A stretch of 34,606 nt of DNA from a virus: positions 1-34,606 of the IMG/VR virus record IMGVR_UViG_3300021185_004502. The stretch is one strand, 5' to 3'. The position numbers and the translations under genes are program-made. How positions within the stretch are numbered: the first letter of the stretch is position 1; the number at the start of each line of letters is the position of its first letter. The notes below the pieces were generated by a model. The model saw nothing but the letters and a program-made list of their open reading frames with translations. It was not told where the DNA came from and searched no databases. Positions 1 through 34,606 of the stretch are shown in pieces.

Positions 1-194
1 ATGCTAAATGTGTTCCTGCCGCTAAAGCCAAAACTATGAGTAAAAAAGAAAAAGAATCTGCAACTCGTAGAAAAAGAGCAGCACAAAATAAATCTAATAG
101 AGGTGGTAAATCATCTGCAGGACAGGGTAAGAAACCTATCAATGTTTCTACACATACCAAAGGAAGAAAATCAGGAACAGGTAAAGGTTCTTAA
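1..194 (+). CDS. C-terminal part of a Lys/Arg-rich hypothetical protein (5' truncated)
   Basis: The frame is open from base 3 to a TAA at 192-194. It encodes about 63 residues that are very rich in Lys, Arg, Ser and Gly. The visible part begins with a Cys-Val-Pro motif (AKCVPAAKAKTMSKKEKE) and ends in a Gly/Ser/Lys tail. An in-frame ATG at 36 could start a 52-residue product, but the frame is open to the window edge, so a longer protein is likely. Small basic proteins with a similar KC-P-AKA-MS-KE pattern occur, as I remember them, in other marine T4-like phages, with no known function. The charge suggests nucleic-acid or ribosome contact, which is inference only. It lies just upstream of the bS21 gene. 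I do not recognise a function. Confidence 0.6.
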   Translation, partial: AKCVPAAKAKTMSKKEKESATRRKRAAQNKSNRGGKSSAGQGKKPINVSTHTKGRKSGTGKGS

Positions 195-207
195 AACTTC
201 AAACGTA

Positions 208-220
208 TATACTTATATAA
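208..220 (+). promoter_or_regulatory. Candidate late promoter motif upstream of bS21
   Basis: TATACTTATATAA lies in the gap between the truncated gene and bS21 and ends 27 bases before the bS21 ATG. It is one of eleven intergenic copies of a TATA[T/C]TTATA motif in this window. Read on the opposite strand its core is TATAAGTA, close to the T4 late promoter TATAAATA. The + orientation is assumed from gene direction. Confidence 0.5.
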
Positions 221-240
221 AATAACGTTACACATAAATT

Positions 241-246
241 AAGGAG
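241..246 (+). promoter_or_regulatory. Shine-Dalgarno-like AAGGAG unusually close to the bS21 start
   Basis: AAGGAG ends at 246, leaving one base before the ATG at 248. In the same window the gp13-like, 197-aa fibre and sheath genes have the same AAGGAG 7-8 bases from their ATG. No other in-frame ATG or GTG exists at a normal distance, and the ATG at 261 is out of frame. Either the start is inefficient by design or the element has another role. Confidence 0.55.
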
Positions 247-247
247 A

Positions 248-553
248 ATGAGTAAAAAAAATGCAATCGTTTCTGTTAAAGTTATCAAAGGAGATATTAA
301 CAGAGCATTAAAAAAATTAAAAAGAAGAACAATTGATTCAGGACATCTTTTAGAACTGAGAGAAAGACGATACTACACAAAACCCACAACAGTTCGTAGA
401 AAACAAAAACAACAAGCTATTAGAGAACAACAGAAGGAAACCATACTTGGTAAGATAGATGATGGTGATACTTCAATAAGGTTTTACACTAAAAAGAAGA
501 AAAAACCAAAGAATCAAAAAAAAGAAGATAAAAATAAAAATACAAGAAAATAA
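248..553 (+). CDS. rpsU: Phage-encoded ribosomal protein bS21 with Lys-rich C-terminal extension
   Basis: This 101-residue protein matches the bS21 family. It has a short beta start (VSVKVIKGD, residues 9-16), a basic helix (INRALKKLKRR, 17-27) and the family signature RERRYYTKPTT (38-48), followed by RRKQKQQAI. Bacterial bS21 is usually about 70 residues; here about 30 extra residues follow, ending in a Lys/Asn-rich tail from residue 73. bS21 sits on the small-subunit platform near the 3' end of 16S rRNA and helps initiation. Phage copies are known from marine viruses and are thought to replace or compete with the host protein. The gene has its own promoter-like motif (208-220) and lies next to the head genes, so late expression is likely. 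The start is the only in-frame ATG near the AAGGAG, although the spacing is odd. Identity is confident; function during infection is inferred. Confidence 0.85.
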   Translation: MSKKNAIVSVKVIKGDINRALKKLKRRTIDSGHLLELRERRYYTKPTTVRRKQKQQAIREQQKETILGKIDDGDTSIRFYTKKKKKPKNQKKEDKNKNTRK

Positions 554-571
554 CGTTTTTGTTATAGATTG

Positions 572-583
572 TATATTTATATA
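572..583 (+). promoter_or_regulatory. Candidate late promoter motif upstream of the gp22 leader
   Basis: TATATTTATATA lies 18 bases after the bS21 stop and 149 bases before the gp22 ATG. It is identical to the copies at 13722, 17269 and 31780. The long distance to the gene leaves room for the structured leader at 591-689. Confidence 0.55.
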
Positions 584-590
584 CTGAATA

Positions 591-689
591 ACCTACCGAA
601 TGTAGGTTCATACTTAAAGGTTTATGAATACCCACGAGTTCTTATGTAGGGTGACCGAAAAACCGATTTATTAATTTTCCATTGAAAAT
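591..689 (+). other. Structured leader with four consecutive hairpins upstream of gp22
   Basis: Four inverted repeats follow one another. ACCTAC 591-596 pairs with GTAGGT 602-607. TTCATA 607-612 pairs with TATGAA 623-628. ACCCAC 630-635 pairs with GT/GGGT 646-652 with one bulge. ATTTTC 674-679 pairs with GAAAAT 684-689 around a four-base loop. None is followed by a U-run, so they do not look like terminators. The block may be a 5' UTR structure that stabilises the scaffold/capsid mRNA or a small RNA. I do not recognise an RNA family. Structure is seen; role is inference. Confidence 0.45.
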
Positions 690-732
690 CCCTTAATATT
701 TTCACAAACACATAATCGAAAGGTATATTATT

Positions 733-1917
733 ATGGCAAACTCAAATTTGTTAAAAGAAGCTATCGCTGATGCAAAAGCCGTTAGAGAAACTGCAATTGC
801 AAATGCTAAGATAGCTCTTGAGGAAGCTTTTACACCTCGTTTACAATCTATTCTATCTCAGAAACTTCAACAAGAAATTGAAGAAGGTGAAGATTCAGAA
901 GAAATTGAAGAAAACGAAGTAGTAGAAGAAACTGAAACAGTTGAAGAAGCTACAGAAGACGTATCCGAAGAAACTGTAACTGAAGAAGAAGATAAAGAAG
1001 AAGTTGAAGAATCAACTGAAACTGTATCTGAAGAAACAGAAGAAGTATCTGAAGAAACTGAAGTTGTTGCTGAAGAAGCTGAAGAAGAAAAAGTATCTGA
1101 AGAAGAAGTATCTGAAGAATCTGAAGTTGTTGCTGAAGAAGAAGAATCTGATGAGGAAGTTGATGAAACTCACTCTGAAGAATCTAAAGAAGAAGTAGCA
1201 GAAGAAGAAGAAGAAGATGAACTTGACCTTGAAGCTATCATTAAAGAACTTGAAGAAGAACTTGATGATGAAGAAGAGGAAGAAGTTGCTGATATCGCAT
1301 CTGATGAAATCGAATCTCACGAAGATGAACACCACAATGAAGGTGAAGAATCTGAAGAAGAAGAAATTTCTGAAGAAGGTGATGAAGACCACTCTGAAGA
1401 AGAAGAAGTATCAGAAGAATCTGATGATGAAGAAATCGACTTAGACGAAATCCTAAAAGAAATGGGATACGGAGAAGAAGAAGAATCAGATGAAGAAGTT
1501 TCTGAAGAAGTTGTAGAAGAAACTAATGAACTTGAAGAAGCTCAAGCTGAATTAAAAGAAGCAATGAGTACAATCAAGGAACTTAAAACTACAATCAATG
1601 AAGTAAACTTGCTTAATGCAAAATTACTTTATACAAACAAATTATTCCGTTCATATGACTTAAACAATGACCAAAAAATGAAAGTTGTTGAGACATTAGA
1701 CAGAACAGGTAATGTAAGAGAAGTTAAACTTGTATTTAGCACTTTAGCTGAATCGTTTAAGATTAATGGAACTTCAAAAAAACAAAAAGTTAGTAAGAAA
1801 ATTACTGAATCATTCGCATCTAAACCAGTTGCATCAACTGCTCCTTCGAAAGAAGTAATAGCTGAATCAACTAATACGATGGCTGATAGATTCAAGAAAC
1901 TTGCTAATATTAACTAA
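733..1917 (+). CDS. gp22: Prohead core (scaffold) protein, gp22-like
   Basis: This 394-residue protein lies directly upstream of the major capsid gene, the T4 order. Residues 1-47 form a basic/amphipathic helix-rich head (NLLKEAIADAKAVRETAI). Residues about 48-265 are almost entirely Glu/Asp with Ser, Val and Thr, in repeats such as SEETEEVSEE. Residues about 293-341 (AKLLYTNKLF to VREVKLVFSTLAESF) are the ordered region I associate with marine T4-like scaffold proteins. The tail is basic and Ser-rich (KKITESFASKPVAS). T4 gp22 is an internal core protein on which gp23 assembles and which the prohead protease degrades; it is also rich in acidic residues. Several L/I-x-E tripeptides could be protease sites. 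The GAA-repeat DNA produces long spurious frames on both strands. An AAAGG at 720-724 precedes the ATG. Family call is confident; the acidic block is unusually long. Confidence 0.85.
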   Translation: MANSNLLKEAIADAKAVRETAIANAKIALEEAFTPRLQSILSQKLQQEIEEGEDSEEIEENEVVEETETVEEATEDVSEETVTEEEDKEEVEESTETVSEETEEVSEETEVVAEEAEEEKVSEEEVSEESEVVAEEEESDEEVDETHSEESKEEVAEEEEEDELDLEAIIKELEEELDDEEEEEVADIASDEIESHEDEHHNEGEESEEEEISEEGDEDHSEEEEVSEESDDEEIDLDEILKEMGYGEEEESDEEVSEEVVEETNELEEAQAELKEAMSTIKELKTTINEVNLLNAKLLYTNKLFRSYDLNNDQKMKVVETLDRTGNVREVKLVFSTLAESFKINGTSKKQKVSKKITESFASKPVASTAPSKEVIAESTNTMADRFKKLANIN

Positions 1918-1947
1918 TTTTAACCCAAAAAAAAAGGAAAAATAAAA

Positions 1948-3534
1948 ATGGCAAATTTTGATTTATCTAAATTGATGGAAGGAAAGAACCCACAACAAGT
2001 AATGCTTGCTGAGACAAGAGAACTTAAAGGAAAATGGGAACAAACTGGACTTCTTGAAGGTTTAGGAGAGAGAGAACAATCACAGGTATCTGTATTGTTA
2101 GAAAACCAAGCAAAACAATTGCTTGATGAAGCTACTGCAACCGGTACAGGTGGTGGTAACGAAGAGTGGAGTGGTGTAGCCCTTCCTCTAGTAAGAAGAA
2201 TCTTCGGTGAAATCGCATCGAAAGAATTCGTTAGTGTTCAACCAATGAACTTACCTTCTGGTCTAATTTTTTACTTAGACTTTAAGTATGGTACTGCACA
2301 AGCAGGTAACCCAGCATTTAGTGGAAAATCACTATTTGGTGGTACAGGAAATGACCTAGGTTCAACTGATTCTGCTGTAAACGGTCTTTACGGAGATGGT
2401 AGATTCGGATATTCAGTAAATGACGTAACAGAAGCAAATGCTGCAGTAGCATCATTCGCATCTGCATCATGGTCTGATGTTGGATTTGATTCAAGTCTTT
2501 CAGCTTCTATCGCTGCTGGACAAATTGCAAAAGTAGGAGTTGCTAAATCAACACTTACTAGACCTGATGTTGATGGTGTACGTTCATTCGTAGTTGCTGA
2601 TACAGTTATTGCTGCTCAGTATTCTGCACACTCATACGCTGATTCATCTAACCTTTACTTTTTCGTAAAAGCTGATGGTGCTAATAACCCAACAACTTTA
2701 GATTCAGTAAAATATTCACAACAACCAATCGCTGCAAACAGAGGAGACTTCGAAGATAGTTCTCCACAAGAACCTGCAAGTGATATCGGTATTCCAGAAG
2801 TAGACCTAGAGTTGAAGTCTGAAGCAATCGTTGCTAAGACAAGAAAACTTAAGGCTGTATGGACTCCTGAATTGGCTCAAGATTTAAATGCTTACCACAG
2901 TATCGATGCTGAAGCTGAATTAACTTCAATGTTATCAGAGTACATCTCACTAGAGATTGACCTTGAAATCCTTGATATGTTAAAAGCTAATGCTTTAACT
3001 ACTGAATACTGGTCAGTAACTTTAGGTGAAGAGTACGATGGTTCTTCATGGATAGCTGGTGGAAACGCTGCTGCTTATACTAAGAACTCTTGGTTCCAGA
3101 CTCTTGGTGCGAAACTTAACAAAGTATCGAACAAGATTCACCAATTGACTTTAAGAGGTGGAGCTAACTTCGTAGTTGCTTCTCCTGATGTATGTACTAT
3201 TTTAGAATCTATCCCAGGATTTAGTGTATCTGCTGATAAAGATGCTTCATCTTTCGCAGCTGGTGTAACTACTGTTGGTTCTATTGCAAACAGATATACA
3301 GTTTACAAAAACCCTTACATGACTTCAAACGAAATCTTGTTAGGATTTAAAGGAAGTAATTTCCTTGAAACTGGAGCTGTTTATGCACCGTATGTACCAT
3401 TAATCATGACACCTCTAGTGTATGACCCGACTAACTTCACTCCAAGAAGAGGAGTTATGACAAGATACGCTAAGAAAATGGTTAGACCTGAATTCTATGG
3501 TAAAATCTACGTTAAAGATTTAAATGCTTTATAA
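1948..3534 (+). CDS. gp23: Major capsid protein, gp23-like
   Basis: This 528-residue protein is close to T4 gp23 in length. Clear family stretches are LPLVRRIFGEIASKEFVSVQ (residues 80-99), PSGLIFYLDFKYG, AIVAKTRKLKAVWTPELAQD, and the following DAEAELTSMLSEYISLEIDLEILD. It forms the hexameric capsid lattice. T4 gp23 is cleaved by the gp21 protease after an L/I-x-E site near residue 65. Here LDE at 59-61 followed by ATATGTGGG fits that position, so the mature protein probably starts at Ala62 (inference). AAGGA upstream of 1948 supports the start. It follows gp22 by 30 bases with no separate promoter motif, so the two are probably co-transcribed, and a strong terminator follows. A separate vertex protein (gp24) is not seen in this window. 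Confidence 0.97.
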   Translation: MANFDLSKLMEGKNPQQVMLAETRELKGKWEQTGLLEGLGEREQSQVSVLLENQAKQLLDEATATGTGGGNEEWSGVALPLVRRIFGEIASKEFVSVQPMNLPSGLIFYLDFKYGTAQAGNPAFSGKSLFGGTGNDLGSTDSAVNGLYGDGRFGYSVNDVTEANAAVASFASASWSDVGFDSSLSASIAAGQIAKVGVAKSTLTRPDVDGVRSFVVADTVIAAQYSAHSYADSSNLYFFVKADGANNPTTLDSVKYSQQPIAANRGDFEDSSPQEPASDIGIPEVDLELKSEAIVAKTRKLKAVWTPELAQDLNAYHSIDAEAELTSMLSEYISLEIDLEILDMLKANALTTEYWSVTLGEEYDGSSWIAGGNAAAYTKNSWFQTLGAKLNKVSNKIHQLTLRGGANFVVASPDVCTILESIPGFSVSADKDASSFAAGVTTVGSIANRYTVYKNPYMTSNEILLGFKGSNFLETGAVYAPYVPLIMTPLVYDPTNFTPRRGVMTRYAKKMVRPEFYGKIYVKDLNAL

Positions 3535-3559
3535 TAGATAATACATAGTGTATTAAATT

Positions 3560-3592
3560 AAGAGGGGTTCGAAAGTTCCCCTCTTTTTTTTA
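3560..3592 (+). terminator. Rho-independent terminator after gp23
   Basis: AAGAGGGG (3560-3567) pairs perfectly with CCCCTCTT (3578-3585), followed by a run of T. The loop TTCGAAAGTT contains a C-GAAA-G element. It lies 26 bases after the capsid stop codon and closes the gp22-gp23 transcript. Confidence 0.9.
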
Positions 3593-3618
3593 TATTATAC
3601 CTTCCTTTTTAATTATTT

Positions 3619-3630
3619 TATATTTATAAG
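3619..3630 (+). promoter_or_regulatory. Candidate late promoter motif for the neck/gp15/adhesin operon
   Basis: TATATTTATAAG lies just after the gp23 terminator and 31 bases before the gp13-like ATG. The gene start has AAGGAG seven bases away. No further terminator or intergenic motif is visible before 13722, so this site probably drives about 10 kb. Confidence 0.6.
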
Positions 3631-3661
3631 AGTATAATTGAAATAAGTAAGGAGAAATAAT

Positions 3662-4813
3662 ATGTCCCAAGCAAGAATTTGGACTGGAACTGCAAGCTTT
3701 ACATCAGGTTCCTCTACCCCATTTGGAATTTATGATGCTGATACATCATTCGTATCAGATGCACCAAAAGTTGCATCATGGTGTGCTAAAAGATTAGGAT
3801 ATCCTATAATAGATGTTGAATTAGAAGGTGATAATTTCTTCGCAGTTTTTGAAGAAGCAGTATCAGAATATTCTGCACAGGTAAATCAGTTTAATATAAG
3901 AAATAATTTAGGTTCTCTTGAAGGAAAACCAACCGGCTCTAACTTTACTGGTCAATCAGTAAATGGTTCGGAATTAAGTAATGTAGTATCAATAGCAGAA
4001 TCATATGGTAATCTTGCAAATGTCGGTGGTAGAGCAGATATTAAAAGAGGTTCAATTGATATAAATACTGGTTCACAACAATATGATTTACAAGATTTAT
4101 GGGGTAAAGTATCTGAAAGTAATGAAAGAATAGATATTACTAAGGTATATTACGAAACAACTCCAGCAATTAACAGATTCTTTGACCCTTATTCGGTAAG
4201 TGGACAAGGAACACTTAACTTAGTTGATGAATTTGGATTTGGTTCATTCTCACCAGCGGCACAATTTATAATGATGCCAATTTATGAGGATATGTTAAGG
4301 ATTCAACAGATTGAATTCAATGACCAAATGAGAAAATCTGCACATTCATTCAATATAGTAAACAATAAAATAACAATTTTACCAAAACCAACCTCAAACT
4401 ACAAACTTCACTTTGAATATCAAGTAGTAAAGGATGTTAGAGATGCAAGTAGTATTGTACTTCCAAATGTAGTATCAGATTACTCAAATATAGGATACAA
4501 CTTTGCACAATACATTAAAATCAATGATGTTGGTAAACAATGGATTAGAAAATATACACTTGCTTTAGCAAAAGAGATGTTAGGTGCAGTTAGAGAAAAA
4601 TATTCTACTGTTCCAATACCAGGTTCTGAGGTTTCTTTAGATGGGGCATCATTAAGAGCGGAAGCACAAAGTGAAAAAGATACTCTTATTGAACAACTAA
4701 GAGAAAATTTAAATGAAGTAAGTAAAAAAGTAAGAATGGAAAATGAAGCTGCAATGGTTGACCAACAACAAACAATCATTAACAAAGTTCCATTAGCAAT
4801 TTATATAGGATAA
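3662..4813 (+). CDS. gp13: Neck protein, gp13-like
   Basis: A 383-residue protein; T4 gp13 is about 309. The C-terminal part carries the features I recognise from gp13: a helix WIRKYTLALAKEMLGAVREK (residues 294-313), then IPIPGSEVSLDG (about 317-328), then a Glu-rich helical segment and a hydrophobic end (VPLAIYIG). The N-terminal region around residues 35-65 (APKVASWCAKRLGYPIIDVE, then FFAVFEEAVSEYS) matches the early gp13 pattern of a short helix, a 'GxPxxxVEL' turn and a helix. gp13 and gp14 seal the filled head at the neck so the tail can join. It is first in its operon, with a good AAGGAG, and the next gene starts 5 bases later. The central region (residues about 85-200) is probably an insertion relative to T4. 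Confidence is good but rests on remembered sequences. Confidence 0.75.
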   Translation: MSQARIWTGTASFTSGSSTPFGIYDADTSFVSDAPKVASWCAKRLGYPIIDVELEGDNFFAVFEEAVSEYSAQVNQFNIRNNLGSLEGKPTGSNFTGQSVNGSELSNVVSIAESYGNLANVGGRADIKRGSIDINTGSQQYDLQDLWGKVSESNERIDITKVYYETTPAINRFFDPYSVSGQGTLNLVDEFGFGSFSPAAQFIMMPIYEDMLRIQQIEFNDQMRKSAHSFNIVNNKITILPKPTSNYKLHFEYQVVKDVRDASSIVLPNVVSDYSNIGYNFAQYIKINDVGKQWIRKYTLALAKEMLGAVREKYSTVPIPGSEVSLDGASLRAEAQSEKDTLIEQLRENLNEVSKKVRMENEAAMVDQQQTIINKVPLAIYIG

Positions 4814-4817
4814 CGTT

Positions 4818-5381
4818 ATGCCAAAGTTTTTTAACTCAAAAGATTTGGATTTCATAAAAACTATCTCAGAAGAGGTAGTTGATTATGTTGTAGAACAAGC
4901 AGTAACCTTGTTCAAGGTATCTGTGGGTGAAACTAAAACTAATTTATATGGTGAATCTCTTGGTAAAGTATGGAGAGCACCTTCTACTCTTATGGCAATT
5001 GTAGATAGAGAACCAATGAATGTAGTTTACGAAGGATTCGGTGCAGATAAACAACAAGCAGTTGAATTTAGGTTTAATATTCAGAGATTACGAGAAACAT
5101 CACACTCAGTTCCTAAAATTAGAGATGTAAATGGTACATTAATACCAACAGAAGCAATTCAAAACACAACAGTTGGTTTTCCTGAGATTGGTGATGTAAT
5201 ATTGTTTGATGGTATCTATTATGAAATGGATAACATACGAGAAAATCAATTAATTGGAGGTCAGCCACAAATTTACGATAAAAATACAAATACTTTCGAA
5301 GATTCTAGTAATACATTGATTGGTGTTGGATTTATGGTAAGAAGAAGTCAAATTCAAATAGATGAAAGGATATATCACTAA
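4818..5381 (+). CDS. Probable neck protein, gp14-like
   Basis: A 187-residue protein between the gp13-like and gp15-like genes, the position of gp14 in T4. The segment PEIGDVILFDGIYYEMDNIR (about residues 121-140), followed by ENQLIGGQPQIY, resembles the T4 gp14 segment in which 'GDLIYF..DNSLFEI' precedes a bend and 'Q.GQ'. It is shorter than T4 gp14 (256 residues). An N-terminal helical stretch (ISEEVVDYVVEQAVTLF) is followed by beta-rich sequence. The start is 5 bases after the previous stop, and its stop overlaps the next ATG in TAATG, indicating translational coupling. It could instead be another head-tail connector of similar fold. The call leans on gene order as much as sequence. Confidence 0.5.
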   Translation: MPKFFNSKDLDFIKTISEEVVDYVVEQAVTLFKVSVGETKTNLYGESLGKVWRAPSTLMAIVDREPMNVVYEGFGADKQQAVEFRFNIQRLRETSHSVPKIRDVNGTLIPTEAIQNTTVGFPEIGDVILFDGIYYEMDNIRENQLIGGQPQIYDKNTNTFEDSSNTLIGVGFMVRRSQIQIDERIYH

Positions 5382-6541
5382 TGGCAATTGACCCATTAAA
5401 AAATATAAAACCAAATAGAGCTCTTCAATACAAAAAAGAAAGTATTGAAAAAGGTAAGGGTGTAAAATTATATGATGTTGATTTAGCAATCGCAGAACAT
5501 ATGATTGATACTGTATTGCCTACTGTTGAGATATTCCAAGAGAAACAAAAGATACCAGTTGTGTATGGAAATCCTGAAAGATGGAAATCTGTACAAAAAG
5601 ATGGATTTTTACGAGATAAAAAGGGTGTATTACAAATTCCTTTGGTAATGTTTAAGAGAAACTCAATCGAAAGAAACGATACTCTATCAAATACAATGAA
5701 TAGGCACGTTTCATATCCATCAATATCACGATATTCTAAAAAACATAAGTACGATAAGTTCTCTGCAATGACTGGAACACAAAAACCAGTTGAATTATTT
5801 GATATTATTATACCTGATTATGTTAGTATAACATATGAGGTAATAATTTGGACAGATTTTACTGAACATATGAATAAAATTGTTGAAGCCTTCCAATATG
5901 CAACAGATGAATATTGGGGAGATAAGGGTGGATTCAAATTTAGAACAAAAATAGATTCATTTGATAATACAACAGAAATAAGTGAAGGTTCTCAACGAAT
6001 TGTTAGAACAAACTTTACTATGGTAGTAAATGCTTACCTTTTACCTGAACAATTTGATAATCAAAGTACACACAAGAAATCCATATCTCCTAAAAAAGTA
6101 GTTTGGGGTACTGAAACTGATTTAACAGGATTAAATCAAGGTGGTGTAACAAACTCAACAGTAGAAAAGAGATTATACAATGAATATTCAGATATAATTG
6201 ATTTTATGTCAATTCGTGGTTCGCAACAAGCAACTTTTGTAGATGCTGATACATTTAAATTATCAAATGTAGAATTACCAAAATTACCACCAGAATTAAA
6301 TGGTGTATTTGATACTAATGATTGGTTTAGGGTATATATAAATGGAGTATTCATACCACATCATAAATATTCATATACCGGTTCTTATGGTAATAGTGAA
6401 ATAGAGTTTAATTTTTCAACAGGTTCACTTTCGGTTGGTGGTTCGTATCCAGATGATTTACAATCAACTCAAACTGATTTGGGTTATATTTTGGAAAATA
6501 CAGATGAATTTGGTGTAACTGGTAAATTTATAGAGAAATAA
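5381..6541 (+). CDS. gp15: Tail sheath stabiliser, gp15-like, with extra C-terminal module
   Basis: A 386-residue protein; T4 gp15 is 272. Residues about 50-225 follow gp15: 'PTVEIFQ...IPVVYGNPERWKS', then PDYVSITYEVIIWTDFTEHM (about 145-164) and NKIVEAFQYA, then FKFRTKIDSF and 'RTNFTMVVNAYLLPEQ'. These parallel the T4 'YELSIFTRYEDDMFQIVEQ' and 'EWSLTFEVNGWMYPP' segments. gp15 caps the tail and locks the sheath for head joining. After residue about 240 there is a long addition containing RVYINGVFIPHHKYSY (317-332) and ending EFGVTGKFIEK. The same addition recurs in the next two genes. The gene overlaps its upstream neighbour by one base. The gp15 call is good; the extension's role is unknown. 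Confidence 0.7.
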   Translation: MAIDPLKNIKPNRALQYKKESIEKGKGVKLYDVDLAIAEHMIDTVLPTVEIFQEKQKIPVVYGNPERWKSVQKDGFLRDKKGVLQIPLVMFKRNSIERNDTLSNTMNRHVSYPSISRYSKKHKYDKFSAMTGTQKPVELFDIIIPDYVSITYEVIIWTDFTEHMNKIVEAFQYATDEYWGDKGGFKFRTKIDSFDNTTEISEGSQRIVRTNFTMVVNAYLLPEQFDNQSTHKKSISPKKVVWGTETDLTGLNQGGVTNSTVEKRLYNEYSDIIDFMSIRGSQQATFVDADTFKLSNVELPKLPPELNGVFDTNDWFRVYINGVFIPHHKYSYTGSYGNSEIEFNFSTGSLSVGGSYPDDLQSTQTDLGYILENTDEFGVTGKFIEK

Positions 6542-6542
6542 A

Positions 6543-6872
6543 ATGGCAATAAAGGATTTAGCAAAAATATTGGCACAAGTACATGAACCAGATGAGTATA
6601 AGTTGGTTGCACATGATTTAACACATCCAACATATTATATATGGAAACTTGATAATGTAAAGATGAAGGATTTGAAATTATTTTTACGTCCATTTCGTAA
6701 GGAACACGCTAGATTTGATATATTTATAAACGGTCAATATATTTTAGAAAAGGATTACATTACCGAACATAGTGGAAATACATTTTTTGTTAAGTTTATC
6801 AAAAGTAATTTCCCTTATAATGTAATTCCAAGTGATGATATAAAATTAGAAGGAGATTTAGATACGGTATGA
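6543..6872 (+). CDS. Small structural protein carrying the gp15 C-terminal module
   Basis: A 109-residue protein. The first 55 residues are specific (YKLVAHDLTHPTYYIWKLDN, then a basic helical stretch). The second half repeats the end of the gp15-like protein: DIFINGQYILEKDYITEH (59-76), a beta strand FFVKF, and a final DIKLEGDLDTV aligned with EFGVTGKFIEK. It begins one base after the gp15 stop and overlaps the next gene by four bases (ATGA), so it is made together with its neighbours. It probably decorates or extends the same tail-end structure as gp15, or joins the following adhesin to it. No named family is recognised; the paralogy is what the sequence shows. Confidence 0.75.
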   Translation: MAIKDLAKILAQVHEPDEYKLVAHDLTHPTYYIWKLDNVKMKDLKLFLRPFRKEHARFDIFINGQYILEKDYITEHSGNTFFVKFIKSNFPYNVIPSDDIKLEGDLDTV

Positions 6873-7234
6873 GTAAAAGTAAACCAAATATAATAACTCC
6901 TTTTAACGATAGAGATAGATTTAAGGCTTTAGTACAAGAAGTGATAAATGATACAACAATATTTACTCATGTACCAGATTCTATTAATTTAAGTGGAAAT
7001 TTGTTTACACTTACATTATCTAATAAGAAATTCGTATTTCAAGATATTGAAGTTGATAAATTATCAGAATATGTGGATGTATATTTACAAGGAATAAAAA
7101 AACCAGCTGACACTTATACGGTTACTGATAATGGAACAAATATAGTAATTAATTTTACTGAAAATATAACACTAGACCCACCAAGTATAGTGAATACAGA
7201 TTTTTCAGTAAAAGGAAAGATAGTGAGTAGATAA
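6869..7234 (+). CDS. Small structural protein, second stand-alone copy of the gp15 C-terminal module
   Basis: A 121-residue protein. The N-terminus (PFNDRDRFKALVQEVINDTT) is a short helix typical of small phage virion proteins. Residues 58-121 repeat the shared module: SEYVDVYLQGIKKPADTY, then VTDNGTNIVINF, ending DFSVKGKIVSR, which aligns with EFGVTGKFIEK of gp15. It overlaps the previous gene by four bases and the giant adhesin by one (TAATG). Its position immediately before the adhesin makes it a candidate adaptor between tail end and fibre, but this is inference. No known domain name can be assigned by eye. Confidence 0.75.
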   Translation: MSKSKPNIITPFNDRDRFKALVQEVINDTTIFTHVPDSINLSGNLFTLTLSNKKFVFQDIEVDKLSEYVDVYLQGIKKPADTYTVTDNGTNIVINFTENITLDPPSIVNTDFSVKGKIVSR

Positions 7235-10200
7235 TGGCAACATTAATTCAAAGTAAACAGATACAAGGTGTAGTTACTGCTTCGGTAATTACAGGAGATT
7301 TCGCTGTAAATGCAGGTTCGGTTAATCTTTCAGCTGCAAGTGGTGTAAGTGGTTCTTTTAGTGGTTCTTTTATTGGTAATGGTAGTGGATTAACTAACAT
7401 ACCTTACTCAAACATTACAGGTACTCCTATTTTTAAAGGTGGTTCAAATGTTACTATTGCATCTTCTTCAAACCAAATTACAATTAGTTCAACTGGTGGT
7501 AGTGGAGCTTCATCATGGAACGAATTAAGTGGTATTCCAACCGGCTTAATTAGTGGTTCTACTTTTACATCATTTAGTTCATCGGTAGATTCAAGAATTG
7601 TAGGTATTTCTGCAAGTGGTAGTGGTGCTGATTGGAACACAAACTTACAAAATATTCCAAATGGATTAGTAAGTGGTTCTGTATTAAGAACTTTGGATGG
7701 AACTGGTGTTGTAAGTGGTTCTGTTATTAGAACATTTGATGGTAGTGGTGTAGTTAGTGGAAGTGTTCTTAGAACTTTGGATGGTAGTGGTGTTATAAGT
7801 GGTTCAATACTAACTTATTTACCAAGTGGAACTGTTAGTGGTTCATCTCAAATAACTTTTAGTGGATTAAGTGGTAAACCAAGTGGTTTGGTTTCTTCAT
7901 CTGTACAAATAACTGATGGAAGCGGAATTTTAAGTGGTTCAATTATTAACCAACTTCCTAAAGGTATTATTAGTGGTTCAACATTCACTTCATTCTCATC
8001 TTCAGTAGATACAAGATTAGATACTTTAGAAAACGCAACTGATAATACAGGTTCGGATACTCAATCACTTTCTATTAGTGGAGACCAACTTACAATATCA
8101 GATGGAAATACTGTAACCATACCAACAGGTAGTGGAGGTTCAGTACCAGCAGGAACAATTTCTTCATCGGCACAATTAACTACTGAGTTTGATACACGAT
8201 ATATTAATGCAAGTGGTGATGGTGTAGTTAGTGGTTCTGTTATTAGAACATTTGATGGTACTGGTGTTGTAAGTGGTTCTGTATTAAGAACTTTGGATGG
8301 AACGGGAGTAGTTAGTGGTTCTGTCATTAGAACATTTGATGGAACAGGAATCTTAAGTGGTTCATTGGTATCACAACTTCCTAGTGGATTGGTTAGTGGT
8401 TCATATAGTTCTTCAGTAGATTCAAGAATACTCACAGAGAAATCAAGAATAGATAATATACTAAGTGGTGCTAATGCAGATTATGACCAATTCGTAGAAA
8501 TTGTAGATTTAGTTAACTCAACTGATACAACAAACGATACTGCATTTGCAAATCACTATACTTCAAGTAGACAAAGAGATGCTGCATTAGAATCATTTAC
8601 ATCATCTATCGATACAACAATAAAATCAAAACTTAATACAGATAATGTTTTAAGTGGTTCTATTACAACTTTATTACCAGGTGGTGTAATTAGTGGTTCA
8701 TCACAAATTACTGATGGTAGTGGAATTATAAGTGGTTCGGTATTAAGAACACTTGATGGAACAGGTGTATTTAGTGGCTCATTGGTAGCAGGAACAAGTA
8801 TTACAATAAATCAAGTTGGAAATAATTTTGAAATATCTTCTTCGGCTAGTGGTGGTGGAGCAAGTGTAACTGTTTCAGATTCGGCACCAAGCTCGCCTTC
8901 AGAAGGTGATTTATGGTGGAAATCCAATGATGGTAATCTTTATGTTTACTATGATGGATATTGGGTAATTTCAAACGATATAACGGCAGGTTTACCTGCG
9001 GGAGTAATTAGTGGTTCAGCACAAATAACTTCAATAATTACAGATGCATATATTTCAGCATCAGCCGCTTCAAGTGGATTTGGTAGTGGTGGTGGAACGA
9101 GTAATTTTACTGAACTAACAAATGTACCAAGTGGATTAGTTAGTGGTTCAACCCAAATTACTGATGGTAGTAATATTGTAAGTGGTTCTGTATTAAGAAC
9201 TTTAGATGGAACTGGTGTAGTTAGTGGAAGTGTACTTAGAACTTTAGATGGTAGTGGAGTAATTAGTGGTTCTGTATTAAGAACTTTAGATGGAACAGGA
9301 GTAATTAGTGGAAGTGTTCTTAGAACTTTAGATGGAACAGGAGTAATTAGTGGAAGTGTTCTTAGAACTTTAGATGGAACAACTGTTTTAAGTGGTTCAA
9401 TATTACCAGGTACAAATATTACAATAAATTCTGGTAGTGGAAACTATATTATTAGTTCAAGTGGAGGTTCAACTGATTTCGATGGAAATAGAGTAATATC
9501 ACAAGATAAATTACCAGCATTCTTTACATCATCATTTAATCCTGGTACAAGTGGTTCAGTAACGGATTTCTTAAATGCAATATTTTATCCAAATAGTGCA
9601 CCAAGTATAACAACTGGTAATCAAACAATTTCAGAATACACTACAAATGGTTCAACGATTGTAACAGTAACAGGAACAGACCCTGAAGGACAATCATTAA
9701 CATTCGGAACATCATCGGCATATAGTGATGATTTAGTAAGAGTTGCATCAAATGGTGTAATGACATTAAATTCTTTACCAACTTCTGCATCTTTCAATAC
9801 TGATTCGGTTAGTGGTGCACATGGACATAAGGTTGAAGTAACTGCAACAGATACTTTTAATACAACTGTTACAAAGGATATTTATATAATTGTAACTCCA
9901 AACGAAGCTCCTAAATTTAGAGAAAATTCGGTAAGTGGAAATGTTATTACTTCGGTAACTGCAAACTTAAATGAAAGTTCTGCAAATGATACTTTAGTAA
10001 AAAGAGTTTTCTTTACTGATGTAGAAAGTGATTCAATCACTATCACTTCTTCATCGATTGATGGTAATCATTTCGATGTAACAAAATATTCAACTTATGT
10101 TGATATTAGACAAAATACAAGTTCATTAGATTATGAACAAAGAACAACTTATAACTTTAGTATAACTGCTTCGGATGAACATTATGTAAATGGACAAGAT

Positions 10201-13200
10201 TCTGATTCAAGAACTATCTTACCAATTACAGTAAATGTAACTGATAACTTAGTACCAGTTGTAAATTCACAAGTTGTAGGTTCAATAAACGAAAATTCAT
10301 CAAATGGAGCATCAGTTGGCTCTATATCGGCAACTGATAGTGAAGGAGATAGTATATCTTTCGTAACATTTGATTTACATAAATTATTATTAGATGGTTC
10401 AGAAGTAACAAGTGGTTCATATGGTGGTACTTCACAATTAACAGACCCACATGAAAATCCTTTCCAAATGGATTCGAGTGGTAATGTAACAAGAAAAACT
10501 GGTGTTGTAATAAATTCTGATTTAATAAACTCTTATCAATATAGAGTACAAGTAAGAGATAATTATAATGCACAAATTTCATCTGCATCTGTTGCAACTA
10601 TCAATATTATAGATGATACACCAGCAACACTTTCAGATAACTGGTCAGCAGGGCCTTATATCAAAGAATCTGAAGAAAATGGTACAACTATAAAAACAAC
10701 AAACTATGGTTCAACTACTGCAGATTATAATTCAAATCAAAGTGGTACTTGGGCATCATCTAATTCAGAAATTTCAATAAATTCAAGTGGTAATTTATCA
10801 TTAGGATTTCATGTAAGTGGTTCGGCTAAACAAAGTGGACAATCATTAGATTCAACAATTACATTTACAAATACTTTCGGTACAACAACTACTGATAGTT
10901 TAAGTGTAGTAATTTTACCTAATCATTTCCCAAGTGCTTCATTTACAAATCAAACATCTAATCTAAATGCAAATTTAGCAGTAACTAATTCTAATTTAGT
11001 TTTAGTTACAATAACAGATACAGAGGGTGATACTCCTTACTCAGCTTCACTATCCGGTACTGATGCATCCAAACTTAATATCAATTATACAAATGGAACA
11101 TCATCCTCTCTTTATATACGAGCAAATGAAGATTTATCTGCTGGTACTTTAAACTATAATCTAAGAGTTACTGATTCTTATAGTGAATCATCAGATTATA
11201 CAGGTAGAACACTTACCATCGCAGCTGCTGATAATGGTACACTTGGAGGAGATACAACTTCTTATATCATAGAATCAGGAAAAAGTGGAGAAGCAATTAG
11301 AGATGCAAGTGGATTTGGTGCAGGTAATCAATCACAAATGACAGTATCGTACTCACCAAACTATGGTTCACAAGCAGTACAAGGTTCATCTTGGACTTCA
11401 TCAAATTCAGCAATTGCAATTAATACAAATGGACAATTATCATTGGCATCTCATATTAGTGGTTCATCTACTGGTAGTGGAGATACTATTGTATCTACAA
11501 TTGGATTCCAAGACCAATATGGTAATGCTGGAAGTGGAAATGTAACAGTTAATGTATTTGCAAATAATCATCCATCTGCTTCATTTACACAAAATACAAG
11601 TATCTATAATGAAAACCAAATGGTTAGTGGAAGTTTAGTAGAAAGTTTCACAATTACTGATACAGAAGCAGATGTACCTTATAGTATTTCACTAAGTGGA
11701 ACTGATGCAAGTAAGATTGATGTTGTACCACAAAATTCAAACACATCTTCGGTACAATTAAAAACTAAACAAGATTTAGCAGGAGGTTCATATACATATA
11801 AAGTTAGTGTTTCAGATGGATATCAAGTATCTGAATATGATAGAACTGTAACTATTGCATCTGCTAATTTAGGTTCAATGAGTGAAAATGGTACTTTCTA
11901 TATTATTGAATCAGCACTTAATAATGATTTCATATTTACTAATTCAAATGGTAGAACAGGAACACAAGGAGAAGTAAGTGTTTCTTACTCACCAAACTAT
12001 GGTTCACAATCAGCTACAAACTTTGCTTCATCAAATGCATTAATTGCAATTGATTCATCAAATGGTAAATTGAAAGCTGGTGGAAATATTAGTGGTAGTG
12101 GAAATACAAATGGAGAAACAATTACATCTACAATATCTTGGAATGACCAATATGGAAATAATGGTAGTGATTCAATTACAGTCAACATTGCTCAAAACAA
12201 CGCACCAACTGTAAGTTCAACTTCAACTTCTAACTTGAATACAAACCAAGCAACTGGTTCGGCACAAATACTTAACTTAGTAGTTAGTGATACTGAAAGT
12301 GATTCAATTCCAAATAGTGGATTATCATTTAGTGGATTTAATTCAACTTATTTTACTCCATCAATCTCAACTCCAAGTATGAAATTGTTAGTGAATAATA
12401 CTTCAGTACCAGCTGGAACGTATCCTTATACTGCATCAATACAAGATGTTCATGGATTTAGTACAACGACTGTAAGTAACACATTTACAATAGCACAATC
12501 ATCTACTGGTTCTCTTGGTGGAGATACTGCAATTTATATTATAGAATCTGCAGAAAGTGGAGATGTATTTAGAGACCAAACAGGATTTAATCAAGGAAAT
12601 GCTGCTCAACTAAGTGTTTCATATTCTCCATCACATGGTTCACCTGTTGTACAATCATATACATCATCAATGTCATCTATTGCAGTAGATAATAGTGGTA
12701 ATTTAACTCTTAATGTAAATTTAAGTGGTTCTGCTACTCAAAGTACAGATACATTCCAAAGTACAATCACATTTAGAGACCAATATGATAATATAGGAAG
12801 TGGAGTAGTAACTGCAACAGTATTTGGTAACTCATCACCAGTAGCATCATTTACATCTTCATCAAATTATGAAAGTGATAATGCAACAAGTGGTTCTGAT
12901 GCAGGTGCGTTGGTAGTAACAGATACAGAATCTAATTCACCATTTACAATTACACTTGGTGGAACACATGGAAGTCAATTTGATGTTAGTGGAACATCAT
13001 CTCCATTTGAAATACAACCAAAAGCTTCATTGGCGGCTGGAACTTATACAATCAATATTACTGTAACTGATAATTATGATGAATCGGTAACATTAACTGG
13101 TGAAACAATCACAGTTGATGCATCAGCAAATAATGGTAAAATATATGTTTATGATGTAGGATTTGACAATGCAACATATAATACTGCTTTGGGTATTCAA

Positions 13201-13710
13201 TCAGAAGATAGTTCAACTCCACCGGTAGCAACACCATATAGTGGAATTGGATTTGTAGATAAAGTTATAAATGGAGATGTACTTGGAGATAGTTCATTTA
13301 CATATTCATATGGAAGTACAATTACTTCAAATAAATTAGCAGAAGGTACTGGTGATAATGTACACGATGTATTAAGAGCCATGGGTACTAGTGGTGTAAT
13401 AACTAGAAATTCATCGAAACACTTTGCAATTTTAATGCCAAGTGGTTCATCAATGACTGGGTTTCCAACAAGTACAGCAAATGGTTTTGGGGGTTCAACT
13501 GCAGGAGAATATGTATTAGAAGTAGGAACAGATGGAACAACAGTTGATGGTACAAGTACAGTTGAAACATCAGAAATTAATCAAATAACATTAGGAACAT
13601 CACATCTTGGATTTACTAAATGGTTTATAGTAGGTGCAACTGGTCAACTTGCAAGTTCAACAAACTTCAATCTAGGATTAAATCCATCAAGTGGAAGTGG
13701 AGGGGCATAA
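7234..13710 (+). CDS. Giant tail adhesin/fibre with SGS repeats and cadherin-like Ig repeats
   Basis: A 2158-residue Ser/Thr/Gly-rich fibre. Residues 1-60 contain the fibre entry pattern GSFSGSFIGNGSGLTNIPYS. Residues about 60-760 are SGSxQI/SGSVLRTLDGTGVV repeats. They enclose a short globular module at about 550-580 (PSSPSEGDLWW, then LYVYYDGYWV), common in phage fibres. From about 788 come cadherin/Ig-like domains with Asp-rich calcium-site motifs (TDPEGQ, TDVESD, TDSEGD). From about 1130 two domain types alternate four times with a period near 213 residues: one with YIIES and SYSPNYGS, the other with ITDTEGD and LSGTDASK. The last about 190 residues (from GKIYVYDVGFDN) are unique and may bind the receptor; the end is SGSGGA. 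No signal peptide or S74 chaperone is seen. It is coupled to the upstream small genes, which suggests attachment near the tail. Which fibre it corresponds to in T4 is not clear. Confidence 0.85.
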   Translation: MATLIQSKQIQGVVTASVITGDFAVNAGSVNLSAASGVSGSFSGSFIGNGSGLTNIPYSNITGTPIFKGGSNVTIASSSNQITISSTGGSGASSWNELSGIPTGLISGSTFTSFSSSVDSRIVGISASGSGADWNTNLQNIPNGLVSGSVLRTLDGTGVVSGSVIRTFDGSGVVSGSVLRTLDGSGVISGSILTYLPSGTVSGSSQITFSGLSGKPSGLVSSSVQITDGSGILSGSIINQLPKGIISGSTFTSFSSSVDTRLDTLENATDNTGSDTQSLSISGDQLTISDGNTVTIPTGSGGSVPAGTISSSAQLTTEFDTRYINASGDGVVSGSVIRTFDGTGVVSGSVLRTLDGTGVVSGSVIRTFDGTGILSGSLVSQLPSGLVSGSYSSSVDSRILTEKSRIDNILSGANADYDQFVEIVDLVNSTDTTNDTAFANHYTSSRQRDAALESFTSSIDTTIKSKLNTDNVLSGSITTLLPGGVISGSSQITDGSGIISGSVLRTLDGTGVFSGSLVAGTSITINQVGNNFEISSSASGGGASVTVSDSAPSSPSEGDLWWKSNDGNLYVYYDGYWVISNDITAGLPAGVISGSAQITSIITDAYISASAASSGFGSGGGTSNFTELTNVPSGLVSGSTQITDGSNIVSGSVLRTLDGTGVVSGSVLRTLDGSGVISGSVLRTLDGTGVISGSVLRTLDGTGVISGSVLRTLDGTTVLSGSILPGTNITINSGSGNYIISSSGGSTDFDGNRVISQDKLPAFFTSSFNPGTSGSVTDFLNAIFYPNSAPSITTGNQTISEYTTNGSTIVTVTGTDPEGQSLTFGTSSAYSDDLVRVASNGVMTLNSLPTSASFNTDSVSGAHGHKVEVTATDTFNTTVTKDIYIIVTPNEAPKFRENSVSGNVITSVTANLNESSANDTLVKRVFFTDVESDSITITSSSIDGNHFDVTKYSTYVDIRQNTSSLDYEQRTTYNFSITASDEHYVNGQDSDSRTILPITVNVTDNLVPVVNSQVVGSINENSSNGASVGSISATDSEGDSISFVTFDLHKLLLDGSEVTSGSYGGTSQLTDPHENPFQMDSSGNVTRKTGVVINSDLINSYQYRVQVRDNYNAQISSASVATINIIDDTPATLSDNWSAGPYIKESEENGTTIKTTNYGSTTADYNSNQSGTWASSNSEISINSSGNLSLGFHVSGSAKQSGQSLDSTITFTNTFGTTTTDSLSVVILPNHFPSASFTNQTSNLNANLAVTNSNLVLVTITDTEGDTPYSASLSGTDASKLNINYTNGTSSSLYIRANEDLSAGTLNYNLRVTDSYSESSDYTGRTLTIAAADNGTLGGDTTSYIIESGKSGEAIRDASGFGAGNQSQMTVSYSPNYGSQAVQGSSWTSSNSAIAINTNGQLSLASHISGSSTGSGDTIVSTIGFQDQYGNAGSGNVTVNVFANNHPSASFTQNTSIYNENQMVSGSLVESFTITDTEADVPYSISLSGTDASKIDVVPQNSNTSSVQLKTKQDLAGGSYTYKVSVSDGYQVSEYDRTVTIASANLGSMSENGTFYIIESALNNDFIFTNSNGRTGTQGEVSVSYSPNYGSQSATNFASSNALIAIDSSNGKLKAGGNISGSGNTNGETITSTISWNDQYGNNGSDSITVNIAQNNAPTVSSTSTSNLNTNQATGSAQILNLVVSDTESDSIPNSGLSFSGFNSTYFTPSISTPSMKLLVNNTSVPAGTYPYTASIQDVHGFSTTTVSNTFTIAQSSTGSLGGDTAIYIIESAESGDVFRDQTGFNQGNAAQLSVSYSPSHGSPVVQSYTSSMSSIAVDNSGNLTLNVNLSGSATQSTDTFQSTITFRDQYDNIGSGVVTATVFGNSSPVASFTSSSNYESDNATSGSDAGALVVTDTESNSPFTITLGGTHGSQFDVSGTSSPFEIQPKASLAAGTYTINITVTDNYDESVTLTGETITVDASANNGKIYVYDVGFDNATYNTALGIQSEDSSTPPVATPYSGIGFVDKVINGDVLGDSSFTYSYGSTITSNKLAEGTGDNVHDVLRAMGTSGVITRNSSKHFAILMPSGSSMTGFPTSTANGFGGSTAGEYVLEVGTDGTTVDGTSTVETSEINQITLGTSHLGFTKWFIVGATGQLASSTNFNLGLNPSSGSGGA
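7672..7797 (+). repeat. Three tandem 42-bp repeats (SGSVLRTLDGTGVV)
   Basis: Units at 7672-7713, 7714-7755 and 7756-7797 each encode one 14-residue unit inside the giant adhesin. The copies differ by a few bases, with a RTLDG/RTFDG alternation. Confidence 0.9.
8230..8355 (+). repeat. Second block of three tandem 42-bp repeats
   Basis: Units at 8230, 8272 and 8314 encode the same 14-residue repeat as at 7672, now in the order RTFDG, RTLDG, RTFDG. Confidence 0.9.
9181..9390 (+). repeat. Block of five tandem 42-bp repeats
   Basis: Units start at 9181, 9223, 9265, 9307 and 9349. They are closer to each other than those of the earlier blocks, all of the RTLDG type, suggesting recent expansion. 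The block lies just before the Ig-like region of the adhesin. Confidence 0.9.
10621..13135 (+). repeat. Four copies of an ~213-residue two-domain repeat
   Basis: First-type domains start near 10621, 11234, 11873 and 12512 (GSLGGDT/YIIES, SYSPNYGS, SSNSxIAI, DQYGN). Each is followed by a second-type domain near 10930, 11570, 12200 and 12840 (ASFT, ITDTE, LSGTDAS, DLAGGTY). Spacing is about 613-640 bases. The copies are diverged at DNA level, so this is an older duplication than the 42-bp repeats. Confidence 0.75.
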
Positions 13711-13721
13711 TGATGAAAATG

Positions 13722-13733
13722 TATATTTATATA
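13722..13733 (+). promoter_or_regulatory. Candidate late promoter motif before the 197-aa fibre gene
   Basis: TATATTTATATA begins 12 bases after the adhesin stop and ends 32 bases before the next ATG, which has AAGGAG eight bases away. The motif-to-start distance matches that of gp13 and the 94-aa gene. Confidence 0.6.
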
Positions 13734-13765
13734 ATGAGTTTAACAAATAAAAAGGAGAATAACTA

Positions 13766-14359
13766 ATGCCGTTTTTTCCAGGACAAGTAGGTTTAAATGA
13801 TTCGGCAAAAGCTGGTAATATAATATTAGCAGAAGTTGAAAGAATCAAAGGTGCCTTTAAGATATATACTTCAGCAGATGCTCAAGCTACTTCACCGAAT
13901 TATTTTTCGGATGGACAGATTATCTATTTATCTGATAGTGCTTCTTTATATACAGCAAATGTATCTCTTGCAAATCCACCATTCTCTTTTACTGATACAG
14001 TATCATTTTCCCAATTTTCTTTTGATAGTGGTTCATTTGTATCTGCCTCATTTGATGGAACTCATACTTTAACATTATTTGGTCAAAATATAGATGGTTC
14101 TACAAGAATATCTCAATCAATTGATTTATCTGCATTAACTGGCTCCGGTGGTGGAGGAGGAGGTGGAGGTGGTGATATCACTGCAGTTTTCACATCAGAC
14201 CAAGGTATTACAGGTGGTGCATCGAGTGGTAACGTTGTACTTGAATTAGTGGCTGGAAGTGGAATTAATTTAAGCTCTTCAGGAATTAATTTAAATACAG
14301 GTTCGGCACATTTTGTAGGTGGTGTTCAGAAGACAACTATCGATGGTGGAAATATATAA
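13766..14359 (+). CDS. Small fibre/tail protein with poly-glycine hinge and IDGG C-terminus
   Basis: A 197-residue protein. The N-terminal half (MPFFPGQVGLNDSAKAGNII to about residue 128) looks globular and beta-rich. A run of nine glycines follows (about 132-140) as a flexible hinge. The C-terminal part has fibre vocabulary: ITAVFTSDQGITGGASSGNV, 'GSGINLSSSGINLNTGSAHFVGGV', ending TTIDGGNI. The ending matches those of the 871-aa and 216-aa fibre proteins (IDGGTF, IDGGTV), and GSAHFxGGV recurs in the 1613-aa fibre. A clear AAGGAG supports the start. Its role could be a short fibre or a connector between fibre and baseplate. No catalytic motif is visible. A structural role is likely; the specific identity is not known. 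Confidence 0.75.
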   Translation: MPFFPGQVGLNDSAKAGNIILAEVERIKGAFKIYTSADAQATSPNYFSDGQIIYLSDSASLYTANVSLANPPFSFTDTVSFSQFSFDSGSFVSASFDGTHTLTLFGQNIDGSTRISQSIDLSALTGSGGGGGGGGGDITAVFTSDQGITGGASSGNVVLELVAGSGINLSSSGINLNTGSAHFVGGVQKTTIDGGNI

Positions 14360-14388
14360 CAGAATCTAAAACTTTTCTTCTAACTTTT

Positions 14389-14400
14389 CATATTTATAAT
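14389..14400 (+). promoter_or_regulatory. Candidate late promoter motif before the 871-aa fibre gene
   Basis: CATATTTATAAT lies 30 bases after the previous stop and 125 bases before the next ATG. The long leader downstream has a hairpin and a direct repeat, as described for 14404-14511. Confidence 0.5.
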
Positions 14401-14403
14401 CGT

Positions 14404-14511
14404 ATTCCTACATAGGAATCAGAATTTAATTGACCAATACGGCATATGTCCTGTTGATTTAAAAAAAATAAAGGTTATAGTTAACAAAACAAATTTAATT
14501 AACAAAACAAA
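14404..14511 (+). other. Leader with hairpin and direct repeat upstream of the 871-aa fibre
   Basis: ATTCCTA (14404-14410) pairs with TAGGAAT (14413-14419). Further down, TTAACAAAACAAA occurs twice, at 14481-14493 and 14499-14511, next to the AAAGGA of the fibre gene. As with gp22, a promoter-like motif is followed immediately by a hairpin and a long untranslated stretch. The role is unknown. Confidence 0.4.
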
Positions 14512-14525
14512 GGAAAAAAATTAAA

Positions 14526-17141
14526 ATGGCACAAATTATTAAACACAGACGTGGTGGCCTTGAATCCGTATCTGGTGCAACTAAAAGAGCGGGTGAATTA
14601 CTCGTTATTACTGGTTCTTCCGGAATATCTGCAGTAAATGATGGAATCTTAATGGTAGGAATCGATGGTTCTACCGTAACCCCATCAAACAAGATATTAT
14701 CAGGTTCATCAACACCTAATTTAACTGGGGGTTCTTATGGACACTCAATTGATGGTATTCCGTTTTATAATACTTCAGAAGAAAAACTTTACATTTTAGG
14801 TAAAGGTGGAAATACTGAAGTAAAAGCAACGGCAAGTACAAATGGAACAGGAATTGTTTCATCTTCTGCTCAAATCGATGGTTTAGGATTTTTGAAGAAC
14901 AATGGAGATGGAGTAATTTCTTCATCTGCACAATTAACTTCAACATTCTTAGAAATCAATGGAGATAGTGTAATATCTGGTTCAGGTCAGTTAACTGATA
15001 TGACAGGTGATATAACTGTAAACTCTTCAGGAGTTTCTGCGATAGGAGCACAAAAAGTAGTTAACTCAATGTTAGCTGATGATGCAGTTGGAGCTGATGA
15101 ATTAGCTTCAAATGCAGTAGTAAATGCATCTGTTGCTTCAAATGCGGCAATTGCATTTTCAAAAATTAATAGTGATGCAACTGGTATCGTATCTGGTTCA
15201 TCTCAAGTAGTAGTTTCAAATACAAATACTGCAAATGGTGCACTTGACCATACTAAAATTGATTTCGATGGTTCAGGTTTAACATCTGGTTCATTAGGTT
15301 TATCAATTGCTGGTGGAACTGGTACTGATGTTGCTCAAGTTGGAGTTGATACTTTAACTTTCGCAGGTACTGCAAACGAAATTGAAACAACTGTAACTGA
15401 TAACCAAGTTGCTATCGGTATCGTAACTAACCCAACTCTTAGTGGTAATGTAACTGTAACAGGTAACTTTACTGTACAAGGAACTACAACAAGTGTATCT
15501 TCTACAACTGTTAATATCGGTGATAATATCATTGAACTTAATGGTACAGGAGCTGCAAATGGTGGTTTAATGATTGGAGATGTAACTGCTCCAAATCAAG
15601 TATCAGGTTCTTTACTATGGGATGCTACAAATGATAAATGGATTGCTGGAGCATCTGGTTCGGAATATGATATATTATTGGCTAAAGGACAAGGTATCGT
15701 ATCAGCTTCAGGTCAAATCGCTTTAAGTGGTTTATCTGATTACGATGCAAATGACCACATTGACCATACTTCAGTAAGTGTAACTGCTGGAACTGGTTTA
15801 ACTGGTGGTGGTACAATTGCGGCAACTAGAACAATAAATGTAGTATCTGCAAACAATGGTATTGTTGCAAATGCAGATAATATTGAATTAGCAACTGCTT
15901 CTTCAACATTTACTGGTGGTGTAAAAACTAAATTAAATGCTGAAGGTGTATTTTCATCTTCTGCACAATTATCTGGTAATTTCTTAAACACAAATGGAGA
16001 TTCAGTAGTATCAGGTTCAGGTCAATTAACTGACATGACAGGTGATGTAACTGTAAATTCAAGTGGTGTTTCTGCAATCGGAGCTCAAAAAGTAGTTAAC
16101 TCGATGTTAGCTGATGATGCGGTTGGAGCTGATGAATTGGCTGCAAATGCAGTAGTAAATGCATCTATTGCTTCAAATGCGGCAATTGCTTTCTCTAAAA
16201 TTAATAGTGATGCAACTGGTATCGTATCTGGTTCGGGTCAAATTGATGGTTCGGCTTTAGGTTCAAACAAAACTATATCAGGTGTAACTCTTGGTGGTAA
16301 CTTAAATAACTTAACAGTTGATGATTCAACAATTGCTTTAAATAGTGGAACAACCTTTAATGGTTCTGCCGCTAGAACAGTAAGTGTTAAGAGTGGAGGT
16401 ATTACAAATACTCACATTAATGCTTCAGCAGCAATTAATCACTCAAAAATTGATTTTGATGGTTCAGGTTTAACATCTGGTTCATTAGGATTAACAGTTG
16501 GTGATGGTTCAAGTACTGATGTAGTAAACGTTGGTGTAGATACCTTAGCGGTTGTTGGTACTGCAAACGAAATCGAAACTGCAGTAACTAATAACCAAAT
16601 ACAAGTTGGTATCGTAACTAATCCAACACTTACTGGTAACGTAAGAGTAACTGGTGATTTAACTGTTGAAGGTACAACTACAACAATTGATTCAACTACT
16701 GTTAATATCGGTGATAGAGTTTTAGAACTTAACTATGGTGGAGCTAGTGGTGATGCAGGTATCTTAGTATCTGATGCTGTTGGTTCAACAACAGTTAGTG
16801 GTTCTTTACTATGGGATGCATCTGAAGACCATTGGATGGCTGGTGCACTTGGAGGTGAAAAGGAAATTGCTTTATTAAATGCAACTCCTACTTCTAATAC
16901 AGTACTTAAGGCAAATGCTAGTGGATTATTAGTTGATACAAAGATTACTGATGATGGAACAAATGTAACTATTAGTGGAACTGCGGAATTAAGAGTTAAT
17001 TCAGCAACTGCTAATTCATTTGTTTACTATGATTCAAACAAATCTCTTGAATCAGTTACACCTTCTACAGCAGGTGATGTAATTCAATGGAATGGTTCAT
17101 CATTCGTTGCAAGTAACGAAATTGATGGAGGTACATTCTAA
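14526..17141 (+). CDS. Tail fibre protein with MAQIIKHRR anchor and IDGG C-terminus
   Basis: An 871-residue fibre. The N-terminus (MAQIIKHRRGGLES, then AGELLVITG) belongs to the same anchoring module as the 216-aa and 564-aa proteins and more distantly the 1613-aa one. The body has VSSSAQI/VSGSGQL repeats, a 345-residue internal duplication, and two copies of the fibre module built on VTGNFTVQGTTTSVSSTTVN plus SGSLLWDATNDKWIAG (about residues 303-380 and 700-780). The protein ends EIDGGTF. There is no S74 chaperone. The AAAGGA is nine or more bases from the ATG. A strong terminator follows at 17163. It is probably a trimeric beta-helical host-contact fibre; whether it is long-tail-fibre or baseplate attached cannot be seen. 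Confidence 0.85.
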   Translation: MAQIIKHRRGGLESVSGATKRAGELLVITGSSGISAVNDGILMVGIDGSTVTPSNKILSGSSTPNLTGGSYGHSIDGIPFYNTSEEKLYILGKGGNTEVKATASTNGTGIVSSSAQIDGLGFLKNNGDGVISSSAQLTSTFLEINGDSVISGSGQLTDMTGDITVNSSGVSAIGAQKVVNSMLADDAVGADELASNAVVNASVASNAAIAFSKINSDATGIVSGSSQVVVSNTNTANGALDHTKIDFDGSGLTSGSLGLSIAGGTGTDVAQVGVDTLTFAGTANEIETTVTDNQVAIGIVTNPTLSGNVTVTGNFTVQGTTTSVSSTTVNIGDNIIELNGTGAANGGLMIGDVTAPNQVSGSLLWDATNDKWIAGASGSEYDILLAKGQGIVSASGQIALSGLSDYDANDHIDHTSVSVTAGTGLTGGGTIAATRTINVVSANNGIVANADNIELATASSTFTGGVKTKLNAEGVFSSSAQLSGNFLNTNGDSVVSGSGQLTDMTGDVTVNSSGVSAIGAQKVVNSMLADDAVGADELAANAVVNASIASNAAIAFSKINSDATGIVSGSGQIDGSALGSNKTISGVTLGGNLNNLTVDDSTIALNSGTTFNGSAARTVSVKSGGITNTHINASAAINHSKIDFDGSGLTSGSLGLTVGDGSSTDVVNVGVDTLAVVGTANEIETAVTNNQIQVGIVTNPTLTGNVRVTGDLTVEGTTTTIDSTTVNIGDRVLELNYGGASGDAGILVSDAVGSTTVSGSLLWDASEDHWMAGALGGEKEIALLNATPTSNTVLKANASGLLVDTKITDDGTNVTISGTAELRVNSATANSFVYYDSNKSLESVTPSTAGDVIQWNGSSFVASNEIDGGTF
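14970..15199 (+). repeat. First copy of an internal duplication in the 871-aa fibre
   Basis: This 230-base segment (VISGSGQLTDMTGD onward, including ADDAVGADELASNA) is nearly repeated at 16005-16234, exactly 1035 bases later and in the same frame. Most differences are third-position changes. Confidence 0.9.
16005..16234 (+). repeat. Second copy of an internal duplication in the 871-aa fibre
   Basis: This is the partner of 14970-15199, with only a few amino-acid changes (ASNA to AANA, SVAS to SIAS). The two copies bracket the first VTVTGNFTVQGTT module, so the duplicated unit probably covered the whole 345 residues. Confidence 0.9.
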
Positions 17142-17162
17142 TAGAATATACTAAATAAATTT

Positions 17163-17198
17163 AAAATCCCCCTTCTTTGAGTTGGGGGATTTTTTTTA
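17163..17198 (+). terminator. Rho-independent terminator after the 871-aa fibre
   Basis: AAAATCCCCC (17163-17172) pairs with GGGGGATTTT (17184-17193) across an 11-base loop, followed by a run of T. It lies 22 bases after the fibre stop. Confidence 0.9.
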
Positions 17199-17214
17199 TA
17201 GTTTTTGGAGATTT

Positions 17215-17226
17215 TATACTTATATA
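17215..17226 (+). promoter_or_regulatory. First of two candidate promoter motifs before the 1613-aa fibre
   Basis: TATACTTATATA, the C-variant also seen at 208 and 32134, follows the terminator by 17 bases. A hairpin (17225-17260) begins at its downstream edge. Confidence 0.5.
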
Positions 17227-17260
17227 GGTGGAGTTGTATTATGTTGCAACCCAAAACCTA
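17225..17260 (+). other. Hairpin between the two promoter motifs
   Basis: TAGGT (17225-17229) pairs with ACCTA (17256-17260), and inside it GTTG (17233-17236) pairs with CAAC (17247-17250). No T-run follows. It lies between two motif copies, so only transcripts from the upstream motif would carry it. Confidence 0.4.
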
Positions 17261-17268
17261 CATTAAGG

Positions 17269-17280
17269 TATATTTATATA
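17269..17280 (+). promoter_or_regulatory. Second candidate promoter motif before the 1613-aa fibre
   Basis: TATATTTATATA ends 24 bases before the ATG at 17305. The gene has only GGGAAA as a weak ribosome site. A five-codon frame (17287-17304) ends directly at the start codon. Confidence 0.6.
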
Positions 17281-17304
17281 AAATAAATGGGAAATAAAAT
17301 TTAG

Positions 17305-20300
17305 ATGGCAGCTATATTAAAACTAAGAAGAGGAACATCCATTCCCTCACTTCAACAATCAGAGCTTTTCTATCACTCAAGTTTAAATACTTTGGTGGTT
17401 GGAGATGGCTCAAACTCTCATATTCTTTTAAAATCAGGTTCAAATACAGTAAATACTGTAAGTATAAGTGGAACTGTATCTGCATCATATATTCATGTTG
17501 CAAATGATTTAACAATAAAAGGTAATATTATATTAGGTGATGAGATTGCAAATGATAATATTACTATTAATGCAGAACTTAGTGGTTCTCTTATACCTGA
17601 TGCTGATAATACACATGACTTAGGTACACTTTCTAAAAAATATAGAAATTTATATGTTAATTCACTGCCAGGAAGTAACATTATTTCTTCATCTGCTCAA
17701 ATTAGTGGATATAATTCTTTCTTAGAAATAAATGGTGATAATGTAGTTAGTTCATCGGCTCAAATTAGTGGATATAACACATTTTTAGAAATAAACGGAG
17801 ATTCAGTAGTATCTTCATCTGCTCAGATTAGTGGATATAACAAATTCTTAGAAATAAATGGTGATAACGTTGTTTCATCATCTGCTCAAATTAGTGGATA
17901 TAACAAATTCTTAGAAAAAGATGGAGATAGTGTATTTAGTTCATCTGTACAGGTAAATGCTAATACAATAACCAACTTTGATAGTAATGTAAAAGATAAA
18001 TTAAATGCAGAAAATGTAATTAGTGGTTCATCTCAAATTTTACATGGAAGTAACATTGTTTCATCATCTGCTCAAATTAGTGGATATAACAAATTTTTAG
18101 AAATAAATGGAGATTCAGTAGTATCTTCATCCGCACAAATTGATTCACTTGGATTCTTAAAGGTAAATGGTGATAATGTATTTAGTTCATCTGCACAAGT
18201 AAATGCAAATACAATTACAAACTTTGATTCAAATGTAAAAACAAAATTAAATGATGAAAATGTACATAGTGGTTCGTTCTTAGGAACTGCAACAACTGCA
18301 AATTTATCAGAAAACACAAATCTATATTATACAGATACTAGAGTAAAAAATAAATTAAATACCGAGGGAGTACTTAGTGGTTCTTCTCAACTAACAACTG
18401 AATTTGATACAAGGTATTTAAATACCAATGGTGATAATGTATTTAGTTCATCTGTACAGGTAAATGCTAATACAATAACCAATTTTGATTCAAATGTAAA
18501 ATCAAAAATGAACTCCGATGGAGTTATATCAGGTTCGGGTCAATTGGATAATGTATTTTTAGAAATTAATGGTGATAACGTTGTTTCATCATCTGCTCAG
18601 ATTAGTGGATATAACAAATTTTTAGAAATTAATGGTGATAATGTAGTTAGTGGTTCAACTCAAGTAAATTCACTATTTGTAGGAACTTCTGTTTCAACAT
18701 CTTTAGATGCACGTTTAGATTCTTTAGAATCAGATATACATACTCATTCTAATAAAACACAATTAGATACTATAAATCAGAATCTATCATCAACATCAAA
18801 CGTAACATTTAATACTGGTTCATTTACAGGAGATGTTACAATTACAGGAGATTTTACAGTTTTAGGTTCAGCAACAGAAATATCTTCAACTGAATTAAGA
18901 ATTGAAGATAAACTTATTACAGTTGCAAGTGGTTCTGTTGATTCAGCAGCTGCTGATGGTGCAGGTATAGAGATTGATGGTGCTAATAAATCATTACAAT
19001 GGGACCACAATACATCTCAATTCGTATTTGATGCTCAAGTAAGTTCATCAGTAGGATTCAAAGGAGAGGGTGGATTACTAACAGGTATTGATACAGACCA
19101 AGTAACTGAAGGTAGTAATCTTTACTATACTGATGTAAGAGTAAAAAATAAAATAAACGATGAAGGTGTAATTAGTGGTTCTTCACAATTAACATCTACA
19201 TTTGATACAAGATACTTAAACACTAATGGAGATGGAGTAATTTCATCTTCAGCTCAATTAACTGGTGATTTAGATTTAAGATATTTAGAAATAGATGGAG
19301 ATAATGTAGTTTCCTCATCTGCTCAAATTACCCTTGCTAATACGACAGGTAACTTAGATGGTTCAAGAGTAGTAGGTAATATTCAAGCAAGTTCAGTAGA
19401 TTATGCTAATGTATTAAACAAACCAACTTTATTTAGTGGTTCTGCTCAAGTATCATTAAGTGGATTTTCAACATCTGATTTATCAGAAGGTTCAAATAAA
19501 TATTATACAGATACAAGAGTAAAAACAAAATTAAATGCAGAAAATGTAATTAGTGGTTCTGGTCAATTAACAAGTACATTTGATTCAAGATACTTAAATA
19601 CTGATGGAGATGATGTAATTTCATCATCTGCTCAAATATCTCACGATGATACAACTGGTTTTGTATCAAATGAACATATTGACCACTCATCTATTACTTT
19701 AGGTAGTGGTAAAGGTTTGACTGGTGGTGGTACTATTGATGTAAGTAGAAGTATTACATTAGATACAGGTTCTGCTCATTTTGTTAATGGTGTAAAAGAA
19801 AAAATAAACGATGAAGGTGTAATTAGTGGTTCTTCACAAGTTTCATTAACTTCAGTAACCGGATATAATTCAAACGAACACTTTACACAAGGAAACATTA
19901 CAACAGTAGGAACTGTAACAAGTGGAGATATAAGTGCTATTTTACCAAGTGGATTGGTTAGTGGTTCTGTATTCAGTTCCCCATCACAAGGTACAGTAAG
20001 AGCACAAATCAATGGAGTTAATACTGATGTAGATACTGGATTACAAACAGGAGATTCACCTACATTCCAAGGAGTAACTTTAACAAATTTAGGTACTCTG
20101 GCAATAGGTCAACAAACTGCATTATTTAGTGGTTCTGCAGGACAGATTGGAAAAAGAGTTTTAGGAACTTCGGCATTCTTTAATGTTTCTGCTTCTATTG
20201 CAGATGACCCTAACTCAATACCAACCACAAAAGCAGTAAATGATGCATTAATTTCAGCAGGTGCTGGTGATATCACAGAAGTTAACCCATCATCTGTATT

Positions 20301-22146
20301 CTCAGATTCAACAACCGGTCTTATTCATTTATCAACTGGTACTGAAGTTGGTGGAGCAAAAGGTGTACAAGGTAATATTCACATTGCTGTTAGTACAGGT
20401 TCGGCTCACTTTACTGGTGGTGTAAAAACTAAATTAAATGCTGAGGGTGTATTTTCATCTTCTGCACAATTATCGGCAGATTTCTTAGATACATTAGGAG
20501 ATGGTGTTGTATCTTCTTCTGCACAAATTCAAAATTATAACTTATTTTTAGAAAAAGATGGAGATAGTGTAGTTAGTGGTTCATCACAAGTTGATGTATC
20601 TCAAACAACAAACTATTCTTCTATAAATCAATATTCAGATACTAAAGTAAAAACAAAATTAAATGCAGAAAATGTAATTAGTGGTTCTTCACAATTAACA
20701 TCTGCATTTGATTCAAGATACTTAAATACTAATGGGGATAGTGTAGTTTCCTCATCTGCTCAAATTGATTATAATTCAATACAAAATCAACCAACAACAA
20801 TTTCATCTGGTCAATCTAATAAATTGGCATTTATATCTATTACACAAGCAGTTGATTTAGATACATTAGAAACTAATGTTGGAACTAACTCAAGTAAAGT
20901 TGGATATACAGATGCTCTTGTAAAAGCAAAATTAAATACAGAGGGAGTACTTAGTGGTTCTGCTCAAATTACAAATGGAAGTGGATTAGTTTCTTCATCT
21001 GCACAAATTGATTCATTAGGATTCTTAAAAGTAGAAGGAGATAGTGTAGTTTCCTCATCTGCTCAAATTGATTATAATTCAATACAAAATCAACCAACAA
21101 CTATAACAGGTGGTCAAGCATCTGCAATTTCAATCAACACAGGTAAAGTTGGATATACAGATACACTTGTAAAAGCAAAATTAAATGAAGAAACAGTAGT
21201 TAGTGGTTCATCTCAAATTACACTCTCTTCGGTAACTGGATATAATTCAAACGAACACTTTACACAAGGAAACATTACAACATTAGGAACTGTAACTGCA
21301 GGTAATGTAACTGCAATTCTTCCAAGTGGTGTAATTAGTGGTTCTACTCAATTAACTTCTAATTTAAATTCAGTTTATTTAGAAATAAATGGTGATAGTG
21401 TTGTTAGTGGTTCATCTCAAATCAATAGTTTATTTGCAGGAACTGCCGTTTCAACTTCATTAGATTCTCGTTTAGATTCTTTAGAATCAGATACACACAC
21501 TCATTCTAATAAGGCAAACCTAGATACAATTAACCAAAATCTTGCAACAACAAATAATGTTACGTTTGCAGATGGTGATTTTACAGGTGATGTTCAAATA
21601 AATGGAAGTTTAGTAGTACAAGGTTCAGCAACTGAACTACAAGTAACAGAATTAAGAATTGAAGATAAAGTAATAACAGTTGCAAGTGGTTCAGCTGATT
21701 CAGCAGCTGCTGATGGTGCTGGTATTGAAATAGCAGGAGCAAATGAATCAATTACATGGAATCATGCAAATTCAAGATTCCAAATTTCAGATGATATTCA
21801 TGTAACTGGTACTATAAAAGCAAGTGATGATATTGTGGCTTATGCTTCTTCAGATGAAAGATTAAAAAATAACATCCAACCTATTCAAAATCCATTAGAG
21901 AAAATAAATGAGATTTCTGGTAATACTTTTGATTGGAATGAAGAAAAACAAGATACTTATAAAGGTAAGGATTATGGTGTAATAGCTCAAGAAATTGAAA
22001 AAATCTTACCGGAATTGGTTCATACAAAAGAGAGTGGATTTAAATCTGTAAAATACGATAAAATAATCCCATTACTTATAGAAGGAATAAAAGATTTAAA
22101 TAAAGAAGTAATAGAACTAAAAAAAATTATTAAGGAATCAAAATAA
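17305..22146 (+). CDS. Large tail fibre with C-terminal S74 intramolecular chaperone
   Basis: A 1613-residue fibre. The N-terminus MAAILKLRRGTSIPSLQQSE is a divergent form of the MAQ-type anchor. Residues 127-211 hold four 21-residue repeats (SSSAQISGYNKFLEINGDNV). The long body repeats SSSAQI, LYYTDTRVKxKLN and LTSTFDSRYLNTNGD units. Two copies of a module with TELRIEDKLITVASGS occur at about 510-572 and 1426-1492. The last about 98 residues are a peptidase-S74 chaperone: SDERLKNNI with predicted catalytic Ser1516 and Lys1521, then GVIAQEIEKILPELVHT and a final coiled coil (IKDLNKEVIELKKIIKES). In this family the chaperone drives trimer folding and then cuts itself off before the Ser. The mature fibre would be about 1515 residues. 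The next gene starts directly after its stop. The start is chosen at the only ATG giving the anchor; its ribosome site is weak. Confidence 0.9.
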   Translation: MAAILKLRRGTSIPSLQQSELFYHSSLNTLVVGDGSNSHILLKSGSNTVNTVSISGTVSASYIHVANDLTIKGNIILGDEIANDNITINAELSGSLIPDADNTHDLGTLSKKYRNLYVNSLPGSNIISSSAQISGYNSFLEINGDNVVSSSAQISGYNTFLEINGDSVVSSSAQISGYNKFLEINGDNVVSSSAQISGYNKFLEKDGDSVFSSSVQVNANTITNFDSNVKDKLNAENVISGSSQILHGSNIVSSSAQISGYNKFLEINGDSVVSSSAQIDSLGFLKVNGDNVFSSSAQVNANTITNFDSNVKTKLNDENVHSGSFLGTATTANLSENTNLYYTDTRVKNKLNTEGVLSGSSQLTTEFDTRYLNTNGDNVFSSSVQVNANTITNFDSNVKSKMNSDGVISGSGQLDNVFLEINGDNVVSSSAQISGYNKFLEINGDNVVSGSTQVNSLFVGTSVSTSLDARLDSLESDIHTHSNKTQLDTINQNLSSTSNVTFNTGSFTGDVTITGDFTVLGSATEISSTELRIEDKLITVASGSVDSAAADGAGIEIDGANKSLQWDHNTSQFVFDAQVSSSVGFKGEGGLLTGIDTDQVTEGSNLYYTDVRVKNKINDEGVISGSSQLTSTFDTRYLNTNGDGVISSSAQLTGDLDLRYLEIDGDNVVSSSAQITLANTTGNLDGSRVVGNIQASSVDYANVLNKPTLFSGSAQVSLSGFSTSDLSEGSNKYYTDTRVKTKLNAENVISGSGQLTSTFDSRYLNTDGDDVISSSAQISHDDTTGFVSNEHIDHSSITLGSGKGLTGGGTIDVSRSITLDTGSAHFVNGVKEKINDEGVISGSSQVSLTSVTGYNSNEHFTQGNITTVGTVTSGDISAILPSGLVSGSVFSSPSQGTVRAQINGVNTDVDTGLQTGDSPTFQGVTLTNLGTLAIGQQTALFSGSAGQIGKRVLGTSAFFNVSASIADDPNSIPTTKAVNDALISAGAGDITEVNPSSVFSDSTTGLIHLSTGTEVGGAKGVQGNIHIAVSTGSAHFTGGVKTKLNAEGVFSSSAQLSADFLDTLGDGVVSSSAQIQNYNLFLEKDGDSVVSGSSQVDVSQTTNYSSINQYSDTKVKTKLNAENVISGSSQLTSAFDSRYLNTNGDSVVSSSAQIDYNSIQNQPTTISSGQSNKLAFISITQAVDLDTLETNVGTNSSKVGYTDALVKAKLNTEGVLSGSAQITNGSGLVSSSAQIDSLGFLKVEGDSVVSSSAQIDYNSIQNQPTTITGGQASAISINTGKVGYTDTLVKAKLNEETVVSGSSQITLSSVTGYNSNEHFTQGNITTLGTVTAGNVTAILPSGVISGSTQLTSNLNSVYLEINGDSVVSGSSQINSLFAGTAVSTSLDSRLDSLESDTHTHSNKANLDTINQNLATTNNVTFADGDFTGDVQINGSLVVQGSATELQVTELRIEDKVITVASGSADSAAADGAGIEIAGANESITWNHANSRFQISDDIHVTGTIKASDDIVAYASSDERLKNNIQPIQNPLEKINEISGNTFDWNEEKQDTYKGKDYGVIAQEIEKILPELVHTKESGFKSVKYDKIIPLLIEGIKDLNKEVIELKKIIKESK
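17686..17937 (+). repeat. Four tandem 63-bp repeats (SSSAQISGYNKFLEINGDNVV)
   Basis: Units start at 17686, 17749, 17812 and 17875. Each encodes a 21-residue unit that begins SSSAQISGYN. Diverged single copies recur throughout the same gene, for example near 18061 and 18592. Confidence 0.9.
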
Positions 22147-22797
22147 ATGGCTCAGATAGTAAAACTCAAGAGAAGTCTAACAGCAGGAAGTAAACCAACT
22201 ACATCCAATTTAGCAGTTGGTGAATTAGCATTAAATGTAAACGATGGAACAGTATTCCTAAGAAAATCGGGTTCTGCGGTTGGAGATAGTATAAAACAGT
22301 TTGTTACTCTCGACCATCAAGGAATTTTAACCGGTTCATTAAGAGCAAGTGGTTCAATATCTGCTTCAGCATTTCAAGGTGATGGTTCACAACTTACAAA
22401 TATAACAGTAGCACAAGTTGCTACAACCAAAGCTAACTTTACAAATCAAACCTCTGTAACAGTAGACCATAATCTAGCTACAGAAAGTCCAATCATACAA
22501 GTATATGACTCTACTAACTTTCAGCTTATACCAGAATCTATAAAATTAGATAATAATAATAGTGCAACTGTAACATTTTCAACAGCAACAAGTGGTTATA
22601 TAGTTGTTGCACAAGGTGGACATTTAATAAGTGGTTCAATATCAGCCGCAAGTATTGATGGACTATCAGGACAAATAAAAACAAAATTAAATGCAGAAGG
22701 AGTTTTCTCATCATCCGCTCAAATAACAATGGGTGGAGATGTTAGTGGAACTGCTAATGCGGTGGTGATATCATCAATTGATGGTGGCACTGTATAA
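22147..22797 (+). CDS. Short fibre protein with MAQ anchor and IDGG C-terminus
   Basis: A 216-residue protein starting immediately after the upstream stop (TAA then ATG), so it is probably translationally coupled. Residues 1-45 (MAQIVKLKRSLTAGSKPTTS, then LAVGELALNVNDGTVFLRK) are the typical anchoring module of marine phage fibres. Residues 75-92 hold ASAFQGDGSQLTNI. Residues about 95-160 are a small beta domain (VTVDHNLATESPIIQVYDS, ending YIVVAQGGH) shared twice with the 564-aa fibre. A short SGQIKTKLNAEGVFSSSAQI repeat follows, and the end is SSIDGGTV. It looks like a minimal fibre, made of anchor, one domain and tag. Which receptor or partner it contacts is unknown. Confidence 0.8.
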   Translation: MAQIVKLKRSLTAGSKPTTSNLAVGELALNVNDGTVFLRKSGSAVGDSIKQFVTLDHQGILTGSLRASGSISASAFQGDGSQLTNITVAQVATTKANFTNQTSVTVDHNLATESPIIQVYDSTNFQLIPESIKLDNNNSATVTFSTATSGYIVVAQGGHLISGSISAASIDGLSGQIKTKLNAEGVFSSSAQITMGGDVSGTANAVVISSIDGGTV

Positions 22798-22833
22798 TAA
22801 AATTAAAATAAATTTGAAAAGGAAAAATATACA

Positions 22834-25800
22834 ATGAAAATACACAATCCCGAAATAACCGGTTCATTAATATTCCCAAGAACCGATGGAACAAGAGTAG
22901 TATTAGAATTAGATTCTGCAGGTGGACTTACAACAGTTGAACAGAACTCAGGAGGTAATCCGACAGGAGCAAAACCTTCTGCAGATTTTTCTGGTTCATT
23001 TACTGGTTCATTCGTAGGGGATGGTTCTAATCTTACAGGTGTTGCGGCAACTGCTTTTAATATAGATTCACTAAGTGCACTTGGAGGAGCTTCAGTTGCA
23101 CAAGGAGATAATTTCCTTATAAGTGATAATGGAACAGAGAAAAAAGTAACTTTTTCAAATTTAGAAGATAGTATATATGGGAATGTTAGTGGTGATATAG
23201 GAATCGCTGCTGGTGGTACTGTTTCTATTACGGCAGGAGCAATTGTAAATGCTGATGTAAATGCATCTGCAGCAATTGTATCTTCAAAAATAAATTATTT
23301 CGGAACAGGTATTGTATCTGGTTCGGGACAAATTAGTGCAGACCAAACTACTGGTTGGGTAGCTGATGTTAAACAACAATTAGATAATCAAGAAGTAATA
23401 TCTAGTTCGGCACAAATAAGTGGTGTAACTAACACACAATTAGCTGGTTCAATTGCAAATTCTAAACTTAGTAATAGTTCAGTATCATTTGGTGGTGTAA
23501 GTGTAGCTTTAGGAGCTTCAGATTCAACACCAGCATTTGATTTGGCAGATGCAACTGGATATTTAACAAGTAATTTAAGTGGTACGATTACAAACACACA
23601 ATTAGCAGGTTCAATTGCAGCAAGTAAATTAGCTGGTTCAATTGGAAATTCAAAACTTTCTAATTCATCAATTAGTATTGCAGGTAACGCAGTTTCATTA
23701 GGTGGTTCACTTGCATTAGCAACAATAACAAATGGTAGTGGAATAGTATCAGGTTCAGAACAAATATCTTTAAGTGGATTTAATACTTCACAATTATCTG
23801 AAAATACAAACTTATACTATACTGATACACGAGTAAAAACAAAATTAGATGCAGAAGAAGTATTAAGTGGTTCAATTACATCTGCTGATATTACTGATGT
23901 TGCAGCGTTCTCACAAAGTGGAACTTATGCAAACTTAAGAGCACAAGGAACTACGGCAGGAGATGTTGGTTTAGGTAATGTAACAAATGAATCAAAAACA
24001 ACAATGTTCAGTTCACCAGCACTTACTGGTAATCCAACTGCACCAACACAAGGAGTAAATAATAATTCTACTAGAATTGCAACAACTGCTTATGTACAAC
24101 AAGAACTTACTGATTTAGTAGGTACTGCTGGTTCAACACTAGATACACTAGGAGAACTTTCTGCTTCATTATCTGAAGATTCTGGTTCACTTGCAAGTTT
24201 AGTAACAACAGTAGGAACAAAATTAGCAAAATCAAGTAATTTATCTGATTTAGCAAATGCATCAACTGCAAGAACAAACTTAGGAGTTGCAATCGGCTCA
24301 GATGTACAAGCATTTAATTCAACATTGGCAACTGTTGCTGGTGGAACATATGCTGGTGATAATTCAATAGTAACAATAGGTACTGTAACTGCAGGTAATG
24401 TAACTGCAATTCTTCCAAGTGGTGTAGTATCTGGTTCAGACCAGGTAAATGCATTAGCAAGTGATGTTAATAATAATACAATCACATTTACTGCAGGAAA
24501 TGGATTAGATGGAGGTGGTGCAATAACACTTAACCAAAGTTCAGATGAAACAATAACATTTACAGTAGCTGATGGTGTAGTAAGTGGTTCATCACAAATT
24601 AGTGGAATAACTAATTCACAACTTGCTGGTTCAATAGCGAATTCTAAATTATCAAACTCATCGGTATCATTCGGTGGAGTTTCGGTATCACTAGGTGGTT
24701 CAGATGCAACACCAGCATTTGATTTATCAGATTCAACAGGATATTTAACAAGTAATTTAAGTGGTACGATTACAAATACTCAATTAGCTGGTTCAATAGC
24801 AAATAGTAAATTATCAAATTCAAGTATAACAATAGATGGTTCGGCTGTTTCACTAGGTGGTTCGGTAACAACTCTACAACTAGGTACAAGTTCAACAACT
24901 GCACTTGCAGGTGATACTACAACTATTAGTGGGGCTCAGGCATCAGCAATTAGTACTAACACAAGTAAAGTTGGATATACAGATACACTTGTAAAAACAA
25001 AATTAACTGCAGAAGATGTTGTTAGTGGTTCGGCTTCAGATGTAAAATCATTCTTATCCATATCTTCATCAGATATTTCTGATGTTGCTGCTTTCTCACA
25101 AAGTGGAACATATGCAAACTTAAGAGCACAGGCAACTACTAAAGGTGATGTTGGTTTGGGTAATGTAACAAATGAGAGTAAATCAACAATGTTTACTTCT
25201 CCTACATTTACTGGAACAACCGCGGCACCAACACCTTCGGCAAACGATAGTTCAACAAAAATAGCAACAACTGCTTATGTACAAGGGGAACTTACAGAAT
25301 TAGTAGGTACTGCTGGTTCAACATTAGATACACTTGGAGAACTTTCTGCTTCTTTATCGGATGATGAAGATGCATTAACTGCATTAACTACAACTGTTGG
25401 TACTAAATTGGCTAAATCTTCAAACTTATCTGATTTAGCAAATGCTGGAACTGCAAGAACTAACTTAGGTGTAGATGCAGCTGGAACTGATAACTCAACA
25501 GATGTAACTTTAGGAAATACAAATTACTTATCATTAAGTGGACAAGAAATAACTGGTGGAACAGTACCAATCGGAAGTGGTGGTACAGGAGCAACTTCAG
25601 CAGGTGCAGCAAGAACAGCACTTGGTGTAGATGCAGCAGGAACAGATAATTCAACAGATGTAACACTTGTAACAACCTCACATGATTATTTAGGAATTAG
25701 TGGACAGGCAATAACATTAGGAACAATACAAAATGATGATTTAGCAAATTCATCAATTACTATAAATGGTTCGGCTATCTCATTAGGAGGTTCAGTAACA

Positions 25801-27618
25801 ACTCCAAACGATAACACTCAATTATCAACAGAACAAGTTCAAGATATAGTAGGTGGAATGTTAGGTGGTACTGAAACAGGTATAACAGTAACTTATCAAG
25901 ATGGTACTAATGATATTGATTTCGTAGTTGCATCTCAAACAGCAAATGATTTTACAAATACTTTAAAATCTAAATTAGATAATATTGAAGAAAATGCTGA
26001 TGTAACAGATGCAGCAAACGTATTATCATCACTACCAAGTGGTGTAGTATCTGGTTCATCACAAATTAGTGGTGTAACTAGTTCACAACTTGCTGGTTCA
26101 ATCGCAAATGCTAAATTATCAAACTCAAGTATAACAATTAATGGTTCGGCTATTTCATTAGGTGGTTCTGTAACTACTCCAAATGATAATACACAATTAT
26201 CAACAGAACAAGTTCAAGATATCGTAGGTGGAATGTTTAGTGGTAATACTGAAACAAGAATTGCAGCTACTTACCAAGATGGTGATGGAACTATTGATTT
26301 AGTTGTTACTGATATGACAGCTAACGATAATACTCAAAATACTACAACATTATCTTTTGTAGATAGTAGTAATGATATTATTTTAAGAAATACAACTGGT
26401 GGAGCTGGAAGTGGAACAGATGATATAAAATTTGTTGCAGGTTCTAATATTACTCTAACTCATACAGATGCAGATAATATAACAATAACTGCAACTGATA
26501 CAAATACAGTTTATTCTCACCCAACTTTTGATGGTGATGACTTTAGTATTGATACAACAGCATTAAGTGGGGCTACTGTAATATCTGATTTAGATATTAA
26601 CATTACAACTAATGGAGAAGGACACGTTACAGATGCAAATGGAACAGTTAGTACAAGAGACCTTACACCTACTGATTTAGGATTAGGAAATGTAACAAAC
26701 GAAAGTAAAAGTACGATGTTCGCATCACCTACATTTACTGGAACAACTGCAGCACCAACACCTTCTGCAAATGATGATTCAACAAAAATTGCAACAACTG
26801 CTTATGTACAAGCAGAACTTACAGAGTTAATTGGTACGGCTGGTTCAACACTAGATACTTTAGGTGAACTATCAGCTTCTTTATCAGATGATGAAGATGC
26901 ATTAACTGCATTAACTACAACTGTTGGTACTAAATTAGCTAAATCAAGTAACTTATCTGATTTAGCAGATGCTTCAACTGCAAGAGGTAATCTAGGTGTA
27001 GATGCAGCAGGAACTGATAACTCAACTAATGTAAGTTTAACTGGTACACCTGATTATATAACAATAAGTGGACAAGTAATTACAAGAAATCAAATTGATT
27101 TAGCAAATGATGTAACAGGTGTGTTACCATCAGCTAATTTAGATTCAGATACTGCACACTTAAGTGGAACACAAACATTTACAGGTGCTAAATCATTCAA
27201 TGAAGCAGTTAATATAAATAAAACAACAGAGGCATCAAGTAAAACGAGTGGAGCACTAATCGTAGATGGTGGTGTGGGTATTGCAAAAGCATTACAAGTA
27301 GGTGGAGATGTTGTGGCATATGCTTCTTCTGATGAAAGATTAAAAGATAACATTCAAAATATCGAAAACCCAATCGAAAAAGTACAATCACTTAAAGGTG
27401 TTACTTGGGATTGGAATGATAATGCAGATGAAGTACAACAATCATTACCAAATGTTGGTGTAATTGCACAAGATGTTGAGAAGGTTTTACCACAGTTGGT
27501 AACTGATAGAGATAATGGATTCAAGGGTGTGGATTATGCAAAACTTACTGGATTACTTATCGAAGCAGTTAAAGACCAACAAAAACAGATTGACGAATTG
27601 AAAAGTAAACTTTCTTAA
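22834..27618 (+). CDS. Large tail fibre with second S74 intramolecular chaperone
   Basis: A 1594-residue fibre. The N-terminus (MKIHNPEITGSLIFPRTDGT) differs from the MAQ anchor. GSFTGSFVGDGSNLTGV follows at about 50-68. The body holds three copies of a module with VGLGNVTNESK, SPTFTGTTAAPTPS, IATTAYVQ, LDTLGELSASLS and SDLANASTARTNLGV, familiar from other phage fibres. Between them are LAGSIANSKLSNSS units and two copies of NDNTQLSTEQVQDIVGGM. The last about 96 residues are an S74 chaperone: SDERLKDNI with Ser1499 and Lys1504, NVGVIAQDVEKVLPQLVTD, and a coiled coil (KDQQKQIDELKSKLS). Self-cleavage before Ser1499 would release a fibre of about 1498 residues. AAAAGGA precedes the ATG. It is similar in build to the 1613-aa fibre but with a different anchor, so the two may attach at different sites. 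Confidence 0.9.
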   Translation: MKIHNPEITGSLIFPRTDGTRVVLELDSAGGLTTVEQNSGGNPTGAKPSADFSGSFTGSFVGDGSNLTGVAATAFNIDSLSALGGASVAQGDNFLISDNGTEKKVTFSNLEDSIYGNVSGDIGIAAGGTVSITAGAIVNADVNASAAIVSSKINYFGTGIVSGSGQISADQTTGWVADVKQQLDNQEVISSSAQISGVTNTQLAGSIANSKLSNSSVSFGGVSVALGASDSTPAFDLADATGYLTSNLSGTITNTQLAGSIAASKLAGSIGNSKLSNSSISIAGNAVSLGGSLALATITNGSGIVSGSEQISLSGFNTSQLSENTNLYYTDTRVKTKLDAEEVLSGSITSADITDVAAFSQSGTYANLRAQGTTAGDVGLGNVTNESKTTMFSSPALTGNPTAPTQGVNNNSTRIATTAYVQQELTDLVGTAGSTLDTLGELSASLSEDSGSLASLVTTVGTKLAKSSNLSDLANASTARTNLGVAIGSDVQAFNSTLATVAGGTYAGDNSIVTIGTVTAGNVTAILPSGVVSGSDQVNALASDVNNNTITFTAGNGLDGGGAITLNQSSDETITFTVADGVVSGSSQISGITNSQLAGSIANSKLSNSSVSFGGVSVSLGGSDATPAFDLSDSTGYLTSNLSGTITNTQLAGSIANSKLSNSSITIDGSAVSLGGSVTTLQLGTSSTTALAGDTTTISGAQASAISTNTSKVGYTDTLVKTKLTAEDVVSGSASDVKSFLSISSSDISDVAAFSQSGTYANLRAQATTKGDVGLGNVTNESKSTMFTSPTFTGTTAAPTPSANDSSTKIATTAYVQGELTELVGTAGSTLDTLGELSASLSDDEDALTALTTTVGTKLAKSSNLSDLANAGTARTNLGVDAAGTDNSTDVTLGNTNYLSLSGQEITGGTVPIGSGGTGATSAGAARTALGVDAAGTDNSTDVTLVTTSHDYLGISGQAITLGTIQNDDLANSSITINGSAISLGGSVTTPNDNTQLSTEQVQDIVGGMLGGTETGITVTYQDGTNDIDFVVASQTANDFTNTLKSKLDNIEENADVTDAANVLSSLPSGVVSGSSQISGVTSSQLAGSIANAKLSNSSITINGSAISLGGSVTTPNDNTQLSTEQVQDIVGGMFSGNTETRIAATYQDGDGTIDLVVTDMTANDNTQNTTTLSFVDSSNDIILRNTTGGAGSGTDDIKFVAGSNITLTHTDADNITITATDTNTVYSHPTFDGDDFSIDTTALSGATVISDLDINITTNGEGHVTDANGTVSTRDLTPTDLGLGNVTNESKSTMFASPTFTGTTAAPTPSANDDSTKIATTAYVQAELTELIGTAGSTLDTLGELSASLSDDEDALTALTTTVGTKLAKSSNLSDLADASTARGNLGVDAAGTDNSTNVSLTGTPDYITISGQVITRNQIDLANDVTGVLPSANLDSDTAHLSGTQTFTGAKSFNEAVNINKTTEASSKTSGALIVDGGVGIAKALQVGGDVVAYASSDERLKDNIQNIENPIEKVQSLKGVTWDWNDNADEVQQSLPNVGVIAQDVEKVLPQLVTDRDNGFKGVDYAKLTGLLIEAVKDQQKQIDELKSKLS
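23950..27003 (+). repeat. Three copies of a fibre module in the 1594-aa fibre
   Basis: Copies lie at about 23950-24290, 25140-25475 and 26676-27003. Each reads GLGNVTNESK, then IATTAYVQ, then LDTLGELSASLS, then ARTNLGV. The second and third are closest to each other, including the DDEDALTALTTTVGTKL segment, which suggests a later duplication. Confidence 0.85.
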
Positions 27619-27672
27619 ATAAGAGAGTTCATTTAACGATTCAAATTTTTAAAAAATTAAATAGTATATATA

Positions 27673-27684
27673 TATCTTTATATA
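27673..27684 (+). promoter_or_regulatory. Candidate promoter motif before the 564-aa fibre, inside a palindrome
   Basis: TATCTTTATATA differs from the consensus at one position. It overlaps a perfect 16-base palindrome ATCTTTATATAAAGAT (27674-27689) and ends 54 bases before the next ATG. The gap 27619-27738 holds nothing else that I recognise. Confidence 0.4.
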
Positions 27685-27738
27685 AAGATAGTATATTATT
27701 TAGGGTAGATAATTATATAAAAAAGGTAAGTCATATAT

Positions 27739-29433
27739 ATGGCACAATTAGTTAAGCTAAAAAGAACATCGGTTGAAGGAAGAAAACCTACTACATCTAA
27801 TTTAGAGTTAGGTGAGTTGGCAATAAACACATACGATGGAAAGATTTACTTTGAAAAAGATAATGGAACTCCTTCCATTAAAGAAATAGCCACAGAAGAT
27901 ACTTACCACTTTTACACAACCTCACTAGATTCAAGATATGTTAACCTCACAGGTAATGAAACCATTGCAGGTAACAAAACATTTTCAAACAACATAACGA
28001 TAGTAGGAAACCTTTCAGTAGAGGGAACTACAACTACAATTGATTCAACTACTGTTAACATAGGAGATAACATTTTAGAACTTAACTATGGTGGTTCTCA
28101 AACAACAGGAGGTATCTTAATAAAAGATGCAACTGGTTCTTCAACTGTAAGTGGTTCTTTATTATGGGATTCAACAAATGATTATTGGAAAGTAGGAAAA
28201 TTAGGTTCTGAATCAGAAGTAATTACTACATCTAATATAGTAACAAACTTACCAAGTGGAACTGTTAGTGGTTCTTCACAAATATCACTTAGTGGATTTA
28301 ATACTTCACAATTATCAGAGAATACAAACCTTTATTATACAGATGCAAGAGTAAAATCTAAATTAAATACTGAAGCAGTATTAAGTGGTAGTATATTAAG
28401 TGGAATGACCGTAAGTGGTTCATTTAGTGGTTCATTTGTAGGTGATGGTAGTGGATTAACTAATGTTTCTTCATCTATTGCAGAAGTTGCAACAGTATCC
28501 GATACTTTCACAAATGCAACTTCTAAAGTAGTAACACACAACTTTAATACTAAAAATGTAATTGTAACAGTATATGGTGATGATGATTCTTACTTCATCC
28601 CAAATTCAATTGTAACAACAAATGTAAATACAGTAACAGTAACATTTGCATCAGCTGAAAGTGGTAGAGTAGTAGTTGCAAAAGGAGGTCATATTGTACA
28701 AGGAGTTGCAGCTGATGATTCAAACTTACTAGATGGTCAAAATGCAGCATATTACTTAAATTATAATAATCATACAAATACTCCAACAACTATTACAACT
28801 TCACAAGCAAATGCAATAACTGCTAATACAAGTAAAGTTGGATATACAGATGCACTTGTTAAAACTAAATTAAATGCAGATGGAGTTCATAGTGGTTCTA
28901 CAATTACAGAAAGTAGTGATTTCACAATTGATGCAGGTGGTGATATCATTTTCGATGCAGATGGTACAGATATCATATTAAAAGATGGTGGAACTTCTTT
29001 CGGTAGATTTAAAAGAGATAGTTCTGATTTTATTATAAAATCCGAAACCAACAATAAAGATATTGTATTTAGAGGACAAGATGGTGGTTCAACCATAAAT
29101 GCATTAACTTTGGATATGTCTGAAGCTGGTACTGCAATATTTAATAACAATATTCAAGCAGTAGGTAATATTAGTGGTTCATCATTTAATGGTACAGGTC
29201 TTATAAGTGGTTCAGCACAAATAACAAATTTAACAACTCACAAAGAAACAGTTAGTGGAGCATCTTCATATGCAGTAGACCACAACTTGGGTGAACAGTA
29301 TCCAATAGTACAATGTTGGAATACTTCAACTTCACAACAAGAATTTCCTCAATCAATAACAACAAACTCTGTAAATAGAGTAACAGTTGTTTTTAATCAT
29401 AATTTTGCTGGAATTATAATCGTAAAAAAATAA
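27739..29433 (+). CDS. Tail fibre protein with MAQ anchor and two terminal-type beta domains
   Basis: A 564-residue fibre. The anchor is MAQLVKLKRTSVEGRKPTTS, followed by LELGELAINTYDGKIYFEK (residues 1-42). A module with VEGTTTTIDSTTVNIGDNIL and SGSLLWDSTNDYW covers about 95-155. SGSSQISLSGFNTSQLSENT and SGSFVGDGSGLTNV follow. A small beta domain at about 254-324 (KVVTHNFNTKNVIVTVYGDD to VVVAKGGH) also occurs in the 216-aa protein. A last diverged copy forms the C-terminus (SYAVDHNLGEQYPIVQCWN, ending GIIIVKK). There is no S74 chaperone and no IDGG tag. AAAGG lies at the expected distance from the ATG. The next gene, a glycosyltransferase-like enzyme, starts four bases after the stop. Confidence 0.85.
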   Translation: MAQLVKLKRTSVEGRKPTTSNLELGELAINTYDGKIYFEKDNGTPSIKEIATEDTYHFYTTSLDSRYVNLTGNETIAGNKTFSNNITIVGNLSVEGTTTTIDSTTVNIGDNILELNYGGSQTTGGILIKDATGSSTVSGSLLWDSTNDYWKVGKLGSESEVITTSNIVTNLPSGTVSGSSQISLSGFNTSQLSENTNLYYTDARVKSKLNTEAVLSGSILSGMTVSGSFSGSFVGDGSGLTNVSSSIAEVATVSDTFTNATSKVVTHNFNTKNVIVTVYGDDDSYFIPNSIVTTNVNTVTVTFASAESGRVVVAKGGHIVQGVAADDSNLLDGQNAAYYLNYNNHTNTPTTITTSQANAITANTSKVGYTDALVKTKLNADGVHSGSTITESSDFTIDAGGDIIFDADGTDIILKDGGTSFGRFKRDSSDFIIKSETNNKDIVFRGQDGGSTINALTLDMSEAGTAIFNNNIQAVGNISGSSFNGTGLISGSAQITNLTTHKETVSGASSYAVDHNLGEQYPIVQCWNTSTSQQEFPQSITTNSVNRVTVVFNHNFAGIIIVKK

Positions 29434-29436
29434 AAT

Positions 29437-30432
29437 ATGTATGATGTATATTATACAACCGGTGGTGGTCCTTGGGTAAATGCTGGAACTGATACTTGGG
29501 TAAATCTATGGATGGAGTTAGTTGTACCTAAATTAAATGTAAAACCAATTCTTCTTTTACATAGAAATAAACCAACAGGACATGAAGATTATGAATTTCC
29601 TATCGAAGCTTATTGGCATGGAGATGATATAGAAAAGTTTGAGGAACTATGTAAAGGAGCAAGAAGAATAAATATATTACATGGTCATTATACCCCAATG
29701 AAAGTAATAGAAGAAAACTTAGATAAAATACATTCAAATGTTTTACATAATTCAGTAGACCATATTATTAAATCCCAAGTTGGTACTGATGCTTATTTTG
29801 GATGGCATCCATTTATAAATTCACAATGGGAACAAAAAGTTAATAAGAGTTCAAAATATAATATATGGGTTGGTGTTTATGATATTTTAACAAAAAATGT
29901 AAATATACCAAACTTTTATGAATTTAAAAATAATTTAGATTTAAGTGATTCTAATAATATAGGATTTGCTTCAAGGTGTGAGGGAAGAAAGAATCCACAT
30001 TACTTAGATGGATTAAAATCTTTTATATTTACAAATTCATTTCATTTTAAAACAATATGGAAGGGGTTTGGTAAATATGATTACTCAAAATCAAAAATAT
30101 ATCATTACAATTCTAAATTTAAAGATACTTTTTACAATATGGATTGGGGAATATCTCATTCTTCTTTTACGAGTGAACCATTTGGATATTCTATATTCGA
30201 GGCAATAGATAGAGGTAAGTTACCTATTTTACATGGAAGTTGGTGTAAGGATTTAAATTATCCTTATAGAGCTTCATCTAAAAAAGAATTTAATGATATT
30301 TATAAGAGGTTAATCGAAACCCCATACTCTGAAAAAAATAAATGGTTTAAATCATTAAAACAATTTATGATTAATAATTATACTAATAAAGAAGAGTGGA
30401 TAAACAAATTACTCGATATTTATAATATATAG
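29437..30432 (+). CDS. GT-B-type glycosyltransferase-like protein within the fibre cluster
   Basis: A 331-residue protein unlike its neighbours: low in Ser/Thr repeats and rich in Trp, Tyr, His and Lys. It carries the retaining GT-B donor-site pattern E-x7-E in SEPFGYSIFEAIDRGKLPIL (Glu247 and Glu255), where nucleotide-sugar glycosyltransferases of the GT4 type have this motif. IGFASRCEGRKNPHYLDGL (about residue 181) fits the start of the C-terminal Rossmann half. The N-terminus has YYTTGGGPWVNAGTD, a Gly-rich turn expected near the acceptor site. It would transfer a sugar from a nucleotide donor in the host cytoplasm. The acceptor is unknown; the fibre neighbours are obvious candidates. There is no real ribosome site, and the start is four bases after the fibre stop, so low, coupled translation is likely. 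The superfamily is fairly certain; the reaction is not. Confidence 0.7.
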   Translation: MYDVYYTTGGGPWVNAGTDTWVNLWMELVVPKLNVKPILLLHRNKPTGHEDYEFPIEAYWHGDDIEKFEELCKGARRINILHGHYTPMKVIEENLDKIHSNVLHNSVDHIIKSQVGTDAYFGWHPFINSQWEQKVNKSSKYNIWVGVYDILTKNVNIPNFYEFKNNLDLSDSNNIGFASRCEGRKNPHYLDGLKSFIFTNSFHFKTIWKGFGKYDYSKSKIYHYNSKFKDTFYNMDWGISHSSFTSEPFGYSIFEAIDRGKLPILHGSWCKDLNYPYRASSKKEFNDIYKRLIETPYSEKNKWFKSLKQFMINNYTNKEEWINKLLDIYNI

Positions 30433-30444
30433 GGAAAAGTATAT

Positions 30445-31755
30445 ATGGCAATTTCAGCAGGAGAAACACTCAGTTTAAATAATTTGGCGGGAGCTACAGG
30501 TGATGTACAAAATTCAAATGTATCATTAGGTAGTATAAAAGGTTCACCATCAGCTGGTGATAATATTACATTATCTTCATTTGGTATAGATGCAGTAAGT
30601 GCATCTTTAGGAGGATATCAATACGCCGTAGAAGGTACTAATGAAACTTATGAACTAGGATTTGTTGAAAGAGGAGCTAATTTCGATTCTTATATCGGAA
30701 ATAGATATCAAAACTTCACTTGGGGAGTTACACCAGCATTTGATTCAGATGGTGATGATGAAGGATTTTTATCAGTAGGTGCTAATCAAGATGCAACTGC
30801 AGTTATAACAGTTGGTACTATGAATCCACAATATAGTTCAGGACAAACATCATTAATGAGTAATCATTCACATACATTATCAGCAACATTTGCAGATGGA
30901 TTCAATCACCACGCTACACGATATAATACAGCTGTAGATAAAACTGTTTATTCAGTAGATACATATGATGGTAACTCTACTGCACTTTGTATTTTAGTTG
31001 ATACACCAGTTACTTTAATTGATGGTTCAAAGATAGAAGCAGGAGATGTTAGTGAAGGATTAAAACTTCAAGGATATTCATTTAATGATTTAAGTGAAGA
31101 TGAGGGTAACTTTTTTAATTGGTCAAGTGAAGAAAAGGGAGAAGTTGAAGAAGAAGTTGAAGTTACAAATGTTATATTCTCATTTGCAGAAAAATACTAC
31201 AATATAAATGATGGTGATATAAAGGCAACATCGGAACACCCAATGTTAGTTAAAGATAATTATGATGGGTTGTTCAAATTTAAACAAATAAAAGATATTA
31301 CTGAAAACGATAAATTAGTAAAAAGAATCGATGGAGAATTAGTTGAAACTAATATATCATCAATTGAAGTTATCGAAGATACTGTTGAGATTGTTACTAT
31401 TGATGTAGAATCTCATGATACCTATTTAATAAATGACTATGTAACACACAATAAAGGAGGAAACTCACATAGTGATTTATCAGCCCCATCAGCCCCAGCT
31501 AATTTAGCTTATACTGAAGTTAATGGTCAAAACCATAATATTACATGGGATGCTGTAAGTGGTATAACAGGATATAGATTACAAGTTGATAATAATTCAG
31601 ATTTCTCATCACCTATAATTGATGAAGATGAATATACTTCAACTACATTAAATGTTGTAACTGCTTTAGGAAGTGGAACATTCTATGCCAGAGTAAGGTC
31701 AATTGACCATGGATTGAATGGAAACTACTCAGGTACCTTGACTATTAGTAGATAA
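30445..31755 (+). CDS. Virion protein with intein-like Hint domain and fibronectin-III-like C-terminus
   Basis: A 436-residue protein in three parts. Residues 1-181 look structural (MAISAGETLSLNNLAGATGD; Gly/Ser-rich, SNHSHTLSATF). Residues 182-336 form a Hint (hedgehog/intein) domain: Cys182 in ALCILVDTPVTLIDGSKIEA, the block-B TSEHPML with Thr262 and His265, and the end HDTYLINDYVTHN with His335-Asn336. At 155 residues it is mini-intein sized, with no homing endonuclease. The residue after Asn336 is Lys, not Cys/Ser/Thr, so normal splicing is not expected. Cleavage at either end, as proposed for bacterial intein-like domains, is possible. Residues about 345-436 (SAPSAPANLAYTEV, ITWDAVSGITGYRLQVD, ARVRS) are one fibronectin-III-like domain. 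AGGG precedes the ATG. It is probably a tail or fibre-tip protein; the function of cleavage is inference. Confidence 0.8.
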   Translation: MAISAGETLSLNNLAGATGDVQNSNVSLGSIKGSPSAGDNITLSSFGIDAVSASLGGYQYAVEGTNETYELGFVERGANFDSYIGNRYQNFTWGVTPAFDSDGDDEGFLSVGANQDATAVITVGTMNPQYSSGQTSLMSNHSHTLSATFADGFNHHATRYNTAVDKTVYSVDTYDGNSTALCILVDTPVTLIDGSKIEAGDVSEGLKLQGYSFNDLSEDEGNFFNWSSEEKGEVEEEVEVTNVIFSFAEKYYNINDGDIKATSEHPMLVKDNYDGLFKFKQIKDITENDKLVKRIDGELVETNISSIEVIEDTVEIVTIDVESHDTYLINDYVTHNKGGNSHSDLSAPSAPANLAYTEVNGQNHNITWDAVSGITGYRLQVDNNSDFSSPIIDEDEYTSTTLNVVTALGSGTFYARVRSIDHGLNGNYSGTLTISR

Positions 31756-31779
31756 TTTTTATCGTTTTGAAAAAAACTA

Positions 31780-31791
31780 TATATTTATATA
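31780..31791 (+). promoter_or_regulatory. Candidate late promoter motif before the 94-aa gene
   Basis: TATATTTATATA ends 32 bases before the ATG at 31824, the same spacing as at 13722. The 94-aa gene has no AGGAG, so initiation there probably depends on the A/T-rich leader. Confidence 0.6.
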
Positions 31792-31823
31792 TACAAAGTA
31801 AAAGTTAACAAAATATTTTAAAA

Positions 31824-32108
31824 ATGGCAAAAGAAATTAAGTTTACAGAAGAAGAAGTTGGAAAAATCAATTCATTAAGACAAGATGTTTCTAATCTATT
31901 TGTTCAATTAGGACAATTACAAGTTGAAAAACGAAGAAGAGTAGAAGAAATTGAAAATTTAGAAAATGAATTGTTAAATAAACATTCAGCTTTAGTACAA
32001 AATGAGAAAGATATGTTCTCAGAATTGAATGGAAAGTATGGAGATGGTAACTATGACCCATCATCAAACACATTCGTACCGGTTTCTGAAAATAAAGAAA
32101 CTAAGTAA
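31824..32108 (+). CDS. Small coiled-coil protein preceding the tail sheath
   Basis: A 94-residue protein. Residues about 5-70 are an almost continuous amphipathic, charged helix (FTEEEVGKINSLRQDVSNLF and VEKRRRVEEIENLENELLNK) with Leu/Val/Ile at heptad-like spacing. The end is a short turn-rich tail, NGKYGDGNYDPSSNTFVPVS, a pattern I recall from small conserved proteins of marine T4-like phages. A dimeric or trimeric coiled coil is likely. It has its own promoter motif upstream, and another separates it from the sheath gene. It may be a minor virion component or assembly factor. No function is known to me. The start lacks a Shine-Dalgarno sequence but is the only ATG that includes the whole helix. 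Confidence 0.7.
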   Translation: MAKEIKFTEEEVGKINSLRQDVSNLFVQLGQLQVEKRRRVEEIENLENELLNKHSALVQNEKDMFSELNGKYGDGNYDPSSNTFVPVSENKETK

Positions 32109-32133
32109 AAAATATATTTTCAATAAAGTTATT

Positions 32134-32145
32134 AATACTTATATA
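32134..32145 (+). promoter_or_regulatory. Candidate late promoter motif before the tail sheath gene
   Basis: AATACTTATATA, the C-variant of the motif, ends 41 bases before the sheath ATG. The sheath start has AAGGAG eight bases away. Confidence 0.5.
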
Positions 32146-32186
32146 AGAGTATTCATATACAAAAAACATAACAAGGAGTAAATAAA

Positions 32187-34556
32187 ATGGCAGAAAAAAT
32201 TGTATCACCTGGTGTATTTACGAGAGAAAATGACCTTTCTTTCTTATCACAAGGGATTGGTGAAATTGGAGCAGCAATAATTGGACCTTTCCATAAAGGA
32301 CCTGCTTTCGTACCAACCGTTGTTAATACACAATCAGAATTCGAAGAAATATTTGGTGTACCTAATGGAGATTACTATACAGGATATACCGTACAAAACT
32401 ACCTAAGAGAAGCAGGAACAGTAACTATTGTTCGTGTTGGTCATCAAGGTGGTTATTCACAAGTTAAACCTTTAGGAATTGAAGTAAGTGGTTCTACCGC
32501 ACAAGGTGGAAGAAGATTAATCGGTGTTTTAAACGCAACACATCAAGGTTCTCAAACTGTTGGATTTGCAACAGCTTCCAATATCATTGATTCACAACCA
32601 TCAGCATCAGCTTTCCTTATTAGTGGTTCAGACATAGGAACATCAGTATCCTCATCTGTACTACCAAGTGCAGGAAACGATATATCTGATGTATTTGGAG
32701 AATCTGCTAGAGGTTCTAAAAAAGCATATGCTCACAAGTACTTTGAAAAAGCGGCTGTTGACCATACATCGTATTTATCACAAAGTGGTTCTCAAGTAAA
32801 ATCAATAGAATTGGCAACACAAGATTTCACACAAGATATTCAACATGCCTCAACTCCATGGATACAATCACAGTTGATTTCTGGTGAAAGACATAATTTA
32901 ATTAAGTTCCATACTTTAGGTGATGGTACTAATTACAACAAAGAATACAAAATAGGTTTCTTTAATGTAAAAGCAGCTGGTTCTACTAACTCTACTGATT
33001 ATTCAACATTCTCAGTTGTAGTAAGAGGATACTCTGATACACATAAAAGACCAATTATTCTTGAAACATGGAATAATGTAAACCTAGACCCTGCATCACC
33101 AAACTATATTAAGAAAAGAATTGGTGATATGAACGTTTCTATCGATTCAGTTGGTAAAATGAACATGAGTGGTGATTATCAAAATAACTCTAAATTTATT
33201 AGAGTAGAATGTTCTGATGAAGGTTCATTCCCAATAGTTGCTGCACCATTTGGACATGCAGCATACGTTAATCCAATTTATGTTGGTTCTAATGGAACAG
33301 AAGCTATGATACCATCAGTTATATTTTCAACTGGTTCGGGAGATAACAATGGTTCTAAGAATATACAATATAGTGGTATTGATTTAGAAACTGCAGTAGT
33401 AAAAATTGATAACAACAGTTACTTATCTCCAATACCTGCTTCGGCAACTAGTGGTGGTAATACTGCTTTCTCATTCGATGCAGCATTTACTGCAATCGTA
33501 GATGGTGTTGTTGCAACTAAAAACTTTGCATATACATTATCAACATCAGATACTGCAACAACTATTAATAAAAGACAATTTATCGTAGGATTCCAAAATG
33601 GATTCGATGGTAGTAACCCAACAATCAAAGAAGCTAAATATGGTGATTCTGATTGGGGTGCTGGAAACTCACAAGGATTTAACTTATCTACTTCAACTGC
33701 AAGTGGTTCAGTTTCTTATGTGAAGGCAATCAATTCAGTATCTAATCCAGATGATTTCGATATCAACTTAGTATCTACACCTGGTGTTGTAAGAAGATTA
33801 CACTCTTATGTATTTGATAAAGTAGTTGATATGGTAGAAGCTAGAGAAGATGCATTCTTTATCGGTGATATTACTGATGGAGGAGATACTATATCAGATG
33901 CTACATCACAAGCAAGTAGTATAGATTCTAACTATGTAGGTTCTTACTACCCATGGGTTAAGACAATAGATTCAAGAACTAATAAACTAACAACTATACC
34001 ACCATCAGTATTGATGCCAGGTATATATGCGGCCAACGATGCGGTTGCTGCTGAGTGGTTTGCACCAGCTGGTTTAAATAGAGGTGGTATCGTAGGTGCG
34101 GTATCTGTATTAAACAGATTAACACATTCAGAGAGAGATACACTATATGAAGGAAAAGTTAATCCAATTGCTCAGTTCCCAGGAGAAGGTATCGTAGCAT
34201 TCGGACAAAAAACTTTACAAGATAAGGCATCTGCACTTGATAGAATCAACGTAAGAAGATTAATGATTAAAGTTAAGAAGTATATTGCTTCAACTTCAAG
34301 ATACTTAGTATTCGAACAAAACACTTCTCAAACGAGAGGTAGATTCTTAAATACTGTGAATCCTTATTTAGAAGGAATACAACAAAGACAAGGATTGTAT
34401 GCATTTAGAGTGGTGATGGATGAGAGTAATAACACACCAGATGTAATTGACAGAAATATATTGGCTGGACAGATTTTCTTACAACCAACAAAAACTGCTG
34501 AATTCATCGTGTTAGACTTCAACATCTTACCGACAGGGGCATCATTCTCGGCATAA
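32187..34556 (+). CDS. gp18: Contractile tail sheath protein, gp18-like
   Basis: A 789-residue protein; T4 gp18 is about 660. The N-terminus SPGVFTRENDLSFLSQG, followed by IGAAIIGPFHKGPAFVPTVV, is the sheath signature. 'FEEIFGV' and 'YYTGYTVQNYLREAGTVTIVR' follow. The C-terminal domain, which forms the inner contacts in contraction, contains LDRINVRRLMIKVKKYIAST, then FEQNTSQTRGRF and NPYLEGIQQRQGLYAFRVVM, ending TAEFIVLDFNILPTG. The central part (about residues 100-560) is a variable, surface-exposed region with Ser/Gly-rich stretches, enlarged compared with T4. The start has a strong AAGGAG. The gene has its own promoter-like motif, as expected for a highly expressed protein. The next gene beyond the window is probably the tail tube. 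Confidence 0.95.
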   Translation: MAEKIVSPGVFTRENDLSFLSQGIGEIGAAIIGPFHKGPAFVPTVVNTQSEFEEIFGVPNGDYYTGYTVQNYLREAGTVTIVRVGHQGGYSQVKPLGIEVSGSTAQGGRRLIGVLNATHQGSQTVGFATASNIIDSQPSASAFLISGSDIGTSVSSSVLPSAGNDISDVFGESARGSKKAYAHKYFEKAAVDHTSYLSQSGSQVKSIELATQDFTQDIQHASTPWIQSQLISGERHNLIKFHTLGDGTNYNKEYKIGFFNVKAAGSTNSTDYSTFSVVVRGYSDTHKRPIILETWNNVNLDPASPNYIKKRIGDMNVSIDSVGKMNMSGDYQNNSKFIRVECSDEGSFPIVAAPFGHAAYVNPIYVGSNGTEAMIPSVIFSTGSGDNNGSKNIQYSGIDLETAVVKIDNNSYLSPIPASATSGGNTAFSFDAAFTAIVDGVVATKNFAYTLSTSDTATTINKRQFIVGFQNGFDGSNPTIKEAKYGDSDWGAGNSQGFNLSTSTASGSVSYVKAINSVSNPDDFDINLVSTPGVVRRLHSYVFDKVVDMVEAREDAFFIGDITDGGDTISDATSQASSIDSNYVGSYYPWVKTIDSRTNKLTTIPPSVLMPGIYAANDAVAAEWFAPAGLNRGGIVGAVSVLNRLTHSERDTLYEGKVNPIAQFPGEGIVAFGQKTLQDKASALDRINVRRLMIKVKKYIASTSRYLVFEQNTSQTRGRFLNTVNPYLEGIQQRQGLYAFRVVMDESNNTPDVIDRNILAGQIFLQPTKTAEFIVLDFNILPTGASFSA

Positions 34557-34578
34557 TTAATTAAAAATAAAAAAGAAC

Positions 34579-34590
34579 TATATTTATAGT
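34579..34590 (+). promoter_or_regulatory. Candidate late promoter motif for the gene beyond the right edge
   Basis: TATATTTATAGT lies 22 bases after the sheath stop. The window ends in TAGGAG (34601-34606), a likely ribosome site for a gene starting just outside, by T4 order the tail tube gp19. Confidence 0.55.
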
Positions 34591-34606
34591 AGAATATAAT
34601 TAGGAG

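What the first reader, a model, noticed from the sequence alone, without database searches (positions are those of the whole stretch)
30988..31455. Hint domain without splicing nucleophile in a tail protein
The 155-residue domain keeps Cys182, Thr262/His265 and His335-Asn336 but is followed by Lys-Gly-Gly instead of Cys/Ser/Thr. It should cleave rather than splice. Cleavage after Asn336 would free a fibronectin-like domain; thioester attack at Cys182 could cut, or covalently attach, the N-terminal 181 residues. A self-processing step during tail or tip maturation would be a distinctive mechanism.
Basis: partly seen in the sequence, partly recalled or inferred. Interest (0 to 1): 0.7.

Follow-up and report, generated by a model that had tools for sequence, protein, structure and literature searches.

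The report
Self-processing Hint domain in phage tails
A large family of uncultured phages carries, inside a tail protein, an intact self-cutting protein domain (a Hint domain, related to inteins) that ends in a lysine instead of the usual splicing residue and is always encoded beside a glycosyltransferase-like gene, which suggests an unreported self-processing, and possibly self-ligating, step in building virus tails.

Summary
Residues 182-336 of the 436-aa protein (window 30445-31755) form a Hint domain with Cys182, Thr262/His265 and His335-Asn336, followed by Lys337-Gly-Gly. The predicted fold matches bacterial intein-like (BIL) domains, best the Tetrahymena BUBL BIL2 domain. In 169 unique phage Hint domains (37 groups below 60% identity) the catalytic residues are nearly invariant while their codons vary synonymously.

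Two things change the interpretation. First, the +1 lysine is fixed in the tail proteins like the window's even where the C-terminal part is swapped (fn3, laminin-G lectin, another domain, or only 4-27 residues). Freeing the fn3 domain is thus not the shared function, and lysine probably has a chemical role. BIL2 is reported to join its N-flank to a lysine side chain, and BIL domains can ligate without a nucleophilic +1 residue, so 'cleaves, not splices' does not follow. Second, the Hint gene is always next to a glycosyltransferase-like gene: 80/80 close and 79/79 distant loci found by searching for that gene alone.

Best reading: an active, BIL-type Hint domain that removes itself during tail maturation, probably with lysine as acyl acceptor. 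Activity is inferred, not shown.

The parts
30445..31755 (+). tail-region structural protein, 436 aa: N-terminal domain + Hint + fn3-like domain
   Evidence: AlphaFold2 model pLDDT 86.6; relatives L001-L016 and L023-L102
30445..30987 (+). N-terminal part (residues 1-181), helical N-terminus then a beta-rich domain; the 'N-extein' side
   Evidence: 350 of 351 ORFs carrying this domain in the fetched loci also carry the Hint domain; the exception is a broken frame; no match in isolate phages
30988..31452 (+). Hint domain, residues 182-336 (155 aa)
30988..30990 (+). Cys182, predicted nucleophile of the N-S acyl shift
   Evidence: C in 166/169 unique Hint domains, 34/37 groups
31228..31239 (+). 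block B Thr262-x-x-His265
   Evidence: T/S 167/169, H 165/169; H codons CAC 87 / CAT 78
31447..31452 (+). block G His335-Asn336, predicted Asn cyclisation and C-terminal cleavage site
   Evidence: H 167/169, N 166/169; N codons AAT 98 / AAC 68
31453..31458 (+). +1 Lys337 and +2 Gly338, where inteins have Cys/Ser/Thr at +1
   Evidence: K in 79/79 full-length relatives; KG kept across four kinds of C-terminal flank; canonical +1 in 113/121 Hint C-termini of a family-blind scan
31453..31755 (+). C-terminal part, fn3-like domain (residues 337-436)
   Evidence: replaced by laminin-G (PF13385, 5e-14) in L314 and L439
29437..30432 (+). glycosyltransferase-like gene, 331 aa, ends 12 bp before the Hint gene; E-x7-E motif EPFGYSIFE (residues 247-255)
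   Evidence: Hint gene adjacent in 80/80 and 79/79 loci fetched by this gene alone; no Pfam, NCBIfam, PHROG or PDB match, so the name rests on the motif
31824..32108 (+). small predicted coiled-coil protein between the Hint gene and the sheath gene (context)
   Evidence: similar small gene before the sheath in phages lacking the Hint gene
32187..34556 (+). tail sheath protein (context)
   Evidence: Pfam PF17482/PF04984, phrog_23 5e-69

Best explanation
The domain is a catalytically intact BIL-type Hint domain built permanently into a tail protein, not a mobile intein. Proposed mechanism: Cys182, helped by Thr262/His265, turns the Leu181-Cys182 bond into a thioester. Asn336, helped by His335, cyclises and cuts before Lys337. 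The acyl group of residues 1-181 is passed to an amine of the lysine that follows the Hint domain (side-chain or freed alpha-amine of Lys337). The Hint domain leaves, and the N-terminal domain stays joined to the C-terminal binding domain (about 281 aa). Shown here: the fold, the conserved residues, the fixed +1 lysine across swapped C-termini, and the linked glycosyltransferase-like gene. Inferred: that the reactions occur, that lysine is the acceptor, and that this happens during tail maturation. Weights: some autoprocessing 0.85; lysine-dependent ligation in cis 0.42; cleavage only 0.30; transfer to another protein 0.13.
For: Hint fold with BIL domains among the best matches. Catalytic residues nearly invariant in 169 unique sequences with synonymous codon turnover, i.e. 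purifying selection on the amino acids. Lys+1 in 79/79 close relatives and in every downstream-type relative with a readable C-terminus found next to the GT-like gene, although the C-terminal flank is fn3, laminin-G, a third domain or 4-27 residues. In 18 groups with C-terminal tails of 10 residues or fewer and an intact His-Asn, all 18 tails contain Lys; 6.8 expected from matched C-termini of 480 control ORFs. Inteins of the same virus collection have C/S/T at +1 in 113/121. Precedent: BIL2 splices to give an isopeptide bond K(epsilon-NH2)-C-terminus (PMC8616854); A-type BILs can splice without a +1 nucleophile (PMC5874633; Aranko 2013 cited in PMC7664689). If cleavage were complete the adhesin would be lost from its anchor.
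Against: No biochemical or proteomic data. BIL domains without a +1 nucleophile are said to give predominantly cleaved products (PMC7664689). The block F His of many inteins is Asp here (31/37 groups), which may slow Asn cyclisation. The paralogous Hint genes upstream of the GT-like gene have V, T or G at +1 (K only later in the tail), so Lys at +1 is not universal. Relatives with short tails have little to ligate. Shared ancestry inflates the lysine counts: about 10 independent lineages at most, rough p about 5e-5.
Confidence: 0.42

Rival explanations
1. Cleavage only: the Hint domain cuts at Cys182 by thioester hydrolysis and/or after Asn336, without joining the pieces; maturation removes the Hint domain or the C-terminal part.
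For: No Cys/Ser/Thr at +1; BIL domains are described as giving mainly cleaved products (PMC7664689; PMC7765530). Short-tailed relatives need no ligation.
Against: Does not explain why Lys-Gly is fixed at +1/+2 while everything after it is exchanged or why every short tail keeps a Lys; would discard the binding domain.
Confidence: 0.3
2. Transfer in trans: the thioester at Cys182 attaches the N-terminal domain to lysines (or another acceptor) on a different virion protein, in the way reported for BIL2; the GT-like protein might prepare or modify the acceptor.
For: BIL2 is described as a platform that conjugates its N-flanking domain to other proteins (PMC8616854). Some relatives end in Gly-rich linkers before Cys (GGGG|C) like a donor tail. 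Strict linkage to a GT-like gene.
Against: No acceptor identified; BIL2 similarity is one of fold; NCTB and Alexandravirus Hint proteins lack a detectable GT-like gene.
Confidence: 0.13
3. A structural Hint fold that no longer reacts, kept as a spacer or binding domain.
For: Block F His is replaced by Asp in most groups; the domain is never lost in the lineage, as expected for a structural part.
Against: Cys, Thr, His, His, Asn are kept with synonymous codon turnover in 37 divergent groups; the few with a lost Cys or His-Asn are isolated or degenerate.
Confidence: 0.12
4. An ordinary mobile intein that splices by the class 1 route.
For: Fold and catalytic residues.
Against: No Cys/Ser/Thr at +1; no endonuclease (155 aa); no Hint-less allele of the host protein found; variable, non-essential host protein.
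Confidence: 0.03

Closest known systems
Tetrahymena thermophila BUBL1 BIL2 domain (PDB 6y75, 6tmm)
   Same: Best fold match (E 3e-9 and 5e-9, TM-score by target 0.82 and 0.78) and best sequence-profile match (3e-5); Cys1, block B His and C-terminal His-Asn; reported to join its N-flank to a lysine side chain (PMC8616854)
   Different: About 20% identity; ciliate polyubiquitin locus; block F His of BIL2 is Asp here; whether the BIL2 C-flank begins with Lys was not checked
A-type bacterial intein-like (BIL) domains, e.g. Clostridium thermocellum 2lwy
   Same: Hint fold (TM-score 0.83), intein catalytic residues, His-Asn end, usually no nucleophile at +1, fixed in variable proteins
   Different: +1 is a fixed Lys-Gly in this tail family rather than variable; virion proteins; adjacent GT-like gene
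Hint domains in NCTB and Alexandravirus collagen-like tail proteins (phrog_38766)
   Same: 26-29% identity ending exactly at Asn336; C-terminal Hint after a tail-fibre region; short Lys-containing tail
   Different: No C-terminal binding domain, +1 Ala or Thr, no detectable GT-like neighbour
Phage terminase/polymerase inteins
   Same: Hint fold; Cys1; His-Asn
   Different: C/S/T at +1 (113/121 in the scan), conserved host enzymes, often an endonuclease
S74 endosialidase-type intramolecular chaperone
   Same: Autocatalytic release of a domain during phage tail-fibre maturation (PMC7824862)
   Different: Unrelated fold and chemistry (Ser/Lys); an S74 domain lies in an upstream gene of this window

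Membership tests
Hint superfamily | Hint fold | tested here: met
   AlphaFold2 pLDDT 88; the 50 best PDB matches are all Hint structures
Hint superfamily | intein-type sequence motifs | tested here: met
   TIGR01445 34/34 members, best 1.8e-8; Intein_splicing 33/34, best 5.9e-5, window member below Pfam cut-off
A-type BIL domain | Cys/Ser at position 1, block B Thr-x-x-His, C-terminal His-Asn | tested here: met
   residue table, 169 unique sequences
A-type BIL domain | no obligatory Cys/Ser/Thr at +1 | tested here: met
   Lys in 79/79 close relatives; T only in 2 of 37 groups
A-type BIL domain | no homing endonuclease; in variable, non-conserved protein | tested here: met
   155 aa; tail protein absent from related Mel-JY01 and immuto sheath loci
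A-type BIL domain | closer to A-type BILs than to other Hint types in sequence | tested here: inconclusive
   BIL2 and 2lwy are among the best profile matches, but archaeal and gyrase inteins follow closely; no tree made
A-type BIL domain | autocatalytic cleavage or splicing | not testable with these tools
   needs expression or virion proteomics
Class 1 intein | Cys/Ser/Thr at +1 | tested here: not met
   Lys337, conserved
Class 1 intein | interrupts a protein that also exists without it | tested here: not met
   no intact Hint-less homologue found
Hedgehog Hog domain | sterol-recognition region after Hint; no Asn needed | tested here: not met
   Asn336 conserved; fn3-like, lectin or short tail after Hint
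BUBL BIL2-like lysine ligation | isopeptide bond to lysine | not testable with these tools
   only indirect: fixed Lys+1 and Lys in all short tails
GT-B (GT4-like) glycosyltransferase, for the neighbour | E-x7-E motif in a GT-B fold | tested here: inconclusive
   motif seen directly in A5; no Pfam, NCBIfam, PHROG or PDB profile match; no structure predicted

The most novel reading that the evidence does not exclude
The phages use a two-gene cassette, a Hint-bearing tail protein plus a dedicated glycosyltransferase-like enzyme. The Hint domain uses lysine as its acceptor, so that it excises itself leaving an isopeptide-linked (branched) anchor-adhesin tail protein, or conjugates the anchor to another virion component, with the enzyme modifying one of the partners.
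Probability: 0.2. Interest if true: 0.85.

Novelty: new variant of a known kind. Interest (0 to 1): 0.62.

Why it matters
Self-processing Hint domains are known in inteins, Hedgehog and bacterial surface proteins. A fixed, Lys-ended Hint domain in phage tail proteins, conserved over hundreds of genomes, exchangeable between adhesin domains and inseparable from a glycosyltransferase-like gene, would be a new way to mature or cross-link a tail, and a natural source of lysine-accepting ligation domains. The literature searches made here found no report of it, though automated annotation already labels some related phage proteins 'Hint domain'.

Tried and rejected
(1) Mobile intein: rejected, no Hint-less allele and no endonuclease. 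(2) Tail tube: considered because phrog_4971 (major tail protein, 283 aa, fn3 at 193-277) matches the length of a spliced product; dropped because a separate gp19-like tube gene follows the sheath and fn3 alone explains the match. (3) Pfam malate synthase and DUF4992 matches: below cut-off, judged spurious. (4) Conserved synteny alone as explanation of the GT-Hint pair: rejected, because in distant loci no sheath gene is found next to the pair and in two phages the order is reversed. (5) Searching the N-terminal domain in isolate phages: no match. (6) genome-contig scan: no relative. (7) Single-protein scans with G001's second Hint and with the LR756508 GT: nothing new. (8) GT profile against PDB, Pfam and NCBIfam: no match. 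(9) Two apparent +1 Gly cases (L397, L410) were an internal His-Asn picked by the script; the true +1 is Lys.

Full report
Observation. Single-sequence Pfam evidence is weak (12.6 bits to Intein_splicing). As a family it is clear: TIGR01445 (intein N-terminal region) matches 34/34 members, and the profile finds the Tetrahymena BIL2 structures at 3e-5 and the Clostridium thermocellum BIL at 0.005. AlphaFold2 gave a confident domain (pLDDT 88), and Foldseek against the PDB lists only Hint structures in its top 50, BIL2 first.

Setting. Upstream lie an S74-ended fibre protein, a 564-aa protein and a 331-aa glycosyltransferase-like (GT-like) gene. Downstream lie a small predicted coiled-coil gene and the tail sheath. 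In relatives a gp19-like tube and baseplate-type genes follow. The nearest isolates by sheath are Microcystis phage Mel-JY01 and Flavobacterium phage immuto. They share the sheath, tube and small gene but not the Hint gene at that position, and no GT-like homologue was found in them. The window itself is a 34.6-kb virus record.

Conservation. Searches by full protein, by the Hint domain and by the N-terminal domain alone gave 79 distinct full-length proteins. All have C at position 1, His-Asn at the end and Lys at +1. The N-terminal domain occurred without the Hint domain once in 351 ORFs, in a broken frame. A wider set of 169 unique Hint domains falls into 37 groups below 60% identity: Cys in 34 groups, Thr/Ser in 35, block B His in 33, block G His in 36, Asn in 35. 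His and Asn codons are split almost evenly between synonyms, so the residues are held by selection, not by recent descent.

The +1 lysine. A scan for Hint C-termini that knew nothing of this family gave Cys/Ser/Thr at +1 in 113 of 121 frames. One of its two lysine hits, L314, is a distant relative in which the fn3 domain is replaced by a laminin-G lectin domain (PF13385, 5e-14), still His-Asn-Lys-Gly. Loci found by the GT-like gene show four kinds of C-terminal flank: fn3 of about 100 aa, lectin-type of about 220-257 aa, a domain of about 140 aa, and tails of 4-27 residues such as KGTNDAP, KGSN and KGSDSNPF. All with a readable end start with Lys-Gly. Among 18 groups with tails of 10 residues or fewer and an intact His-Asn, all 18 contain lysine, against 6.8 expected from 480 control C-termini. 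Shared ancestry means this is perhaps ten independent observations (about 5e-5), not eighteen.

The linked gene. Searching viral contigs with the GT-like protein alone gave 80 close loci, all with the Hint gene next to it, and 79 more, GTs 35-41% identical to the most distant seed, again all with a Hint gene nearby; a few contigs occur in both sets. The GTs form 16 single-linkage clusters at 70% identity and 5 at 50%. In the distant loci examined there is no sheath gene beside the pair, so this is not just tail-gene synteny. Some of these loci have a second Hint gene upstream of the GT, ending HN-VHDK, HN-VHAK or HN-TFHDK. In the 484-kb phage LR756508.1 and at a second locus of the 276-kb relative G001, a different tail-type protein with a C-terminal Hint domain precedes a GT homologue. 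The GT label rests on the E-x7-E motif; no profile library recognises the family. NCTB and Alexandravirus have similar Hint tail proteins but no detectable GT homologue.

Mechanism. The active site is complete for N-S acyl shift and Asn cyclisation. Reviews say that BIL domains lacking a +1 nucleophile mostly cleave but can also splice (PMC7664689, PMC5874633, PMC7765530). The structure providers of BIL2, the closest relative here, report a splicing route ending in an isopeptide bond to a lysine side chain and conjugation to other proteins (PMC8616854). With a fixed lysine in the acceptor position whatever follows, I favour lysine-dependent ligation (0.42), then cleavage only (0.30), transfer to another virion protein (0.13), an inert fold (0.12) and canonical splicing (0.03). 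None of the chemical steps is shown here. The original papers on BIL splicing and BIL2 were not in the library, so those statements rest on later papers that cite them.

Verdict. A real, conserved, previously undescribed arrangement (as far as the searched library shows) of a known kind of domain.

Noticed in passing
window 29437-30432; L332-L410, L411-L489: GT-like gene inseparable from Hint tail proteins in all loci fetched by it (80/80 and 79/79, some contigs in both sets); family unknown to Pfam, NCBIfam and PHROGs.
   Followed up: partly
L411:912-1970, L412:2874-4016, L413:1863-2924, L414:3949-4992, L417:1995-2972, L482:3826-4986: A second Hint gene upstream of the GT-like gene, C-terminal Hint after Gly-rich linkers, ending HN-VHAK/VHGK/VHDK/TFHDK/GKGE.
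   Followed up: partly
L198:6728-9022 (276-kb phage G001): Protein with three Hint-like domains in tandem at its C-terminus, the last ending HN-K and stop, the first lacking Cys1; two genes upstream of PhoH.
   Followed up: no
L205 (Phage NCTB, LT598654.1 96419-103678): Three Hint-bearing genes in one tail-fibre cluster, one a nearly free-standing Hint (BN7874_135, ends HN-KVD).
   Followed up: partly
L217:5264-8713: 1150-aa protein of Thr/Ser/Trp-rich repeats ending in a Hint domain, HN-KKDALC..., beside a second repeat-only protein.
   Followed up: no
window 248-553: Phage-encoded homologue of ribosomal protein bS21 (phrog_21469, 1e-9), just upstream of the capsid genes.
   Followed up: no
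window 7234-13710: 2158-aa protein with a weak cadherin-like match, very large for its place before the fibre genes.
   Followed up: no
L206:3065-4759, L207:3482-4780 (Ruminococcus phages): Pretoxin-type Hint domain followed by an unrelated C-terminal domain in phage genomes of the gut.
   Followed up: no
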